A stretch of 64,000 nucleotides of DNA from Carboxylicivirga sediminis (lineage in GTDB: Bacteria > Bacteroidota > Bacteroidia > Bacteroidales > Marinilabiliaceae): NCBI RefSeq assembly GCF_018156225.1, contig NZ_JAGTAR010000024.1, positions 1 through 64,000 on the forward strand, in the 5' to 3' direction. A model generated the notes under the pieces. It had not been told where the DNA came from. It saw nothing but the letters and a program-made list of their open reading frames with translations, and did not search any database. The first letter of the stretch is position 1. Every line of letters begins with the position of its first letter. Positions 1-64,000 of the stretch are shown in pieces. Both the position numbers and the translations under genes were made by a program.

Positions 1-107
1 TTTCATCACCGTAGCTCGCTACGCTTCTGAAATTCGCATTGTAAATCAGTTATTTAAGAAATTTTGAGCTTTGTAATTTTAATCGAACTCAGGTTTATAA
101 CAAAGTG

Positions 108-144
108 AAAAGGTTGACGTACCGCAGGCGTCAACCTTTTTTTT
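108..144 (+). terminator. Rho-independent terminator of a gene outside the window
   Basis: A 12-bp perfect stem (AAAAGGTTGACG pairing with CGTCAACCTTTT) with a short loop is followed by a T run. It points rightward, so it probably ends a plus-strand transcript that starts left of the window. No gene was found in the first 100 bases. Confidence 0.75.
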
Positions 145-436
145 GATCTGTGATGAGAAAGATAGTGAGGGTAACGATTTTATATGTGACAGGATAAGAT
201 TTAGCATGTTTACGTAGCAACAAGTTCCCATCGCCTTGGGCATTTCTCCCTGTGGAAAATTCTCCCCCTGGGGAGATACCCGAAGGGAGTGGGGGGATCA
301 AAAAACTACCCGGGAAGTCAGGAATAATTCACGAGGATATGAAAAAATGAACCGAGAGCAGGTCAAATCTCCCGAGTATGTATGAGCTAAGGGTGTGTGT
401 ATTACTATATCGAAATTAGCTGTAAAATTTCACAAT

Positions 437-516
437 AATCCCCCATCAGCTTGCAGCCACTTCCCCAAGGGGAAGATTTTAGCAGCATTGATTTTCAGCA
501 TTACGCACATCCATGC
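437..516. repeat. intergenic repeat, copy A
   Basis: This 80-bp block is almost identical to 991-1070, beginning AATCCCCCATC and containing the palindrome CTTCCCCAAGGGGAAG. The palindromic core suggests a REP-like intergenic element. Beyond its right edge this copy diverges from copy B and runs into the minisatellite. Confidence 0.75.
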
Positions 517-541
517 GCCACATGTGGAGTTTCCGTCTTCG

Positions 542-792
542 GCTCGTACTAGGGCTTACACGTCTTCCCTAAATGCATGGGCAGCTCGTACTAGGGCTTA
601 CACGTCTTCCCCAAATGCTTGGGCGACTCGTACCAGAGCTTGCACGTCTTCCCCAATGCTTGGGTGACTCGTACCAGAGCTTGCACGTCTTCCCCAAATG
701 CATGGGCGGCTCCTACTAGAACTTGCACATCTTCCCTAAATGCATGGGCGACTCGTACTAGAGCTTGCACGTCTTCCCCAAATGCTTGGACG
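542..792. repeat. 42-bp tandem minisatellite, six units plus a partial
   Basis: Units begin near 542, 584, 626, 667, 709, 751 and 793. Spacing is 42 bp except for one 41-bp unit, caused by a single missing A. The core reads CTCGTACTAG then GCTT then ACACGTCTTCCC, with a variable AAATGCATGGG tail. Units differ at several positions, so the array is not freshly expanded. In one frame it would encode 14-residue repeats, but the 41-bp unit breaks the frame, which argues against a protein. Confidence 0.85.
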
Positions 793-990
793 GTTCTTAA
801 TGGAGCGTATAAGGCATCAATTGTTGTCTGGTCAGTGTTTGTTGGGGCATGAGCCGATAAAATAAAATGCTCGTGTTGTACTGCACACGCTATTGTATGT
901 GGTGGTAAATAAACAACTACAGAGAACAGTATGGATACAGTAGCTCGACCATTTCAACTCTGAAGCGTTTAAACAGGTAAGTGCCGCACC

Positions 991-1070
991 AATCCCCCAT
1001 CGGCTTGCAGCCACTTCCCCAAGGGGAAGATTTTAGCAGCATTGATTTTCAGTATAATGCACATCCATGC
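991..1070. repeat. intergenic repeat, copy B
   Basis: Second copy of the 437-516 block, with only a few substitutions. It continues directly into a further palindrome (TCCCCTTGGGGA) and a CCGCCTTAGGCGG palindrome up to about 1109, which is probably the intact right half of the element. Confidence 0.75.
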
Positions 1071-1244
1071 TCCCCTTGGGGAGCTTCCGCCTTAGGCGGA
1101 TGAGGGGGAACTGATACAAAAAAGTTAAGGTTCACGGCTTCCTCTCCTTGAGGAGAGGACTGAGGAGAGGTGCTAAACTTTAGTTCTTTCCTCTCCGCGT
1201 TCTCCTTTTACTCAGCGGTGAAACACTACAATCGTATCAGCCAC

Positions 1245-1274
1245 TTTGTTGCTTGAAATAAAAACTTATCTTTA
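1245..1274 (+). promoter_or_regulatory. probable promoter of fucU-fucP
   Basis: TTTG at 1245-1248, an 18-nt gap, then TATCTTTA at 1267-1274, close to the Bacteroidota -33/-7 consensus (TTTG and TAnnTTTG). The fucU start codon lies 27 nt further on. Only the last base of the -7 box deviates. Confidence 0.5.
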
Positions 1275-1301
1275 GTTCCCCAATAGCTAAATCAAAATCT
1301 C

Positions 1302-1736
1302 ATGTTAAAAGGAATATCTCCGCTCATAAGTCCCGAATTACTGGCTGTATTGGCCCGAATGGGGCATGGCGATGAAATAGTTTTTGCCGATGCACATTTC
1401 CCGGGCGAAAGCCTCAATGCAAATGTAATAAGAGCGGATGGCTTGCATATTGCAGATTTGTTAGCTGCTATATTGCCATTGTTTGAATTGGATGCCTATG
1501 TGTCGGCTCCCATAGTCATGATGGCGCCTGTTGAAGGGGATGACTTGGATCCATCAGTAGAGACAGCTTACCTGGAGGCCATTCATCAAACCAACCCACA
1601 CGCACCAGCTATTGAACGCATTGAACGATTTGATTTCTATGAACGGGCACGCAATGCTTTTGCTGTTGTGATGACAGGTGAAACTGCCAAGTATGGAAAT
1701 ATCCTCCTTAAAAAAGGCGTCACCCCCGTTTATTAA
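1302..1736 (+). CDS. fucU: L-fucose mutarotase FucU
   Basis: A 144-residue protein of the RbsD/FucU family, which interconverts the alpha and beta anomers of L-fucose so that the cytoplasmic pathway receives the usable form. It matches E. coli FucU, as I remember it, almost from end to end: [14 protein letters not shown] at the N-terminus, [15 protein letters not shown] with the conserved aspartate and histidine, IRADGL, the FDFYERA segment and [11 protein letters not shown] at the C-terminus. Length is normal for the family. It is followed after 31 bp by the fucose permease gene, so the two form a small fucose uptake operon. No fucose isomerase or kinase is present in the window. Confidence 0.95.
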
Positions 1737-1767
1737 TTTAGATTGTTAGCATTCCAAAACTTCCCTT

Positions 1768-3087
1768 ATGAGTTCATTAACAGCAAAAGTTGTTGAAAAG
1801 AAATACATTTTCCCATTTATTCTATTAACGAGCTTGTTTTTCCTGTGGGGCATTGCCAATGACCTGACTAACCCGATGGTATCAGCCTTTAAAAAGGTGA
1901 TGCCTGAGCTGTCAAACATGGAAGCGGCGCTTGTGCAACTGGCTTTCTATGGAGGCTATGCCACCATGGCCATTCCCGCTTCACTGTTTATTCGTAAGTA
2001 TTCCTACAAATCTGGTATTCTGGTGGGTTTGGCCTTGTATGCTACGGGGGCTTTTTTGTTTATACCGGCTGCCAAATTCGAAGTATTTGGCTTCTTTCTG
2101 GCCTCGCTATATATCCTCACGTTTGGCCTGGCTTTTCTAGAAACCACTTCCAACCCCTATGTGTTGTCAATGGGAGCAGCTGCCACAGCTACACGTCGGC
2201 TTAACCTGGCACAAACATTTAATCCTTTAGGGTCATTGTTGGGTATTTTTGGTGCACAAATATTAGTGCTTAAGGCTTTGCGCTCCGATGATTTTAGTAC
2301 AGATGCCTACAGTGCTTTGCCAGTGGCAGAACAGGCGACAATAAGAAGTAACGACCTGGCAATTATAAGCACACCATATGTTATACTGGGTTTTATTGTA
2401 TTAACTATTCTGGTGTTAATTGCCATTGTTAAAATGCCTGATAAAACAGATAGGGATAAGCAAACAATTGGGCAGACATACAAGCTGCTGTTCAGCAACC
2501 GGCGTTACTATGAGGGCGTGATAGCGCAAATGTTTTACGTAGGGGCGCAAATTATGTGCTGGACATTTATCTATCAGTATGTGGATAACCTGAACGAAAG
2601 CCGGATTCCCGAGAATCAGCTGACAGCCACCTGGTACAATATGGCTGCCATGGTGGCTTTCTTTGTTGGGCGTTCAGCCGGCACCTTTTTACTGAAGTAT
2701 ATCAAACCAGCTTTATTGATGCTTGTCTTTGCCATAGCAGGCATTGGCTTTACCCTTGGTGCTATTTTTATTCAGGGCCTGGCAGGTCTTATTTCATTGG
2801 TGGGCATATCCATCACCATGTCCATCATGTTTCCTACCATCTATGGACTGGCACTGAAAGGTATGGGCGATGAGGCTAAGCTGGCTTCGGCAGGTCTGGT
2901 AATGGCCATTGTGGGTGGCGCTTTATTGCCGCCTCTGCAAGGGCTAATTCTGGATATCGGTGGGCCGGGCTTTAATGATGTATTACTAATAGGAGTGCCT
3001 GAGGTTAATTTCTCATATATACTGCCGCTAATATGCCTTTGTATTGTTGCTATTTATAGCTATCGGGCAGCGTATGTTTATAAGTAA
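1768..3087 (+). CDS. fucP: L-fucose:proton symporter FucP
   Basis: A 439-residue major facilitator superfamily permease of the FHS/FucP type, importing L-fucose with protons through the inner membrane. The N-terminal segment FPFILLTSLFFLWGIANDL is the characteristic first helix, followed by about twelve hydrophobic segments. The ETTSNPYVLSMG stretch near residue 125 is typical of sugar FHS transporters. It lies 31 bp downstream of fucU, which supports fucose rather than glucose/galactose as substrate. There is no obvious terminator of its own on the plus strand; the next hairpin downstream serves the opposing tRNA genes. Confidence 0.9.
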   Translation: MSSLTAKVVEKKYIFPFILLTSLFFLWGIANDLTNPMVSAFKKVMPELSNMEAALVQLAFYGGYATMAIPASLFIRKYSYKSGILVGLALYATGAFLFIPAAKFEVFGFFLASLYILTFGLAFLETTSNPYVLSMGAAATATRRLNLAQTFNPLGSLLGIFGAQILVLKALRSDDFSTDAYSALPVAEQATIRSNDLAIISTPYVILGFIVLTILVLIAIVKMPDKTDRDKQTIGQTYKLLFSNRRYYEGVIAQMFYVGAQIMCWTFIYQYVDNLNESRIPENQLTATWYNMAAMVAFFVGRSAGTFLLKYIKPALLMLVFAIAGIGFTLGAIFIQGLAGLISLVGISITMSIMFPTIYGLALKGMGDEAKLASAGLVMAIVGGALLPPLQGLILDIGGPGFNDVLLIGVPEVNFSYILPLICLCIVAIYSYRAAYVYK

Positions 3088-3110
3088 GCAGTTTACAAAA
3101 GACAGGATAT

Positions 3111-3136
3111 AAAAAAAGCTCCGTATTATGGAGCTT
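3111..3136 (-). terminator. terminator of the tRNA-Lys cluster
   Basis: On the minus strand AAGCTCC, a 7-nt loop and GGAGCTT are followed by a run of Ts. It lies just past the last tRNA-Lys gene and would end the cluster transcript. Confidence 0.8.
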
Positions 3137-3142
3137 ATGAAG

Positions 3143-3218
3143 TGGTGACTCAGCAGGGATTCGAACCCTGGACCCACGCCTTAAAAGGGCGTTGCTCTAC
3201 CAGCTGAGCTACTGAGTC
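3143..3218 (-). tRNA. tRNA-Lys (anticodon TTT), copy 3 in transcription order
   Basis: A complete cloverleaf of 76 nt including an encoded CCA. The acceptor arms are GACTCAG and CTGAGTC with discriminator A, the D-stem begins GCTC, the anticodon loop is CTTTTAA and the T-arm is CAGGG-TTCGAAT-CCCTG. The body is identical to the other two copies. Confidence 0.97.
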
Positions 3219-3243
3219 ATCCTATACCGGATGTATCGGTTTC

Positions 3244-3272
3244 AAAAAAAGAGACCTTTCGTTTAAAGGTCT
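3244..3272 (-). terminator. hairpin with T run between tRNA-Lys copies
   Basis: On the minus strand, AGACCTTT and AAAGGTCT form an 8-bp stem followed by Ts. It lies directly after the middle tRNA, so it is either a terminator or attenuator of that tRNA or a processing signal. Confidence 0.6.
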
Positions 3273-3277
3273 AAAAG

Positions 3278-3353
3278 TGGTGACTCAGCAGGGATTCGAA
3301 CCCTGGACCCACGCCTTAAAAGGGCGTTGCTCTACCAGCTGAGCTACTGAGTC
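3278..3353 (-). tRNA. tRNA-Lys (anticodon TTT), copy 2
   Basis: Identical in sequence to the copy 135 bp to its left, with encoded CCA, TTT anticodon and all cloverleaf stems intact. Confidence 0.97.
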
Positions 3354-3382
3354 ATCCTTATACCGAATGTATCGGCTTTCAT

Positions 3383-3410
3383 AAAAAAGACCTCTTGTTT
3401 TTAGAGGTCT
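3383..3410 (-). terminator. hairpin with T run between tRNA-Lys copies
   Basis: On the minus strand, AGACCTCT and AGAGGTCT form an 8-bp stem followed by a T run. The equivalent stem at 3252-3272 differs in sequence at two paired positions yet still pairs, so the structure is conserved between the tandem units. Confidence 0.6.
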
Positions 3411-3415
3411 AAAGG

Positions 3416-3491
3416 TGGTGACTCAGCAGGGATTCGAACCCTGGACCCACGCCTTAAAAGGGCGTTGCTCTACCAGCTGAGCTACTGAGTC
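3416..3491 (-). tRNA. tRNA-Lys (anticodon TTT), copy 1 (promoter-proximal)
   Basis: First of three identical tRNA-Lys genes in the direction of transcription, 138 bp from the next copy. Encoded CCA and the TTT anticodon are present. A well-formed promoter precedes it. Confidence 0.97.
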
Positions 3492-3516
3492 ATCCTTGTT
3501 TTTCTCAATTGCGGTG

Positions 3517-3547
3517 CAAAGATAGGTGCTTTTCTTTTTATTGCAAA
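3517..3547 (-). promoter_or_regulatory. promoter of the tRNA-Lys cluster
   Basis: On the minus strand TTTG (3547-3544), a 19-nt gap and TATCTTTG (3524-3517) match the Bacteroidota -33 and -7 boxes exactly. The first tRNA begins 25 nt downstream. Confidence 0.75.
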
Positions 3548-3656
3548 TTTTGGGTGTAAAAAAGTTTAAAAAATATTCCAGATAAAGGGCTAAATGGAAC
3601 GCAACTCAGGCTCTTTTTATTGATTTTCAGATGGTGTAAAAGATGCTTAACTTTAT

Positions 3657-5063
3657 ATGAGTTTTTTTGTAAGAATGAAAAGAAAAGCAGCAGTTGCAGG
3701 GAGTTTTTATCCAGAGAATCCGGAACAGCTTAAAAAGCAGGTGGAACTTTTTCTGAATGAAGCTCCCAAGCTTGAAGAATTAGGACATATACGGGCTTTG
3801 ATTGTTCCGCATGCGGGATACGTATATTCCGGAAGTGTGGCAGCTTTTGGATACAAACAGCTTTGTGGTAAAAGCTACGATACCATTTTTCTGATAGGGG
3901 CCAGCCACAAAGCCAGCTTTAAAGGAGCAGCCACAACCAGTTGCTCTGCTTTTGAAACGCCCATGGTTGATGTGATAGTCAATCAAAATATTATCAATGA
4001 TTTAACTAATGCTAGCTCAATTATTTTTTGCGATGATGAGGTGCATCAGGGGGAACATACCCTGGAAGTGCAATTGCCGTTTATTCAACAGGCTTTTGAT
4101 GGTTTTAAAGGAATTGTGCCCCTCATTATCGGTAACGATGAAAGGGAGTTGCAGAAACTGGCCCGACTGCTAAAACCCTATTGGGTACCTTCAAACCTAT
4201 TCATTATCAGTACAGATTTTGCGCATTACCCACCTTCGGTTATTGCTGAAAAAGAAGATAAAAATACGGCAGATGCCATATGTACTAATAGCTACCACCA
4301 TCTGCTTAATTATCTGGAGCAGCAAAGAAAAACCGGGGCAGATAATTTATTAACCGGGCTTTGTGGATGGAGTGCGGTACTTACTTTATTAGCCATAACA
4401 GAAGGCTTGTCAGTCAAATACCATCAGCTCGCCTACGAACATTCAGGTATGAAACTTTATAAAGATTCAAGCAGGGTGGTGGGCTATCATGCCATTGCCG
4501 TGTGTGATGAAAAGGAGAAAGAAAAAATAAGCCGCCATGAATCGACATATTTACTGGGTGTTGCCCGGGATGCAATTCTCAATCATTTTGGTTTGCCGGG
4601 AGATGTTACTGATAAAGTTCAACCTGTAGATACCCAGTCAGCCGGTGTCTTTGTTTCGGTGTATGTCAATGACGAATTGCGGGGATGTATCGGTCGATTC
4701 AGTCATGCGCCATTGGAAGAATTAATCAGGGAACAGGCAGTAAATGCGGCTTTTTTCGATTCGCGTTTTGAAGCATTAACACTCGATGAGCTAACAGATC
4801 TTACAATTGAAATATCAGTTTTAACACCGATGAGGCTGATTGGCGATATTCAGGAGATTGAAATGGGACGGCATGGGATTTATATAAAGAAAGGTGGGGC
4901 TCATGGTACTTTCTTACCACAAGTAGGAGCGCGTAATAACTGGACCGTTGAAGAGTACCTGAGTAGGTGTGCCCGCGATAAAGCCCATATTGGCTGGGAT
5001 GGGTGGTGTGAGGCAGAGGTTTATACTTATGAAGCAATAATTATATCCGATAAAGATGATTAG
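3657..5063 (+). CDS. Memo-AMMECR1 fusion (AmmeMemoRadiSam proteins B and A)
   Basis: Two proteins that are often separate are joined here in 468 residues. Residues about 8-285 are a Memo domain with the likely metal ligands H52 (VPHAGY), H84 (GASH) and C236 (GLCGW), corresponding to the conserved His/His/Cys of human MEMO1. Residues about 295-468 are an AMMECR1 domain with the LRGCIG motif. These families co-occur with a radical SAM enzyme across bacteria and archaea; the reaction of the trio is not known to me. The start may instead be the ATG at 3675, which gives MKRKAAVAGSFYP, the usual Memo beginning. The stop overlaps the next gene by 8 nt, implying translational coupling. Confidence 0.9.
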   Translation: MSFFVRMKRKAAVAGSFYPENPEQLKKQVELFLNEAPKLEELGHIRALIVPHAGYVYSGSVAAFGYKQLCGKSYDTIFLIGASHKASFKGAATTSCSAFETPMVDVIVNQNIINDLTNASSIIFCDDEVHQGEHTLEVQLPFIQQAFDGFKGIVPLIIGNDERELQKLARLLKPYWVPSNLFIISTDFAHYPPSVIAEKEDKNTADAICTNSYHHLLNYLEQQRKTGADNLLTGLCGWSAVLTLLAITEGLSVKYHQLAYEHSGMKLYKDSSRVVGYHAIAVCDEKEKEKISRHESTYLLGVARDAILNHFGLPGDVTDKVQPVDTQSAGVFVSVYVNDELRGCIGRFSHAPLEELIREQAVNAAFFDSRFEALTLDELTDLTIEISVLTPMRLIGDIQEIEMGRHGIYIKKGGAHGTFLPQVGARNNWTVEEYLSRCARDKAHIGWDGWCEAEVYTYEAIIISDKDD

Positions 5064-5970
5064 CAGACGACAATTTATACAAACAAGCTCATGGGTGATT
5101 GGTGGAATGGCTTTATCGCCACTCCTGTATGGCTGCCAGCCCGGGCATGTCGCTTTTGGTTGGGTAACAGATGTGCATTATGCCCAAGCCGTCATGAAGT
5201 GGGACCGGTACTTTACAGAAAGCCGGGAGAAACTCTTTGAGGCTATTTTATTGTATAACGAAAAGAAGCTGGATTTTGCCATTGAAACAGGAGACTTTAA
5301 AGATGAAGATCCCACACCCGATAAGCAGAGAACGATGGCGTATCTTCGTGCCATTGAAGAGGTGTTCGCCTATTATAAAGGGCCGCGCTATCATGTGCTT
5401 GGCAATCATGATGTCGATTCAATTTCTAAGCAGGAGTTTCAGAGCGCTGTGACGAATGCAGGTATTTCGCCAGATAAAACCTACTATACATTTGTGCATA
5501 ATGATTGGCGTTTTATCGTTTTGGATGCCTGCTTCAGAGGAGACGGAGTGCCTTATGATACTAATAATTTTGATTGGTATGATACAGCCATTCCTCAGCA
5601 ACAAATCAATTGGCTGGAACAGGAATTAAGTAATAGCTCACAGCCAGTTTGTGTCTTTGTTCATCAACCGCTCGATGGAGAAGGGAAGTTGTATGTGAAT
5701 AATGCACAGCAGGTGCGACAGGTGCTGGAAGCCAGTAATAAGGTGCTGGCTGTTTTTCAGGGGCATCGTCATGAGGGTGGTTATAACCTGCTTAATGGTA
5801 TTCATTACATCACTCAAAAGGCCTTAGTGGATTTTTCGGGAATAACTAATAATAGCTATTCCATTGTAAGGCTGACGCCCGACCAACAAATAATTATTCA
5901 AGGGTATCGTCGCGCCGCATCCAGGGTTTTGGAATCGGCAGGAGTTAACGAACCTCTGACAACAATGTAG
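5056..5970 (+). CDS. exported calcineurin-like metallophosphoesterase
   Basis: A 304-residue metallophosphoesterase. All metal-binding motifs of the fold are visible in order: TDVHYA near residue 38, GDFKDED near 80, GNHD near 115, HQPLDG near 198 and GHRHEGG near 235. The N-terminus SRRQFIQ followed by a hydrophobic stretch and LLYGC looks like a twin-arginine signal with a lipobox, so the protein is probably a Tat-exported lipoprotein facing the periplasm. The substrate is unknown. It starts inside the end of the Memo-AMMECR1 gene and ends 2 nt before the radical SAM gene, so it belongs to that operon even though it is not a recognised core part of that system. Confidence 0.88.
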   Translation: MISRRQFIQTSSWVIGGMALSPLLYGCQPGHVAFGWVTDVHYAQAVMKWDRYFTESREKLFEAILLYNEKKLDFAIETGDFKDEDPTPDKQRTMAYLRAIEEVFAYYKGPRYHVLGNHDVDSISKQEFQSAVTNAGISPDKTYYTFVHNDWRFIVLDACFRGDGVPYDTNNFDWYDTAIPQQQINWLEQELSNSSQPVCVFVHQPLDGEGKLYVNNAQQVRQVLEASNKVLAVFQGHRHEGGYNLLNGIHYITQKALVDFSGITNNSYSIVRLTPDQQIIIQGYRRAASRVLESAGVNEPLTTM

Positions 5971-5972
5971 CA

Positions 5973-6977
5973 ATGTATGAAGCCATGTATTACCGGCAGA
6001 GTGCTGGCACAGTCATTTGTGAATTGTGTCCGCATATGTGTCAGTTAAAAGAAGGTGAAGTTGGAAAGTGCAGAGTCCGCGTTTGTCAGCAACAGCGATT
6101 GTATACCTTGGCTTATGCCAACCCCTGTGCCATTCATGTCGATCCGGTGGAGAAGAAACCATTGTACCATTTTTTACCGGGTACAAAAACATTCTCCATT
6201 GCTACAGCCGGATGTAACCTGGCGTGCTTAAACTGCCAGAACAGCAGTATCTCCCAGGTATCACCAGATGATGTACCAGCTAAGCAGCTGTTACCTGAGC
6301 AGGTGGTTGAATCTGCTCAATCATATGGGTGTAAGTCCATTTCCTATACCTATACCGATCCTACCGTATATTACGAATATATGCTGGAAACCTCAAAGAT
6401 TGCCAAGAGAGAAGGATTATTGAATATTATGGTGTCGGCCGGTTATATCAATCCCAGGCCTCTCGATGAGTTACTGAAATACATAGACGGAGCCAATATC
6501 GACCTGAAGTGTTTTGATGATGAGCTTTATCAGCGACTGTCTGGCATTCGTCTTAAGCCGGTTTTGAACACATTGCAAGCCATGAAAAAGGCGGGTATAT
6601 GGTTAGAAATTACCAATCTGGTTATTCCGCAAATGACAGATGATTGGCAGATGATTAGCCAGATGATTGATTGGCTGGTTGACAATGACTTTCAGACTGT
6701 GCCCATACACTTTAATAGGTTTGTATCTGCTTATAAATTAGAACATTTGAATGCAACGCCAAAGGAGCTGTTGTTCAAAATAGCTGAATTGGCTCAGGAA
6801 AAAGGAATGCAATATGTGTATGTTGGTAATATTGGCCAGAATAGATATCAGAATACATATTGTCCCAATTGTAAAGAGGAAGTGATGAGGCGTAGCTATT
6901 ACGATACCAAAATGTTACTGAGTGATGAAGGTAACTGTCCCAACTGCCATGCTGTTATCCCGGGTATTTGGCATTAA
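5973..6977 (+). CDS. AmmeMemoRadiSam system radical SAM enzyme
   Basis: A 334-residue radical SAM protein. The [4Fe-4S] cluster ligands that bind S-adenosylmethionine are C81, C85 and C88 (GCNLACLNC). An N-terminal cysteine group (C16, C19, C23, C33) and a C-terminal pair of CPNC motifs are additional features, the former typical of pyruvate-formate-lyase-activating-like relatives in this family. Its partners, Memo and AMMECR1, are fused two genes upstream, and the two intergenic junctions are -8 and +2 nt, so all three genes are almost certainly co-expressed. The substrate is not known; a cytoplasmic modification reaction is inferred from the family only. Confidence 0.9.
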   Translation: MYEAMYYRQSAGTVICELCPHMCQLKEGEVGKCRVRVCQQQRLYTLAYANPCAIHVDPVEKKPLYHFLPGTKTFSIATAGCNLACLNCQNSSISQVSPDDVPAKQLLPEQVVESAQSYGCKSISYTYTDPTVYYEYMLETSKIAKREGLLNIMVSAGYINPRPLDELLKYIDGANIDLKCFDDELYQRLSGIRLKPVLNTLQAMKKAGIWLEITNLVIPQMTDDWQMISQMIDWLVDNDFQTVPIHFNRFVSAYKLEHLNATPKELLFKIAELAQEKGMQYVYVGNIGQNRYQNTYCPNCKEEVMRRSYYDTKMLLSDEGNCPNCHAVIPGIWH

Positions 6978-7256
6978 CCATCTATTACCATGCGGCGTTA
7001 ATTATTTAACTTTTTTGCATCCATTGTTATAAAATGTAAATGAATGTCATGTGATTAGCGTGTGGTATCCTATATTTTTTCATTTTATTGCTTAATGTTT
7101 TTACAATGAATGGCCAAGCTCCTTTAAATATGAAAGCAATTTAAATTAAATCTAATTGTGATTGAAAGTTGAAGTGCATTTTATGCCCATAGGGCTTGAT
7201 ATGAGTGAGATTTGTATGCTTAAAAGCTTTATTTTTGTCCTTCTCAAACATTAACC

Positions 7257-8351
7257 ATGCAAGGATTTATTAAACCAAATAGAAAAGTTAGCTACGGTCT
7301 TGATTTAAATCGTGTATCAATAGGTCAGGAAATTGTCAGTCATTTTAACATTACCGTTGATGAATCAGTTCACAGCTTATGGAGTGGACTAATGCCAACG
7401 TCATCGTATCCCGAGAATAGTCGTGAGTTTGCTGGTATTCTTGGATTTCATGAGATGTTTTTACCTTATGGTTTTTTGCTCAACCTAACCTTGAGTTTGG
7501 GAGTAGAGAGTTTTGCACATTCAAGCTTGTTGCACCTCGAAGTCAGGGATGCATTGTATTTAAATCCGGCATTTGCAGGTGATACATTTTCCTGTGTTAT
7601 TGTCGTTAAAGAAATCAAAGAAACTTCCAACGGAAACCACTCTACAGTTGTTTCGGAACATATATTATCCAATCAAAAGGGAGAGCCTGTGTTTTCTCTT
7701 GAGCGTGTGACATTATTCCCCAAGATTAATGTGTTGTCAAGTGAAAACTCTGACTTGGTTGAGCCACATAAGAACCACCATTTCAAGGAAAAGATATTGG
7801 CCCGGGTAAGAGGTATAGCCATTGAGAATAAGATTGATGATTTTCATGAGGGCGATTTGCTGCTACACCCCTTTGTTAGACCGGTAGGAAAAAGTGAGAA
7901 CCTGTTTTGGGCGACTTACTTTAAAAATACACACCCTATCCATTTTAATTATCAGCGCTATAAACCAGGGGAAATAATTATTTCCGGTGGTATTGTACTA
8001 TCAATGGTATTGGGCATATCGGGGCGCGAGTTTCGTCAATTACTATTGCCTCAGGTTGAACGGGCTTTTCATGTGGTGCCGGTAGTAGCAGAAGATCGTG
8101 TTGGCGCTTTTAGCTATGTTAAAGGTTGTGAGCAGATTATGCCTGGTTTTGAGGAGATTGATGTGCGGACTTTTGGATTGCGCAATGTAGATACAGAACT
8201 GGAATTGTCAGAGGCTGATTTTCCATTGGAACTGTTCAATGGCTTGGAGCGTCCGGCGGATGTGGAAAAGGTGTTAGAAGAAAAATGTCCGGCCCTGAAG
8301 GGGAAAATATGTTGCGTAGCCGATTGGAAAGCACTGCGCAAAGTAGAGTAA
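7257..8351 (+). CDS. double-hotdog, MaoC-like protein
   Basis: A 364-residue protein with two halves that both resemble hotdog folds. The first (about residues 60-165) contains ALYLNPAFAGDTF and a long strand region ending in VFSLERVTLFP. The second (about 200-330) contains LLHPFVRPVGKSENLFW and NTHPIHFNYQRYKPG, close to the hydratase-2 motif in which a histidine follows NP. This suggests a MaoC-type acyl-CoA hydratase or thioester-binding protein, similar in layout to 2-methylfumaryl-CoA hydratase. It stands alone between 279 and 255 bp of non-coding DNA, so context gives no pathway. A terminator follows it. Confidence 0.6.
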   Translation: MQGFIKPNRKVSYGLDLNRVSIGQEIVSHFNITVDESVHSLWSGLMPTSSYPENSREFAGILGFHEMFLPYGFLLNLTLSLGVESFAHSSLLHLEVRDALYLNPAFAGDTFSCVIVVKEIKETSNGNHSTVVSEHILSNQKGEPVFSLERVTLFPKINVLSSENSDLVEPHKNHHFKEKILARVRGIAIENKIDDFHEGDLLLHPFVRPVGKSENLFWATYFKNTHPIHFNYQRYKPGEIIISGGIVLSMVLGISGREFRQLLLPQVERAFHVVPVVAEDRVGAFSYVKGCEQIMPGFEEIDVRTFGLRNVDTELELSEADFPLELFNGLERPADVEKVLEEKCPALKGKICCVADWKALRKVE

Positions 8352-8376
8352 GCTGGTTCTCGACTATTATACAATA

Positions 8377-8406
8377 AATGCCTCAATGATTATTGGGGCA
8401 TTTTTT
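8377..8406 (+). terminator. terminator after the MaoC-like gene
   Basis: AATGCCTCAAT and ATTGGGGCATT form a hairpin with one G-T pair, followed by six Ts. Confidence 0.75.
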
Positions 8407-8530
8407 ATGCAAATAAGTTAAACACTCATAGTGCATAAAGGTTACTCGTCACCGGTAACTAAACAATCATCAACAAATAGGCGTTATTCACAATAGTTTC
8501 GTTAACCGCGAAGAAATATTGCGTATAAAC

Positions 8531-8553
8531 ATTACGAAGATTGAAACCTTTTG
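8531..8553 (+). promoter_or_regulatory. promoter-like box of the 737-residue T9SS protein gene
   Basis: ATTACGAAG, six bases, then ACCTTTTG, 53 nt before the start codon. The same arrangement (AATACGGAA, six bases, TAnTTTTG) stands before the two giant paralogues at 11144 and 19997. This copy is the most divergent. Confidence 0.4.
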
Positions 8554-8606
8554 CGTAATTGACGTAAAACGAGTGATTTAAAGTCGAGAAAAGAAAAAAA
8601 TGAGAT

Positions 8607-10820
8607 ATGAGAAATAACTACTTCGTTAAAAAAATGGTATTCCTTGGAGTAATTTGGCTGATGCAAACTGTTCTTTGTGAGGTAACGGCCTTGGATATTA
8701 CAACGAGTCAGACTGTTTCGGGGCCTTTAGTTTATAATGAGCTGGTTACAGTTGTTGATAATGGCAATCCTAATGATACTGTTATATATATCGTTGGAGG
8801 TGATTTTACATGTATGGAGTTAACCGTTGAGGTTAATACTATAATGGTTGTCAAAGGAGATTTGGTTATTGGTGATGTTAATCAGAATAATGTTGATTTT
8901 CAAGTGTATGGCACTCTTGTTGTTAGTGGTAGTTTAGATGTCAGGGGTAAAAACTCCCTGGAACTTAATATTGAAACAACAGGTGTTTTAGCGGTTGGAG
9001 GCTCATATGACTATACAGGCAAGAATGGTGGTGCTACCGAAGATAATGCAGGTCAGCTTTTTTTAAGTGATCCTGATGATTTCACAGGTTCTGGTAATGG
9101 TTCTGGTGATCTTGGTGATTTAATCGAAGCGGGAGTATTACCTCCGGATATAGAAGACACTTTTATTGATAATGTAGATGAAACATTATTTACAACTGCA
9201 ACATGGAATGGTGGTAGTACACAGTGGGATTTAGATGGTAACTGGACCAATACAGATACACCAACCACGGGAGATAATGTGCTTATAGAATCGGGGAATA
9301 CTTTTTATCCGCAATTTTGTGCTGGTTCCCAGTATTTCATGTGGAATTTGGAGTTAGAAGCGGGAACTGAATTAATCATTCCTGAAGGTAGTAAAGTTAC
9401 TGTTTTAGGCGATATTACTATTGGTGCAGGAGCTAATTTAATTGTTGAAAATTCGAATAGCGCTCCAACTTCATTCATCGTTTATGGGGATGTGTTTCAG
9501 GGAGATGGTATAACACTGGCAGATATCACTTTTAGATGGACATACAACAGTGGGAATTGGTGGTTTATTGGTCACCCTATTTCCAATGCATTAATGTCCA
9601 CCAGTTACGATAATATCTTGTTGACCAATGGTGGTACAAACGACTATGTGCTATATGATTATCAGGATCCTGATGTGCTAGCCAAAATATCAAAAACCAA
9701 TAAGGATTTTTCAGGAGAGAGTTCGATAAAAGGGTACCTGTTTAAGGTGAAAGATGATAACACACTCCTGGAAATGACAGGTCAGGTAAATAATGATGCA
9801 GAATATACCAAAGCTTTACAAACTGAATGGCAGATTATAGCTAATCCATATCCAAGCTATTATCAATTGCCATTAGAGGATGCGGCTGATGCTAATGCAG
9901 ATTTTTACCATACAACAGGGACTGTGTATGTTACAGAATCAACCTCTAATAGCGATAAGACTTATAGTACCTACAATACCTTGACAGGCATCACATCTCC
10001 AGTCAATTCTTTGACAAATGGTATTATTGCGCCAGGCCAGGCATTTTATGTGAAAACCAGTACTGCTGGGAATATTAAAATGCGTTCAGCTAATCGTGTT
10101 CATGCTGTTGGTACGCAACTGAAATCTGCCACTATACCTAAAGAGACTGATGTGTTGCGGATTAAAATCGAAAATGAAAGTGGTGGTGTAGATGAAGCAG
10201 TGTTGGCTTTTCGTTCAAATGGCAATCATGGATTTAGTCGTTTAGATTCAGAACAGCGTTTTACTACCAATAGCTTGTCATATGTTTATTCGGTTGTTGA
10301 AGGCAATAAAGCTGTTATAAATGTTTTACCAAGTATAGAAGAAGATTGGCAGCAAGCAATTGGTATTAATTCAAAACAAGGGGTGCATAAAATTTATCTT
10401 GAAGGATTAGAAACTCTGACTGAAGAAGTAGAAGTGATATTAGAAGATAAGGATAAGAAAGTATTCACCAATTTGGATGGGCAGACGGTATATGAGTTTT
10501 CAACAGATGAAGGAAGTTTTGATGAACGCTTTGTGTTGCATTTAAATATGCCAGCGGTTGCAACTGATATTGATATAGCTGATGGAAAAGCTTATGATGC
10601 TAAGGTGTATCTTCAAAATAATAACGAACTGGTGATAGAACATGATTGGGATGAGCCTCAAGTTATAGTAATGATTTATGGCATAAGCGGTGAGTTAGTA
10701 TTTCAAGAGTATTCTGTGGCCCGTAAAACTGTTAAGCCATTAATTTTGAGTACGGGTATGTATGTTGTAAAGCTGATAGGTCGAGATCGTACATTTGAGC
10801 AAAAAGTAATGATTAAGTAA
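8607..10820 (+). CDS. secreted protein with T9SS C-terminal sorting domain
   Basis: A 737-residue protein with an N-terminal signal (a basic start, then VFLGVIWLMQTVLC). Residues about 195-240 hold a WNGG...DGNWTN...PTTGDNV strand module. From about 310 on comes a block shared with the two giant proteins downstream: RWTYN...WWFIGHPISN, IKGYLFKVK, WQIIANPYPSYYQLP, TTGTVYVTESTSNSDKTY, IAPGQAFYVKT, and then a beta region. The last 75 residues form a type A T9SS sorting domain with IYGISGEL, GMYVVKLIG and the final KVMIK, so the protein should pass the outer membrane and be anchored or released at the surface. Function is unknown; it resembles a short version of its neighbours. Confidence 0.8.
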   Translation: MRNNYFVKKMVFLGVIWLMQTVLCEVTALDITTSQTVSGPLVYNELVTVVDNGNPNDTVIYIVGGDFTCMELTVEVNTIMVVKGDLVIGDVNQNNVDFQVYGTLVVSGSLDVRGKNSLELNIETTGVLAVGGSYDYTGKNGGATEDNAGQLFLSDPDDFTGSGNGSGDLGDLIEAGVLPPDIEDTFIDNVDETLFTTATWNGGSTQWDLDGNWTNTDTPTTGDNVLIESGNTFYPQFCAGSQYFMWNLELEAGTELIIPEGSKVTVLGDITIGAGANLIVENSNSAPTSFIVYGDVFQGDGITLADITFRWTYNSGNWWFIGHPISNALMSTSYDNILLTNGGTNDYVLYDYQDPDVLAKISKTNKDFSGESSIKGYLFKVKDDNTLLEMTGQVNNDAEYTKALQTEWQIIANPYPSYYQLPLEDAADANADFYHTTGTVYVTESTSNSDKTYSTYNTLTGITSPVNSLTNGIIAPGQAFYVKTSTAGNIKMRSANRVHAVGTQLKSATIPKETDVLRIKIENESGGVDEAVLAFRSNGNHGFSRLDSEQRFTTNSLSYVYSVVEGNKAVINVLPSIEEDWQQAIGINSKQGVHKIYLEGLETLTEEVEVILEDKDKKVFTNLDGQTVYEFSTDEGSFDERFVLHLNMPAVATDIDIADGKAYDAKVYLQNNNELVIEHDWDEPQVIVMIYGISGELVFQEYSVARKTVKPLILSTGMYVVKLIGRDRTFEQKVMIK

Positions 10821-10845
10821 ATTAGTTAATAATTATGATGCATTG

Positions 10846-10874
10846 AGCCTCCGAAACAATTCGGAGGCTTTTTT
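10846..10874 (+). terminator. terminator after the 737-residue T9SS protein gene
   Basis: AGCCTCCGAA, ACAA loop, TTCGGAGGCT and a run of Ts: a 10-bp perfect stem. Confidence 0.85.
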
Positions 10875-11143
10875 AATGCCTTTACTTTATAAGTTGATAG
10901 TAGGTTTGAGTGAGCATTGGATGTCTCTTAAGTTAGTTTAAGAGCTAATTTATGTAGAGTATTGTAATTACAGTCCTGAAATGCTTGAATAGTAATTCAG
11001 TAGGGCAAATAATTCATCAAAATTATATAGACGATGAAAAAAATGAGTATTACCATAAGTGTCTGTATAATAGAAGTTAGTGGGTGATTGATGCAGAAGG
11101 TGAGTGTTGGACTATTATTCTATTTGCGTTAACTCAGTAATAG
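10875..11143. other. gene-free stretch before the first giant gene
   Basis: AT-rich DNA with no supportable gene. It contains an inverted repeat, CTCTTAA and TTAAGAG, at 10924-10943. The promoter-like box of the next gene follows at its right end. Confidence 0.5.
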
Positions 11144-11166
11144 AATACGGAATAATTGTACTTTTG
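11144..11166 (+). promoter_or_regulatory. promoter-like box of the 2801-residue T9SS protein gene
   Basis: AATACGGAA (11144-11152), six bases, TACTTTTG (11159-11166). The second part matches the Bacteroidota -7 consensus TAnnTTTG. The first part is identical to the box before the 3550-residue gene. The start codon is 75 nt downstream. Confidence 0.5.
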
Positions 11167-11241
11167 CAGTTAAATAGTTGACATTGGAGAATTGTGGAGG
11201 CTATATTGTTGAGGCAAATAAAATAAGATAAACCCATAAAT

Positions 11242-14200
11242 ATGATTAGTAAATCGAGCATTCGGATTTTCTTGTTAATCCTTTTGGTTGGATTGATGCA
11301 TTCTGTAAATGCACAACAAACATGGTATACGTTAGCAAGTGGTGACTGGGATAACCCTGATATCTGGACCCTGGACCCTGCAGGTGCTGTGCCGGTTGGC
11401 AGTGCCGTGCCTGCAGCGGGAGATAATGTAGTTATCTTAACAGGTAAAACTGTTGTTGTACCAGATGGTATTATACCTTATGATGCTGCTAGCAATGGTG
11501 GTGTAGCTAGAAATGTAACAATGACACTCGGAAGTGTGAAAGTTTCTGGTCAGCTGGATTTACGAGAATCGGGTGGCCATTCTTTTGCGCAACTCAAAGG
11601 TAACGGTCGTTTGTTAATGGCTGCAGATAATTATCCGACTGTGACCGATGATTCCTATTTCGTTGCAGAAGGTGGAGATGAGGGTACGGCCGTATATTAT
11701 GGTGATTCAAACTTCAATATTCAAACTGCTTCCACGTTCTATAATCTGGAGATAAATCTAAATAGTGGTAATGAAGTTACTCTGAGTGATAATTATCTTT
11801 TAAACGGTGACCTGCTAATTAAGAGTGGTCAGGTACGTTTAGGAGAAGCATCAAGTGTTCGGTACACTGTGACAATAAAAGGTGATGTGACCATACAGGC
11901 TGATGGTGAATTAACTGTCAGGACTGGTGATTCATTTGGTGACACAGAATCAGACTATCACCAAATTATCTGTTATGGTAATATTGTTAACGCTGGTATA
12001 ATTAATTTGACTACCCAGAATCAACCGGATTATAATACGCGATTAACAGGTAATGGAGTTGCTGCAGCAGTCTTAACAATGGCAGGTTCTTCGGATGCCA
12101 ACTTTACTTGTAATGGAGTTACTAATTTATATCGCTTAATTCTGGATAAGGGATTTGACCAGTCATACAAATTAAATCTTTCAGCATCTTCAGAAGGTAA
12201 TTTTAGGTTATACGGTTGTAATAATCAAAATGGCGTGGATACCAAAGCATTATATCTTAAAAATGGTACGCTTGTACTTACTGGTTCAGTTTTCATTCCA
12301 ACACTAACAGAAGGTGGTTCAGACTTTTTTATAGGAGCCACTTCTGGCTTGCACATAAATGGTGCTGGTGTTAAAGTTTATAGTACAGCCCGCTCCGATG
12401 CAGAGACAGCAGTTGGAGGCGTTACAGGAACCGGAGTTGATGGTGCTGCATCGGGTTCAAAGTCTTTTTCGGTTTTGGGTAAGTTTATGATTTCTGCGGG
12501 TCTTTTTGAGACAAAAACTCATGGTTTTGTGGCATGGGACTCTGGTAATGCTAGTGTAATAATCCAGGGAGGAACAGTTATTACTCCAGGATTTAGAAGT
12601 GCTGGAGGCCAAACCGGTAAATGGAGTTATAACCAGTCTGGTGGATTAGTGCAGCTCTACGGTGATATTAATAGTGATTTATCTGGTAGTGGTTCGCCTA
12701 CTTTTCACATTAAAGGAAGCGAAAATGTGTTTATGATGAGTGGTGGTACCATTGAATTGTTTGATGCAGCTACCCCATCGCAGCTAGCAATAGGCATTGA
12801 GTCGGGAGAAGGCAACTATGGGGTGACAGGTGGAACTATCATTATTAATCGTTCTGCATCGGCAGGGTCGACTTTTAATGTATCAAGTACAGCTCCATTG
12901 TACAATTTGGAGATAAATAGTGCAAACACGCAAAGTATAAATCTTAACACGTCTATAACCGTTAAGAATAATCTAACCATTGGAAGCGCCAATTCTACTT
13001 TAAGTACGGCTAATAATCTGCTTGAGATAGGAGGAGACTTAACGAATAATGGATCATATAGTACGGGTAGTAATCATGTTACAAGGTTTATAGGCCAGAA
13101 TCCGTCAACTGTTAATGGTGGAACAGTAACCTTTGACCATCTAGAATTGAATAAAAATAGTGAGGCTACTGCAGTTACTTTGGGAACAGGAACCATATCT
13201 ATAACAAAAGATTTAACCATCAACAAAGGAACACTGGATGTAGGAACTAGTGATCGTAATTTAGGTGGTAGTATTGATATCTCATATGGTTCAATTGTTG
13301 GTTCTAATGCTTTGATCCTAAATAGTACAGCGTCGCAACAAACACTTAAAGGAAAAGTGGGTCAAACTATTAGTTTTGGTAACCTAAAACTGAATAACAC
13401 CTATGGTACAACACCTCAAATTAAGTTGTTGAGTGATGTGGATGCAACTACTGTTGAGTTTCTGGTAAATAATGTGTTTGACCTGGGTGCATATAATCTT
13501 AATATTTCATCCAGCTATTACAGTTCTGGAGGAAGTTGGGGAACATCACGAATGTTTGCAACAGATGGAAGAGCATCAAACGGCGGATTGACTTTACCAA
13601 TTCTTCTATCAGGGGGGTATGGTAGTGGAACTGAAGTGCAGTTTTTTCCAATTGGTTTTTTAGATCCTTCGGATAGTGACGCCCCATATTTAACAGAGGT
13701 ATATATTGATGCGGCAAACAATCCTGTTGATAATGGAAGTTTGACGATAAGATATAATAAAGGAAATCATCCGACAGTTGATGATCCATCTCTTGTGGAA
13801 GCATTTTATTGGAGAGTCGAAAAAGCAGGATTAGAAAGTGTTAGTGCTGCTGATTTGCGTTATGTTTTTTCTCAAAACAAAACGCTTTCAACTACCGGAA
13901 GTAGAAGAGGGATGGTATTTCAGACAGATAATACCTGGCTTGGTGGCAATGCAACCCTATCGAATGGTAATCGTGATATACAGTTCAATTTCGGAACTCC
14001 ATTAGAGAAAGAATACTCTTGGGGGAGACAAAATGGGTTTAACAATGTAGAAACATTATATAGTAAAGTTTCTGGACCGTTTAATAGTTCATCAACTTGG
14101 ACATTAAGTCCAACGCATAGTGGAGCTGATGCTACTCCTCGATCCTATTATATGTACGTAATTGGTGGCTTGGGTGCAGAAAATCATAAAGTCTATATTA

Positions 14201-17200
14201 ATGACGGTTCAGATGCTTCTCAGGTTTATATTAAAGGAAAGACGGAAACGAATATTGGTATTGGAGATGATAATATTGAACCTCCTACTTTAGAAATTAC
14301 GAATAGTGCAGAAGGCCCTTTAACTCTTGATTTTTTTGGTAATCCTGATGGAGGCAATGATTTATCTTTTATTAGAGGAAAAGGACGTTTCTTAATTCAT
14401 GATGAAACAAAAATGCCAACGGTTGATTTTACAGAGTTTATGTCTAATGATGAGGCTATTTTTGAATATTCTGGTACTGGTAACTATACGTTACCAACCT
14501 CAACTTATTCATATTGGTTAGGCTTTATTCCAATTCCAATTTCAGAGATTAGTAGTTATCCAAATTTACATATAACTAATAGTGGAGATAAAACTGCAGG
14601 TAATATAGATTTGGTTATCAACGGTAACCTTTTTGTAGATGATGCCACATTCAATATAAGTAGCAGTGGTAATGGAGATGTAACTGTGTTTGGAGATGTA
14701 ATTATTAATACTGGTACATTGAGTTTACCAGCTAGTCAGTCCCGAACAATGGACATTGATGGGGACATAACGGTTAATGGTGCAGGTACATTAAATGTGG
14801 CAACAGGAACAACCGTTGAGCATCAAATCAACCTTAATGGGAATATTTCCCAGGGAAGCGGAACTATTGAATTGGCGGAGTCAGGTGGAGCCATCATTAG
14901 TTTTGAAGGAACACAAACCGCAACATTCTCCAAAACAAGTGGTACTAGTGAATTCTACAAGCTGGAAATAAATAAGCCTGTAGGTCAGAAAGTGGATTTT
15001 CAAGCAGGATTTACACTGCCAACGGATGCTAGTGGACCAATTAAGAATCTGGTGTTAACATCAGGTGAATGTCATTTAAATAGTAGTGCAATCAATATCA
15101 ACTTATCTACTGGAGGTAATGATTTCCGGATTCCATCCGGTACTATTTTAAATGTTGACAGAGCTACTGTTAATGTTGGCGGTTCCGCATCCAATACAGG
15201 AATCTGGTTAGATGGTTCTTTGATAATAAATAATTCTGGAATTGTAAATTGTGCGCAAGGTTCTAATGGTTTTACCGACAACTATATTGAATATTCATCT
15301 TCAGGTGATGCCAGTATTACCCTTAATGGAACGGCACAGTTAAGTGTAGGTTCGCAACTACGCCGTTCATTAAATACAGATGTAGGTGTGCTTACATTTA
15401 ATCAGGCAGGTGCGGCGAGTGCTGTTAAGGTGGGTGTGAATGCAGCCGGAGCAACTTCGCGTGGATTATTCGAAATTACAGGAGCTGGAAGTTCATTTAC
15501 ACAGGCTGCTAATTCTAAACTCACAATCATTAGGGGCCATGGTGCCACTAATAAGGCACTCTTATTTGACCCGGAGTCGGTAAACATTGGTTCTGGAGCA
15601 GGCTTTATAATTGGTGATAATACAACACCGGCAGGGCAAATTATGGCTATTTATGCAGGTAGCGAACTGGGAGACTTAACCATTGAAGGAACCAATGCCC
15701 CTAGCGCAGTTCTAAATGTGGTGCCAGCTACTATCAATGGTAATCTGGCAATTAATTCTGGTGAATTTGATGCTAATGGCTTAGATGTAATTTTAAAAGG
15801 TAATTTGTTTAAAGATGCTGCTGCGACCTATAATCCCAATAATAATACAACCTATTTCGAAGGTGTGGACCAAACAATAACTGGTGACTTAACCTTTGCA
15901 AATCTTATCAGGCAGACAGGAACCGGAGCACTTACATTAGATGCTTCATCACCTGTTTTGGTAACAGGTAATATGGAATTACTAAGTGGTACCCTTAATA
16001 CCGGAGACAATGACCTGACCTTGTATGGAGATTTGTTTAATGAGGTGACCACAACAGGTACGGGAGGACAAGGTATAATTATGGCTGGTTCTGATATACA
16101 AGAATTAGGTGGGACAGGACAATATTATCGATTAACCATCAATAATGCTAATGGTGTAGCATTACCTACCCAGTCCGGCGCTTTAACATTTACGAATCAA
16201 TTACGACTTGTAGATGGTGTTTTTGATATTGGTAGGAACTTGCTTATTTTCAATAATGGTGCATCAATTGAGCCTGTTAATCCGTTTTCCAGCTCAAACA
16301 TGATCCAAACAAACTTATCATTTACCGATAATGGAATCAAAAAATATTTCCCTGTTATTTCAGCTGCTGAATCATTTACATATCCTATTGGTTCTCTGGG
16401 TAAATATACGCCAGTAATATTTGATATCACAACGAATGGAGGAAGCACCGGAGCAATTCGTGTTAAAGCTGCTGATGAACCGCATATTTCAATTCCTTTG
16501 GCCGATCAGGCTAATGTGCTTCAGTATAACTGGACATTAGATGCAGAAGGTATTCAGGGATTTAGTGGATTGGCGAGGATGTATTCAAATGATGGAGATG
16601 CTTTGGGTGATACATCACAATACATTACGGCTCGTATCTTACTAGGTAGTACTGATTGGAATAAATTTACAACAGATGAGTTTCAGGGAAAAGCAAATGC
16701 TGATGATATCTCTCTGTTCTACTTTTCTAATACTGATGATGCTGGTATTGATGGTGATTATACCGCCGGTGTTTCATCGTCTATTCCAGATCAAGTACCG
16801 TCTTATACTACCGTAGTAGATGGCAACTATTCAGATGTTTCAACATGGGCAACATACGATCCAGATACGGGTGCAACAGGAGCTGCAGGTGTAGGTATAC
16901 CAGCGGGAGGCCCTCGCGGTAGTCTTATTTATATTAATCACTACTTGTCATTCCCTGATAACTTTGAGGCAGCCTACAGGACATTTATCAATGCTACTGG
17001 TACAGCAAATATTGGAAGTTCATTTGGTCACCGTCTTGGGGATGTATATGGCGTTGGTAAAGTGAGGGTTGAAAGAGGGGATTTGCCTGCTGGTGCATAC
17101 GATGAGTTCTTCTCTGAAACTGGAGGTACTTTAGAATATAGCGGAACAGGTGATTATGATATCTTAAGTGAGTTGCCATTATTAAATAATCTGGTGTTAA

Positions 17201-19647
17201 GTGGTTCGGGAGAAAGACGGTTGCCTAACGTTAACGTGCAGCTTTATGGCGACTGGACAATTGACGGCCCTGATGTAATTAATACCCATAATAGTAATTT
17301 ATATTTAAAAGGTGATTTGAGCTTTGCCGCAGGAACGTTTGATGCAGGAATCGGCACTTCAACACTCGGATTTAATGGAATAGTTAATCAATATGTAAAT
17401 GGGGCATTAAGTTTTACTTCTGCTGGAGGGGGAGCTCTATACAGCCTGGAAGTTAATAATCCGGTTGGAATCCAGGTATCCAATGATCTGGAAGTTGACA
17501 AGTTGCTGTTATTAACAGATGGAATTATTGTGGTTGATGCCTCTTCAGCTTTGAAACTGACTGATTCAGATGAAAATGCCGTAGTGGGGGCAAGTGCTTC
17601 TTCATACGTTGATGGCTTGTTAAAGAAGGAGATACTATCAGGGGGTAATTTTGATTTCCCGGTTGGAAATGCCTCAAGGTATGGAAATATTGAAGTAACA
17701 GTTGATGGTACTTCAGGTGGAGAGTGGAGTGTTAGGTATTATAATACAAATCCTTCGAGTGTTTCACGGTCACCGGAGAGCTTTGTTGCACCTGTGGAGT
17801 ATGTGAGCCATAACGAATTTTGGCATATTACAGCTCCTAATACCTCTGCTCAAGCAAACTTGTTATTAAGATGGGATAGTGGAAGTGGTGTAACACCTGA
17901 TAATGATTTTAGAGTTGTTAAGTGGAATGCAACAGCCTGGGAGGAAGTTAACATTGGTACTAAATCAGGAACCACTGCAAGTGGAACGGTTAACCTCAGT
18001 ACTGATCTGTTGTTCAGTTCATCGGAACATTATCTTACATTTGGTTCAATTATAATACCTGCATTCGATTGGGAAGGCGGATTATCAGGGGATTGGTTTG
18101 ATCCATTAAACTGGAGTGATAGCCAGGTGCCTGTGGCTAGTTCTAATGTAACCATTACCAATACAGGTACAGCACCATTTGTAAAGAATACCAGTGAAGT
18201 GGCTCAGGTGAATGATTTAACGATTAATCATACTGGTGGTTTAACCATACAGCCTGGTGCTCAGATGACTGTTAATGGAACATTGATAACCAATGATCAG
18301 TTATTTGTTGAAAATACAAATACCCAGCCAGCTTCTTTAATTACGCATGGAAATGTTACAGGCGATGTATCATTTAAATGGACCTACGATAATCTGCGTT
18401 GGTGGTTTATCGCGCATCCAATAGCCAATCCGGTAATGGCCAGTTATGATGCTATTATTGCGCCAAATGACTATGTAATGTATGAGTATCTGGATGGTGG
18501 AATAAACCGTATCTCTAAAACAGCTTACAATTTCACTGCCCAAGACGAAATTAAAGGGTATATGTTTAAGGTTAAGGAGGCTGGAGCTGAAGTGATGCAC
18601 ACAGGAACCATTAATGCTGCCTCAAGTTACTCAACATCATTATTAACAGATTGGCAGATCATAGGTAATCCATATCCTTCTTACTATCAATTGCCTAAGG
18701 AAACGGGAGTAACAGCTGATTTTGCTAACACAACAGGTACAGTTTATGTAACGGTTTCAACACGCAATAGTGATAAAACATTTGAGACATATAATACCTT
18801 GACAGGATTAAGTTCTCCGGAAACATTTACGGGAGTTATTGCTCCGAGTCAGGCCTTTTATGTACAAACAGAACCCTTACAAACAGGGCAGGTGACTATG
18901 CGTGCCAGTAATCGCATTCATGATGTTAACAAAGTATCTTTAAAATCAACAGTTAAGGAGCTTGATGTATTAAGAGTTAAATTAAGTAATGGTGAGTTAA
19001 CGGATGAAGCAGTAATTGCTTTGCGCGATAATGGTGATATTGGTTTATCCCGACTCGATTCGAAGCAACGCTTTGTTAGTGATAATAGCTTGTCCTATAT
19101 CTATTCAGTGATTGACCAAATACCAGTAGTAATAAATGTGTTGCCTCAAAGTATGGTTGATAAACAGGTAACATTGGGTATTAAACCTAAGTATAAAGCC
19201 AATCATACAATTCACATTGATGGTTTGAATTCTTTGGTTGAGGACTATCAACTCTTCCTGGAAGATAAAAAGGAACAGGTGACTGTGGAGATGACTGCTA
19301 ATTCGGAATACACCTTTGAAGCTGATCCGGCTGATAAAGAAGAACGCTTTGTGTTGCGCTTTAAAGAGCCAAAAACAGAATTGCCAACGGATATTGGCGA
19401 GGGGACAGGAGAAGCCAAGGAAGGTGTTAAAGCTTACATTCAGAATGGAACAACATTAGTTGTTGAATGTGAATGGAAAGAAGAACTTAAGCAAGTTATG
19501 CTATATACGATTAGCGGGCGATTAGTTGTTTCTGAAGAGTTTAGAAACGAGCGTTTCAATAAGCAGATGTCTATCAAGCCTGGTGTATACCTGCTAAAGG
19601 TTATTGGTCAGGATAAGGCCTACGAGCAAAAGCTCTTTGTAGACTAA
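11242..19647 (+). CDS. giant repetitive surface protein with T9SS sorting domain (2801 aa)
   Basis: The first 24 residues form a signal peptide (IFLLILLVGLMHSVNAQ). The mature part begins with a TWYTLASGDWDNPDIWTLDP module, a strand module common in Bacteroidota exported proteins. It continues with some 2000 residues rich in Gly, Asn, Thr and Ser with repeated short strands (LNLGN..., GDLTNNG, LYGDL), suggesting a long beta-helix or beta-solenoid. Near residue 2310 the block shared with the neighbouring proteins begins (WTYDN.RWWFIAHP), and the last 75 residues are a T9SS type A sorting domain ending EQKLFVD. No catalytic motif was found. An adhesin or structural surface fibre is the likeliest role. 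It aligns nearly throughout with residues about 695-3550 of the next protein. Confidence 0.8.
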   Translation: MISKSSIRIFLLILLVGLMHSVNAQQTWYTLASGDWDNPDIWTLDPAGAVPVGSAVPAAGDNVVILTGKTVVVPDGIIPYDAASNGGVARNVTMTLGSVKVSGQLDLRESGGHSFAQLKGNGRLLMAADNYPTVTDDSYFVAEGGDEGTAVYYGDSNFNIQTASTFYNLEINLNSGNEVTLSDNYLLNGDLLIKSGQVRLGEASSVRYTVTIKGDVTIQADGELTVRTGDSFGDTESDYHQIICYGNIVNAGIINLTTQNQPDYNTRLTGNGVAAAVLTMAGSSDANFTCNGVTNLYRLILDKGFDQSYKLNLSASSEGNFRLYGCNNQNGVDTKALYLKNGTLVLTGSVFIPTLTEGGSDFFIGATSGLHINGAGVKVYSTARSDAETAVGGVTGTGVDGAASGSKSFSVLGKFMISAGLFETKTHGFVAWDSGNASVIIQGGTVITPGFRSAGGQTGKWSYNQSGGLVQLYGDINSDLSGSGSPTFHIKGSENVFMMSGGTIELFDAATPSQLAIGIESGEGNYGVTGGTIIINRSASAGSTFNVSSTAPLYNLEINSANTQSINLNTSITVKNNLTIGSANSTLSTANNLLEIGGDLTNNGSYSTGSNHVTRFIGQNPSTVNGGTVTFDHLELNKNSEATAVTLGTGTISITKDLTINKGTLDVGTSDRNLGGSIDISYGSIVGSNALILNSTASQQTLKGKVGQTISFGNLKLNNTYGTTPQIKLLSDVDATTVEFLVNNVFDLGAYNLNISSSYYSSGGSWGTSRMFATDGRASNGGLTLPILLSGGYGSGTEVQFFPIGFLDPSDSDAPYLTEVYIDAANNPVDNGSLTIRYNKGNHPTVDDPSLVEAFYWRVEKAGLESVSAADLRYVFSQNKTLSTTGSRRGMVFQTDNTWLGGNATLSNGNRDIQFNFGTPLEKEYSWGRQNGFNNVETLYSKVSGPFNSSSTWTLSPTHSGADATPRSYYMYVIGGLGAENHKVYINDGSDASQVYIKGKTETNIGIGDDNIEPPTLEITNSAEGPLTLDFFGNPDGGNDLSFIRGKGRFLIHDETKMPTVDFTEFMSNDEAIFEYSGTGNYTLPTSTYSYWLGFIPIPISEISSYPNLHITNSGDKTAGNIDLVINGNLFVDDATFNISSSGNGDVTVFGDVIINTGTLSLPASQSRTMDIDGDITVNGAGTLNVATGTTVEHQINLNGNISQGSGTIELAESGGAIISFEGTQTATFSKTSGTSEFYKLEINKPVGQKVDFQAGFTLPTDASGPIKNLVLTSGECHLNSSAININLSTGGNDFRIPSGTILNVDRATVNVGGSASNTGIWLDGSLIINNSGIVNCAQGSNGFTDNYIEYSSSGDASITLNGTAQLSVGSQLRRSLNTDVGVLTFNQAGAASAVKVGVNAAGATSRGLFEITGAGSSFTQAANSKLTIIRGHGATNKALLFDPESVNIGSGAGFIIGDNTTPAGQIMAIYAGSELGDLTIEGTNAPSAVLNVVPATINGNLAINSGEFDANGLDVILKGNLFKDAAATYNPNNNTTYFEGVDQTITGDLTFANLIRQTGTGALTLDASSPVLVTGNMELLSGTLNTGDNDLTLYGDLFNEVTTTGTGGQGIIMAGSDIQELGGTGQYYRLTINNANGVALPTQSGALTFTNQLRLVDGVFDIGRNLLIFNNGASIEPVNPFSSSNMIQTNLSFTDNGIKKYFPVISAAESFTYPIGSLGKYTPVIFDITTNGGSTGAIRVKAADEPHISIPLADQANVLQYNWTLDAEGIQGFSGLARMYSNDGDALGDTSQYITARILLGSTDWNKFTTDEFQGKANADDISLFYFSNTDDAGIDGDYTAGVSSSIPDQVPSYTTVVDGNYSDVSTWATYDPDTGATGAAGVGIPAGGPRGSLIYINHYLSFPDNFEAAYRTFINATGTANIGSSFGHRLGDVYGVGKVRVERGDLPAGAYDEFFSETGGTLEYSGTGDYDILSELPLLNNLVLSGSGERRLPNVNVQLYGDWTIDGPDVINTHNSNLYLKGDLSFAAGTFDAGIGTSTLGFNGIVNQYVNGALSFTSAGGGALYSLEVNNPVGIQVSNDLEVDKLLLLTDGIIVVDASSALKLTDSDENAVVGASASSYVDGLLKKEILSGGNFDFPVGNASRYGNIEVTVDGTSGGEWSVRYYNTNPSSVSRSPESFVAPVEYVSHNEFWHITAPNTSAQANLLLRWDSGSGVTPDNDFRVVKWNATAWEEVNIGTKSGTTASGTVNLSTDLLFSSSEHYLTFGSIIIPAFDWEGGLSGDWFDPLNWSDSQVPVASSNVTITNTGTAPFVKNTSEVAQVNDLTINHTGGLTIQPGAQMTVNGTLITNDQLFVENTNTQPASLITHGNVTGDVSFKWTYDNLRWWFIAHPIANPVMASYDAIIAPNDYVMYEYLDGGINRISKTAYNFTAQDEIKGYMFKVKEAGAEVMHTGTINAASSYSTSLLTDWQIIGNPYPSYYQLPKETGVTADFANTTGTVYVTVSTRNSDKTFETYNTLTGLSSPETFTGVIAPSQAFYVQTEPLQTGQVTMRASNRIHDVNKVSLKSTVKELDVLRVKLSNGELTDEAVIALRDNGDIGLSRLDSKQRFVSDNSLSYIYSVIDQIPVVINVLPQSMVDKQVTLGIKPKYKANHTIHIDGLNSLVEDYQLFLEDKKEQVTVEMTANSEYTFEADPADKEERFVLRFKEPKTELPTDIGEGTGEAKEGVKAYIQNGTTLVVECEWKEELKQVMLYTISGRLVVSEEFRNERFNKQMSIKPGVYLLKVIGQDKAYEQKLFVD

Positions 19648-19681
19648 GTGTCGCACCATAACGTTATAATACATAAATAGG

Positions 19682-19714
19682 AAATGCCGGGGTATAAACC
19701 TCGGCATTTTTTTT
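19682..19714 (+). terminator. terminator after the first giant gene
   Basis: AAATGCCGGGG, TATAAA loop, CCTCGGCATTT with one G-T pair, then Ts. Confidence 0.85.
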
Positions 19715-19726
19715 GTTTGGCTTCAC

Positions 19727-19783
19727 AGTAGCATCGTTTCTCTTTGGGTATAGTAAGGTAGCTCTCTGGCATGGCTTCGATGG
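19727..19783. repeat. intergenic copy shared with 30852-30907
   Basis: The block from AGTAGCATCG to GGCTTCGATGG resembles the sequence located the same short distance after the next giant gene. The rest of the gap to 19996 holds nothing that I can name. Confidence 0.6.
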
Positions 19784-19996
19784 CCCCCAGAAGTGTCAGT
19801 AAAATAGCTGACTATTGAATTGTTAGACCATATTTGAGCACTGTCATTTATTATTCATCCGGCGAATTTGGCTGTTTATCAAAGTTTTCAAACTCATAAA
19901 TGGCATGTTGATTTACTTAAGGTTCTGATATAGAGGCGATCATGTTTATGTGTATTTTACGAGGTTAATAACCCGCTGGTGTTATATCAGTATAAC

Positions 19997-20019
19997 AATA
20001 CGGAAATCTTATAATTTTG
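19997..20019 (+). promoter_or_regulatory. promoter-like box of the 3550-residue T9SS protein gene
   Basis: AATACGGAA (19997-20005), six bases, TAATTTTG (20012-20019), 110 nt before the start codon. Same box and same spacing as at 11144. Confidence 0.5.
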
Positions 20020-20129
20020 TGGTTTTTAACACGTGATTTTTAAGCATTAGAGTCACTTTTTTATAAGAAAAATCGCATAAGATTACCAAAGGAGAACGGT
20101 TGTTCGACTTAATTAAATAACCTAATGAG

Positions 20130-23100
20130 ATGAAGAATATCAGTCATTTATTATTGACAGTATTGCTTATTGTTTTCGCTGGGAGAAGTCAGGCCCAGGT
20201 TTCGTCAATTTGGTTTGATGATTTTGAAACGGATAAAGGTTGGGTATTATCTGGAGAGTTTGAACGAGGAGCACCTGCCGGTGGAGTTGGTGACCATGGG
20301 CAAGCTAATCCAACGTCGGCCTTTAGTGGAAGTTCTGTACTTGGAACAGACCTGGATGGCGCCTATCCAAATAACTTAAATGATCGGGAATACACCGCAA
20401 TTTCGCCAGTAATTGATTGTTCGGGCTATATGAATATTCAGCTTGATTTTCAACGATGGTTAAATGTGGAACAGCCCGCATATGATCATGCTTATATTGA
20501 GGTGTCTACCAATGGTATAGATTGGAATGTTGTTTGGGAGAATGGCACAACCATAGAAGAAAATAGTTGGTCTAATCAGGTTGTGGATATATCTGCCTAT
20601 GCCGATGATAATGCAACAGTTCAAATTCGTTTTGCACTGGGCTCCACCGATGTAGGATGGTTTTATTCTGGTTGGAATATAGATGATGTAAACATTAAAG
20701 GCACTGTGCTGCCTTCTGATGGTGATTATCGTTCGCGCAGAGATGGGAATTGGAACCAAACAAACATGTGGCAAAGGTATAATGGTAGTGCATGGCAGAA
20801 TGTTTCTAATTATCCGGGAGAACTTGAGCCAGCTGGAGTAGTTACTTTGATGAGTGGGGATATTGTTAACGTGAATGTTACACCATCATACAGTATTCAG
20901 GAGCTTAACTTTGAAGGGAATAATGGCGGCACCATTCGTTTGGATTTTACTGCTGGACAAGCATTGACCATTGATGGGGCAGTTAATTTCTCAGATCCAT
21001 CCGGAGGACGTGACCAGCTTATTTACCTTGATGCCGGTACATTAAATTGTGGCTCTATAAACATGGTATCAACCGGTCAGGATAATTCAGACCATGAGTT
21101 GCGGATCAGTACAGGTACCCTAAACGTTAGTGCTAATATTTCTATGGCAGGTTCGGCTGCGCAAAATGCCGTTAATTTTACTGGTGCCGGGACTATTAAT
21201 GTAGGAGGAGATTTTAAAGGAGGAAGTTTAAGCAATGTATCAGGTTGTACTGTTAATTTTAATGGCACAACAGGTACACAAACGATGGATTCATACTTGT
21301 TTGAGAATATTAGTTTTAAAGGTGCTGCTCAAAAGTTATTAACAAACAGTATTAGTGTAAATGGGCTTTGTGCTATCAATTCAAATTTATACACAGACGC
21401 CTTTGTTGTGGATGGTACAGGTACAGTTAATGTAGCCAGCTCTGCTACTTTAGGTATTGGTCACGCTGATGGAATTACATTAGCAGGTACGGCAGCCGGT
21501 AATATTCAAACCACAACCAGAAATTACGATGCCGGAGCAACATATATCTACAATGGTGCAGCGGCGCAGCAGACTGGTGATGGACTGCCGGCTGCCGTTA
21601 ACGAAGTTCGAATCAATAATATTTCAAACGTTTCCTTGAGTAAATCCGTTTCTGTTTCAGTTTTATTAAACCTGCAGGATGGTAATTTACTTATAGGTGA
21701 CTACGATTTAACCATTCTGGATGGTGCAACTTTCAGCGGTGTTTTTGATAACACCCATATGGTAGTTGGCGGAGGTGCCGGTTTTGTGAAGAAGCAGGTG
21801 ACCAATATTGCTGATCTAAATATGCTTTTCCCTATTGGAACCAATACAGACTATACACCACTGGTTATATCTAATGTAAGTGGCTCTGTATTGGGTACAG
21901 CCGAGGTAGGAATTAGAATGGTTAATAATACAGCCCCTGAGGCATCTGCTATTGATTTGTTGAGGTATTGGGAATTGACAGAGTCGAATCTTACTCTTAC
22001 CAGTGCAGATATTGAGTTTAACTATATGGATGCCGATGTGGCAGGTGAAGAAGCTGATTATGAATTGAAGCGCTACAACACAGTGGCCAGTGCATGGGAA
22101 GATCCTGCTAATCCATCAGCCGATATTGCAACCAATACATTAACAACAACTGGAGGTGATGCTCTAAGTGGAGTGTGGACAGCACGTGGTTCAACAGTAG
22201 CCTGGTACACACTTAAGTCGGGCAACTGGAATGATCCAACAGTATGGACACTCGATCCTTCCGGCGCTATTTATAATAACCCCACTTCGTATTATCCTCA
22301 AGGAGTAACCGATCAGGTTGTTATAAAAAGTGGTCGTGAAATCACCATGAACATCAATAATGTAGCATGTAACTTCCTGACCATAGAAGGGGTTTTGTAT
22401 TTGGGAAATTCATCAGGCCATACGTTCAATAAAATATTAGGTAATGGACGTGTGTATATGCAAGCCGATAACTTCCCGACAGGAGATGCTACGCACTTTG
22501 TTACTAAGAATCAGGGGCAGGGAACTGTTATTTTTAATGGTGGTGGTTACTCCATTAGCAATGCTCATACATTTTACGATGTAGAGATTGATTTAAGTGC
22601 TTCTAACGAGATATTAACTTTATTGAATAATCTAACCATTAATAACAACCTCACCCTTAAGCAAGGACAACTGCGGATTAATGACAATACAGCAACTACT
22701 GTGCTTTCGGTTGAAGTAAATGGTAATATTGAAGTATTAACTAATGGCGCCCTAACAGTAGGGCAAGGAAACACCATTGGTTCATATTCGATTGGATCAT
22801 TACCACCAAGTGGCCAATATCATTCTATCTATCATCAAATGATTGTTAAGGGTGATTTTGTTAATCGTGGTTTTGTAAGGTTCACCAATGAAACAGCTCC
22901 TTTGTACAATGCTTTAAGTACAGTTGGAGGAGTAACATTAAGGTTTGAAGGGGCTTCAAATAATTCGTTAAGTTGCTACGGAACAACGGATCTGTATAAC
23001 CTTGTTGTTGATAAAGGAGTTGATAAAACCTATGTATTGAATGTTTATGCCGATTATGACTCTTACTTCCGCCTGTTTGGAGCAAATGTGGCTTCAAGGG

Positions 23101-26100
23101 TTGAGACAGTACCGTTTACTGTTGAAAATCCTGAAGTCAGAAAATCTTTATGGATAAAAAATGGTACACTTAAATTAACTGGTAGTATTCATATTCCAAC
23201 CTTATCAGAAGCCAGTGCCGGAAGAGGAGATTTTGCTATTGGGCAAAGCGCCAGGTTATGGTTGTCAGGTGCTAATGTTACAGTATATTCAACAGCTTCT
23301 GCACAGAGTCAGATTCCAGGATTTGAAGGCGATGCTTCTGGTGTTCGCACCGCCTCAAGTAATCAGGCATTAGCTTTGATTGGAGAGCTGAAAGTAGAAG
23401 ATGGATTGTTTGGTACTCGCAATAGTGCAGGTATTGTTTATTGGCCATCAAGTAATTCCATATTAGAAGTAAATGGAGGATTGGTTAATATCTCACAGTT
23501 TCGCTCAACAGGCAGTGCCTCAGGTAGAGCGTCGTATATACAAACCGGCGGCCAGGTAGTTGTCCGGGGAAACCGAACCGAAGCAGGGGAGGTCTCTTCT
23601 GCCGCAGCAATTTTCGGCTTATCTTCCGAAGATGATGTGTTTACCATGTCAGGTGGTGAGATTCTGATTCAAGATGATTCAGGAAGTACCTATGATTTAT
23701 ATATTCCATCGACCGTCGATAATGCCAATGTCACAGGTGGTACTATCAGGTTCTATTACGATGGAAATGCTGACAAATACTACGACATGTATGTGGTGCC
23801 TTCTGTTTATAACCTGACAATCGATCATGAAAGAAGCGACCGGATACATGAGGTTAATTTGCGTACGCCTCTTGTTGTACTTAATGATTTAATAATCAAT
23901 GGCTCAGGTTATCTGAATCACAGAGGCAATAATGTTACTGTAGGACGCAATTTCACAATTGATGATAATGCCTATAACCATGGGTATTCAACTGCCAACA
24001 ACACGTTGACCTTTAGTGGTACAGAAGATGCTACGTTCTACATTGGGCATCCGGTATTAGATGCTTATGAGTTACCAATCTTCAATTTCACACTTAATAA
24101 GCCGGCCGGCAAGCGGTTGTTGATCGATTCAAGCCCCGAGAAAGCAGCACCTTATGTAGAGGCTAATGCACCATCTAACCCTTGGTATGCCCGAATTATT
24201 CAAGTGGAAAATGAATTTAGAATTGAGAGTGGTATATTGGACCAAGGCGAGCATGCGATACGAATGTATGGTGCTTTATTTGTTGGGGCCAATGGTATAT
24301 GTGGTATTTATGAACATGGTACCACACACAAATATGCTCTGGTAATGATTAAGGATGTGGGAACAATAACCACTGAAAAAGGAGCGGAGTTAGGTAATAT
24401 TAAAATGAATCCTCAACCACAGGATCGCATCTTCGATTTGACCAGTGATGTGGTGATTAAACGAATTAGTTACTACCATGGGCGTATGAACCTGGGTGCG
24501 TATAATCTAAAAGTGGATTATATCCATCAGGGTGGAACCTTAAATCCGTATACGGTATCTATGGGTGATGCAGCCGATGAAATGCTTTTGACAGATGGTT
24601 CAGCCTCAAGTGGAGGACTATCTGTTTTGATAAATGGCAATGGCACCTACGCATTCCCCATAGGTGTATTAGGGAAATATACACCGGCGGAGCTAATTGT
24701 ATCTAATTATTCTGATGATGGTTATGTAACTGTACGGCCTGTTGACGGGGAATTAAAAACGACAAACCTTTCAGGTGGTAACCTTTTAGATTATTATTGG
24801 CGGGTAGGCCATACTGATTTTACAACTTTACCAACCGTTCAGTATAACTTCTATTACGATGCATCGGATGATCTGGCTAGCGATGATGCGAATTTCTACC
24901 CCGGTAAGGTGCTGGATGAAAATCCATATACCCGATCGTATGAAAATGAACTGAACAATGTTGATGAAGGTAATAATATCATCACCTTTAATGATACAAG
25001 AACCACTAGTGGAGGTGCCGAGGTAAGTGACACTCGTGCTGGTTTTACGCTTGAAAATGCCAACTATACAGCCGGTGTGGCCAATCGATTTACTGGTTCT
25101 CCTCGTATTTATTATTCCAGAGACTTAACTGATTATCCTGATTGGCGTAATCTTAGTGCCTGGACCAGAAATGATCATCCAAGTTTTGATTCCGGGATTT
25201 CTCCGCATGATCATAATCAACCGGCGGCTGGCAGCTATCCGCAAGATGGCGATATTGCTGTTGTTGGATGGGTGCCATGGGGTGATGCAGGTAGTGATGG
25301 TAACGAAGGTGAACCACATGGTATATGGATCTCAAACAGAACAGAGACTTGTGCCGAATTAGTATTTACCCAAATGGAGGATGTTTCAGGTAATCCAACG
25401 GCTCGTGTTTATCGTAATAATTTCCAGTTCAGACCAATGGTTTGTATTAATCAGCCCAATGGTCAGGTGGTTACAGGTTTAGTACGTGGCGAAGGAATGT
25501 TCTGGTGTCGCGATGGAGCCGATCCGGATTTTACACTCATGGATATTGGTGAATTTGCCAAAGAAGATTCTGCTTATGTTGTTTATGAAAACTTCTACAG
25601 TCCACGAACGATTAATAACACACCAGGTGCTTATCCTAACCTGATGATCGCCAATAATAACTGGGGAAGAAACAATCATGATATTACTTTTAGCAAAGAT
25701 GTTGTCACCAACGGAGATTTTGAGATACTTGGTAATGCCAATTGTGTACTGTCAACAGGTGTAGATGGTGATTTAATAATTGGAAGAGACCTCATTTTCC
25801 TTGAAACCAAAAACACTTCAAATAACCAGGATAGTGGCGGAGGTGCCGAACTGGCATTTCAAAATACCGGAAGTGCTCGCGTTGTGCGTGTAGCTGGCGA
25901 TATTCGTCTTGAAAACACCAATAACCAAATTAGGGTGAGAAATGCAGACGGTAGTGCCATTGATCATGAACTGTATGTTAACGGAAATATTACACAGACA
26001 GCAGCTGGTAGTGGGCTGGACTTGTGGACTGACAATACCTTTGATAGAGTAACTTTATACCTCCAAGGCACTGAGAGTATGATTTTCGATGTTGAAGCGG

Positions 26101-29100
26101 CCACATCAGTTCCTGATTTATACAGGCTGGTGATAACAAAAGGTGTTGACCAAAGTGTGACAGCCAATTTTGTTAGTGAGTTTAACCTTAATGGGCTGAC
26201 TAATGGGGCTACAAAAGCCCTGGAGTTGAATAGCGGAACGCTGATATTGGATAATCCGGCACTTAATATTAATCTGACTACTGGTAGTGAAAACTTTGAA
26301 ATACCTTCAACTGCTGCACTAATATTACGCGAAGGAACAGTTAATGCAAGTGGTAGCTCCGGAATAGAATTGGACGGATTACTTCAGGTTGAAGGAGGTA
26401 CACTCAACATGGCTGGAGCTGATAACCCTATCATCTATTCAGGTTCGGGTAATGCCACCATCAATGTAAGTGGAGGTAACCTCATAGTTGGTGGTCAGGT
26501 TCGTCGAGGTACCATATCTGATATAGGCATCCTTTCTTATACACAAACAGCTGGTGTAGTCAGGGTAGGAACAGGAGCAGCTACAGTTAATACAAGAGGT
26601 GTATTCGAAGTTCTGGGTGCGGGTAGTCAATTTACCCACACAGGAGGAAGCCTTAGCATTGAAAATGCTCAGACAACACCAACCATAGCGGCATTGTTGC
26701 TAGAGCCGGAGAATAGTAGTATTAATTCAGCCTCTACCATATCTATAGGTGGCGCATCAACCAATGCATCCCAAGTGATGGGAATTAATTCATCTATTGA
26801 CATAACTAACCTGAAACTGGATAATTCGAGTGGAAACAATCCGATGGCGCTGTTGATGGTGCAAGGCTTAACACTAACCAATGATATTGAGATTGATGCT
26901 GGTGCTACATTTGATGCCTCTGGACTTGATTTGACCGTAGGTGGTGATTTTATCAGTAATGGAACATTTACGCACAACAATAACTCTACTTATCTGAATG
27001 GTACCGCTACGCAAATTATTTCAGGAGATATTAATTTCTTTAATCTTGATAAGAGCGGCACGCAAGAGTTGATATTGGATGCTGCCGGAGCCAACCTGAA
27101 TATTGCCAATAATTTTGTATTTGCCGGAGGTACCCTAACAGCCAACAATAATGAGGTGACCGTATTGCGTAATGTGAATTTTGATGGTACTCAGGTGGTG
27201 ACCGGGGGTAACGGATTAATACTTAATGGTAACATTGCGCAAACGTTCGAAGGAGCTGGTACGTTTGATGTTTTAACAATCAATAATAGTGCCGGTGTGG
27301 ATGTGCCTTTAGGCAATGAGTTAACCGTTAATACTAATCTGCGTTTACAAAGAGGGGTACTTAATATTGATAAGAATTTATTGATTTTGAATAGTGGAAG
27401 TACGATTGAAGCTGTCAATCCATTCTCTGCCACAAACATGATTCAAACCAATATTTCTTTTACTGATAATGGTGTGCGGAAGTACTTCAATACAACCCCT
27501 AAAACATTTATTTATCCAATGGGTGCGGGAGGCAAGTATACGCCTGTTACTATTCGGATTGATTCGAATGTGTCATCAACGGGCTATATTACGGTTAAGG
27601 CCGCAGATGAGTATCACCCAAGTGTGATTGATCCGGGCAATGTACTAGATTATCACTGGATTATGAAATCAGAAGATATAAGTGGTTTCGCCGGGGAGAT
27701 AAGGATGAAGTATGATATTAACGATGTAAATGTGAGTGGTGGAAATACAATTGATGATTACATCACAGCCCGATTGTTAGCCGATGGCTCAGGTGATTGG
27801 AATAAAGATCTTGGTACCATCGATCAGCTAAACAGAGAGCTGGTGTTTGATTTGACAAGTACTGCCATTACAAGTTCCGAGCTAAGTGGTGATTATACGG
27901 CAGGTGTTGATCCGGCAATTCCGGACAAGGTGCCTTCTTACATATCCATTACAGATGGTCCGTGGAATCAGCCAACCACATGGGATACTTATCCAACGTC
28001 AGGTGGTTCGATACCAGTTGGCGGACCAAGAGGTTCCATTGTGATAATTGATGCTGGTACCACTGTTGATGTGCCAGGTGACGGTATTTCATCGTATCAA
28101 ACAACGATTAACGGAACACTTTCACTAGGAAATACATTTGCGCACCGTTTGGGTGAGGTGGATGGAATAGGTACGTTGTCAGCCGAAACAGGTGTGATGC
28201 CGGCAGGTGTTTATGATAGTTTTGTGGCATCAACAGGTGGAACTCTGGAATATGGAGGAACAAATTCTTACAGTATATTAGGTGATTTGACGAGTGTTAA
28301 TAACCTGTCGTTTACAGGAACGAATGAGCGACGTTTACCCAACCATCACCTCACAGTAGCAGGTGAATTGTATATCAATGGTGCCGCGTTAGTCAATAAT
28401 AATGATAAGAATCTGATTCTAAAGAATGACTTTACGTTTGATGGCGGAAGTTTTGACTCAGGCGATAATGGAGCAAGAATAATATTTAACGGAACGTCTT
28501 TACAAACAATAGATGGTCTTTCTGCGTTGACAGGTGTTAATGGAGTTGATTATTTACAGGTTAATAACAGTGCAGGTATCGCCATTAATACCGATGTTGA
28601 TGTTGATAACTATTTGAATCTGTCAAATGGTATCATTTTTAATAATTCGGGCAACAATCTGGTTGTAAAGAGTAATCTGGCTGGAGCCATAATTGGCGGA
28701 GGAGCTGCCTCTTATGTGCAAGGTCCGCTTACCAAATTAATTAATAATGGAGATAGTTTCAACTTCCCTATTGGAGATGCCGACCGATTAGGTGATGTTA
28801 TTATTAGTAACACCATTACGTCAGGTGCCGATTATTGGACAGCTGAGTATTTTAATAATAATCCAGCCAACGAAGGGAAAGATCCTGCTAATGTAGCTGG
28901 AGATATTCAGTTTGTTAGTCAGAATGAATATTGGCGTGTTCAAGGGCCAGCATCAGGTCAGGCAAAAGTTACGCTTCGTTGGGATAACTTAAGTGGTGTA
29001 ACGCCAGATGCAAACTTTAGAGTGGTTGAATGGCAGAATACGTTGGATTGGAATGAAGTAGCTATTGCTACAGCTAATACAACTAATAAGACGGTGGCTA

Positions 29101-30782
29101 CAGCCAATAGGGTAGCATTTAATGAGTTTGCTTCAGAAGGCAATTACTTTACATTTGGTTCAATTCTAATACCGGCCTACACATGGCTGGGAACAGGACC
29201 TGATGGGAACTGGTTTAATACGGCCAACTGGCAAGGAGGTATTTTGCCATCAGCCGGAACCAATATAACCCTTAACGATGCCGGTAATGCACCATTTATT
29301 CCAGATGAGGCACAAGTGGCCCAAGTCAATGATTTAACTATTGACCATAGCCTCGGCTTAACCATGCAACCAGGCGCACAGTTAACTGTTAATGGTAATC
29401 TGGTAACCAATGATAATTTAGTCATTAACAATACAAATACTAAACCAACATCCTTAATAACACATGGCAGTGTAACGGGTAATATAACCGTTAACTGGAC
29501 ATACGACAACCAGCGCTGGTGGTTTATTGGTCACTCTATCTCTAATCCCATAATGGATGAGTATGAGAAAATCCGTAATCCTCAGGCTAATGATTATGCC
29601 ATGTATGATATGGTGAATAATGGTTCGTTATTGAAAATATCTGCTGATCCTTCTGGATACGATTTGGCTGCTCAAAACGAGCTGAAAGGTTATTTGTTTA
29701 AGGTGAAAAATTCAGGAGCCTTAGTGAGTCAGGTTGGTTCATTAAATACTAATGCCACCTATCAGCGGGTATTACAGGATGATTGGCAGATAATGGCCAA
29801 TCCTTATGCCTCGTACTATAAGTTACCAAAGCAAACAAGGGCTGGTGCTGATTTTGAACATACTACAGGAACCGTGTATGTGACAGTATCAACAAGAAAT
29901 AGCGATAAGACATTTGATACATTTAATACTATTTCAGGATTATCATCGCCAGAAACGTTTACCAATGGTATCATTGCTCCAGGTCAGGCATTTTATGTAA
30001 AAACTGAACCCGGACATGCCGGTCAAATGGTTTATATGCGCGAAGGTAACCGGATACATGATGTAAATAAAATCTCCCTGAAGACAGCCGTTAAAGAGGA
30101 GGATGTGCTGAGGGTTAAACTAAATAATGGAGAATTAACAGATGAAGCGGTGATTGCCTTGCGTGAGAACGGTGACTTAGGTTTTTCAAGAATCGATTCG
30201 GAGCAGCGTTTTGTTAGTGATAATAACTTGTCCTACATCTATTCAGTGATTGACAATACTCCGGTGGTAATAAATGTATTGCCACAGAATATGTTTGACA
30301 GAAGTGTTGACATTAGTATTAAGCCAAAGATTAAGACCAATCATACTATTCATATTGAAGGGTTGAATTCTATGGTTGAGGACTACCAGCTCTTCCTCGA
30401 AGATAGAAAAGTGCAAGTGATGGTGGAGATGACTGCGAACTCGGAATATACCTTTGAAGCAGATCCGGCGGATAAAGAAGAACGTTTTGTGTTACACTTT
30501 AAAGAGCCAAAAACAGAAGTGCCAACCGATATTAATGATGTCGATACCGATGAAAGTGATGTTGTCAGAGCATACGTGCAAAAAGGTTCGGTATTAACTG
30601 TTGATTGTCAGTGGAATGGAGAAAAACAGGTGATGCTTTATACCATTGAAGGCAGACTGGTAGCTTCAGAAGAGTTTAAAGGTGATATTTTCACTAAGGA
30701 TTTGAGCCTGAGGCCAGGTGTTTACATTGTTAAGGTCATTGGGCGAGATGATGCTTATGAGCAAAAGTTATACATCGACTAA
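20130..30782 (+). CDS. giant repetitive surface protein with T9SS sorting domain (3550 aa)
   Basis: The largest gene in the window. A signal peptide (LLLTVLLIVFAGRSQAQ) is followed by a jelly-roll type domain at about residues 25-190 (WFDDFETDKGW, AISPVIDCSGY, GWNIDDVNI), of the kind found in anchor or adhesion proteins. A strand-rich region follows to about 690. From residue about 695 (WYTLKSGNWNDPTVWTLDPSG) to the end it is a paralogue of the 2801-residue neighbour, including the GGPRGS...HRLGEVDGIG stretch, the WTYDN.RWWFIGHSISN block near 3060 and the T9SS sorting domain ending EQKLYID. It was probably formed by duplication of the upstream gene plus gain or loss of the N-terminal 690 residues. 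No enzyme motif was seen. Confidence 0.8.
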   Translation: MKNISHLLLTVLLIVFAGRSQAQVSSIWFDDFETDKGWVLSGEFERGAPAGGVGDHGQANPTSAFSGSSVLGTDLDGAYPNNLNDREYTAISPVIDCSGYMNIQLDFQRWLNVEQPAYDHAYIEVSTNGIDWNVVWENGTTIEENSWSNQVVDISAYADDNATVQIRFALGSTDVGWFYSGWNIDDVNIKGTVLPSDGDYRSRRDGNWNQTNMWQRYNGSAWQNVSNYPGELEPAGVVTLMSGDIVNVNVTPSYSIQELNFEGNNGGTIRLDFTAGQALTIDGAVNFSDPSGGRDQLIYLDAGTLNCGSINMVSTGQDNSDHELRISTGTLNVSANISMAGSAAQNAVNFTGAGTINVGGDFKGGSLSNVSGCTVNFNGTTGTQTMDSYLFENISFKGAAQKLLTNSISVNGLCAINSNLYTDAFVVDGTGTVNVASSATLGIGHADGITLAGTAAGNIQTTTRNYDAGATYIYNGAAAQQTGDGLPAAVNEVRINNISNVSLSKSVSVSVLLNLQDGNLLIGDYDLTILDGATFSGVFDNTHMVVGGGAGFVKKQVTNIADLNMLFPIGTNTDYTPLVISNVSGSVLGTAEVGIRMVNNTAPEASAIDLLRYWELTESNLTLTSADIEFNYMDADVAGEEADYELKRYNTVASAWEDPANPSADIATNTLTTTGGDALSGVWTARGSTVAWYTLKSGNWNDPTVWTLDPSGAIYNNPTSYYPQGVTDQVVIKSGREITMNINNVACNFLTIEGVLYLGNSSGHTFNKILGNGRVYMQADNFPTGDATHFVTKNQGQGTVIFNGGGYSISNAHTFYDVEIDLSASNEILTLLNNLTINNNLTLKQGQLRINDNTATTVLSVEVNGNIEVLTNGALTVGQGNTIGSYSIGSLPPSGQYHSIYHQMIVKGDFVNRGFVRFTNETAPLYNALSTVGGVTLRFEGASNNSLSCYGTTDLYNLVVDKGVDKTYVLNVYADYDSYFRLFGANVASRVETVPFTVENPEVRKSLWIKNGTLKLTGSIHIPTLSEASAGRGDFAIGQSARLWLSGANVTVYSTASAQSQIPGFEGDASGVRTASSNQALALIGELKVEDGLFGTRNSAGIVYWPSSNSILEVNGGLVNISQFRSTGSASGRASYIQTGGQVVVRGNRTEAGEVSSAAAIFGLSSEDDVFTMSGGEILIQDDSGSTYDLYIPSTVDNANVTGGTIRFYYDGNADKYYDMYVVPSVYNLTIDHERSDRIHEVNLRTPLVVLNDLIINGSGYLNHRGNNVTVGRNFTIDDNAYNHGYSTANNTLTFSGTEDATFYIGHPVLDAYELPIFNFTLNKPAGKRLLIDSSPEKAAPYVEANAPSNPWYARIIQVENEFRIESGILDQGEHAIRMYGALFVGANGICGIYEHGTTHKYALVMIKDVGTITTEKGAELGNIKMNPQPQDRIFDLTSDVVIKRISYYHGRMNLGAYNLKVDYIHQGGTLNPYTVSMGDAADEMLLTDGSASSGGLSVLINGNGTYAFPIGVLGKYTPAELIVSNYSDDGYVTVRPVDGELKTTNLSGGNLLDYYWRVGHTDFTTLPTVQYNFYYDASDDLASDDANFYPGKVLDENPYTRSYENELNNVDEGNNIITFNDTRTTSGGAEVSDTRAGFTLENANYTAGVANRFTGSPRIYYSRDLTDYPDWRNLSAWTRNDHPSFDSGISPHDHNQPAAGSYPQDGDIAVVGWVPWGDAGSDGNEGEPHGIWISNRTETCAELVFTQMEDVSGNPTARVYRNNFQFRPMVCINQPNGQVVTGLVRGEGMFWCRDGADPDFTLMDIGEFAKEDSAYVVYENFYSPRTINNTPGAYPNLMIANNNWGRNNHDITFSKDVVTNGDFEILGNANCVLSTGVDGDLIIGRDLIFLETKNTSNNQDSGGGAELAFQNTGSARVVRVAGDIRLENTNNQIRVRNADGSAIDHELYVNGNITQTAAGSGLDLWTDNTFDRVTLYLQGTESMIFDVEAATSVPDLYRLVITKGVDQSVTANFVSEFNLNGLTNGATKALELNSGTLILDNPALNINLTTGSENFEIPSTAALILREGTVNASGSSGIELDGLLQVEGGTLNMAGADNPIIYSGSGNATINVSGGNLIVGGQVRRGTISDIGILSYTQTAGVVRVGTGAATVNTRGVFEVLGAGSQFTHTGGSLSIENAQTTPTIAALLLEPENSSINSASTISIGGASTNASQVMGINSSIDITNLKLDNSSGNNPMALLMVQGLTLTNDIEIDAGATFDASGLDLTVGGDFISNGTFTHNNNSTYLNGTATQIISGDINFFNLDKSGTQELILDAAGANLNIANNFVFAGGTLTANNNEVTVLRNVNFDGTQVVTGGNGLILNGNIAQTFEGAGTFDVLTINNSAGVDVPLGNELTVNTNLRLQRGVLNIDKNLLILNSGSTIEAVNPFSATNMIQTNISFTDNGVRKYFNTTPKTFIYPMGAGGKYTPVTIRIDSNVSSTGYITVKAADEYHPSVIDPGNVLDYHWIMKSEDISGFAGEIRMKYDINDVNVSGGNTIDDYITARLLADGSGDWNKDLGTIDQLNRELVFDLTSTAITSSELSGDYTAGVDPAIPDKVPSYISITDGPWNQPTTWDTYPTSGGSIPVGGPRGSIVIIDAGTTVDVPGDGISSYQTTINGTLSLGNTFAHRLGEVDGIGTLSAETGVMPAGVYDSFVASTGGTLEYGGTNSYSILGDLTSVNNLSFTGTNERRLPNHHLTVAGELYINGAALVNNNDKNLILKNDFTFDGGSFDSGDNGARIIFNGTSLQTIDGLSALTGVNGVDYLQVNNSAGIAINTDVDVDNYLNLSNGIIFNNSGNNLVVKSNLAGAIIGGGAASYVQGPLTKLINNGDSFNFPIGDADRLGDVIISNTITSGADYWTAEYFNNNPANEGKDPANVAGDIQFVSQNEYWRVQGPASGQAKVTLRWDNLSGVTPDANFRVVEWQNTLDWNEVAIATANTTNKTVATANRVAFNEFASEGNYFTFGSILIPAYTWLGTGPDGNWFNTANWQGGILPSAGTNITLNDAGNAPFIPDEAQVAQVNDLTIDHSLGLTMQPGAQLTVNGNLVTNDNLVINNTNTKPTSLITHGSVTGNITVNWTYDNQRWWFIGHSISNPIMDEYEKIRNPQANDYAMYDMVNNGSLLKISADPSGYDLAAQNELKGYLFKVKNSGALVSQVGSLNTNATYQRVLQDDWQIMANPYASYYKLPKQTRAGADFEHTTGTVYVTVSTRNSDKTFDTFNTISGLSSPETFTNGIIAPGQAFYVKTEPGHAGQMVYMREGNRIHDVNKISLKTAVKEEDVLRVKLNNGELTDEAVIALRENGDLGFSRIDSEQRFVSDNNLSYIYSVIDNTPVVINVLPQNMFDRSVDISIKPKIKTNHTIHIEGLNSMVEDYQLFLEDRKVQVMVEMTANSEYTFEADPADKEERFVLHFKEPKTEVPTDINDVDTDESDVVRAYVQKGSVLTVDCQWNGEKQVMLYTIEGRLVASEEFKGDIFTKDLSLRPGVYIVKVIGRDDAYEQKLYID

Positions 30783-30804
30783 GTTTTAGTTTACAAATAT
30801 GAAG

Positions 30805-30834
30805 AAGCCGGATACGTTACTGTTCCGGCTTTTT
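30805..30834 (+). terminator. terminator after the second giant gene
   Basis: AAGCCGGA and TCCGGCTT form an 8-bp stem followed by a short T run. Confidence 0.75.
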
Positions 30835-30851
30835 CTTTGCCGCCATTCAAA

Positions 30852-30907
30852 GTAGCATCGCTTCACTACTGGGGCTGTATGGTAGTTCCTCGGTATGGCT
30901 TCGATGG
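30852..30907. repeat. intergenic copy shared with 19727-19783
   Basis: This 56-bp block aligns with the sequence after the previous giant gene (AGTAGCATCG at the left, ATGGCTTCGATGG at the right). It continues into a degenerate run of GCTTCGATA-like words up to about 30960, and GGTACGAACATG occurs twice near 30982-31018. The rest of the gap up to 31189 holds no gene that I can support. Confidence 0.6.
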
Positions 30908-31189
30908 TTATTCGTACCCGCTTCGATATGGCTTCGTATCTGCTTCGATACTTCTTCGGATAAAGCACCCCTTAACCGAAGATGGTACGAACATGCCACG
31001 AAGGAGGTACGAACATGGTACCTGTAAGAGTAGAAAAAATAATATAGATCGTGAATGTTATAAGTTCATCAGTAAACAACGCTTCCTTTGATGTATATTG
31101 TTAGTCAGCTTTCATCTTACGGTCTGTTAACAAATGAGATTGACCAGGTACAGAAACGTTCAGCATGTATGTACAAAAGGTATTGTTGG

Positions 31190-31546
31190 TTATAATGGGA
31201 GAATTTTAATGGCCTTTCTAAACTCTTCCAGTACGATGGGCTTTTTCAGAAAAGCTTTAGCCCCATAGTATTCACAGGCATTAATGGTTTCTTCCTGCGT
31301 ATCGCCCGATACAATCACGACAGGAATGCTTAACCATTCTTCATCCAGATCTTCAAGAATTGAAAAGCCATCTTTGTGTGGCATATGCAAATCCAATAGA
31401 ACCAAATCCGGTTGTTCCGAAATGATTTTTTTCCAACCTTCTACGCCATCGTTGGCTTCAGATATTTCCACATCATAACCTTTAAGCATACTTCGTATGA
31501 CGGTCCTGGTATCAGGCGCATCATCTACAATCAAAACTTTTTTCAT
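31190..31546 (-). CDS. orphan single-domain response regulator (CheY-like)
   Basis: A 118-residue receiver domain and nothing more. The acidic pair D8-D9, phospho-acceptor D52 (LVLLDLHMPHKDG), the VIVSGD strand and the lysine in AFLKKPI are all present, so phosphorylation should be possible. There is no output domain and no kinase gene beside it. It may relay phosphate between other proteins or act by protein contact. The sensor kinase at 46772 lacks a receiver, but nothing in the sequence ties the two together. Confidence 0.88.
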   Translation of the reverse strand: MKKVLIVDDAPDTRTVIRSMLKGYDVEISEANDGVEGWKKIISEQPDLVLLDLHMPHKDGFSILEDLDEEWLSIPVVIVSGDTQEETINACEYYGAKAFLKKPIVLEEFRKAIKILPL

Positions 31547-31734
31547 ACCATCCCTGTTTGTGTTGATTCTCCATTAAACAACACGCATAAGCCAATAAAT
31601 GTTGTGTAACAGGTTGATTTATTGAATGGATTGGTTTCTGTATCTATAATGACGAATCTGAATTGCTAGTTGTTCAGAGTAAAGCGTATAAAAGACGGTC
31701 TCGAAAAAGTATAATACTACTTGACGGGTGATAA

Positions 31735-32181
31735 TCATCTTTTGCTTTTGAAAAAGTCCTGAATTATCTGCTGGCTTTCGTCATTCATAATGCCTGAAGT
31801 AATGGTTGTCTTAGGATGTATTAATGATGGTTGGCAGCGCGAAAAGCCACGTTTCTCATCAGCTGCGCCATATACAATGCGTTTCAGCTGCGCCCAATTA
31901 AGTGCTCCGGCACACATCACACAAGGTTCCAAAGTGACATAGAGGGTGCAATCGTGCAGGTATTTGCCGCCCAAGAATTCGGCTGCAGAGGTAATGGCCA
32001 GCATCTCGGCATGTGCTGTTACATCGTTTAATGTTTCGGTCAGGTTGTGGGTTCTGGCAATTATCTGGTTGTTGCAAACCACTATGGCACCCACTGGTAC
32101 TTCATCTTTTTCTTTGGCTTTTTGGGCTTCAATAAAAGCCTGTTTCATAAAGTATTGATCAGAGAAGTTGATTTCAGTCAT
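31735..32181 (-). CDS. tadA: tRNA adenosine(34) deaminase TadA
   Basis: A 148-residue zinc-dependent deaminase converting adenosine to inosine at the wobble position of tRNA-Arg(ACG). The zinc and catalytic motifs are HAEM near residue 57 and PCVMCAGA near 88. The VGAIVV...RTHN segment in front and the C-terminal helix are typical of TadA, and length is normal. Guanine deaminase-like relatives share these motifs, but the N-terminal pattern fits TadA better. It is divergent from aspS. Confidence 0.88.
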   Translation of the reverse strand: MTEINFSDQYFMKQAFIEAQKAKEKDEVPVGAIVVCNNQIIARTHNLTETLNDVTAHAEMLAITSAAEFLGGKYLHDCTLYVTLEPCVMCAGALNWAQLKRIVYGAADEKRGFSRCQPSLIHPKTTITSGIMNDESQQIIQDFFKSKR

Positions 32182-32316
32182 ATTTGAAAAATTAATGATT
32201 TCAGGCTGATGGTATGATAAAAATCATGGATTGGATGCACCAGCCTAAAAAACTACTGTCTAAAAGCCTCAACGGCTTTTTTGTATCTATTTTCTTACTA
32301 TTTTCGCAAAGATAAT

Positions 32317-32360
32317 TTTAAACGTCAAGATCGTTGCATACATTTGCCAACTGGCAACGA
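32317..32360 (+). promoter_or_regulatory. aspS promoter with overlapping inverted repeats
   Basis: TTTA at 32317, 18 nt, then TACATTTG at 32339-32346 form a Bacteroidota-type promoter 30 nt before the start codon. Two inverted repeats overlap it: TCGTTGC (32331) with GCAACGA (32354), and TTGCCA (32344) with TGGCAA (32352). They could be an operator or a structured transcript start. Confidence 0.5.
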
Positions 32361-32376
32361 TAAATAAGTAATTACA

Positions 32377-34131
32377 ATGTACAGGACACATACGTGCGGA
32401 GAATTAAGAATTGAGCACATCAATCAGTCAGTTACACTAAGTGGTTGGGTGCAAAAGATAAGAAACCTGGGTGGTATGACTTTTATCGATTTACGGGATC
32501 GTTATGGTATTACTCAGTTGGTTTTTAATGAAGAAACCCACAAGGCCCTTTGTGAACAAACAGAAGAGCTCGGACGTGAGTTCGTGATTCAGGTGAAAGG
32601 CCAGGTGGCTGAGCGAAGCAATAAAAACAGCAAAATTGCCACCGGAGACATCGAGATATTAGTGGAAGAATTAACTATTCTTAATTCATCAGAATTGCCA
32701 CCATTTACCATCGAAGATGATACTGATGGAGGTGATGAACTGCGCATGAAATATCGCTACCTGGATTTGCGTCGTAATCCTGTGCGTGAGAATTTGGTGT
32801 TGCGTCATAAAATCGGGTTTGAGGTTCGTAACTACCTGAATGGTGAAAATTTTATTGAGACAGAAACACCTGTTTTGATCAAGTCAACACCCGAAGGTGC
32901 GCGCGATTTTATTGTGCCTTCTCGTATGAACGAAGGGCAATTTTATGCCTTACCACAATCACCACAGGTGTTTAAACAGTTGTTGATGGTAAGTGGTTTC
33001 GACCGTTATTTTCAGATTGTGAAATGCTTCCGTGATGAGGATTTACGTGCCGATCGTCAGCCTGAGTTTACACAAATCGACTGTGAGATGTCGTTTGTTG
33101 AGCAGGAAGATATCCTGAATACGTTTGAAGGAATGACCAAGCATCTGTTTAAGACGATTAAAAATGTGGATATTGATTATACTTTCCCACGTTTATCGTA
33201 CGCCGATGCTATGAAATATTATGGCTCTGATAAGCCAGATACCCGTTTCGAGATGAAGTTTGTGGATTTGACAGAGGACGTCAAAGACTCAGAATTCAAA
33301 CTCTTCAACGAAGCTGAGTATGTAGGTGGTATATGTGCCGATGCTTGTGCTTCATATACACGCAAGCAGCTGGATAAATTGACAGACTTTGTTAAGAAAC
33401 CACAGATTGGTGCTGGTGGATTGATTTATATTAAATTCAATGCTGACGGCTCTGTTAAGTCATCTGTCGACAAATTCTTCTCAGTTGAGCAACTGAAAGA
33501 GATAGGTGCTAAATTCAATGCTAAAGATGGTGATTTAGTATTGATTCTGGCTGGCGCTCTTAATAAGACGCTGAACGCGCTTTGCGAATTACGTCTGGAG
33601 ATGGGTAATCAAATGGGCTTACGTGATAAGAATAAGTTTTCACCATTATGGGTAGTTGACTTCCCATTATTAGAATGGGATGAAGATAGTGAGCGCTTCT
33701 ATGCGATGCACCACCCATTTACATCACCAAAAGCTGAAGATATGGATATGCTGGATAGCAATCCTGGTGATGTACGTGCTAATGCCTACGATTTAGTTAT
33801 TAATGGTGTTGAGATTGGTGGTGGTTCTGTACGTATCTTCAATGATGAGTTGCAACAGAAAATGTTTAAATTGCTTGGCTTTACTGAGGAAGAAGCTGAG
33901 AATCAGTTTGGCTTCCTGATGAATGCATTTAAATACGGAGCACCTCCTCATGGTGGTGTGGCCTTTGGCTTCGACCGTTTGGTATCATTATTTGCCGGAC
34001 TGGACTCTATCCGCGATGTAATTGCCTTCCCTAAAAATAATTCAGGCCGTGATGTGATGATTGACTCTCCATCGCCAGTAGCAAAAGAGCAGCTCGATGA
34101 GCTGAAGATTGCCTTAACTGTTAAGGAATAA
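32377..34131 (+). CDS. aspS: aspartate-tRNA ligase AspS
   Basis: A 584-residue class II aminoacyl-tRNA synthetase charging tRNA-Asp. It begins with the OB-fold anticodon-binding domain ([31 protein letters not shown]). The catalytic domain has motif 2 around [19 protein letters not shown] (residues about 215-235) and motif 3 GVAFGFDRL near the end, and the bacterial GAD insertion lies in between. Length is normal for bacterial AspRS. It is a single gene with its own promoter and terminator. Confidence 0.97.
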
Positions 34132-34151
34132 TACGAATAGAACAATATATT

Positions 34152-34186
34152 AATGGGGCATCTTGATTAAGGTGCCCCATTTTTTT
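34152..34186 (+). terminator. terminator of aspS
   Basis: AATGGGGCA and TGCCCCATT form the stem, followed by Ts. The left flank on the other strand is weaker, so it mainly serves aspS. Confidence 0.85.
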
Positions 34187-34290
34187 GTTTGGTATATCGT
34201 ATATGTATGTGTTGTAATAGTGATTTTAACCGTTGATTAACAGTGTTCTAATTGACTCAGTGAATGGGCTTTCTGATGATATCATTGTGC

Positions 34291-35907
34291 TTAGAAGTTA
34301 TAGTAAAGGCTTTTGAGCGAGGTGCGGATGCCAAAATACACATGCTGAGTATCAATAGTTTCTAAATCATTACTCATTTTTCTGATTCTCGCACCTGCAA
34401 CAATATTAAACATATTGCGCGGATTCACAAGAAAGGACACATTCACATCGGCATTATAAACATTGGTTTTAAGTCCGTCGCCAATAGAGTAGCCATGCTC
34501 TCTTGGACGACCATCTGTATCAAGTGGTCTTTGTGTATTGGGCATCAATACGTCTTTTCCCCAACTAATTCCATCGCCATAGTCATCGCCATACATGGTG
34601 GCCATTAATTCTGCTTTAAATTGCCAGCGGTTTTTGCGGTATTTCAAAATGGCAAGCCCTTCTCTGAAGTTGGCACCCAGTATATGTGCCATGGGCTGAT
34701 TTAAATGCGAGTAGGAATAGATGCTTGTATAATGCGAGTAAGTGTAGGGGCGTGCCTGGTTATATTCGAGCTGTACATCCAGTTTGTTAATGCCAAACAG
34801 ATCGAAGGTTTTGGCACCCAGCTGAAAACCATGCTTGTTAGCCCACCATTTATTACCACTAAAAACTTCATCAAACTTAAACTCACCCATTACAAATTGG
34901 CCATAGAATGTTAGCCATTTGGAGGCAATATATCTCGCATTAAATCCCATGGTTACATTATCCGGAGAACCAAGGTTGTATTCAACTGGCCTGAAGAAGT
35001 TAACAGGATTCAGGTAGTGGATATCAAAACCTCTATGTCCGGTAGTATCTTTTTCTGCATACACCACATTAGCATAAAATCCAAGGCTCAAACGCTTGTT
35101 AATATTCCAATCGAGGTACTGATGCACGCCATATTTTCCCGGATAGCGAAAATCATGCTGGTCAGCCACCGAATCGTAATTCAGCATCTTATTCCACATC
35201 ACCATGTATTTGATATTCCAGAAATCAGCTGTAAGTTTCACATAAGGGTAGCTAAAAGCACCGTCGGATAATAGCAGAGAGCGATGGCCATCGCCAATAA
35301 AATGCTTGCCATTACCCAGTTGGAAGTTGAAATATTTGGCAAAATTAAAACCAATATAGCCGGTGGCCTGGGCATAATCATGTCCATTGGTGCCAAAGTT
35401 CTTACGTTGTCCTTGTCCGGGCATCATGTTAGTTTTGTTGGCAAACACGTTGATGTAATTAGGAACAACAGCCTGGTTTTCTACAAAATCAGTATAGAAA
35501 TATAGTTTCCCTATATTACCTTTAATAAACAATCCACGTGTATTGGTCCACGTTGTTATACCTTCACTATTTTCACGGCCACCCTCGAAGGCAAATAGGG
35601 GATTCACCACAATGTTGATGTCCTCTTTATCCAGTGAAATCAGATCATCGTGCAAAAAACGCTGCCAGATATTTAGCCGGCCCTCAGGGATTCTTAGATT
35701 ATCATACAATACAGAGTCGGTATTGATAACTTCATTTAGTTGGTCCATTCGGTATTGACGAATAGACGTATGAAAATTAGTGCCAGGCTGATATATGTAA
35801 CGTTCAAAAGGAGAGTAGTATGGATCTTCGTAATGACTGACCGATTGTGCTGTCAGGTATTGCACAAGAATAAGTGCGGTCACCAGGGTGAGGTATCTTT
35901 TAATCAT
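34291..35907 (-). CDS. RemB-like outer-membrane beta-barrel protein
   Basis: The start at 35907 gives 538 residues and a clear signal peptide (MIKRYLTLVTALILVQYLTAQ). The longer open frame up to 36024 lacks one and is probably not used. The mature protein alternates aromatic strands and turns through to the C-terminus, with GKHFIGDGHRSLLLSDGAFSY near residue 205 and LNPVNFFRPVEY near 310. These are features of the Wzi/capsule-assembly family that includes the gliding-associated RemB of flavobacteria. A role in polysaccharide attachment or surface motility is inferred from that family. A structured RNA candidate with a terminator lies upstream, between 36064 and 36169. Confidence 0.7.
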   Translation of the reverse strand: MIKRYLTLVTALILVQYLTAQSVSHYEDPYYSPFERYIYQPGTNFHTSIRQYRMDQLNEVINTDSVLYDNLRIPEGRLNIWQRFLHDDLISLDKEDINIVVNPLFAFEGGRENSEGITTWTNTRGLFIKGNIGKLYFYTDFVENQAVVPNYINVFANKTNMMPGQGQRKNFGTNGHDYAQATGYIGFNFAKYFNFQLGNGKHFIGDGHRSLLLSDGAFSYPYVKLTADFWNIKYMVMWNKMLNYDSVADQHDFRYPGKYGVHQYLDWNINKRLSLGFYANVVYAEKDTTGHRGFDIHYLNPVNFFRPVEYNLGSPDNVTMGFNARYIASKWLTFYGQFVMGEFKFDEVFSGNKWWANKHGFQLGAKTFDLFGINKLDVQLEYNQARPYTYSHYTSIYSYSHLNQPMAHILGANFREGLAILKYRKNRWQFKAELMATMYGDDYGDGISWGKDVLMPNTQRPLDTDGRPREHGYSIGDGLKTNVYNADVNVSFLVNPRNMFNIVAGARIRKMSNDLETIDTQHVYFGIRTSLKSLYYNF

Positions 35908-36063
35908 GGATATTGAAGCTTTTTGCAACGAATATACAACATGAAAGGCATCTATGCACCTTATGAATACTAAAATTCTTGAATGTAACATATTGCAAAA
36001 GCGATGAAAAAATAAGGATCGCACCTTTATTATCAGATGTTTAATAAAGATGCGACCCTTAAT

Positions 36064-36169
36064 AAAAAAAGAGCTAAAAGCCGTTTCAACTCTCGTTATC
36101 CTTTAATGGCAAAACTTTTACCAGGATCCTCGTACCCTTATTATAGCGAGGTGCTACAGCTTTCGGCTC
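36064..36169 (-). ncRNA. structured RNA or leader upstream of the RemB-like gene
   Basis: Read on the minus strand, GAGCCGAAAGCT (36169-36158) pairs with GGCTTTTAGCTC (36082-36071) in 11 of 12 positions and encloses two adjacent hairpins. One is CCTCG/CGAGG (36151-36128). The other is ATCCT/AGGAT (36127-36098) with an inner GGTAAA/TTTGCC stem. The right arm of the closing stem can instead form a 9-bp terminator hairpin (36092-36071) followed by seven Ts. The alternative is typical of a riboswitch or attenuator, or of a compact small RNA. A weak promoter (ATTG, 20 nt, TAAATTAG) lies at 36238-36207. I do not recognise the family. Confidence 0.55.
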
Positions 36170-36377
36170 CATAACTGAATTCGAAATCTCATCCCTGAGA
36201 CATTTACTAATTTAAGGGAAGCACTTGAGGGTGTCAATCGAATTGTTACATTTTTTCATCAAACGACTAAAATAATCAAGTTTTTATCTGAAATGATAGA
36301 GAGGTGGCGTATAAATCATAAATTTGTTGATGATACGTCGTATTGTCATCTAAAAACAACTTACCTCAAGACCTGTT

Positions 36378-39353
36378 ATGAAGCGATTAAAACACATATT
36401 GGCCTACCTGCTATTGGTTCTGTTTGGACTGATTCTGTCACTGATTCTGATTGCAGAGCTGGCTGAAACGCATGTGACCAAATTGGCTCTAAAGCAAATT
36501 AACGCTAATATCGATGCTACCATTAGTGTTGGTGAAGTCGATTTTTCGCTGATTAAAGGGTTTCCTGATGCAATGGTTGAGTTTAATGATGTGAGTATTT
36601 TCACAAGTACCGACACCATGGCGCAGATAGAACGTGCTTTTATATCGGTGGAGATGCGACCTTTGTTTAACAGCGAATTTAATATTACCGAAGTTGCGGT
36701 GGAAGGGGGAATGGCCTACTATAAAATCGATAGTTTAGGTAAAACCAACTTCGATGTGTTCCTGGTGCCTTCTGAACAACCAGAGGAAGAGGATAGCACA
36801 GAATCAACCTTGCTCTTATCGTTGAAGCATCTGGAATTGACTAATCTTTTCTGCTCGTATACCGATGTGCCCAATAATATTAATGCTTGTCTCTACATTG
36901 ATAATGGCCTGTCTGTTATTTATATCGATGAGGATAACACCAAGGCATCCTTTAAAGGGCAGTTGCGGGCCAATAACTGTCGCTACCCGTCAACCAATCT
37001 GCACCTGATGGACGAGATCATTGTGGAGGCCGATGTGGCCTATTTCAATGATCTGCTATCCGTAAATGCACTCAATATTAAATCGGAAGGCCTGCAGCTT
37101 AGTCTCGATGGTGAGATTAAGAATCAATCATCAGTTTATAGTGATATCCACCTTTCGTCGTCTATTCTGGATTTGTCGGAACTGCAAAAATACATCCCTG
37201 ACAGTTTGCTTCAAGCATATGATGTAAGGCAATTGAAGGGAGTTGCTTCCTTTTCAGCAAATGTAAAAGGGGAATACAATGACAGTATCATGCCTTGGAT
37301 TGATGCGCGGTTTAATTTAAGTAACGGGCAACTGGTAATGGGGGAGCTGCCTATAATGCAATCAGTGCAGCTGGCAGGGAGCTATACCAATGGGGAAGAA
37401 CACAATAATGCCACAACACAACTGGTGATTGATAAGTTTTATCTGGCGTCGGGAGGTAGTTGGGCTAATGTAAAAGGGCAAATCGATAACCTCGATAGAA
37501 TCAAGTTTAGTGTTCAGTCGGATGTGCTGTTGAACCTGAATGATGTGGTGACTTTTGTTCCCGATTCAATGGTGAATCGCCTGGAAGGGCAAGTAAGGAT
37601 GCAGATGGCAACCAATGGCATTATGCCCGACAGCTTTGATGTTGCCTATGTTGATTACCTGCTGGCGCGCACAAATTGTCAAATGCAGCTGCAGGATGTC
37701 GCTATAGGGATGGATTCTCTTCTGAACCTTTCTAATCTGAGCGGTCATCTAAGCTATCAACCAAAATCGCTGAAGGTGGATAGCCTGAAACTGCAATTGC
37801 CGGATTATAAGCTAAAGCTTACAAATGCCAACTTTCTGGCCGAATACAGTGGTGAACTTACTAATATTGCTTCGCTGGGACTGAGCATAGAAAACTTGGA
37901 TGTGCAAACAACTAAGAGCCATGTGAAGGGGCAGATGAGCTTTAATAATCCCGAAAGACCTGCTTACGCTATAGATGCCGATGCGGCAATTGATTTAGCC
38001 GAGATGAAGCCTTTTGCTCCCGACTCGCTGATAACTGATATGAGTGGAGTTATTTATGCGGGACTGCATTCATCTGGTCGCATACACCTTGATTCCATTG
38101 CCGATGACCTGGTGAAGTTGCTTTTTACATCCAGCCGTGTAACAACTCGCTTTGATAATGTGCGTGTAGCCGCCAACTATGATTTGATGCAGTTGCAGGC
38201 CCTCAATGGAACCATTACACTGGTTAATGATTCCATTGGTGTTGATAAAGTGTCGGGCGAGCTGGCCGGCATCACCTTTGATTCCGATTCAACCCTAATC
38301 AGGAACTTCTACAAAGCTTATTGGCTCAATCAACCTGATACAGTTAAAGTCGATGGCTATTTTAATTTTGGTGATATTGACTTTGTGCTGTTTGAACCCT
38401 TAATGACAGAAGAATCTGAAGATACAAATGAACCTGGAGAAATAGCCGAACCAGCCAATTACCATTTTGCCGCCAAAGGGAAGGTGACAGCCAAAAGCTT
38501 TTGGTATGGCAATGCCTTGTTTGAAAACCTGAGTGCCTTGTACAACGTGTCGGATAGCCTTTATATCGCTGATCAGGTGAAGTTTGATGCCTTTAAGGGG
38601 AGCACTAACAGCTCGGTGAAAGTGCAGATGCTGCCTAATGATGAGATGAAGATCAATTTTAAAAACAGCACCAGTGGGTTAGATGTCAATCAGCTATTGT
38701 ATGATTTTGATGACTTTATGGATTATACCGATGAGGTGTATATTAGTCAAGAACAGTTAAGTGGAATATTTAGTACTGATAACTTGAATGGACAGGTAAC
38801 TTTTTATGGTGATTCATTAGACCTGAATACAATTAAGTTAACAACTCGTCTTCGATTAGAGAATGGTCGTTTAAAAGATTATCCGATAACTGAAGAGATG
38901 GCAAGAGACTATAAGCGTCCAGAATTAAAGGATATTGAATTTAAAACTATAGATACAGAGTTGTTTTCGTATCAAGGAGCCATATATATTCCTCAAACAG
39001 AAATAAAAACAAGTGCTTACGATGTGGCGCTGTTAGGGAAACAGGAATTTAATCTGGACTGCCAATATCACTTACGATTTTATCTGAAAGAGATATTACG
39101 AGGAAAAACAGACCGGATTGAAAAGAAACAAGCGGCAGACGAAACTAAAAGAGGGGGTGGGGTGAAAGGTTTGTCATCTATGTTTGCCATTTATAAAGTT
39201 AAAAACGGTAAAACAGTCAAGAGCACCTTGGAAGGCAAAAATTCAAGTGAAAGGGTAACAATGGAGCAGAGTATTAAGAATAAAAGAGCAATATATGAGT
39301 TCTATTTTGATCCGAGACTGATGAATTATAATACCGGCGTTTATAGCAAATAA
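36378..39353 (+). CDS. AsmA-like family protein
   Basis: A 991-residue protein with a single N-terminal membrane anchor (ILAYLLLVLFGLILSLILIAE) and a long beta-rich body. VTKLALKQINANIDATISVGEVDFSLIKGFPD right after the anchor, and repeated strand pairs through to an AsmA-type C-terminal region (SVKVQMLPNDEMKI, LNGQVTFYGDSLDL), identify the family. Such proteins bridge the periplasm and are thought to help in lipid transport or outer-membrane assembly. The stop codon overlaps the start of the DsbA-like gene by 1 nt, so these genes are translationally coupled. Confidence 0.8.
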   Translation: MKRLKHILAYLLLVLFGLILSLILIAELAETHVTKLALKQINANIDATISVGEVDFSLIKGFPDAMVEFNDVSIFTSTDTMAQIERAFISVEMRPLFNSEFNITEVAVEGGMAYYKIDSLGKTNFDVFLVPSEQPEEEDSTESTLLLSLKHLELTNLFCSYTDVPNNINACLYIDNGLSVIYIDEDNTKASFKGQLRANNCRYPSTNLHLMDEIIVEADVAYFNDLLSVNALNIKSEGLQLSLDGEIKNQSSVYSDIHLSSSILDLSELQKYIPDSLLQAYDVRQLKGVASFSANVKGEYNDSIMPWIDARFNLSNGQLVMGELPIMQSVQLAGSYTNGEEHNNATTQLVIDKFYLASGGSWANVKGQIDNLDRIKFSVQSDVLLNLNDVVTFVPDSMVNRLEGQVRMQMATNGIMPDSFDVAYVDYLLARTNCQMQLQDVAIGMDSLLNLSNLSGHLSYQPKSLKVDSLKLQLPDYKLKLTNANFLAEYSGELTNIASLGLSIENLDVQTTKSHVKGQMSFNNPERPAYAIDADAAIDLAEMKPFAPDSLITDMSGVIYAGLHSSGRIHLDSIADDLVKLLFTSSRVTTRFDNVRVAANYDLMQLQALNGTITLVNDSIGVDKVSGELAGITFDSDSTLIRNFYKAYWLNQPDTVKVDGYFNFGDIDFVLFEPLMTEESEDTNEPGEIAEPANYHFAAKGKVTAKSFWYGNALFENLSALYNVSDSLYIADQVKFDAFKGSTNSSVKVQMLPNDEMKINFKNSTSGLDVNQLLYDFDDFMDYTDEVYISQEQLSGIFSTDNLNGQVTFYGDSLDLNTIKLTTRLRLENGRLKDYPITEEMARDYKRPELKDIEFKTIDTELFSYQGAIYIPQTEIKTSAYDVALLGKQEFNLDCQYHLRFYLKEILRGKTDRIEKKQAADETKRGGGVKGLSSMFAIYKVKNGKTVKSTLEGKNSSERVTMEQSIKNKRAIYEFYFDPRLMNYNTGVYSK

Positions 39354-39961
39354 TGATGAGACAGAAGTTAATAATTGCAGGTGTTGCTCTTTTAGCAGTA
39401 TTTGTTGTTTATATCTATTTGGGGAATAAAGCAAAGGATAAGCTAATGACAGAAATATCCAAGCCTCAGTTTAGTGATATTGTATTAGGTAATATTGATG
39501 CAGACCAAAGTGTTATTCTCTATTTCGATTATAATTGTGCTTTTTGTAGGAAGTTCTTTCAAGACGTTTTTCCAAAGTTTAAGGAAAAATACATCAAAAC
39601 AGGGAAAGCTAATCTTGTTTTAAAATTGGTATGTGGGCTGACAGATAAAATGGCGCTTCGTGCTAACCAAACCGTTATTTGTATTAATAATTATGGTGAA
39701 TTTGAGAAATTGCACCAACTTTTGTTATATGAAAGTAGAGTAATTTATACCAGCGAATTCAATCAATTGATTGAAGAGTATATAGTAGCAAACGAGTCGT
39801 TAGGAGAGTGTATTTTGGATGAGAATTACTCTGGTATTATCCACAATATTTATCAATTTCAGGAGTTAAAAAGTAAAGGAACACCTACATTTGTAATTAA
39901 CGGTATGGTGATTGAAGGTTTTATAAGTTATGAAGAATTGATTAAGAAACTTAATAATTAA
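39353..39961 (+). CDS. membrane-anchored DsbA-like thiol oxidoreductase
   Basis: A 202-residue thioredoxin-fold protein with an N-terminal anchor or signal (LIIAGVALLAVFVVYIYL). The redox pair is in YNCAFCRKFF, about residues 62-65, and the cis-proline loop is KGTPTFVING near residue 180. Both are as in DsbA/DsbG-type periplasmic enzymes. The first ATG overlaps the AsmA-like stop; a second ATG follows directly. It is coupled to the small cysteine-rich lipoprotein gene 5 nt downstream, a plausible substrate or partner. Its coding sequence is more AT-rich than the AsmA-like gene before it. Confidence 0.75.
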   Translation: MMRQKLIIAGVALLAVFVVYIYLGNKAKDKLMTEISKPQFSDIVLGNIDADQSVILYFDYNCAFCRKFFQDVFPKFKEKYIKTGKANLVLKLVCGLTDKMALRANQTVICINNYGEFEKLHQLLLYESRVIYTSEFNQLIEEYIVANESLGECILDENYSGIIHNIYQFQELKSKGTPTFVINGMVIEGFISYEELIKKLNN

Positions 39962-39966
39962 ATGTT

Positions 39967-40290
39967 ATGAAAAAGCTATTAAAGGTATTGCCATTTTTGT
40001 TGGGGGTTGCATTGTTGAGTAGTTGCAGTGATGATGATGACAAAGAAACATGTGATGAATTAACTCAGAATGACAAACCTGCTCAATGTGTTGATGCCGA
40101 TATTACGGTTTGTACCGGTGATGATACTTATTTTATTTTTAATGGTACAGAATATTATGAGGTGAGTGACTTGGTTAATGCATGTGCTCCAGGTGCTGCT
40201 TTTGAAGAAGCAAAGATGATTCATATGCAGTTTGATGCAGTGGCAATGAGACTTCTAAACGAAGCCCGCGCTGCTGCCATCTGTCAATAA
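39967..40290 (+). CDS. small cysteine-rich lipoprotein
   Basis: A 107-residue protein. The N-terminus MKKLLKVLPFLLGVALLSSC is a lipoprotein signal with the lipobox cysteine at residue 20, followed by a run of aspartates, as is common for surface-exposed Bacteroidota lipoproteins. The mature part holds five further cysteines (ETCDE, AQCVD, TVCTG, NACAP and the penultimate residue). I do not recognise the family. Its position directly after a DsbA-like gene suggests disulfide bonds or a redox function. A terminator ends the operon. Confidence 0.75.
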   Translation: MKKLLKVLPFLLGVALLSSCSDDDDKETCDELTQNDKPAQCVDADITVCTGDDTYFIFNGTEYYEVSDLVNACAPGAAFEEAKMIHMQFDAVAMRLLNEARAAAICQ

Positions 40291-40308
40291 AAGACAATTG
40301 ATTACCTA

Positions 40309-40345
40309 AAAGGCCTGACTTGTATACGCAACTTGTCAGGCCTTT
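40309..40345. terminator. bidirectional terminator
   Basis: AAAGGCCTGAC and GTCAGGCCTTT form an 11-bp perfect stem between two converging genes, with A-rich and T-rich flanks. Confidence 0.8.
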
Positions 40346-40365
40346 GTGTATTATAATAATTTTAT

Positions 40366-40896
40366 TCACTCCCAAAAGCGGTACCAGCCTTTGCGTTGGA
40401 GTTTCCTGAGCTTTTTGCCCAATTCATCACCACGGAGATTAGTGGCCACAATTTCACCATCGGCATCAATTAAATAGTTGGCGGGGATGCTGCGAACGCC
40501 ATAGGTTTTAGCCGCTTCGTTGCGCCAGCCTTTCAGGTCGCTGGTGTGGTGGGGCCAAATAAGGCCATCGTCGGCAATGGCCTTTTTCCAGGCCGCTTCT
40601 TTCATATCGAGCGATACGCTCAGAATCACAAAGCCCTTAGCTCCTGAAAAGGATGCGTCTTTGTATTGTTTGTAAGCTTCCACCAGCACCGGATTCTCTT
40701 TGCGGCATGGGCCGCACCACGATGCCCAGAAATCAACCAGTACCACATAGCCTTTCAATGACGATAAGGATAAGGATTCGCCATTGGTGGACTGTTGAAT
40801 GATTTCAGGAGCCTGGTCGCCCACTTTTAGTCCTTGCCCATATAAAGATGTATTAATGGCTAATAAGATGAGTATAGCAACTATTGTATTTTTCAT
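40366..40896 (-). CDS. secreted TlpA-like thioredoxin
   Basis: A 176-residue exported protein with a signal peptide (IVAILILLAINTSLYGQ). The redox motif WASWCGPCRKENP lies near residue 58 and a cis-proline is in VRSIPANYLID near 137. It belongs to the TlpA/ResA group of periplasmic thiol-disulfide oxidoreductases. The domain fills the whole protein, with no N-terminal extension. Its substrate cannot be told from context. Confidence 0.85.
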   Translation of the reverse strand: MKNTIVAILILLAINTSLYGQGLKVGDQAPEIIQQSTNGESLSLSSLKGYVVLVDFWASWCGPCRKENPVLVEAYKQYKDASFSGAKGFVILSVSLDMKEAAWKKAIADDGLIWPHHTSDLKGWRNEAAKTYGVRSIPANYLIDADGEIVATNLRGDELGKKLRKLQRKGWYRFWE

Positions 40897-41225
40897 TCTT
40901 CAGATTGTTTTCGTTGCTAAGATAAGTAATTAAGTCATAATCCGGTTGGTAACATGGCTCAACCACAGTTTATGTCAATTTTCGTATAACCTAAAAGAGG
41001 CAGAGGTGTAAGAGGATTTAGTAATTATTGAATGCTATTAACTATATGTTATTAGCTAATTGTTATAAGTATTAAGCTGAACATATATGTACAATTCTAA
41101 TTAGTAATATTAACAAGCTAATTAGGTAATGAGGCTATCTAAATTATAAATTCTTACATCTAAAGTATAAATGTCACAGTGAAAATAATAATTAGATTGA
41201 GTATATGATGGGATAGATGTAGGTG
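40897..41225. other. gene-free AT-rich stretch
   Basis: About 330 bp between mnmA and the TlpA-like gene with no open frame, strong hairpin or repeat that I can support. A weak -7-like box (TATCTTAG on the minus strand, 40924-40917) may serve the TlpA-like gene. There is no clear terminator for mnmA. Confidence 0.4.
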
Positions 41226-42272
41226 TTAATAGATGCCACCACCAATAATTTTATTATTTTGATAAAATACAATAGACTGACCTGGTGTGACGGCCCATAC
41301 ATTATTTTCAAATTGTACTATTAGTGAATCGTCTATTAATTCCAGGCTTCCCAAATAACCTGGTACACTATCCAAACCCCTGATGCGGATAAATATATTC
41401 TGGTTCTTCCAAAGTGTTTGGTCATTTGAGAGTGAAAAATCCTTCAGTGTTATCCGATTAGTAAATAGTTTATCGCGATTACCAGCTATCAGCTGCTTGT
41501 TTTCGGCATCAATAGCAATAACGCACTTCCCATTGGCTATGCCTTCGATGCCCCGTCGTTGTCCAATGGTATAAAAAGAGTAGCCCTCGTGGTGACCCAG
41601 CAGGGTTCCATTTTCATCCACTACATGGCCATCGCTCAAAGCTGGGTGTCCTTCACCTAATAGTTGGGTGAGGTAATGACGATAATCGGTACCTGCTAAA
41701 AAGCAAACGCCCATGCTCTCTTTTTTATCCGCTATTTCGGTGTATCCAAGCTGGCGTGCCAGTTCCCGCACTTCTTGCTTGTGCAGCTGTCCCAGCGGAA
41801 ATAGAGCTCTTTCGATAGTTGCCTGATTAAGGTTCCACAGGAAATAGGATTGGTCTTTGGCAGGATCAAGCCCCTTTTGAATATAATACCGATCATTGAC
41901 TAGTGCTTTCTGCACATAATGGCCCGTGGCTATGTATTTACAATTGAGTTGGTCGGCTAGTTCAAGCAGTAATTTCCATTTGATAGTTTCGTTGCATTTG
42001 ATACAAGGGTTCGGTGTTCGGCCAGCCGTATATTCATCTGCAAAATATTGTATAACGGTGGATTTAAATTGCTCGCGGCAGTCTATCAGATGGTGTTCTA
42101 TCTGCCGTTCCTTCGCCAGGTTTTGGGCGGCAATAATACTGGCATCCTGCTCGTCGGTGTGTGTTAAAAGAGTTGCGCCAATTACTTCATATCCGTGCTG
42201 TTGCAGTAGTACGGCTGACATAGAACTGTCCATGCCGCCACTCATTCCCAATAATACCCGCTCTTGTGCCAT
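41226..42272 (-). CDS. mnmA: tRNA-specific 2-thiouridylase MnmA
   Basis: A 348-residue enzyme that thiolates uridine 34 of tRNA-Lys, tRNA-Glu and tRNA-Gln. It has the PP-loop GMSGGMDSSMSAV at the N-terminus, the first catalytic cysteine in NPCIKCN near residue 95, the second in GVCFLAG near 190, and the C-terminal beta-barrel with the YTIGQRRG segment. Length is normal. Three tRNA-Lys(TTT) genes, encoding a natural substrate, lie elsewhere in the window but are not linked to it. Confidence 0.95.
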   Translation of the reverse strand: MAQERVLLGMSGGMDSSMSAVLLQQHGYEVIGATLLTHTDEQDASIIAAQNLAKERQIEHHLIDCREQFKSTVIQYFADEYTAGRTPNPCIKCNETIKWKLLLELADQLNCKYIATGHYVQKALVNDRYYIQKGLDPAKDQSYFLWNLNQATIERALFPLGQLHKQEVRELARQLGYTEIADKKESMGVCFLAGTDYRHYLTQLLGEGHPALSDGHVVDENGTLLGHHEGYSFYTIGQRRGIEGIANGKCVIAIDAENKQLIAGNRDKLFTNRITLKDFSLSNDQTLWKNQNIFIRIRGLDSVPGYLGSLELIDDSLIVQFENNVWAVTPGQSIVFYQNNKIIGGGIY

Positions 42273-42377
42273 GTTGTTTTATTCTTGGTGCGAAAGTAGT
42301 AATAATCCTTCAACCGGCATTGGACTTATTGTTGAGCAAAGGCAAGTCTTCATTCTCAGCCAAAAGTTTTAGAATCA

Positions 42378-42413
42378 TAAAAATGCCCATCAGCCATAAG
42401 GGCCAATGGGCAT
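42378..42413 (-). terminator. terminator of the phenylalanine/tyrosine operon
   Basis: On the minus strand AATGCCCAT and ATGGGCATT form a stem followed by Ts, just after the tyrA stop. Confidence 0.8.
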
Positions 42414-42436
42414 TCGTTATCACTATTATCTAGGTA

Positions 42437-43213
42437 CTATTCTTCAATGTTCTTTCTTACATTATTTAAAAAGGTCTGCATGCCCTTTGAATCTTTTTTG
42501 TCGATCAATTCAAGCAGGTGCTTCAGCTGAAAGCGGATGTTTTCAACCTGTTCATATGTAAACGGGTTAAATAAAATTTCCGTAAGCAAATGGTCTTCTT
42601 CCGATAAAAGCCCTTTGGCAATGTTCATGTGCTTTTTAAATGTCGTACCAGGCGCTTTTTGGTGCTTCATGCATGCGGCAAAGACCAACGATGATGAAAA
42701 TGGTATTGACAATGAATAGGCGATGGTTTCGTCATGGGCATCAAATGTATACTCATGAATATTAAGGCCCAGCGAAGCATAGAAATCTTTAAAGAAAGCC
42801 TTGCCCAGATGGTCGCTTTGGCTGATGATGATGGCATGGTGCATGCTCAAATCTTTCAGGTTAGCGAATGTAGGGCCAAACATGGGGTGCGTAGAAACAT
42901 AGCGCATACCACTTTGTTCATAAAAATCCTGCAGGCCTGTTTTTACCGATGCTATATCAGATATGATACAGTCTTTGGGTAAATAGGGTAATACCTCTTC
43001 AAAGGAAGCCAGGGTGTACTTTAGGCTCACAGCATTGATAAGCAGTTCGGGGCCAAACTCTGTTATTTCGTCAAGTTTGGTTAGTCGCTGCGTGTTAAAA
43101 ACGTATCGAAGTCGGGAGATATCCTTGTCAAATATGGCCACCTCATGTTGCAGGCACAAAGCATCGGTTAACCATGTGCCCATTTTTCCGGCTCCCAGAA
43201 TACAAATTTTCAT
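42437..43213 (-). CDS. tyrA: prephenate/arogenate dehydrogenase TyrA
   Basis: The start at 43213 gives 258 residues beginning MKICILGAGKMGTWL, a Rossmann NAD(P) site. The longer open frame adds only an unconserved tail. The later motifs DIASVK and STHPMFGPTFA are typical of prephenate dehydrogenases, which make the tyrosine precursor. It is the last gene of the aromatic operon, 73 bp after the DAHP synthase-chorismate mutase gene. No C-terminal ACT domain is visible, so feedback control of this enzyme may come through the operon attenuator instead. Confidence 0.85.
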   Translation of the reverse strand: MKICILGAGKMGTWLTDALCLQHEVAIFDKDISRLRYVFNTQRLTKLDEITEFGPELLINAVSLKYTLASFEEVLPYLPKDCIISDIASVKTGLQDFYEQSGMRYVSTHPMFGPTFANLKDLSMHHAIIISQSDHLGKAFFKDFYASLGLNIHEYTFDAHDETIAYSLSIPFSSSLVFAACMKHQKAPGTTFKKHMNIAKGLLSEEDHLLTEILFNPFTYEQVENIRFQLKHLLELIDKKDSKGMQTFLNNVRKNIEE

Positions 43214-43286
43214 AATAGATAGAATCGAGTAGTGAGAGTTGAGAAGATAGTGATGAATCACTTTCCTCTCATCTCTTATCGCTTTT

Positions 43287-44384
43287 TTATTTCTTGGCTA
43301 ATTCTTTATTCATCACCTTGTTCTGACGGTTGATGGATTCCTCGTGGATGTGCTCGTACACCTTCACGACAAATTCAGGACTTAAACCAACTTCTTCGGC
43401 CTGCTTGCGACGGTTGTTCATGACTTCATCGTAGCGACGTGTTTGCAGGATGGTAATGTTATTTTCGTATTTGTATTTACCAATGGCTTCCGATATTTTC
43501 ATGCGCGATTTAAGCGTTTCAAGCAGTTGCTTATCGATGGAATCAATCTTCTGACGCAATTCATCCAGTGTCACGCGTGGGGTATCACCAATGGCCGAAC
43601 GGCGCACTACCAGGTTTTGTTTGATTTCGCCCAGATGTTGTGGCGTCACCTGCTGGCTGGCATCGCTCCAGGCTTTCTCAGGACACATGTGTGATTCAAT
43701 AATTAATCCATTGAAGTTAAGGTCCATTGCCTCCTGGGAAATCTCAGCAATCATCTCACTCTTACCGCTGATGTGACTAGGGTCGGTGATAATTGGTAGC
43801 TCAGGAATACGACGACGCAACTCAATTGGAATCTGCCACTCCGGATTGTTGCGGTATTTGGTTTTATCGTAGGTGCTGAATCCACGGTGGATGGCTCCAA
43901 TCATCTTCACACCGGCACGATTCACACGCTCAATGGCACCAATCCACAGTTCCAAATCAGGGTTGACCGGGTTTTTGATCAAAACGGGTTTGTCTACGCC
44001 AGTTAACGCATCAGCGACCTCTTGCACAGCAAATGGGTTAGCGGTCGTACGGGCACCAATCCAAAGCATGTCCACACCAAACTTAAGTGCTTCGTAAACA
44101 TGATGGGCATTGGCTACTTCCACGCTCACAAACATGCCGGTTTCTTCCTTTACCTTTTTTAGCCAGGGTAGGCCTACGGTACCAACCCCTTCGAACGCTC
44201 CGGGACGAGTCCGTGGTTTCCAGATACCAGCTCTGAATATCTTCACACCTTGAGCCGCAAGCTGACGGGCTGTTTCAAGTGTTTGTTCTTCTGTTTCGGC
44301 ACTACATGGTCCGGCAATAATGATCGGACGCTTTAGTTCTAAGCCTGGTAGTGCTAATGGTTGTAAGTCTAATTTATGTTCCAT
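43287..44384 (-). CDS. bifunctional DAHP synthase / chorismate mutase
   Basis: A 365-residue fusion. Residues about 1-260 are a type I DAHP synthase of the KDO8P-synthase-like group (AGPCSAETEEQ, FRAGIWKPRTRPGAFEGVG, IGARTTANPFAVQEVA, DPSHISGK), the entry step of the shikimate pathway. Residues about 275-365 are a type II chorismate mutase (LDELRQKIDSIDKQLLETLKSR), the branch point to prephenate. This order is usual in Bacteroidota. It sits 6 nt after the aminotransferase gene, so entry, branch point and both branches share one transcript. Confidence 0.93.
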   Translation of the reverse strand: MEHKLDLQPLALPGLELKRPIIIAGPCSAETEEQTLETARQLAAQGVKIFRAGIWKPRTRPGAFEGVGTVGLPWLKKVKEETGMFVSVEVANAHHVYEALKFGVDMLWIGARTTANPFAVQEVADALTGVDKPVLIKNPVNPDLELWIGAIERVNRAGVKMIGAIHRGFSTYDKTKYRNNPEWQIPIELRRRIPELPIITDPSHISGKSEMIAEISQEAMDLNFNGLIIESHMCPEKAWSDASQQVTPQHLGEIKQNLVVRRSAIGDTPRVTLDELRQKIDSIDKQLLETLKSRMKISEAIGKYKYENNITILQTRRYDEVMNNRRKQAEEVGLSPEFVVKVYEHIHEESINRQNKVMNKELAKK

Positions 44385-44390
44385 GGTTAT

Positions 44391-45566
44391 TTAATTTTTT
44401 AATGTTTTTATGCGTTGTTTTGCTTCCTCTAATGTTGTTTGGTTAGTGCACAGGCTGATACGGATGTAGCGTTTTCCCTTATCACCAAAAATAAAGCCGG
44501 GTGTGATAAACACATCACAGCCATAAAGTATCTCGTCAGATAGCTGACCGCTGTCCTGATAGCGTTCGGGGATGCGCGCCCAAATGAACATGCCAGTTTG
44601 CTCAATATCGTATTTGCACTCTAATAAGTCCATTATTTCGTGCACTAATACACGGCGTTTTTTGTATTCGGCATTAACAGTTTCGTACCACTCAGTGCCC
44701 AGTTCAAGGGCTTTGGCAGCTGCCAGCTGAAGCGGCTTAAACATGCCTGAATCCATATTGCTTTTAACCCGCAGGATGTACTGGATAAATTCGGCATTGG
44801 AAACGGCCATACCAACACGCCAACCTGCCATATTGTGTGATTTACTCAACGAATTCAGTTCAATAGCGATGTCTTTGGCACCTTTAATCTCCATAATGCT
44901 TTGCGGTGCATCGTTTAAGATAAAACTATATGGATTATCATTTACAATGACAATGTTGTGCTTTTTACCAAAGGCAATAATGCGTTCAAAGAATTTGACA
45001 TCGGCATTGGCCCCGGTTGGCATATTGGGATAGTTGATCCACATCAGCTTGACCTGACTCAAATCCTGTTGCTCTAAAGCCTCCAGATTGGGTTGCCAGT
45101 TGTTGTTTTCATCCAAGTCGTAGTGAATCAGCCTGGCTTCAGCAATTTTACTGGCCGATGCATAGGTTGGATAGCCCGGATTGGGTACCAATACACCGTC
45201 GCCTGGATTAACAAAGGCCAGCGTGATGTGCATGATGCCCTCTTTAGAGCCCATCAGCGGAAGCACCTCATTCGCTGGGTTAATAGCCACATTGTAGTGC
45301 TTTTGATACCAGCGACTCATGGCTTCTCTTAGTTCGGGGATGCCCACATAACTTTGGTAGCCGTGGTTGTTTTCGGCCGAACTTTGTTTGTTCAGCTCAG
45401 CTAATACCTGTGGTGCCGGAGGTAAATCGGGATTTCCAATGCCCATGTTAATAATGGGTTTACCCTCTTTACGTAGCTTATCCAACTCCTTTATTTTGAC
45501 GGAGAAGTAGTATTCTTCAACGGTGCCTATTCGGTTGGCTGGCTGTATGTTTAATTCGTTTTGCAT
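44391..45566 (-). CDS. aromatic-branch PLP aminotransferase
   Basis: The start at 45566 gives 391 residues and lies 4 nt after the pheA stop; the longer open frame would overlap pheA. It is a class I/II PLP enzyme: NMGIGNPDLPPAP near the N-terminus, NYPNMPTGA near 165, and the PLP lysine in SLSKSHNMAGWRVG near 230. Its place between prephenate dehydratase and DAHP synthase makes the last transamination to phenylalanine and tyrosine, or of prephenate to arogenate, the likely job. By sequence alone it could also be an aspartate aminotransferase. Confidence 0.85.
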   Translation of the reverse strand: MQNELNIQPANRIGTVEEYYFSVKIKELDKLRKEGKPIINMGIGNPDLPPAPQVLAELNKQSSAENNHGYQSYVGIPELREAMSRWYQKHYNVAINPANEVLPLMGSKEGIMHITLAFVNPGDGVLVPNPGYPTYASASKIAEARLIHYDLDENNNWQPNLEALEQQDLSQVKLMWINYPNMPTGANADVKFFERIIAFGKKHNIVIVNDNPYSFILNDAPQSIMEIKGAKDIAIELNSLSKSHNMAGWRVGMAVSNAEFIQYILRVKSNMDSGMFKPLQLAAAKALELGTEWYETVNAEYKKRRVLVHEIMDLLECKYDIEQTGMFIWARIPERYQDSGQLSDEILYGCDVFITPGFIFGDKGKRYIRISLCTNQTTLEEAKQRIKTLKN

Positions 45567-45570
45567 ATGC

Positions 45571-46470
45571 TTAATTTGAATGTGCTGTTTCAATATCTCC
45601 ATTATGAACCGGGTACGATTGTTTGCCACTTGCATATTCGCCCAACGATTTTAATTTCTTGGTCAATGGTCTGATGGCGTCCAGCGATTGCAGGTAGCGT
45701 TTATAGTCGGTAAAGGTCAAATCCACATAAAACAGGTATTCCCATTCTTGCCCGACAATAGGCAGCGACTGTATTTTGGTTAGGTTGATGTTGTAAAAGG
45801 CCAGTATGGTGAGAATCTTTGACAGGCTGCCCTCTTCGTGTGGCAATGAGAATACGATGGACGACTTATTGATTTTGTTTTGTTCCAGCAATTCATCGTT
45901 CTCCGTTTTACCTCTGTCAGAGATAATCAGGAAGCGGGTGAAATTCTTTTTGTTGGTTTCAATGTTTTTGGCCAGGGTCTCCAGTTCATACATTTCACCA
46001 GCTAGTTCAGATGCAATAGCTCCAACACCTTTGAGTTGCTCGTCGGCAATGCGCTTGGCGCTTAGTGCTGTATCTTCTGATTCAATAAGCTTAATATGTG
46101 GGTAATTCTTAAAGAACGCTTCGCATTGAGCTATGGCCATCGGATGAGAGTACACCTCTTTAATTTCTTCAATAGATTGCCCAGGTAAGGCCAGAAACTG
46201 GTGTTTTATACGTAGTTTATATTCACCAATAATCACCAGATCGCTATCTTTCAACATAGTGTAGTTGGGAAGTAGACTGCCTACCAAAGTATTTTCGATG
46301 GCAATGATGCCATAACAATCCCTGTCTTGTTTAAGGGTATCAAACAAATCGGGGAAGGTAAGACAAGGAACGACTTCAATGTTTTCATCTTCGAAATAGG
46401 CTTTTGCAGCTATTTCGTGGTTGGCTCCCGGCCACCCCTGTATGGCTATTCGTTTTGCTGTTTTGCTCAT
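45571..46470 (-). CDS. pheA: prephenate dehydratase PheA with ACT domain
   Basis: A 299-residue enzyme converting prephenate to phenylpyruvate. The catalytic region covers about residues 1-180, with AIENTLVGS near 58 and the conserved NFTRFLIIS near 172. An ACT domain follows (SIVFSLPHEEGSLSKIL, about 200-280) and should bind phenylalanine for feedback inhibition; its ligand loop reads LTKIQSLP instead of the usual ESRP. It is the first structural gene of the operon, 93 nt after the leader-peptide stop codon and behind the attenuator terminator. Both enzyme activity and transcription are therefore probably phenylalanine-controlled. Confidence 0.93.
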   Translation of the reverse strand: MSKTAKRIAIQGWPGANHEIAAKAYFEDENIEVVPCLTFPDLFDTLKQDRDCYGIIAIENTLVGSLLPNYTMLKDSDLVIIGEYKLRIKHQFLALPGQSIEEIKEVYSHPMAIAQCEAFFKNYPHIKLIESEDTALSAKRIADEQLKGVGAIASELAGEMYELETLAKNIETNKKNFTRFLIISDRGKTENDELLEQNKINKSSIVFSLPHEEGSLSKILTILAFYNINLTKIQSLPIVGQEWEYLFYVDLTFTDYKRYLQSLDAIRPLTKKLKSLGEYASGKQSYPVHNGDIETAHSN

Positions 46471-46485
46471 GACTGAATAATGGAT

Positions 46486-46563
46486 ATAAAAAAACCCGCC
46501 TGTAAGAGGCGGGTTTTAAATATTTTATTTTGTTTCGTTTAAATCATAGAAAGCCCACCTCTT
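46486..46563 (-). promoter_or_regulatory. transcription attenuator of the Phe/Tyr operon
   Basis: On the minus strand, AAAACCCGCC (46517-46508), a 7-nt loop and GGCGGGTTTT (46500-46491) plus Ts make a strong terminator ahead of pheA. AAGAGGTGGG (46563-46554), which starts at the last base of the leader stop codon, can pair over 10 bp with CCCGCCTCTT (46513-46504) and so break the terminator. A ribosome stalled in the leader leaves this segment free and permits read-through. One that reaches the stop codon covers it and allows termination. The pairing is seen directly; the mechanism is inferred from known leader-peptide attenuators. Confidence 0.85.
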
Positions 46564-46631
46564 TAACTGTTGCTAAAAAAGAAATAATAAAAGTTATAAA
46601 AGAAAGAGTGTGCTATCATTGCTTTGTTCAT
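46563..46631 (-). CDS. Phe/Tyr-rich leader peptide (22 aa)
   Basis: A 22-codon open frame, beginning MNKAMIAHS and running into FFYNFYYFFF, that is six phenylalanines and three tyrosines in ten codons, then SNS and a TAA stop. Its layout is that of the E. coli pheA leader peptide. The start codon lies about 9 nt downstream of a consensus -7 promoter box, so the transcript would begin only a few bases before it. A longer in-frame extension upstream to 46766 runs through the promoter and is not expected to be translated. The product itself has no job beyond sensing charged tRNA-Phe and tRNA-Tyr. Confidence 0.85.
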   Translation of the reverse strand: MNKAMIAHSFFYNFYYFFFSNS

Positions 46632-46640
46632 TATACGATG

Positions 46641-46670
46641 CAAATGTATAAATATATTCGCAAACGCAAA
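46641..46670 (-). promoter_or_regulatory. promoter of the Phe/Tyr operon
   Basis: On the minus strand TTTG (46670-46667), 18 nt and TACATTTG (46648-46641) match the -33 and -7 boxes exactly. The leader peptide begins 9 nt after the -7 box. Confidence 0.75.
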
Positions 46671-46771
46671 ATTGTGACCAGATAAAATGTAAAAAAAATA
46701 ATTTGACGCTATTGGCAGTTGAATTCTTAGAGGTTGTAAGTTGATTGAAGAATGTGGAATATTCAACCGTC

Positions 46772-48841
46772 CTAAGACTCTTGCTTGCTATTCAATAACT
46801 GCGACTCAATAACAGCTCCTCCTTTTGCTAGTTTATAACGATTTAAGGGGTGGGTGATAAAAAATGTGCTGCCATTCTGAGGTTCTGATTCGAGCCATAA
46901 TGAGCCTCCTAATTGTTTGATTAAATCATTGGCAATCGTTAAGCCCAGGCCTGTACCTGATGCTTTTCGCATATTGTTATCCTGCACCTGCGAGAAGCGT
47001 TTAAAAACGTCTTTGTGCTTCTCTTTGGGTATGCCAATGCCGGTATCTTTAACGTATACGGTTAGTTTATCAGGTTCGCTGTAATAGGCACTAATGGTAA
47101 TGGTGCCTTCATTGGTAAATTTAATGGCGTTGGTTAGCAGATTAAAAACAATTTGTTTGAATCTTACAACATCAGTTTCAAGCTTTAAGTCATTATCAAC
47201 TTGAGCATTTAATTCGATGGATAATGGTTTATTGGATTTACTGACTTCACTTTCAAATTGTTTAAAGGTATCATTTAGAAAGTCCATGATATTAATAGAG
47301 CCATATTGTAACTTGACATGACCTGATTCTATCTGCGAAAAAATAAGAATATCAGAGATGAGTTTGAGGAGTTGATTGCCGTTTGACTGAATGATGTTCA
47401 GGTAGGTTTTTTTCTCATCATGCGATAAGGTGTCATCTTCCAATAGTTCAGAAAAGCCTATGATGGCATTCATCGGTGTCCTAATTTCATGCGACATATT
47501 GGCCAGAAAGGCTGATTTTAAATAGTCCGATTGTTCGGCCTTCTCTTTGGCAGCAATCAATTCCTCTTCATGCTTCTTCTTGTCTGAGATATCTGACAGG
47601 ATTTCGACAAATCCTATGGGACGCTGCTCTTCATCAAATACAGGGTGGGTTTTGTGAGTATATATTTTTCCGGTTCGCGAATTTACATGCTCTCGTACTT
47701 CTGTTCGGTTGGTTTTAAGGCATGTATTGTATAGGCAAAAGTCGCATGGTTTATTCTGATTAAAATAGACTTGGTAACATTTTCGGCCCACCGCCTGTTC
47801 AAACGGAATAGCTGATGATTTCTTGAAAGCATCATTGGCCCAAACCAGGTTGTAGTCATTGTCCATAAATATGACCTGTTCGTCCAGGCTATTAAGAATA
47901 AGCGTTTTTTCCTTTTCGAGCTGTTTAATGGTTTTTGCTCTTTGTGCCCCTACTTTTTGCGCTTCATTAAGCCTGCGAGTCTTCAGTTTTACAGTTCTTC
48001 TCTGAAAAAATAGAATGATTAGCAAGATGAGAATGAGCGAGAAAAATACGATCAGGAGAACTTTGTAAAGTGGCTTGTTGGTTGTTTCTTCTTCCAGTAG
48101 CCATCTGTTGATGGTTTGCTCAAAAAAATCGGGTTGGTTCTCTTTTATCCGAAGCAATGCCTCATCAAAATCATTGAGTAGAATGCCAGCTAACGGCCCG
48201 CCTGCAATTTGAAGGTTAACCGGGTTAAAAAAAATGGATGTAGCTTTCAGTTGCTGGTCCATATTTTGCTGATAGCCATATAGTTTATTTACGGTCCCGG
48301 CATGAGCTTCGTTGCTGATAATTTTGTCAAATACTTCATCCAGACTATTGCACCATACAACCTGAGCATTCAGATTAAAGTCATCGAGTAATTTAAGCAA
48401 TGCCTGAGCATGGATATCTCCTTTTTCAAGTGCGATTACTTTTCCATTAAGGTCAATAATGTTTTCAATATTTGTGTGCTTATTGGAATAAATGACACCC
48501 CAGTTGGTATATATTGTTTCGTTATTGAATAAGGCTAATTGCTCTCGCTCTTTGGTTTTGGCAACAGAAGTCAGTAGATCAATTTTGCCATACTGTATGT
48601 CGTCAAAGCCCTTAGCTATTGATGTAGGTATGTATTCAATCTGCCAATTGTTAATGGCCGCAACATTATTGATGATGTCAATGAAGATGCCTTTGGCCTG
48701 ATGGCTGGAGTCAATGCTACATAAAGGAGGATTGTGGTGCACACCAACTTTTATGCTTTTTTTATTGACGGCGGCTATAGCAGGGATATAACTACCTATT
48801 AAAAAGCTGAGTATGATGAGTGTTTTTTGGGTCATTTTCAC
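46772..48841 (-). CDS. sensor histidine kinase with solute-binding and PAS domains
   Basis: 689 residues. A signal peptide is followed by a family 3 solute-binding domain in the periplasm (about 28-250; IKVGVHHNPPLCSID, GIFIDIINNVA), a membrane helix at about 256-277, a coiled stretch, a PAS domain (about 315-430), a HisKA domain with phospho-acceptor H451 (SHEIRTPMN) and an ATPase domain (DTGIGIP, GTGLGL). The layout is BvgS-like, but there is no receiver or phosphotransfer domain at the C-terminus. The PAS part holds four closely spaced cysteines (KCYQVY, PCDFC, NTC), a possible metal or redox site. No response regulator gene is adjacent. Confidence 0.88.
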   Translation of the reverse strand: MKMTQKTLIILSFLIGSYIPAIAAVNKKSIKVGVHHNPPLCSIDSSHQAKGIFIDIINNVAAINNWQIEYIPTSIAKGFDDIQYGKIDLLTSVAKTKEREQLALFNNETIYTNWGVIYSNKHTNIENIIDLNGKVIALEKGDIHAQALLKLLDDFNLNAQVVWCNSLDEVFDKIISNEAHAGTVNKLYGYQQNMDQQLKATSIFFNPVNLQIAGGPLAGILLNDFDEALLRIKENQPDFFEQTINRWLLEEETTNKPLYKVLLIVFFSLILILLIILFFQRRTVKLKTRRLNEAQKVGAQRAKTIKQLEKEKTLILNSLDEQVIFMDNDYNLVWANDAFKKSSAIPFEQAVGRKCYQVYFNQNKPCDFCLYNTCLKTNRTEVREHVNSRTGKIYTHKTHPVFDEEQRPIGFVEILSDISDKKKHEEELIAAKEKAEQSDYLKSAFLANMSHEIRTPMNAIIGFSELLEDDTLSHDEKKTYLNIIQSNGNQLLKLISDILIFSQIESGHVKLQYGSINIMDFLNDTFKQFESEVSKSNKPLSIELNAQVDNDLKLETDVVRFKQIVFNLLTNAIKFTNEGTITISAYYSEPDKLTVYVKDTGIGIPKEKHKDVFKRFSQVQDNNMRKASGTGLGLTIANDLIKQLGGSLWLESEPQNGSTFFITHPLNRYKLAKGGAVIESQLLNSKQES

Positions 48842-48851
48842 AAAAGCTGCA

Positions 48852-48884
48852 CAAATATAGTAATTTACAGCTATTTATATCAAG
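48852..48884 (-). promoter_or_regulatory. probable promoter of the sensor kinase gene
   Basis: On the minus strand CTTG (48884-48881), 21 nt and TATATTTG (48859-48852). The -7 box is exact; the -33 box is imperfect and slightly far. Confidence 0.45.
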
Positions 48885-48886
48885 CC

Positions 48887-50755
48887 CTATTGTTCTTCTA
48901 TCTCCTTTAGTTCGAGCCAGCGTAATTCTTTCTCATCTAAATGCTCCATTACTTCCGAGAGTTCTTTAGATTTTTCAACCAGAACATCAGAATTTAGTGT
49001 GCCCGAATTAAGCTCGTTTTGCAGTGCTTCTTTTTGATTTTCAAGATTCTCTATGTCTGCTTCCAGTTGCTCCAGTTCACGTTTTTCTTTATAGCTAAGC
49101 TTTTTTGCTTTCGTTTCAGTTTTCGTTTTTTCCTGAGGTTTGGCTTTTTTCTCAGTTTTGCTCTGATTGCGCTCAAGTGTTTTTTTCTGCTGGTTATAGT
49201 CGCTGTAGCTACCAACAAAATCTTTGATGGAACAGTTGCCTTCAAATACAAAGAGATGATCGGTCACTTTATCAAGGAAGTAACGGTCGTGAGACACCAC
49301 TATCACACAACCTTTAAAATTGGTCAGGTAATCTTCTAAAACATTTAAAGTAAATATATCCAGGTCGTTGGTTGGTTCATCCAGAATTAAGAAGTTTGGA
49401 TTCTTAATCAATACCGTCATCAACAGTAAGCGCTTTTTTTCTCCACCACTTAATTTATTGACCTGTACATAGTGCATTTCGTTGGGAAAGAGGAAGTAGC
49501 GCAGGAACTGAGCGGCAGACATCTGCTTGCCTTCGCCAAGTGAAATGTCATCAGCAATATCCGAGATAACCTCTATCACCTTTTTGTTGTCGTCAATTTT
49601 AATGCCTTCCTGGCGGTAATAGCCAAATACTACTGTTTCACCGGTTTCAACTTCACCGGCATCGGGTTGAAGGGCTCCGGTTAGTATGTTCAGAAAGGTA
49701 GATTTACCAGTTCCGTTTTTACCAACGATACCTACCTTTTCGAAAGGAGCAAATTTATACGAGAAATCTTTAATTAGCTGCAACTGGTCAAATGACTTGG
49801 AGATGCCGTGCAGATTAATCACTTTTTTGCCAAGGCGCGCTTGTGCAATGCCAATTTCAAGGTTTTGCTCATTAATATTTTGGTGTGCCTTATCCTTTAA
49901 ATCATAGAAGGCATCGATTCGATATTTAGCCTTGGTGGCTCTGGCCTGGGGCATGCGGTTCATCCATTCCTGTTCAGTTTTAAGCAGGTTACGCGCTTTT
50001 TCTATTTCTGCTTTTTTATTGGCCAGTCGCTCTTGTCTTTTACGCAGAAAATAGGAGTAGTTGCCCTGGTATCTGTAAATGGTTTCATCGTCCAGCTCAA
50101 TGATTTCATTACAAACGCGATCAAGGAAATATCGGTCGTGAGTTACCATTAGTAACGTGGCTTTTGACTTGGAAAGGTATTGCTCCAGCCAGTCAACCAT
50201 TTCTAAATCGAGGTGGTTGGTAGGTTCGTCAAGTATCAATAAGTCTGGTTCGCTGATTAGTATGCTAGCCAGCGCAACGCGTTTTTGCTGACCACCAGAA
50301 AGTTCAGCAACTGGTTGGTCGAATCGAGTAATTTTTAGCTGTGAAAGAATTTGCTTGATGCGTTGTTCGTAATCCCAGGCCTGCAAAGCATCCATCTTCT
50401 CGATAAGTGCACCTAGTTCATCCTGTTCATTGCTTTCGATGGCTTGTTCGTAGGCTTTGATGGTTTGCACCGTTTCACTTTCAGCGTTAAACACTTCTTC
50501 AATTACCGTGTGACTCTTGTTCAGGTATGGATCTTGCGGAAGGTAGCCCATGGTTAAGCCATTTCGAAGTGTTATTCGGCCTTCATTTGCCGGCATTATA
50601 TCTGCCAGAATGTTTAACAAGGTGGTTTTACCAGCACCGTTACGGGCGATTAATGCCACTTTCTGGCCTTCATTTAATCCAAATGAAATATTATTAAACA
50701 GGCGAACGTCGCCCCAATGTTGTGTCAGATTCTCGACAGAAAGATAATTAATCAT
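48887..50755 (-). CDS. ABC-F family ATPase (Uup-like)
   Basis: A 622-residue soluble protein with two ABC ATPase domains and no membrane segment. Walker A motifs are GRNGAGKTTLLN near residue 40 and GKNGTGKSTFLN near 343; the signatures are LSGGQQKR and LSGGEKKR; the two Walker B/H-loop regions read LLILDEPTNHLD and FLILDEPTNDLD. The ABC-F linker lies between the domains. A charged coiled-coil C-terminus (about 530-622, rich in Lys and Glu) is typical of Uup and related ribosome- or DNA-associated members. A role at the ribosome is inferred from the family. An exact TAnnTTTG box lies upstream at 50783-50776. Confidence 0.92.
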   Translation of the reverse strand: MINYLSVENLTQHWGDVRLFNNISFGLNEGQKVALIARNGAGKTTLLNILADIMPANEGRITLRNGLTMGYLPQDPYLNKSHTVIEEVFNAESETVQTIKAYEQAIESNEQDELGALIEKMDALQAWDYEQRIKQILSQLKITRFDQPVAELSGGQQKRVALASILISEPDLLILDEPTNHLDLEMVDWLEQYLSKSKATLLMVTHDRYFLDRVCNEIIELDDETIYRYQGNYSYFLRKRQERLANKKAEIEKARNLLKTEQEWMNRMPQARATKAKYRIDAFYDLKDKAHQNINEQNLEIGIAQARLGKKVINLHGISKSFDQLQLIKDFSYKFAPFEKVGIVGKNGTGKSTFLNILTGALQPDAGEVETGETVVFGYYRQEGIKIDDNKKVIEVISDIADDISLGEGKQMSAAQFLRYFLFPNEMHYVQVNKLSGGEKKRLLLMTVLIKNPNFLILDEPTNDLDIFTLNVLEDYLTNFKGCVIVVSHDRYFLDKVTDHLFVFEGNCSIKDFVGSYSDYNQQKKTLERNQSKTEKKAKPQEKTKTETKAKKLSYKEKRELEQLEADIENLENQKEALQNELNSGTLNSDVLVEKSKELSEVMEHLDEKELRWLELKEIEEQ

Positions 50756-50847
50756 AACCCGTTTTTACGTGGGTACAAAGGTAAGATAATGTGGCTAATT
50801 TACCAGTGAAGAAAAGCAAAGTGGCTATACAAGTTGCTTTTTGTTTG

Positions 50848-50883
50848 GCATAAAAAAGCCTGCGCTTTTATTAAGGCAGGCTC
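50848..50883 (-). terminator. terminator after the acyltransferase gene
   Basis: On the minus strand AGCCTGC and GCAGGCT form a stem followed by TTTTTTA. Confidence 0.75.
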
Positions 50884-50905
50884 TGATTTATAAGATATTA
50901 ATATG

Positions 50906-52048
50906 CTATTTATCTTCGCAGGTGTAGAAATTTTTTACCGGATTGGCATACATTTCAAGCAGTGTGTTAAATAAAAAGTCTTTATCACCATCTATTCGCG
51001 ACAGGTGCTCATCCAGGTAGGCCAAAAAGGTGCTTTTATCCTCATCGGTATATTTGTTGATATGACGCTGATGGTTGGTAAATAAATCATCAGCAATGAA
51101 ATTACCAGGATAGAATTTATAGTTGCTGTGGATTTGATTATCAATAAGCTCGGCTAAGGCCTGCAACTGATCGTTTTTAGCCAATGCTTCGAGTTCACTC
51201 AATTCTTTTTTAATTGGTGACCCAAATCCAAAATGTACTCTTCCTTTTCGGCCCCGCAAGCCGGCCCCCATATGCTTCAGGTCGTCATCCTGGGTTTTCT
51301 TGAAATCGGGATTATCCCGCTTCATCAGGAATTCATGTGCCTTAAGGTAATCACAAGGATCGTATTCGTACGATATAGATAGAGGTACAATGTTTATTTC
51401 CTCGAAATTATTTGAGAAGCTACCATTGCCACTCATGTTAAGCATTTTTAAAAGGCTAACTTGAGTTCGGTCATCACCATCTTTCGAGCGTCCCTCACGT
51501 TGAGCTATCCAAATGCTTTGGTTACGCTCTGTTAGCGTTTGCCTGATGTAAGATGACAGGCGTTTAGTGCTTTCCATCATCTGTCGCACTGGTAAATTAC
51601 GCTGTACTATAAATGACTTATTTAGCTTCACCAAATCAGTAATCCACGGGTAAATTAACAGATTGTCGCCAATGGCTATCTCAGTAGTGTTAAAACCGTT
51701 TTCAACCATCAGGATGTTTAAGATGGCTGAGTCTAACACAATGTCACGATGGTTTGATATAAAAAGATAATGACCTTTCGGATCCAGATTTTCAAAGCCT
51801 GAGTGAGTAATACCTTTAGTGGTGGTCCTTAGAACTTCCTTCACATAGGGATAAATAACTTCAGTCTGGAATTCTTTAATAGATTGAATACTCAGTAGCT
51901 TATTCAGAAAATCTTTAGTAGAGAAATTAGGGTACAGGAAATTGATTAATCCTAAAAAATTGACTTCATTAACTAGTCGCTCAAACACTTCATGAATCTC
52001 ATCATCATTGTAAGGACGAATAGAGTCAAAGTTTAATTCGTTTACCAT
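50906..52048 (-). CDS. glycerol-3-phosphate-type acyltransferase family protein
   Basis: 380 residues with the PlsC-like acyltransferase motif NHRDIVLDS near residue 100 (the NHxxxxD catalytic pair) and the downstream REGRSKDGDD block that takes the place of the usual EGT motif. No membrane helix is obvious, so it is probably membrane-associated by its surface. The family makes phosphatidic acid or acylates other lipids; the exact acceptor cannot be read from the sequence. An exact TAnnTTTG box (52078-52071, minus strand) lies 22 nt upstream of the start. Confidence 0.75.
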   Translation of the reverse strand: MVNELNFDSIRPYNDDEIHEVFERLVNEVNFLGLINFLYPNFSTKDFLNKLLSIQSIKEFQTEVIYPYVKEVLRTTTKGITHSGFENLDPKGHYLFISNHRDIVLDSAILNILMVENGFNTTEIAIGDNLLIYPWITDLVKLNKSFIVQRNLPVRQMMESTKRLSSYIRQTLTERNQSIWIAQREGRSKDGDDRTQVSLLKMLNMSGNGSFSNNFEEINIVPLSISYEYDPCDYLKAHEFLMKRDNPDFKKTQDDDLKHMGAGLRGRKGRVHFGFGSPIKKELSELEALAKNDQLQALAELIDNQIHSNYKFYPGNFIADDLFTNHQRHINKYTDEDKSTFLAYLDEHLSRIDGDKDFLFNTLLEMYANPVKNFYTCEDK

Positions 52049-52278
52049 TTCTGTTTAATAATGTTTGCAGCAAAATTACGGCAAACATTCCTGTTTACGA
52101 AATTAAATCTGCGTTAACTCAATTACAAACTATTCAAATAATGGATAAAATCCAAAAAATGGAATAAATTCTTCATTGCGGACAATTTTACAATATTAAA
52201 AAAGTTAAAGTGCACATAATCAGGGTAAAAGAATTTTTGGCACATGACTTGAAATGTGAGATGTAAACGCCCAAGATT

Positions 52279-52623
52279 ATGATACGAGTAAAAGTTTTTA
52301 AGAACACCACGTTAATATCCTTTGAAAGAAAGGAGAATTTAGATTTAAATACTTCTAAAGACTTCAAAAATCAAATGATGGATATATTAAAGAGGCCTTT
52401 TACTAATCTGTTTGTGGATTTAGAAAAGGTAGAGCATGTTGATGCAGAGGGGTTGAATACTTTAATGGCAGGTCAGCGTTTGTCGGAAATGAATCAAAGT
52501 CAGCTGAGCTTGTTTAACGTGAAGGAGGGAGTGCTTAAGTCAATGAAAAAGTATGACCTCGACAATTACTTCTTTTTTTGTGACCGTCCAAAGCCCTTTT
52601 CTGATGACCTATTAATGGTTTGA
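52279..52623 (+). CDS. STAS-domain protein (anti-sigma antagonist type)
   Basis: A 114-residue single STAS domain: RVKVFKNTTLISFER, LDLNTSKDFKNQ, then FVDLEKVEHVDAEGLNTLM, where an anti-anti-sigma phosphorylation serine would be expected in a D-S-x-G context but D-A-E-G is found. The missing serine suggests that it is not controlled by phosphorylation in the usual way. No anti-sigma kinase or sigma factor gene is near. It could act in stress signalling or another partner-switching module. Confidence 0.75.
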   Translation: MIRVKVFKNTTLISFERKENLDLNTSKDFKNQMMDILKRPFTNLFVDLEKVEHVDAEGLNTLMAGQRLSEMNQSQLSLFNVKEGVLKSMKKYDLDNYFFFCDRPKPFSDDLLMV

Positions 52624-52634
52624 AGTTAAGGATT

Positions 52635-52656
52635 CCAGGAGGCTTAGGCCTCCTGG
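52635..52656. terminator. hairpin between converging genes
   Basis: CCAGGAGGC and GCCTCCTGG pair perfectly around a short loop. The last codons of the AhpD-like gene lie inside the stem. Confidence 0.6.
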
Positions 52657-52991
52657 TTTATAATTTCCCAATATTCGATAGCCCTGCGTGTGTGTGGAAT
52701 AACAATAGTTCCACCAACCAGGTTTGCTACGGCAAATATTTCCATCATTTCGTCAGTGGTTACACCCTGCTCCTGGCATTTCTCCAGGTGGTACTTAATG
52801 CAATCGTCGCAGCGCAGCACCATGGAGCTGACTAAACCAAGCATTTCTTTCACTTTGGTTGATAATGCTCCTTCCATGTAGGTGTTGGTATCCAAATTAA
52901 AGATACGCTTCATCACTTTGTTATCAGCCGCCAGTATTTTTTCATTCATGGCAGCTCGGTACTCGCGAAATTCTTTAACCTTTTCGTTCAT
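52644..52991 (-). CDS. AhpD-like carboxymuconolactone decarboxylase family protein
   Basis: A 115-residue all-helical protein. The motif RCDDCIKYHLEKC near residue 58 has the CxxC-(x)-H arrangement of AhpD-type alkylhydroperoxidases, in which the cysteines and histidine reduce peroxides or thiols. VTTDEMMEIFAVANLVGG fits the second conserved helix. A peroxidase or disulfide reductase role is likely, but the substrate is open. It converges with the STAS gene and is 55 nt downstream of miaB on the same strand. Confidence 0.85.
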   Translation of the reverse strand: MNEKVKEFREYRAAMNEKILAADNKVMKRIFNLDTNTYMEGALSTKVKEMLGLVSSMVLRCDDCIKYHLEKCQEQGVTTDEMMEIFAVANLVGGTIVIPHTRRAIEYWEIINQEA

Positions 52992-53046
52992 ATTGTTGTT
53001 GGTTAAATGCTTCAGCTAATGCTTATAGCAGGGGTTATTAATTCAA

Positions 53047-54408
53047 TTACAGGGTTTCACCTTTAAGGGTAGCTTGTGTGGCTTCTTTGATGACCACTTG
53101 AACCAAATCACCTGTTTGGTAATCTTTTTTAGGGAACACTACTACTTTATTTTGTGAAGTGCGACCATACAGCTCTTCTTTTGATTTTTTAGAAGTGCCT
53201 TCCACGAGTACTTCATAGGTTTTGCCAATGTCTCGTTGGTTACTTTCAAACGATAGCTGATTTTGTAAATCAATGATTTCCTGTAAACGACGACCTTTTA
53301 CTTCTTCCGGTACGTTATCTTCCAGGTGCTGGGCTGCATAGGTGCCAGGACGCTCAGAATATTTAAACATAAACGCTGAATCATAGCCAGCCCACTTCAT
53401 CAAACTAAGGGTTTGCTGGTGGTCCTCTTCTGTTTCGCTGTGGAAACCACAAAAGACATCAGTTGAAAGACCGCATCCTGGCAATATTCGGCGAATAGCT
53501 TCAATGCGGTCCATGTACCATTCCCGATCGTATTTGCGGTTCATAAGCTTAAGGATGCGGGAGCTACCTGATTGTAACGGCAGGTGAATAAACTTGCAAA
53601 TATTGTGATGCTTCGCCATTACCTCAAGTGTTTCATCACTCATATCTTTAGGATGAGAGGTGGTAAAACGGATACGCATTTGAGGAAAATTACCGGCTAC
53701 AAAGTTTAATAATCCGGAAAAGCTCATAGGGTTACAACCTTCAGCCTCATAATGGTAGGAATTGACATTTTGCCCAAGCAGGGTCACTTCTTTAAAGCCC
53801 TTGTCGTAAAGATCCTGAATTTCTTTCTTAATACTTTCTGGCTGACGGCTTCTTTCACGTCCGCGAGTATATGGTACAATGCAGTATGAACAGAAATTAT
53901 TACACCCCCGCATAATTGACACAAAACCAGAGATTTTATTCTTGCTCAATCGTGAGGGAATCACCTCAGCATAGGTTTCACTGGTTGATAATTCAACATT
54001 TATGGCTTTGTCCCCCCTTTCTGCCATGCCAATAAGGTTTGGCAAGTCCATATAGGCATCAGGCCCTACAACTATATTGGCACCTTGTTCAAATAATGTT
54101 TCTTTAACACGTTCAGCCATACAGCCAATAATACCTATAATAAGATTGGGCTTTTGCTTACGCATCGCGGTTAGCTGCTTTAATCGTCCCATCACACGCT
54201 GTTCAGCATTATCTCTTATTGAGCAAGTATTAATAAAAATGGCATCAGCATCATTAATGTCATAACTAACTCCATATCCATCCATCTCCATTACCGATGC
54301 TACTACTTCGCTGTCAGCCACATTCATTTGGCAGCCGTATGTTTCAATAAAGAGTTTCTTTCCGCTCTTACTGCTAATTAAAGGCTTTACTGCACTAAAC
54401 TCCATCAT
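53047..54408 (-). CDS. miaB: tRNA-2-methylthio-N6-dimethylallyladenosine synthase MiaB
   Basis: A 453-residue methylthiotransferase that adds a methylthio group to i6A37 of tRNAs reading U-starting codons. Three parts are visible: the N-terminal UPF0004 domain with its cysteines (ETYGCQMNVADS, TCSIRDNAE, IIGCMAER), the radical SAM domain with RGCNNFCSYCIVPYTRGRE near residue 165, and a C-terminal TRAM domain. Length is normal for MiaB, and the GRERSR segment distinguishes it from RimO. It has its own promoter. Confidence 0.95.
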   Translation of the reverse strand: MMEFSAVKPLISSKSGKKLFIETYGCQMNVADSEVVASVMEMDGYGVSYDINDADAIFINTCSIRDNAEQRVMGRLKQLTAMRKQKPNLIIGIIGCMAERVKETLFEQGANIVVGPDAYMDLPNLIGMAERGDKAINVELSTSETYAEVIPSRLSKNKISGFVSIMRGCNNFCSYCIVPYTRGRERSRQPESIKKEIQDLYDKGFKEVTLLGQNVNSYHYEAEGCNPMSFSGLLNFVAGNFPQMRIRFTTSHPKDMSDETLEVMAKHHNICKFIHLPLQSGSSRILKLMNRKYDREWYMDRIEAIRRILPGCGLSTDVFCGFHSETEEDHQQTLSLMKWAGYDSAFMFKYSERPGTYAAQHLEDNVPEEVKGRRLQEIIDLQNQLSFESNQRDIGKTYEVLVEGTSKKSKEELYGRTSQNKVVVFPKKDYQTGDLVQVVIKEATQATLKGETL

Positions 54409-54457
54409 TTGTCCGGTATTATTTTTTACTTCTTGATTGTCATTTTTTTAGAAGCTG

Positions 54458-54488
54458 CAAAGTTAATGCTTGTCGGCTTATTGGCAAG
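54458..54488 (-). promoter_or_regulatory. promoter of miaB
   Basis: On the minus strand CTTG (54488-54485), 19 nt and an exact TAACTTTG (54465-54458), about 50 nt before the start. Confidence 0.55.
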
Positions 54489-54623
54489 TGTAAATGTGTT
54501 AAATGATGCAAGATGATAATTTTAATTCCATATTTTGGAAACGATTCGTATGCTTTCATTTCTAGCAATTTAAAACACTATTTCTTACCTTTAAGCAACA
54601 CTGTTAACTTAAATCACCACATC

Positions 54624-55466
54624 ATGAAAGAAGTACTTGTACCCGTTGATTTTTCTGAAGAATCTATCATTGCCCTTGATTTTGGTATTGACTTAGCCAA
54701 TCACTTAAATGCTAACATGCGTGTTATTCATGTTAAAACGGATTCAGTCATTATCCCTTTCTTCTCGACGAATGAAGCTGATGATAGGCTAAATCAGGAT
54801 GTGGAAGCCTGGGCCGAACAATTACACCGGCGGTTCATACATAAATATAAGGTTAGTTGTGGCGTTTTCGATTACAAAATAAGAGAGGGGAATATTGTGA
54901 AAGAAATAGCTAATCAGGCCAGGTATGGCGATACAACTATTATTGTGTTAGGTTCTCACGAAGATAAGAGCATCACTTCAAGGTGGGTTGGAAGCCCTGC
55001 CTATCGGTTGGTAGCACATGCTCCTTGTCCGGTATTGGTTGTTAATAAACGTATGCAGCTTAAGCATGCCATTAAAAGTATTGCGCTACCTGTAGATTAT
55101 AGTATTGCCAGCCGAAAGAAAGTGCCCGCTATTGCCGGTGTGGCCAAGTTGTTTGATGCTAAGGTTCACGTGGTTGGATTAAAAACTTCGGATTTGGATT
55201 GGATGAATGAGCAAATGAAAGCATTTGTAAAGCAGGTAGAGAAATTTGTTGTTGAAAGAGCCAGGGTGGAGGTTAAGCACTCACAGCTGACAGGGAGGGA
55301 CTTTTCCGAAAACCTGATGAACTATGCAGAGGAGAATGCAATTGATTTGATAACAACCCATGTGCACCATGCTAATAATCCATTTGTCCGAGTGTTTCAA
55401 TCGTTTACCAATGATTTAATCAATAAATCTTTAAAACCTGTGCTGGTAATTCCTACAAAAGATTAA
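54624..55466 (+). CDS. tandem universal stress protein
   Basis: Starting at 54624 gives 280 residues that begin MKEVLVPVDFSEESI, the normal first strand of the fold; the longer open frame upstream is unconserved. Residues about 1-145 are a complete UspA domain with the ATP-loop pattern VLGSHEDKSITSRWVGSPAYRL. Residues about 150-280 are a second, shorter Usp domain (SIALPVDYSIAS, then ITTHVHHANNPF). The protein is cytoplasmic and probably ATP-binding, with a role in stress survival inferred from the family. A TACCTTTA box lies 30 nt upstream. Confidence 0.85.
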   Translation: MKEVLVPVDFSEESIIALDFGIDLANHLNANMRVIHVKTDSVIIPFFSTNEADDRLNQDVEAWAEQLHRRFIHKYKVSCGVFDYKIREGNIVKEIANQARYGDTTIIVLGSHEDKSITSRWVGSPAYRLVAHAPCPVLVVNKRMQLKHAIKSIALPVDYSIASRKKVPAIAGVAKLFDAKVHVVGLKTSDLDWMNEQMKAFVKQVEKFVVERARVEVKHSQLTGRDFSENLMNYAEENAIDLITTHVHHANNPFVRVFQSFTNDLINKSLKPVLVIPTKD

Positions 55467-55496
55467 TCTAATGATTATCTTTGCCGGGCAACAAGA

Positions 55497-55949
55497 ATGA
55501 TAATAATGAAGAACTTTATTGTACTTATTCTACTGTTAGGTCCGGTATTTGCCTTTGGGCAAACAGACAATACTCTGGTAAATAGCTTGCAGGAGCATGT
55601 TGCAGGAGAGGGAGTAATCACTATTCATGATGAAGAGGGTGTTGAGGACTTGGTGAATATACAAGTGGAGGCTAACAGGCGTATGGAAGGCGTCGAAGGC
55701 TGGCGTATTCAGTTGTTTTCAGGACAGGGACCAACTGGTAAACGAAATGCCTTACAAGTAAAAAGTAAGTTGTTGAATAAATTTCCAGACCAGGATGTTG
55801 ATTTATCTTTTACATCACCGAATTGGAGAGTGCGTGTAGGGAATTATCGACATAAGCACGAGGCCTTACCGTTGTTGAACGAATTGCGGGAGTTGTTTCC
55901 TCACTGCTACATTGTGAAGGATGGGAATGTTAAAATGAATAAATTTTAG
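55497..55949 (+). CDS. exported SPOR-like domain protein
   Basis: 150 residues from the first ATG, or 147 from the ATG at 55506 (MKNFIVLILLLGPVFAFGQ), which gives the better signal peptide and lies further from the exact -7 box TATCTTTG at 55476. Residues about 75-148 resemble a SPOR fold: WRIQLFSG at the first strand, then a helix, and WRVRVGNYRHKHEALPLLNELRELFP. SPOR domains bind denuded peptidoglycan at the division site, so a cell-envelope role in the periplasm is likely. Confidence 0.7.
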   Translation: MIIMKNFIVLILLLGPVFAFGQTDNTLVNSLQEHVAGEGVITIHDEEGVEDLVNIQVEANRRMEGVEGWRIQLFSGQGPTGKRNALQVKSKLLNKFPDQDVDLSFTSPNWRVRVGNYRHKHEALPLLNELRELFPHCYIVKDGNVKMNKF

Positions 55950-55965
55950 TTGAGATATAATATGC

Positions 55966-55990
55966 AAAGCCGGAAAATTTCCGGCTTTTT
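55966..55990 (+). terminator. terminator after the SPOR-like gene
   Basis: AAAGCCGGAAA and TTTCCGGCTTT form the stem, with Ts behind. Confidence 0.85.
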
Positions 55991-56008
55991 CTTTTTTGAA
56001 AAGTCGTG

Positions 56009-56038
56009 TTGGCGATTAGAAAAATAGAAATAAATTTG
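56009..56038 (+). promoter_or_regulatory. probable promoter of the purF-like gene
   Basis: TTGG at 56009, 18 nt, exact TAAATTTG at 56031-56038; the start codon is 26 nt further. Confidence 0.5.
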
Positions 56039-56064
56039 CGCTTTATTTTTTAGAGGGAAAAATC

Positions 56065-57966
56065 ATGAGTGACCAAATTAAGCACGAGTGTGGGATTGTT
56101 CTTATCCGCTTGCTAAAACCACTTGAGTATTATCAGGAGAAGTATGGGACGTGGCGTTATGGCCTGAATAAGCTCTATCTTTTGATGGAAAAACAGCATA
56201 ACCGGGGACAAGATGGAGCTGGTGCTGTTAACCTGAAAATAGATCAGCCGGCCGGACAGAAATACTTCTCGCGACACCGCTCAAACAAAGCCAATCCGAT
56301 TAAGGATGTGTTTGAGAAGATTAATGAGCCATTTATTAAGCAGCAAGAGAAAAATCCTGAGCTGCTGAATGATCCCGTCTATGCCAAGGAGCACTTGCCA
56401 TTTGCCGGTGAACTATACTTGGGGCACTTACGATATGGAACTTTCGGAAACCACAGCATTGACTATGTGCACCCTGTGCTAAGAGAGAACAACTGGCGTT
56501 CGCGTAACTTAACATTGGCTGGTAACTTTAACCTTACCAATGTTGATGAAATTTTTCAGTCGTTGACCGAGTTAGGCCAGCACCCGAAAGATTATACGGA
56601 TACGGTAACAATTCTTGAGAACGTTGGTCATTTTCTTGATGAAGAGAATCAGCTGTTGTTCAGGAAATATAAGAATGAGGGTAAATCAAACCGTGAAATC
56701 TCTCAGTGTATTGAAGATGAATTAAACATCCGTGAAATACTTGAGCGCTCAAGCCGCCGTTGGGATGGAGGGTATGCCATTGCCGGTGTAGTAGGTCATG
56801 GTGATGCTTTTGTAACCCGTGATCCATGGGGAATTCGCCCGGCTTGTTATTATGCTGATGATGAGATTGTGGTGGTTGCTTCGGAACGTCCGGTGATACA
56901 AACAGCTATGAATGTGCGTTCGGTACAAGTGAAGGAACTTAAGCCAGGGCATGCTTTAATCATTAAGAAAAATGGTAAAGTGACTGAAGAACTGGTACGT
57001 GTTCCACAAACGCGTCGTTCTTGTTCGTTTGAGCGTATTTATTTTTCGCGCGGCAGCGATCGAAAAATATATGAAGAGCGAAAAGAGCTGGGACGTTTGC
57101 TGGCTAAAACCATTCTTGAGAAAGTGAACTATGACATTGAGAACACCGTGTTCTCATACATTCCTAATACAGCCGAAACGGCTTTTTATGGCATGATGGA
57201 AGGCGTTCGTCGTGAGATGGATCAGGTGAAGAAGCAGCAGATATTGGATATGGGTTCTGATATAGATGCAGATAAGCTGGATAAAATACTGAGCCTGGAG
57301 CCACGTGTTGAAAAAATAGCTATTAAGGATGTGAAGATGCGTACCTTCATTGCTGATGACGATAGTCGTGATGATATGGTGGCACATGTTTACGATGTAA
57401 CATACGGTATTGTTAAAAACGGGGTGGATACGCTGGTGATTATCGATGATTCAATTGTGCGTGGTACAACCCTAAAAAAGAGTATACTTCGCATTTTAGA
57501 CCGCTTACATCCTAAAAAGATAATAGTTGTTTCATCGGCTCCGCAAATACGCTATCCCGATTGTTATGGTATTGATATGGCTAAGCTGAAAGATTTTTGT
57601 GCCTTTGCTGCAGCTGTTGAGCTATTGAATGAGTCAGGTCGTACGCATATTATTGACGAAGTTTATAAGAAGTGTAAGGAGCAGCAATTCTTACCAAAAG
57701 AAGAAATCGTCAATCATGTGAAGGAAATTTATCGTCCGTTTACGGCAGAACAGGTTTCGGCTAAAATAGCTGAAATGCTGCGTCCTGAAGATATTGAGGC
57801 AGATGTGGAGTTGGTATATCAGTCGGTTGAAAACTTGCATGCTGCTTGTCCCGACGATAATGGAGATTGGTATTTCACAGGTGACTATCCTACACCAGGA
57901 GGTAACAAGGTGGTTAATACCTCATTTATTAATTTTGTTGAGGGGAATACCGGCAGAGCCTACTAG
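56065..57966 (+). CDS. amidophosphoribosyltransferase family protein (PurF-like)
   Basis: 633 residues, much longer than the roughly 470-500 of typical PurF. The expected catalytic cysteine is C9 (HECGIV), so eight residues would have to be removed to expose it. RGQDGAG, GHLRYGTFG and GNFNLTN of the glutamine amidotransferase domain follow. The phosphoribosyltransferase half has the PRPP motif VIIDDSIVRGTT near residues 457-470. A long insertion separates the usual blocks (about 75-115), and a charged segment near 385-430 is also extra. Glutamine-PRPP amidotransferase of purine synthesis is the most likely activity; a diverged paralogue is possible. Confidence 0.8.
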   Translation: MSDQIKHECGIVLIRLLKPLEYYQEKYGTWRYGLNKLYLLMEKQHNRGQDGAGAVNLKIDQPAGQKYFSRHRSNKANPIKDVFEKINEPFIKQQEKNPELLNDPVYAKEHLPFAGELYLGHLRYGTFGNHSIDYVHPVLRENNWRSRNLTLAGNFNLTNVDEIFQSLTELGQHPKDYTDTVTILENVGHFLDEENQLLFRKYKNEGKSNREISQCIEDELNIREILERSSRRWDGGYAIAGVVGHGDAFVTRDPWGIRPACYYADDEIVVVASERPVIQTAMNVRSVQVKELKPGHALIIKKNGKVTEELVRVPQTRRSCSFERIYFSRGSDRKIYEERKELGRLLAKTILEKVNYDIENTVFSYIPNTAETAFYGMMEGVRREMDQVKKQQILDMGSDIDADKLDKILSLEPRVEKIAIKDVKMRTFIADDDSRDDMVAHVYDVTYGIVKNGVDTLVIIDDSIVRGTTLKKSILRILDRLHPKKIIVVSSAPQIRYPDCYGIDMAKLKDFCAFAAAVELLNESGRTHIIDEVYKKCKEQQFLPKEEIVNHVKEIYRPFTAEQVSAKIAEMLRPEDIEADVELVYQSVENLHAACPDDNGDWYFTGDYPTPGGNKVVNTSFINFVEGNTGRAY

Positions 57967-57989
57967 GAAATAAATTAGTTTAAAAATAT

Positions 57990-58028
57990 ACCCGTCACAC
58001 TGAACAAAAATTCAGGTGGCGGGTTTTT
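57990..58028 (+). terminator. terminator of the purF-like gene
   Basis: ACCCGTCAC...CTGA and TCAG...GTGGCGGGT pair with few mismatches and are followed by six Ts. Confidence 0.75.
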
Positions 58029-58108
58029 TATTTAAACGATATTTAATAATGTATATATGTACATTTAATTACATACTTTAATGTTTGCTAACACGTTCTT
58101 GCAAAATG

Positions 58109-58124
58109 TGGCACGGCAATTGTT
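58109..58124 (+). promoter_or_regulatory. sigma-54-like promoter, copy 1
   Basis: TGGCACGGCAATTGTT fits the -24/-12 consensus TGGCAC-N5-TTGCW except that GC at -12 is GT. The predicted start is 26 nt from the first base, at 58135. The upstream sequence has diverged from the other copies, yet this core is kept. Confidence 0.5.
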
Positions 58125-58134
58125 AATTACTTAG

Positions 58135-58206
58135 TAGATTTTTTTCATAGATTTGGGTTAGGTTAGTAAATGGGATGATAAACAACGGTTTATGTCCCAT
58201 TTTTTT
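58135..58206 (+). ncRNA. small RNA, copy 1 (about 72 nt)
   Basis: A 5' part of about 36 nt, nearly identical in all three copies (it contains ATTTGGGTTAGGTTA), leads into a terminator hairpin, TGGGATGATAAAC, AACG loop, GTTTATGTCCCA, then seven Ts. The 5' part shows no strong self-pairing and could be the target-binding region. Confidence 0.7.
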
Positions 58207-58351
58207 GTGCTATTGCTTTATTGCCTGCTGATAATTTTATCACGGCACTTGCTCAAAACAGCATGCCAGAAAATGATAGTATCTAAATCAGTTGTGGAAG
58301 TATTACTTATTAATATCATTTAACAAACACTAACAGGTTGGTTTAAATTTC

Positions 58352-58367
58352 TGGCATAACACTTGCT
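58352..58367 (+). promoter_or_regulatory. sigma-54-like promoter, copy 2
   Basis: TGGCATAACACTTGCT matches the -24/-12 consensus at every strongly conserved position (GG and GC, correct spacing). The predicted start is 58378. A housekeeping-type arrangement (TTTG at 58369, 18 nt, TAGATTTG at 58391) is also present and is the alternative reading. Confidence 0.65.
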
Positions 58368-58377
58368 ATTTGTCTTG

Positions 58378-58449
58378 TAGATTTTTTTCATAGATTTGGG
58401 TTAGGTTAGTAAATGGGATGATAAACAACGGTTTATATCCCATTTTTTT
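58378..58449 (+). ncRNA. small RNA, copy 2 (about 72 nt)
   Basis: Same 5' part as copy 1. The terminator stem has A in place of G in the 3' arm (GTTTATATCCCA), which turns a G-T pair into an A-T pair, so the stem is kept and slightly improved. Confidence 0.7.
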
Positions 58450-58596
58450 GTGCCATTAATTTCGTATGCTGTCATTATATATCTGACACGGCCATCGTGT
58501 ATGGGATGCCTGCAAAGATGATCATATTTAAAGCGGTTGTAGAAGCATTACTTATTGATATCATTTAACAAACGCTAACAGGCCAGTTTAAATTTC

Positions 58597-58612
58597 TGGC
58601 ATAGCACTTGCA
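58597..58612 (+). promoter_or_regulatory. sigma-54-like promoter, copy 3
   Basis: TGGCATAGCACTTGCA, again a full match at the conserved positions; the predicted start is 58623. Confidence 0.65.
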
Positions 58613-58622
58613 AATTGTCTTA

Positions 58623-58694
58623 TAGATTTTTTTCATAGATTTGGGTTAGGTTAAAAATAGGATGGTAAACAACGGTTTAGCATCCTATTTTTTT
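58623..58694 (+). ncRNA. small RNA, copy 3 (about 72 nt)
   Basis: The 5' part is the same. The hairpin is TAGGATGGTAAAC, AACG, GTTTAGCATCCTA: its outer stem differs from copies 1 and 2 on both arms and still pairs, which is compensatory change. On the opposite strand this hairpin may also terminate alkC, which ends 15 nt away. Confidence 0.7.
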
Positions 58695-58708
58695 ATGGAC
58701 ACTCTTTA

Positions 58709-59827
58709 TCAGGTTTGCAAAGTAAATGCCGCTTCTTCAAATTCAGAACCGTTGATAATTAAACTCACATAATGCTCGCCTGAATGATACTTGCGGGTTG
58801 AGACAAGCCTGAATGATTGTCGCCTGCTGATGGTTGTGCTTGAACCCGATGCGTATTTTTTCTCACTTATTTTAAATACCTTTCGGGTGTGGTGGCCTTT
58901 TTGCTTCAGAAAATAAATGGCATATTCCAGGCGGACCAATATGCTTTCATTAGAATGGTTATATAGCTCGAAGCTAAATTCCAGATCATCACCCACACTA
59001 ATCCTATCGTTTGTGATAGAAAAGTTGCGTACTTCCATATGTTCTGGTGCACCAAAGCCAAATAATTCAAGTACTTCCCGGTTGCCTGCTTTTAATAATG
59101 TTCGGCATGCATGTTTTACAATCCAGTCAGTATTCTTTGAGTGTCCCTTCCATTTGGTGGCAATGTCTATGGTTACCTGAGGATTGTCTTTAGATATGTC
59201 GTTTAAATTGTTGGCAACACTTTTTCTTACGTAGGCTGAGTCGTCTTGCTTTAAGGCTTCTAAAACAGGTATTACAGGAGTAGGATCATGCTTAAAACGT
59301 CTTAGTGCCATGCCCCATGGTAAACGTGGTCGACAGCCTTCAGAAGCCAGCCGCCGGACATGCTCATTGGGGTGTGCAGTCCATTTCTGTATCACATTCA
59401 TCATTTTATCTTCATACTTGATGATGAACGGCCTGACTGCTAATTCACAGGTAGAAAAAGGTGTGATGGTTTCAAATGCCCTGATTGATGTCTTAAAGTC
59501 ATGCAGCCCGTTTAGTTCGATATAGTGTGGGAAGATCATAAATACCAGGTCGGGGTATTTTACCTTGTCTTCTACACGATTATTCCTTAACCAGATAATT
59601 ATTTGTTCTATTTGTTCAATGCTTTTGGGATAGTCGCTCGATAAATAGTTGGTAAGAATAGTGGTGATGTGATGCATGCGCTGCTTTAATTCCAACTCCT
59701 CCCACTCTGAATTATAGATTTCTCTCAGGAATTGCTGCTTGTCAAAGTGTTCTAACACATTCTGCAAAGCATCTGTTAGGGCTTCAAAAAATTTTTGTGA
59801 GTAAAGGTTCTTAAATAAATCTGCCAT
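58709..59827 (-). CDS. alkC: DNA alkylation repair glycosylase AlkC-like
   Basis: 372 residues. About 1-265 is an all-helical HEAT-like repeat domain of the AlkC/AlkD superfamily; the segment EHVRRLASEGCRPRLPWGMALRRFKHDP near 155-185 and YVRKSVANNLNDISKDNP near 205 carry the conserved residues of AlkC proteins. About 270-372 is a beta-sandwich, Ig-like tail (FSITNDRISVGDDLEFSFEL), which is found in one AlkC subgroup. The family removes N3-methyladenine or N3-methylcytosine from DNA without flipping the base out. It is a single gene in this window. Confidence 0.85.
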   Translation of the reverse strand: MADLFKNLYSQKFFEALTDALQNVLEHFDKQQFLREIYNSEWEELELKQRMHHITTILTNYLSSDYPKSIEQIEQIIIWLRNNRVEDKVKYPDLVFMIFPHYIELNGLHDFKTSIRAFETITPFSTCELAVRPFIIKYEDKMMNVIQKWTAHPNEHVRRLASEGCRPRLPWGMALRRFKHDPTPVIPVLEALKQDDSAYVRKSVANNLNDISKDNPQVTIDIATKWKGHSKNTDWIVKHACRTLLKAGNREVLELFGFGAPEHMEVRNFSITNDRISVGDDLEFSFELYNHSNESILVRLEYAIYFLKQKGHHTRKVFKISEKKYASGSSTTISRRQSFRLVSTRKYHSGEHYVSLIINGSEFEEAAFTLQT

Positions 59828-59937
59828 AAGTTAATACTATCGGATAAAGTTCGGGGCAAAATACTTAAGAACTTATAAAGCTGCAAGAATAGGGAAGCAA
59901 CTTATCAAGACGCTATAGCTAGTAAATGTATCTAAAA

Positions 59938-59970
59938 GAAACGGAGCAATAGTGTGTATTGCCCCGTTTC
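59938..59970 (-). terminator. terminator of the thioredoxin-like gene cluster
   Basis: On the minus strand GAAACGG...GCAATA and TATTGC...CCGTTTC form a long hairpin followed by TTTTAG. Confidence 0.75.
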
Positions 59971-60004
59971 ATGTAATCGCCTTAGGCAGGATGAAATCAG
60001 ATAA

Positions 60005-61180
60005 TTAATGAGTTTCGTTATTTACCTTCTTCTTTAAAGCCGATATACGTTCTTCCAATTGTTTGATTTCATCGCCGGTGTTATCTGCTTTTACAAGTAT
60101 TTTAAGTTTTTCTTCCAGATAAACGATGTTATTAACCAGTGGCCATTGACTTACTTCAAATGCTTTTTCCATCCACTCTGCAGCCTGCATAAAGTGCTCA
60201 GATCTGGCTGCCTCATCTTGAGAGATAACGAGGGCCCAGTTGTAATACAATAAGGCATTATTTGCCACGTGATAGCCTTGTGTAATATTGTTTTGTACTT
60301 TTCTGATAAAGTCATCCCATTTTTTTTCTGTTCGATAAATATCCTCTTCCAGAAATGCCACAATTTTATCACGGTCCTTAACCCGACGTTTCTTCAGTGT
60401 TTTGCAAAGGTGAGTATAACCTTCCTGATCTACACCATTTTTACTAATCATTGTTCGGCCATGGCTAAGGTAACTCATAAATAGTTTCTGTTCGATCTCT
60501 TCTGCTGGATAACGCTCCTTAAAGTCCTTCTGGTGCTTATCAAACCAAATAAAAGCCGGAGAGTAGATGTCATCGAGATAGTTCTTAATCAAAACGTAAT
60601 TAGACTCGTTTAATAGTTCACTTTTTTGGTGCTTCGTAAAATATCCATTTAACACCTGCTGAATGGTTTGCCTGTCGAAAGCCATTTTTAATGCTTCAAT
60701 GTACTTTAGCATCAGTTCGTAGTTCTCAGGTGAAGCCTGATAGTTGCGTTTCAAGGCCGCTAATCCTTTTCCTTCGAGCACTACGTTTGCCAATTGCAGT
60801 AATTCATCAGTATTGGGAGCACCCACTACTTTGTGGAGCTCATTGCCTTCAGCATCCACCCAGATAAGCGTTGGGTAGGCCGCTACATTATACTGGCTTT
60901 TCAATGCGGGGCCGTCTCCCTTTTCCATATCAATTTTATAGTTGATAAAATTATTGTTGAAAAGCTGTCCCACTACTGCTTGGGTGAATACGTTTTTCGA
61001 TAACATTTTACAAGGACCACACCATGATGTATAGCAATCAATGAATATGGGCTTGTTATGTTCTTTTGCCAGTTGTTTAACTTCTTCCCATTTGCCATGC
61101 GTGAATTGAATGCCCTCACTTGATTGTGCAAAGCCATTCAACAAAGCCATGCTAAAAATTACGCTTAAAATAAATCTCAT
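60005..61180 (-). CDS. secreted thioredoxin-family protein (391 aa)
   Basis: A signal peptide (FILSVIFSMALLNGFAQ), then a thioredoxin domain at about residues 22-140 with FIDCYTSWCGPCKMLS and the cis-proline loop AAYPTLIWVD, then a helical C-terminal part of about 250 residues with repeated short helices. The N-terminal half is a close relative of the next protein (GIQFTHGKWEEV against GIQFTHDSWEAI), so the two genes arose by duplication. The role is probably reduction or isomerisation of disulfides in the periplasm; the C-terminal part is unassigned. Confidence 0.85.
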   Translation of the reverse strand: MRFILSVIFSMALLNGFAQSSEGIQFTHGKWEEVKQLAKEHNKPIFIDCYTSWCGPCKMLSKNVFTQAVVGQLFNNNFINYKIDMEKGDGPALKSQYNVAAYPTLIWVDAEGNELHKVVGAPNTDELLQLANVVLEGKGLAALKRNYQASPENYELMLKYIEALKMAFDRQTIQQVLNGYFTKHQKSELLNESNYVLIKNYLDDIYSPAFIWFDKHQKDFKERYPAEEIEQKLFMSYLSHGRTMISKNGVDQEGYTHLCKTLKKRRVKDRDKIVAFLEEDIYRTEKKWDDFIRKVQNNITQGYHVANNALLYYNWALVISQDEAARSEHFMQAAEWMEKAFEVSQWPLVNNIVYLEEKLKILVKADNTGDEIKQLEERISALKKKVNNETH

Positions 61181-61197
61181 ATTTTACTGTTTATAAC

Positions 61198-61227
61198 AAG
61201 CGCCTTGAATTGATATCCAAGGCGCTT
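61198..61227. other. hairpin between the two thioredoxin genes
   Basis: AAGCGCCTTG and CAAGGCGCTT form a 10-bp stem. There is no clear T run on the minus strand, so it may be a weak terminator or an mRNA-processing or stability element. Confidence 0.5.
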
Positions 61228-61255
61228 GAGTGTTAAACCTATTATTAACCTATCA

Positions 61256-62566
61256 CTAAAATCCACCCATTTTCATAGCTGGAATAGCACGACCGCCTGT
61301 GTTGCCTTCTTCTTTAGCTTTTTGAGCCTCCTTGTAGGTTTTATCAAGCAGTAAACGATGCTTTGGCACTATGTTATCGAACAAGTCGCTCATAGCCTTT
61401 GCCACTGCCAAACGCTCACCTGTTATCCCAGCCTTCTGTGCAAACCCGTAACTGTCGCGATAGGCAATTGATAAACTGAACATATCCAGTTCTTCGGCTG
61501 CCATTTGTCCAGCCACCACATCATCCATCAGCTTTAAAGCGCGTTCAAAACATGCCTTATCCTGACAATCCCTAAGTTGATTCAATAGGTTGAAACCTGA
61601 TTCCGAGTAGTATCTAGGATTTGTCGCCAATCCTTTTGAGAATTTCTCTTCAACCACATCCATATAGGTGCTATAATCTTTAACCTGAATTAATAAAGCG
61701 CGATTGATATAGTCCTTAATACCCTCGATTCCTTCAAAGCCATTCGACTCCATTAATTTAATCAGCTTATCAAACTTTTTCTGGTCAAATTCGGCTTTGC
61801 TATTTACTTTGGTAAGTTTTCCGGCATAGTTGTAGTACATGCCCGATTCGAAATACTCACCTTGAAAGCCGTTGGCCTCAACGAACTTTGCCTTGTTCTT
61901 ATAGAAATATGCCGCCTCTTTGCTGAATGGATCATTCACATAGCGGCTCATCAACCAAAAATATTCTTTTTTGTGCCAATCCGTCTTTGGTATCAGCTTA
62001 AGATATTGTAGTGTAACCTCTTCAGCTTTTGGATCACTGACTTTTACAAGGTAGCTCAGGTATTCTTCTGTTGTTTTTAAATCCTTCTTATTCTTTTTGT
62101 AGGCAGCGGCCAATGCTTCGGCTCGCTTAGCTTCTGCAGGTGCTCCTTTAGCTTCCTTGAGCAGTTCCTCTGCCGGACGGAAACCAACCACACGGTGCAA
62201 TACTTTCTCGTTATTTGGGTCAATAAATAACATTGTTGGGAAAGCAGAAACGCCAAACTTGTTCTTCAAATCAACGCCTTCGCCTTTCTCACAATCAATT
62301 TTTACATTTATAAAGTTGGCATTAAAATAATCGCCTACCTCTTTTTGTGGAAACACCTGTTTTGCCAGCATTTTGCAGGGACCACACCAGGTTGTATGGC
62401 AATCGGCAAAAATAATTTTGTTTTCGCTTTTTGCTTTCGATACGATAGCCTCCCAACTGTCATGGGTGAATTGAATCCCCTCGTTACCTTCATTCTCAGC
62501 TTTTAATTGATTGGAAGCAATCAGCAAAAGAGAGCAAGTTGCTAATATTGAAAATAGTTTTTTCAT
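61256..62566 (-). CDS. secreted thioredoxin-family protein (436 aa)
   Basis: A signal peptide (LFSILATCSLLLIASNQLKA), a thioredoxin domain at about 28-150 with FADCHTTWCGPCKMLA and SAFPTMLFID, then a helical C-terminal region of about 280 residues. It is paralogous to the 391-residue protein downstream. It lies 23 nt after the TlpA-like lipoprotein gene on the same strand, so the three probably share one transcript that began beyond 63729. Confidence 0.85.
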   Translation of the reverse strand: MKKLFSILATCSLLLIASNQLKAENEGNEGIQFTHDSWEAIVSKAKSENKIIFADCHTTWCGPCKMLAKQVFPQKEVGDYFNANFINVKIDCEKGEGVDLKNKFGVSAFPTMLFIDPNNEKVLHRVVGFRPAEELLKEAKGAPAEAKRAEALAAAYKKNKKDLKTTEEYLSYLVKVSDPKAEEVTLQYLKLIPKTDWHKKEYFWLMSRYVNDPFSKEAAYFYKNKAKFVEANGFQGEYFESGMYYNYAGKLTKVNSKAEFDQKKFDKLIKLMESNGFEGIEGIKDYINRALLIQVKDYSTYMDVVEEKFSKGLATNPRYYSESGFNLLNQLRDCQDKACFERALKLMDDVVAGQMAAEELDMFSLSIAYRDSYGFAQKAGITGERLAVAKAMSDLFDNIVPKHRLLLDKTYKEAQKAKEEGNTGGRAIPAMKMGGF

Positions 62567-62589
62567 CTTATATTTTAATTTTTCGTTGA

Positions 62590-63729
62590 TTATTTAGATA
62601 ATAGTTCGTCTAGTTTCTCATCTATCTTCTTACCTCTAAGTTGCTTTGCAACAATCTTACCTTCTTTATCCAGGATGATGATAAACGGTATGCCACTGAA
62701 CTGGTAGTCTTTCATGGTTTGTTTTCCAGCATTAGGCGCTAATACCTGAGCCCATTCCATATTTTCTTCTGCCAATGCTTTATGCCAGTCGGCCTCCTTT
62801 TTATCAATGGAAACGCTCAATACTTCAACTCCCTTAGGGTGGTATTCTTCGTACACCTCCTTCAGGTGAGGAATTTCATTTCGGCACGGACCACACCAGG
62901 ATGCCCAAAAATCGATGACAACAATTTTTCCTTTAAAATCCTCAGGCGAAACCATAACACCTTCAGGAGTTGGGTAAGAGAAGTGTGGGGCCACTTTTCC
63001 CAGTTTCACCTTTTCAGCAGCTGCCCGGGCTTCTTCCTTGTCTTTGATGTATTTGAACAGTGGAGGATAAGTAGGGTTAGTCTTTTCTAGAGTTGCAAGG
63101 GTTTGATCGATTATATCTTTATCGGTTTTATCGCGCAGGCGACTGATGACTGCCAATACGCTGTTTCTGTCAGCATATTGTTGAGCCAGAAAACGAAAGC
63201 GGGCCCTGTCATCATCACTGGCAACACCGTACAACTGACCAGCAATCTCGCCATACTTTTCAGGAACATCTTTGGTAGCTTTGTAGACGGTTTGTGAGAG
63301 TCCGATAATCAACTGGTACGAACGGTAATTAACAAAGTTAAGGTGGTTCATCACCTCATTTTTAGGGCCCCCATTGATGTATACGTAAGGAGGATTCTTG
63401 ATTTTAATCTTGGCAGTGTCCTGGCCCCGGAAATCAATATTGAGATCTTCATCTTCGGCCCAGAAACGTACCGATTGCCATTTTTGACAGTCCAGGTTGT
63501 ATTCCCCCGGCTGGCTGGTATTCATGCTGTAACTATAGCTGCCATCTTCAGCCACCTGAAATGAATCGGTCACCACTTTTTCGCCATCCCTGTATTGCGA
63601 GATGTACATCTTGAATTTATTATCAGGAAACTTTACTTTTCCTGAGATGGTAATTGTGTCTTTAGGCTGTGTATTGCACGCACTCAAAAGGATAATTACC
63701 ATTGAGGCCAGTGTTAATCTAACTTTCAT
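62590..63729 (-). CDS. TlpA-like lipoprotein with N-terminal DUF4369-type domain
   Basis: 379 residues. The N-terminus TLASMVIILLSAC is a lipoprotein signal with the cysteine at residue 18. A beta-rich domain at about 25-115 (ITISGKVKFPDNKF, then DSFQVAEDGSYSYS) fits the DUF4369 family. The C-terminal redoxin domain (about 240-379) has VIDFWASWCGPCRNEIP and FSGIPFIIILDKEG with the cis-proline. Such proteins are frequent in Bacteroidota and act as periplasmic thiol-disulfide reductases; the exact partner is unknown. Confidence 0.88.
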   Translation of the reverse strand: MKVRLTLASMVIILLSACNTQPKDTITISGKVKFPDNKFKMYISQYRDGEKVVTDSFQVAEDGSYSYSMNTSQPGEYNLDCQKWQSVRFWAEDEDLNIDFRGQDTAKIKIKNPPYVYINGGPKNEVMNHLNFVNYRSYQLIIGLSQTVYKATKDVPEKYGEIAGQLYGVASDDDRARFRFLAQQYADRNSVLAVISRLRDKTDKDIIDQTLATLEKTNPTYPPLFKYIKDKEEARAAAEKVKLGKVAPHFSYPTPEGVMVSPEDFKGKIVVIDFWASWCGPCRNEIPHLKEVYEEYHPKGVEVLSVSIDKKEADWHKALAEENMEWAQVLAPNAGKQTMKDYQFSGIPFIIILDKEGKIVAKQLRGKKIDEKLDELLSK

Positions 63730-63749
63730 ATGTGTTTGTTTTTTAGGTA

Positions 63750-64000
63750 CTAATTAAACTTCTTCTCCAGGTTGTTTTGCATCAGCATCCATTCGCTGAT
63801 AATCAGCTTTTCAATTTTCTTATCCTGAGTAGCATCGCCAGTGCTGAATATGCCTTCGAACTGCACATAGGCATTGTCTTCATCTCTGCCTACCAGAATA
63901 CGGTACACCAAAGGCTGGTTGTAATAGTCCGATTGGGTGATGTAATAGACCATTATTCGTTCCTGGTTATCAAGAACGCTTATTTCCTGCACCCTGCGTT
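63750..64000 (-). CDS. unrecognised protein, 3' part only
   Basis: The reading frame is open to the right edge of the window, so only the last 80 or so residues are seen and the true start lies outside. The visible part reads MVYYITQSDYYNQPLVYRILVG and ends NNLEKKFN; it is polar with several strands. I do not recognise the family. It stops 20 nt before the TlpA-like lipoprotein gene and is probably in the same transcript. Confidence 0.5.
   Translation of the reverse strand, partial: RRVQEISVLDNQERIMVYYITQSDYYNQPLVYRILVGRDEDNAYVQFEGIFSTGDATQDKKIEKLIISEWMLMQNNLEKKFN

Follow-up and report, generated by a model that had tools for sequence, protein, structure and literature searches.

The Vibrio Qrr system combines several sRNA copies, sigma-54 promoters and pairing at translation start sites, but belongs to a different phylum, and its activator and targets are other than those considered here. 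CrcZ/CrcY and GlmY/GlmZ are also sigma-54-dependent sRNAs, the Crc type being tied to carbon use, and their mechanisms differ from the one proposed below. In Bacteroidota, FopS (RF04319) is described, in the portions of its report available to us, as a set of multi-copy Bacteroides sRNAs repressing susC (PMC11697453). The same portions show FopS repression of the susC gene BT_3983 of B. thetaiotaomicron in vitro, backed by in vivo support, and state that FopS RNAs bind RbpB via their 5′ part and that RbpB relieves the repression (PMC11697453). GibS, from the same species, has its R1 seed in common with FopS and binds mRNA start regions, according to the accessible parts of two papers (PMC7366714, PMC11697453). 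The preliminary description of the present locus knew of no such family in Bacteroidota; this was mistaken, as FopS is a related multi-copy sRNA family in that phylum, going by those same portions (RF04319; PMC11697453). What we could not trace to a published account is the sigma-54 wiring, not the RNA family: the literature searched yielded nothing on a multi-copy sRNA circuit of Bacteroidota that depends on sigma-54, and the available sections of a paper on predicted sigma-54 targets in Bacteroidota (PMC12316311) do not mention sRNA, small RNA or noncoding. The best reading of the locus, and one that we hold to be probable, is a sigma-54-rewired FopS-like sRNA family that silences SusC translation.

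We analyzed a 64,000-nt stretch of the Carboxylicivirga sediminis genome (the window), in which three tandem units lie on the + strand with start-to-start spacings of 243 and 245 bp, as determined by aligning the copies. Each unit has a TGGCAY element (starting at 58109, 58352 and 58597) and, 26 nt further on, the TAGAT of a conserved 72-nt block (58135, 58378 and 58623) that ends in a hairpin and a T-run (T-run ends at 58206, 58449 and 58694). The alignment confirms the units as first described, and the three-unit observation is real and beyond chance. The 26-nt distance also stood, while TGGCAY and TTG are separated by N5, not by the N6 originally given. Copies 2 (TGGCATAACACTTGCT, 58352-58367) and 3 (TGGCATAGCACTTGCA, 58597-58612) fit the sigma-54 −24/−12 consensus TGGCAYRN4TTGCW completely (12/12 positions), as had been claimed, and copy 1 (TGGCACGGCAATTGTT, 58109-58124) has a single mismatch, the missing −12 C (11/12 positions). 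From the promoter spacing and the promoter positions of class-2 and FopS loci (below), we place the predicted sRNAs at 58135-58206, 58378-58449 and 58623-58694, assignments that draw on the alignment, the folds, the FopS match and the family census.

The 5′ part of the predicted RNAs is almost unchanged, in agreement with the preliminary description: a 31-nt segment, TAGATTTTTTTCATAGATTTGGGTTAGGTTA, is identical in copies 1, 2 and 3, and the folds of the window copies give the 5′ part just a weak predicted hairpin. The 3′ part folds into predicted Rho-independent terminators, each a hairpin followed by a T-run (58168-58206, 58411-58449 and 58653-58694). Compensatory stem changes had been claimed, and one is seen (UGGGA/UCCCA in copies 1 and 2 versus UAGGA/UCCUA in copy 3). 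The fold z-scores of copies 1, 2 and 3 are −1.9, −2.0 and −5.3, so that by folding energy alone only copy 3 is strong. DonS-type RNAs are cis-antisense susC sRNAs, encoded opposite the susC leader. We rejected such an arrangement here because no susC leader borders the array: its neighbors are a glutamine-amidotransferase-type gene (633 aa) and, on the other strand, a DNA-alkylation-repair-like gene (372 aa).

We scanned the locus alone and found that FopS was the only Rfam family to match at E ≤ 1, in all three copies and over its full length (model positions 1-71), with scores of 29.4, 25.1 and 24.5 bits (E-values of 0.023, 0.16 and 0.2 over 4227 families) that do not reach the gathering threshold of 56. 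Qrr gave no match at gathering over the window, nor at E ≤ 1 over the locus, and no match to CrcZ/CrcY or GlmY/GlmZ appeared in the window or locus scans. The likeness to Qrr lies in design (multiple copies and sigma-54-type promoters) and not in sequence, much as first proposed. When sequences were shuffled and aligned to the FopS consensus, the shuffles did as well in 6/1000 cases for copy 2, 1/1000 for class 1b, 0/1000 for class 2 and 12/1000 for another of the genome's own copies (L161:1499-1574, on G000:C122). This last copy, GGATTTTGAGTTAAGGTTAG, is of a third kind, the closest to FopS (37.2 bits); by reading, it has no evident promoter of either type. Together, the alignments moderately support a common origin with FopS.

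Like FopS, the window RNAs have multiple paralogous copies (nine places in the source genome), a conserved 5′ part that is predicted to be single-stranded and is followed by a Rho-independent terminator, the common UUUUUCAU-G core together with GGUUA, and an RRM-type RNA-binding protein encoded in the same genome. Pairing at the susC translation start, a trait of FopS, is for the window RNAs an in silico prediction. Unlike FopS, whose loci carry a housekeeping sigma-ABfr box, the window copies have sigma-54 promoters. Across the order, the FopS model matched 73/198 genomes at E ≤ 0.1, 34 of them above its cut-off, with a best E-value of 0.0015 in the source genome. We inspected the best FopS loci of 30 genomes, all from other families: TAnnTTTG precedes the model start by exactly 4 nt in 30/30, and none of the 30 has a sigma-54 site at the proper distance (two matches are 29 nt away). 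Since the FopS match is full-length but below gathering, and the copies have sigma-54 sites, we call these RNAs FopS-like: formal membership failed, and what chiefly sets them apart is their sigma-54 wiring. As in GibS, whose promoter is PM2, the promoter is of a non-housekeeping type; however, PM2 is near-palindromic and has its elements at −10 and −30 instead of −24/−12, and GibS has a second seed, R2, a distinction drawn from the description in the available parts of the reports (PMC7366714, PMC11697453).

We next consider the spread of the family. When the DNA of copy 2 and its promoter served as the query, 35/60 genomes gave a match: 35/36 of the host's own taxonomic family (source genome included) and 0/24 from other families. 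In a genome of the same genus (G011), copy 2 is identical over 128 bases. To avoid promoter bias, we then used 56 sequences from that search to make a sequence model (R1) that covers just the core, in 32 positions, and it matched 60/71 genomes of the family at E ≤ 0.01. The source genome holds nine places at E < 0.001, two of them at contig ends (C39:140215 and C43:124), and its relatives have, among the matches listed, up to 12 places per genome at E ≤ 0.01. Across the phylum, the core model matched 1/395 genomes, the source genome itself, under strict filters by which distant relatives may be missed. The promoter-plus-core pattern was found in 39 stretches of named genomes, of which 33 are labeled Carboxylicivirga or Marinilabiliaceae, two Saccharicrinis, two 'Bacteroidales bacterium' and two 'Chlorobiota bacterium'. 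The two 'Chlorobiota bacterium' records (L120 and L123) match a genome of Marinilabiliaceae (G023), and their label is probably wrong. An exact search of viral_contigs gave no match to the core. The preliminary description would have fallen had relatives lacked homologous units with conserved promoter cores; such units are found widely in the family.

The core is strongly conserved across copies, most of all in its U-run and CAUAG. Another proposal is that the units are functionless repeat DNA, mobile or tandem, or short coding genes. The array is indeed tandem, the copies are many per genome, and ORFs of 23-25 aa lie on their − strand. Yet the flanks diverge between copies while the core, promoter spacing and terminators are kept, no + strand ORF of at least 20 aa lies inside the predicted sRNAs, and copy 3 lacks the 25-aa ORF seen on the − strand of copies 1 and 2, which together make this explanation extremely improbable. 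The terminators of copies 1 and 3 contain the starts of two + strand ORFs (43 and 36 aa), which extend past them.

The core model listed at least 150 places, 148 of which we classified, two being too near a contig end. Among these matches listed, 78 belong to class 1 (GGGTT), 61 to class 2 (GGAT) and nine to neither class. We scored a sigma-54 promoter when at least 10/12 positions matched at 11-19 nt ahead of the T-run, and among the matches listed it was found in 70/78 class-1, 0/61 class-2 and 0/9 remaining places, compared to 4/2960 shuffled upstream sequences. The sites stand within a narrow range, 13-17 nt before the T-run in those 70/78 class-1 cores (among the matches listed). The rate is 41/46 for class-1 places outside model building and 29/32 inside and, by genus, 56/60 (g1), 10/12 (g11), 1/2 (g12), 2/2 (g20), 1/1 (g4) and 0/1 (g14), again among the matches listed. 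In the 70 sites so listed, the −24 GG is present in 69/70, TTG in 70/70 and TTGC in 45/70, the C being missing in 25/70, and eight of the 78 listed class-1 copies have no sigma-54 promoter. The census supports the original reading of a multi-copy sRNA family with sigma-54-type promoters.

The housekeeping −7 box shows the opposite distribution. With a strict definition (TAnnTTTG, 2-9 nt before the T-run), it was present, among the matches listed, in one class-1 place, 28/61 class-2 places and three of the remainder (shuffled: 35/2960). With a relaxed definition (AnnTTTG at 2-16 nt ahead of the T-run), chosen once the data had been seen, it was present in 59/61 class-2 places, 4/9 of the remainder, 0/70 sigma-54 places and 1/8 other class-1 places among the matches listed (shuffled: 131/2960). 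Promoter type and seed extension thus switch together, GGGTT with sigma-54 and GGAT with the housekeeping-type box. Terminator-like hairpins occur in 61/70 distinct class-1 copies versus 31/210 shuffled sequences, and RNAalifold found five hairpin pairs in alignment A2, each with changes on both sides. For class 2 (alignment A3) it gave eight pairs, none with both-side changes, which we take as misalignment of a variable hairpin. Copies in genome G073 (L320, L321 at two places, L322 and L323), carry CATAGATTAGGGTTTAGG, with a common AGACATAAGAAG just upstream and neither promoter type; they are possibly another promoter class. In genome G002 (L042:5573-6642), three Acido-Lenti-1-like RNAs lie about 512 bp apart near a class-2 sRNA pair, scoring 30.9-35.9 bits against a gathering threshold of 37.

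These promoter positions also bear on where the RNAs begin. Transcription could begin downstream of the predicted starts, driven by a housekeeping promoter that uses TAGATTTG in the core as its −7 box and leaves TGGCA...TTG idle. The preliminary description had raised this box as an alternative, and TAGATTTG does fit a housekeeping −7 box and occurs in window copies 1, 2 and 3 as well as in most copies of each class. As a true start signal it fares poorly: the most conserved part of the core (U-run and CAUAG) lies upstream of and around it, the sigma-54 motifs are nearly fixed relative to the T-run in 70/78 class-1 copies among the matches listed, and the −7 boxes of class 2 (59/61 with the relaxed rule, among the matches listed) and of the FopS loci (30/30) all lie upstream of the U-run. 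The class-2 and FopS boxes support the upstream start, and we consider a downstream start very improbable.

A direct repeat, TTAAC-N6-TAAC, sits 16-17 nt ahead of the −24 element, upstream of TGGCA. In the window it is found at 58078-58092 for copy 1 (TTAATGTTTGCTAAC, one mismatch), 58320-58334 for copy 2 and 58565-58579 for copy 3, all on the + strand. With up to one mismatch it is present in 32/64 non-redundant sigma-54 copies, compared to 11/3200 shuffled sequences; by seed type, it accompanies 27/40 GGGTTAG, 2/17 GGGTTTAG and 3/7 other copies. The exact box combined with the −24/−12 pattern has 20 matches in 14 genomes of the genus (the backwards pattern has one), and 19/20 are directly upstream of core-model places among the matches listed. 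The sole exception (L342, on G004:C36) precedes a 392-aa ORF starting MAYLLDQLEELVANISNPEV. Within the genus, this promoter-adjacent box is almost exclusive to the sigma-54 sRNA copies. Usual enhancer sites lie farther from the promoter than this box does.

We found that UUUUUUCAUAGAUUUGG, in the 5′ part of the sRNA, is complementary to the sequence around the start codon in STN-type SusC receptor genes. Allowing up to two mismatches, the genome contains 42 matches to the complement of the core, CCAAATCTATGAAAAA (nine to its reversed control), and of these 42, 11 are starts of STN-listed genes and ten are sRNA copies. Full-length antisense targets were also sought and rejected: a 26-nt complement with up to three mismatches is found in the source genome only in four sRNA copies. 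As the target set, we took all 22 STN-SusC genes with start regions (23 rows, one gene occurring twice), with the start codon set to the furthest upstream ATG (L194 excepted) and background genes treated likewise. Five of the 22 were checked for SusC identity; 5/5 carry the signature and 4/5 pass the family cut-off, these being partial proteins.

For pairing with nucleotides 1-36 of copy 2, the predicted duplex energy is −19.0 for the 22 STN-SusC starts and −12.3 for 331 other genes (P-value 3.7e-11), a background in which a few SusC-like genes are left, which works against the measured difference. Part of the complementarity is that of the U-run to ATGAAAAA starts; compared to the 65 of 331 background genes that begin with ATGAAA (−13.9), the STN-SusC starts still differ (P-value 8.5e-7), and the seed was equaled by 0/200 of its mononucleotide shuffles. 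The motif AAA[TCA][TCG]T-ATG-A, written after the SusC starts were seen, is present at 17/22 STN-SusC starts versus 1/331 other genes. The seeds of class 2 and class 1b pair with SusC starts equally well, while the FopS consensus seed has no preference for them (−12.1 versus −12.2). In G594, a genome from a different family that carries FopS (800 kb sampled, 10 SusC-like genes), the motif is found at 0/10 starts, and neither the FopS seed (−15.2 versus −11.9 for background) nor the class-1a seed (−14.5 versus −12.1) stood out.

We mapped the pairing along the RNA using 12-nt windows and found that the gain for SusC is highest in TCATAGATTTGG and gone in GGGTTAGGTTAG. The predicted seed of copy 2 (TTTTTTTCATAGATTTGG, 58382-58399, + strand, with the same letters in copies 1 and 3) is complementary to SusC translation starts. 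The stretch best suited to target binding is UUUUUUCAUAGAUUUGG, which would lie over the mRNA start codon; of the segment ATTTGGGTTAGGTTA that had been proposed to bind targets, the GGGTTAGGTTA half has no SusC preference. GGGUU goes with the sigma-54 class, and the seed half that holds it does not favor SusC, so it may have targets of its own. The main targets of these sigma-54 FopS-like sRNAs could then be other mRNAs that pair with the GGGUUAGGUUA half, with SusC incidental, and background genes do include low-energy candidates (best −22.7). The concentration of the start-codon motif in STN-SusC genes speaks against this, and we regard it as decidedly unlikely.

The genome also encodes candidate protein partners for such a system. 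It has one rpoN (at least one is found in 55/60 genomes) and 13 PF00158 matches, eight of which exceed 200 bits and are strong sigma-54 activators, six of these eight enhancer-binding proteins having a receiver domain. A single 97-aa RRM protein scores above the NCBIfam NF058537 Rbp_regulator cut-off. It is conceivable that the sigma-54-dependent RNAs mainly sponge this RRM protein, or another protein, rather than pair with mRNAs. The very conserved core and the encoded Rbp-type protein would suit a sponge, as would the binding of RbpB to the FopS 5′ part and its relief of FopS repression, going by the portions of the report available (PMC11697453). A protein site alone, however, would not explain why the core prefers one gene class at its start codon, and a sponge is in our judgment unlikely.

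Under the preferred reading, silencing of SusC translation, we infer from the genomes that the array comprises three tandem genes, each for a trans-acting FopS-like sRNA of about 72 nt with its own sigma-54 promoter. An activated bacterial enhancer-binding protein would open each promoter, and because opening needs this protein, the RNAs are expected to appear only in response to the signal that the activator senses. The single-stranded, U-rich 5′ part (UUUUUUUCAUAGAUUUGG) would pair with STN-type SusC/TonB mRNA starts (consensus CAAAUYU-AUG-AAAAA), covering the start codon and blocking translation of this class of sugar-uptake receptors. The 3′ hairpin would act as the terminator, an RbpB-type RRM protein would probably modulate pairing, and the several copies would add to the dosage. 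Class 2, with the same seed core and apparent housekeeping-type promoters, is also in the genome and would provide a baseline, placing one seed under two sigma factors.

More broadly, the RNA family may have split between two sigma factors, into a housekeeping class resembling FopS and a sigma-54 class that has its own GGGUU seed extension and the near-private TTAAC/−24/−12 element, through which one enhancer-binding protein would shut off an entire paralogous SusC/TonB class together; we see the chances of this fuller account as evenly balanced. The genomes show promoter type and seed extension changing together, sigma-54 in this part of Bacteroidota would gain a defined RNA output, and the predicted link would connect an enhancer-binding protein with some twenty SusC receptors. 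Elsewhere in the window, three tandem tRNAs with identical Rfam scores are located on the − strand (3146-3491).
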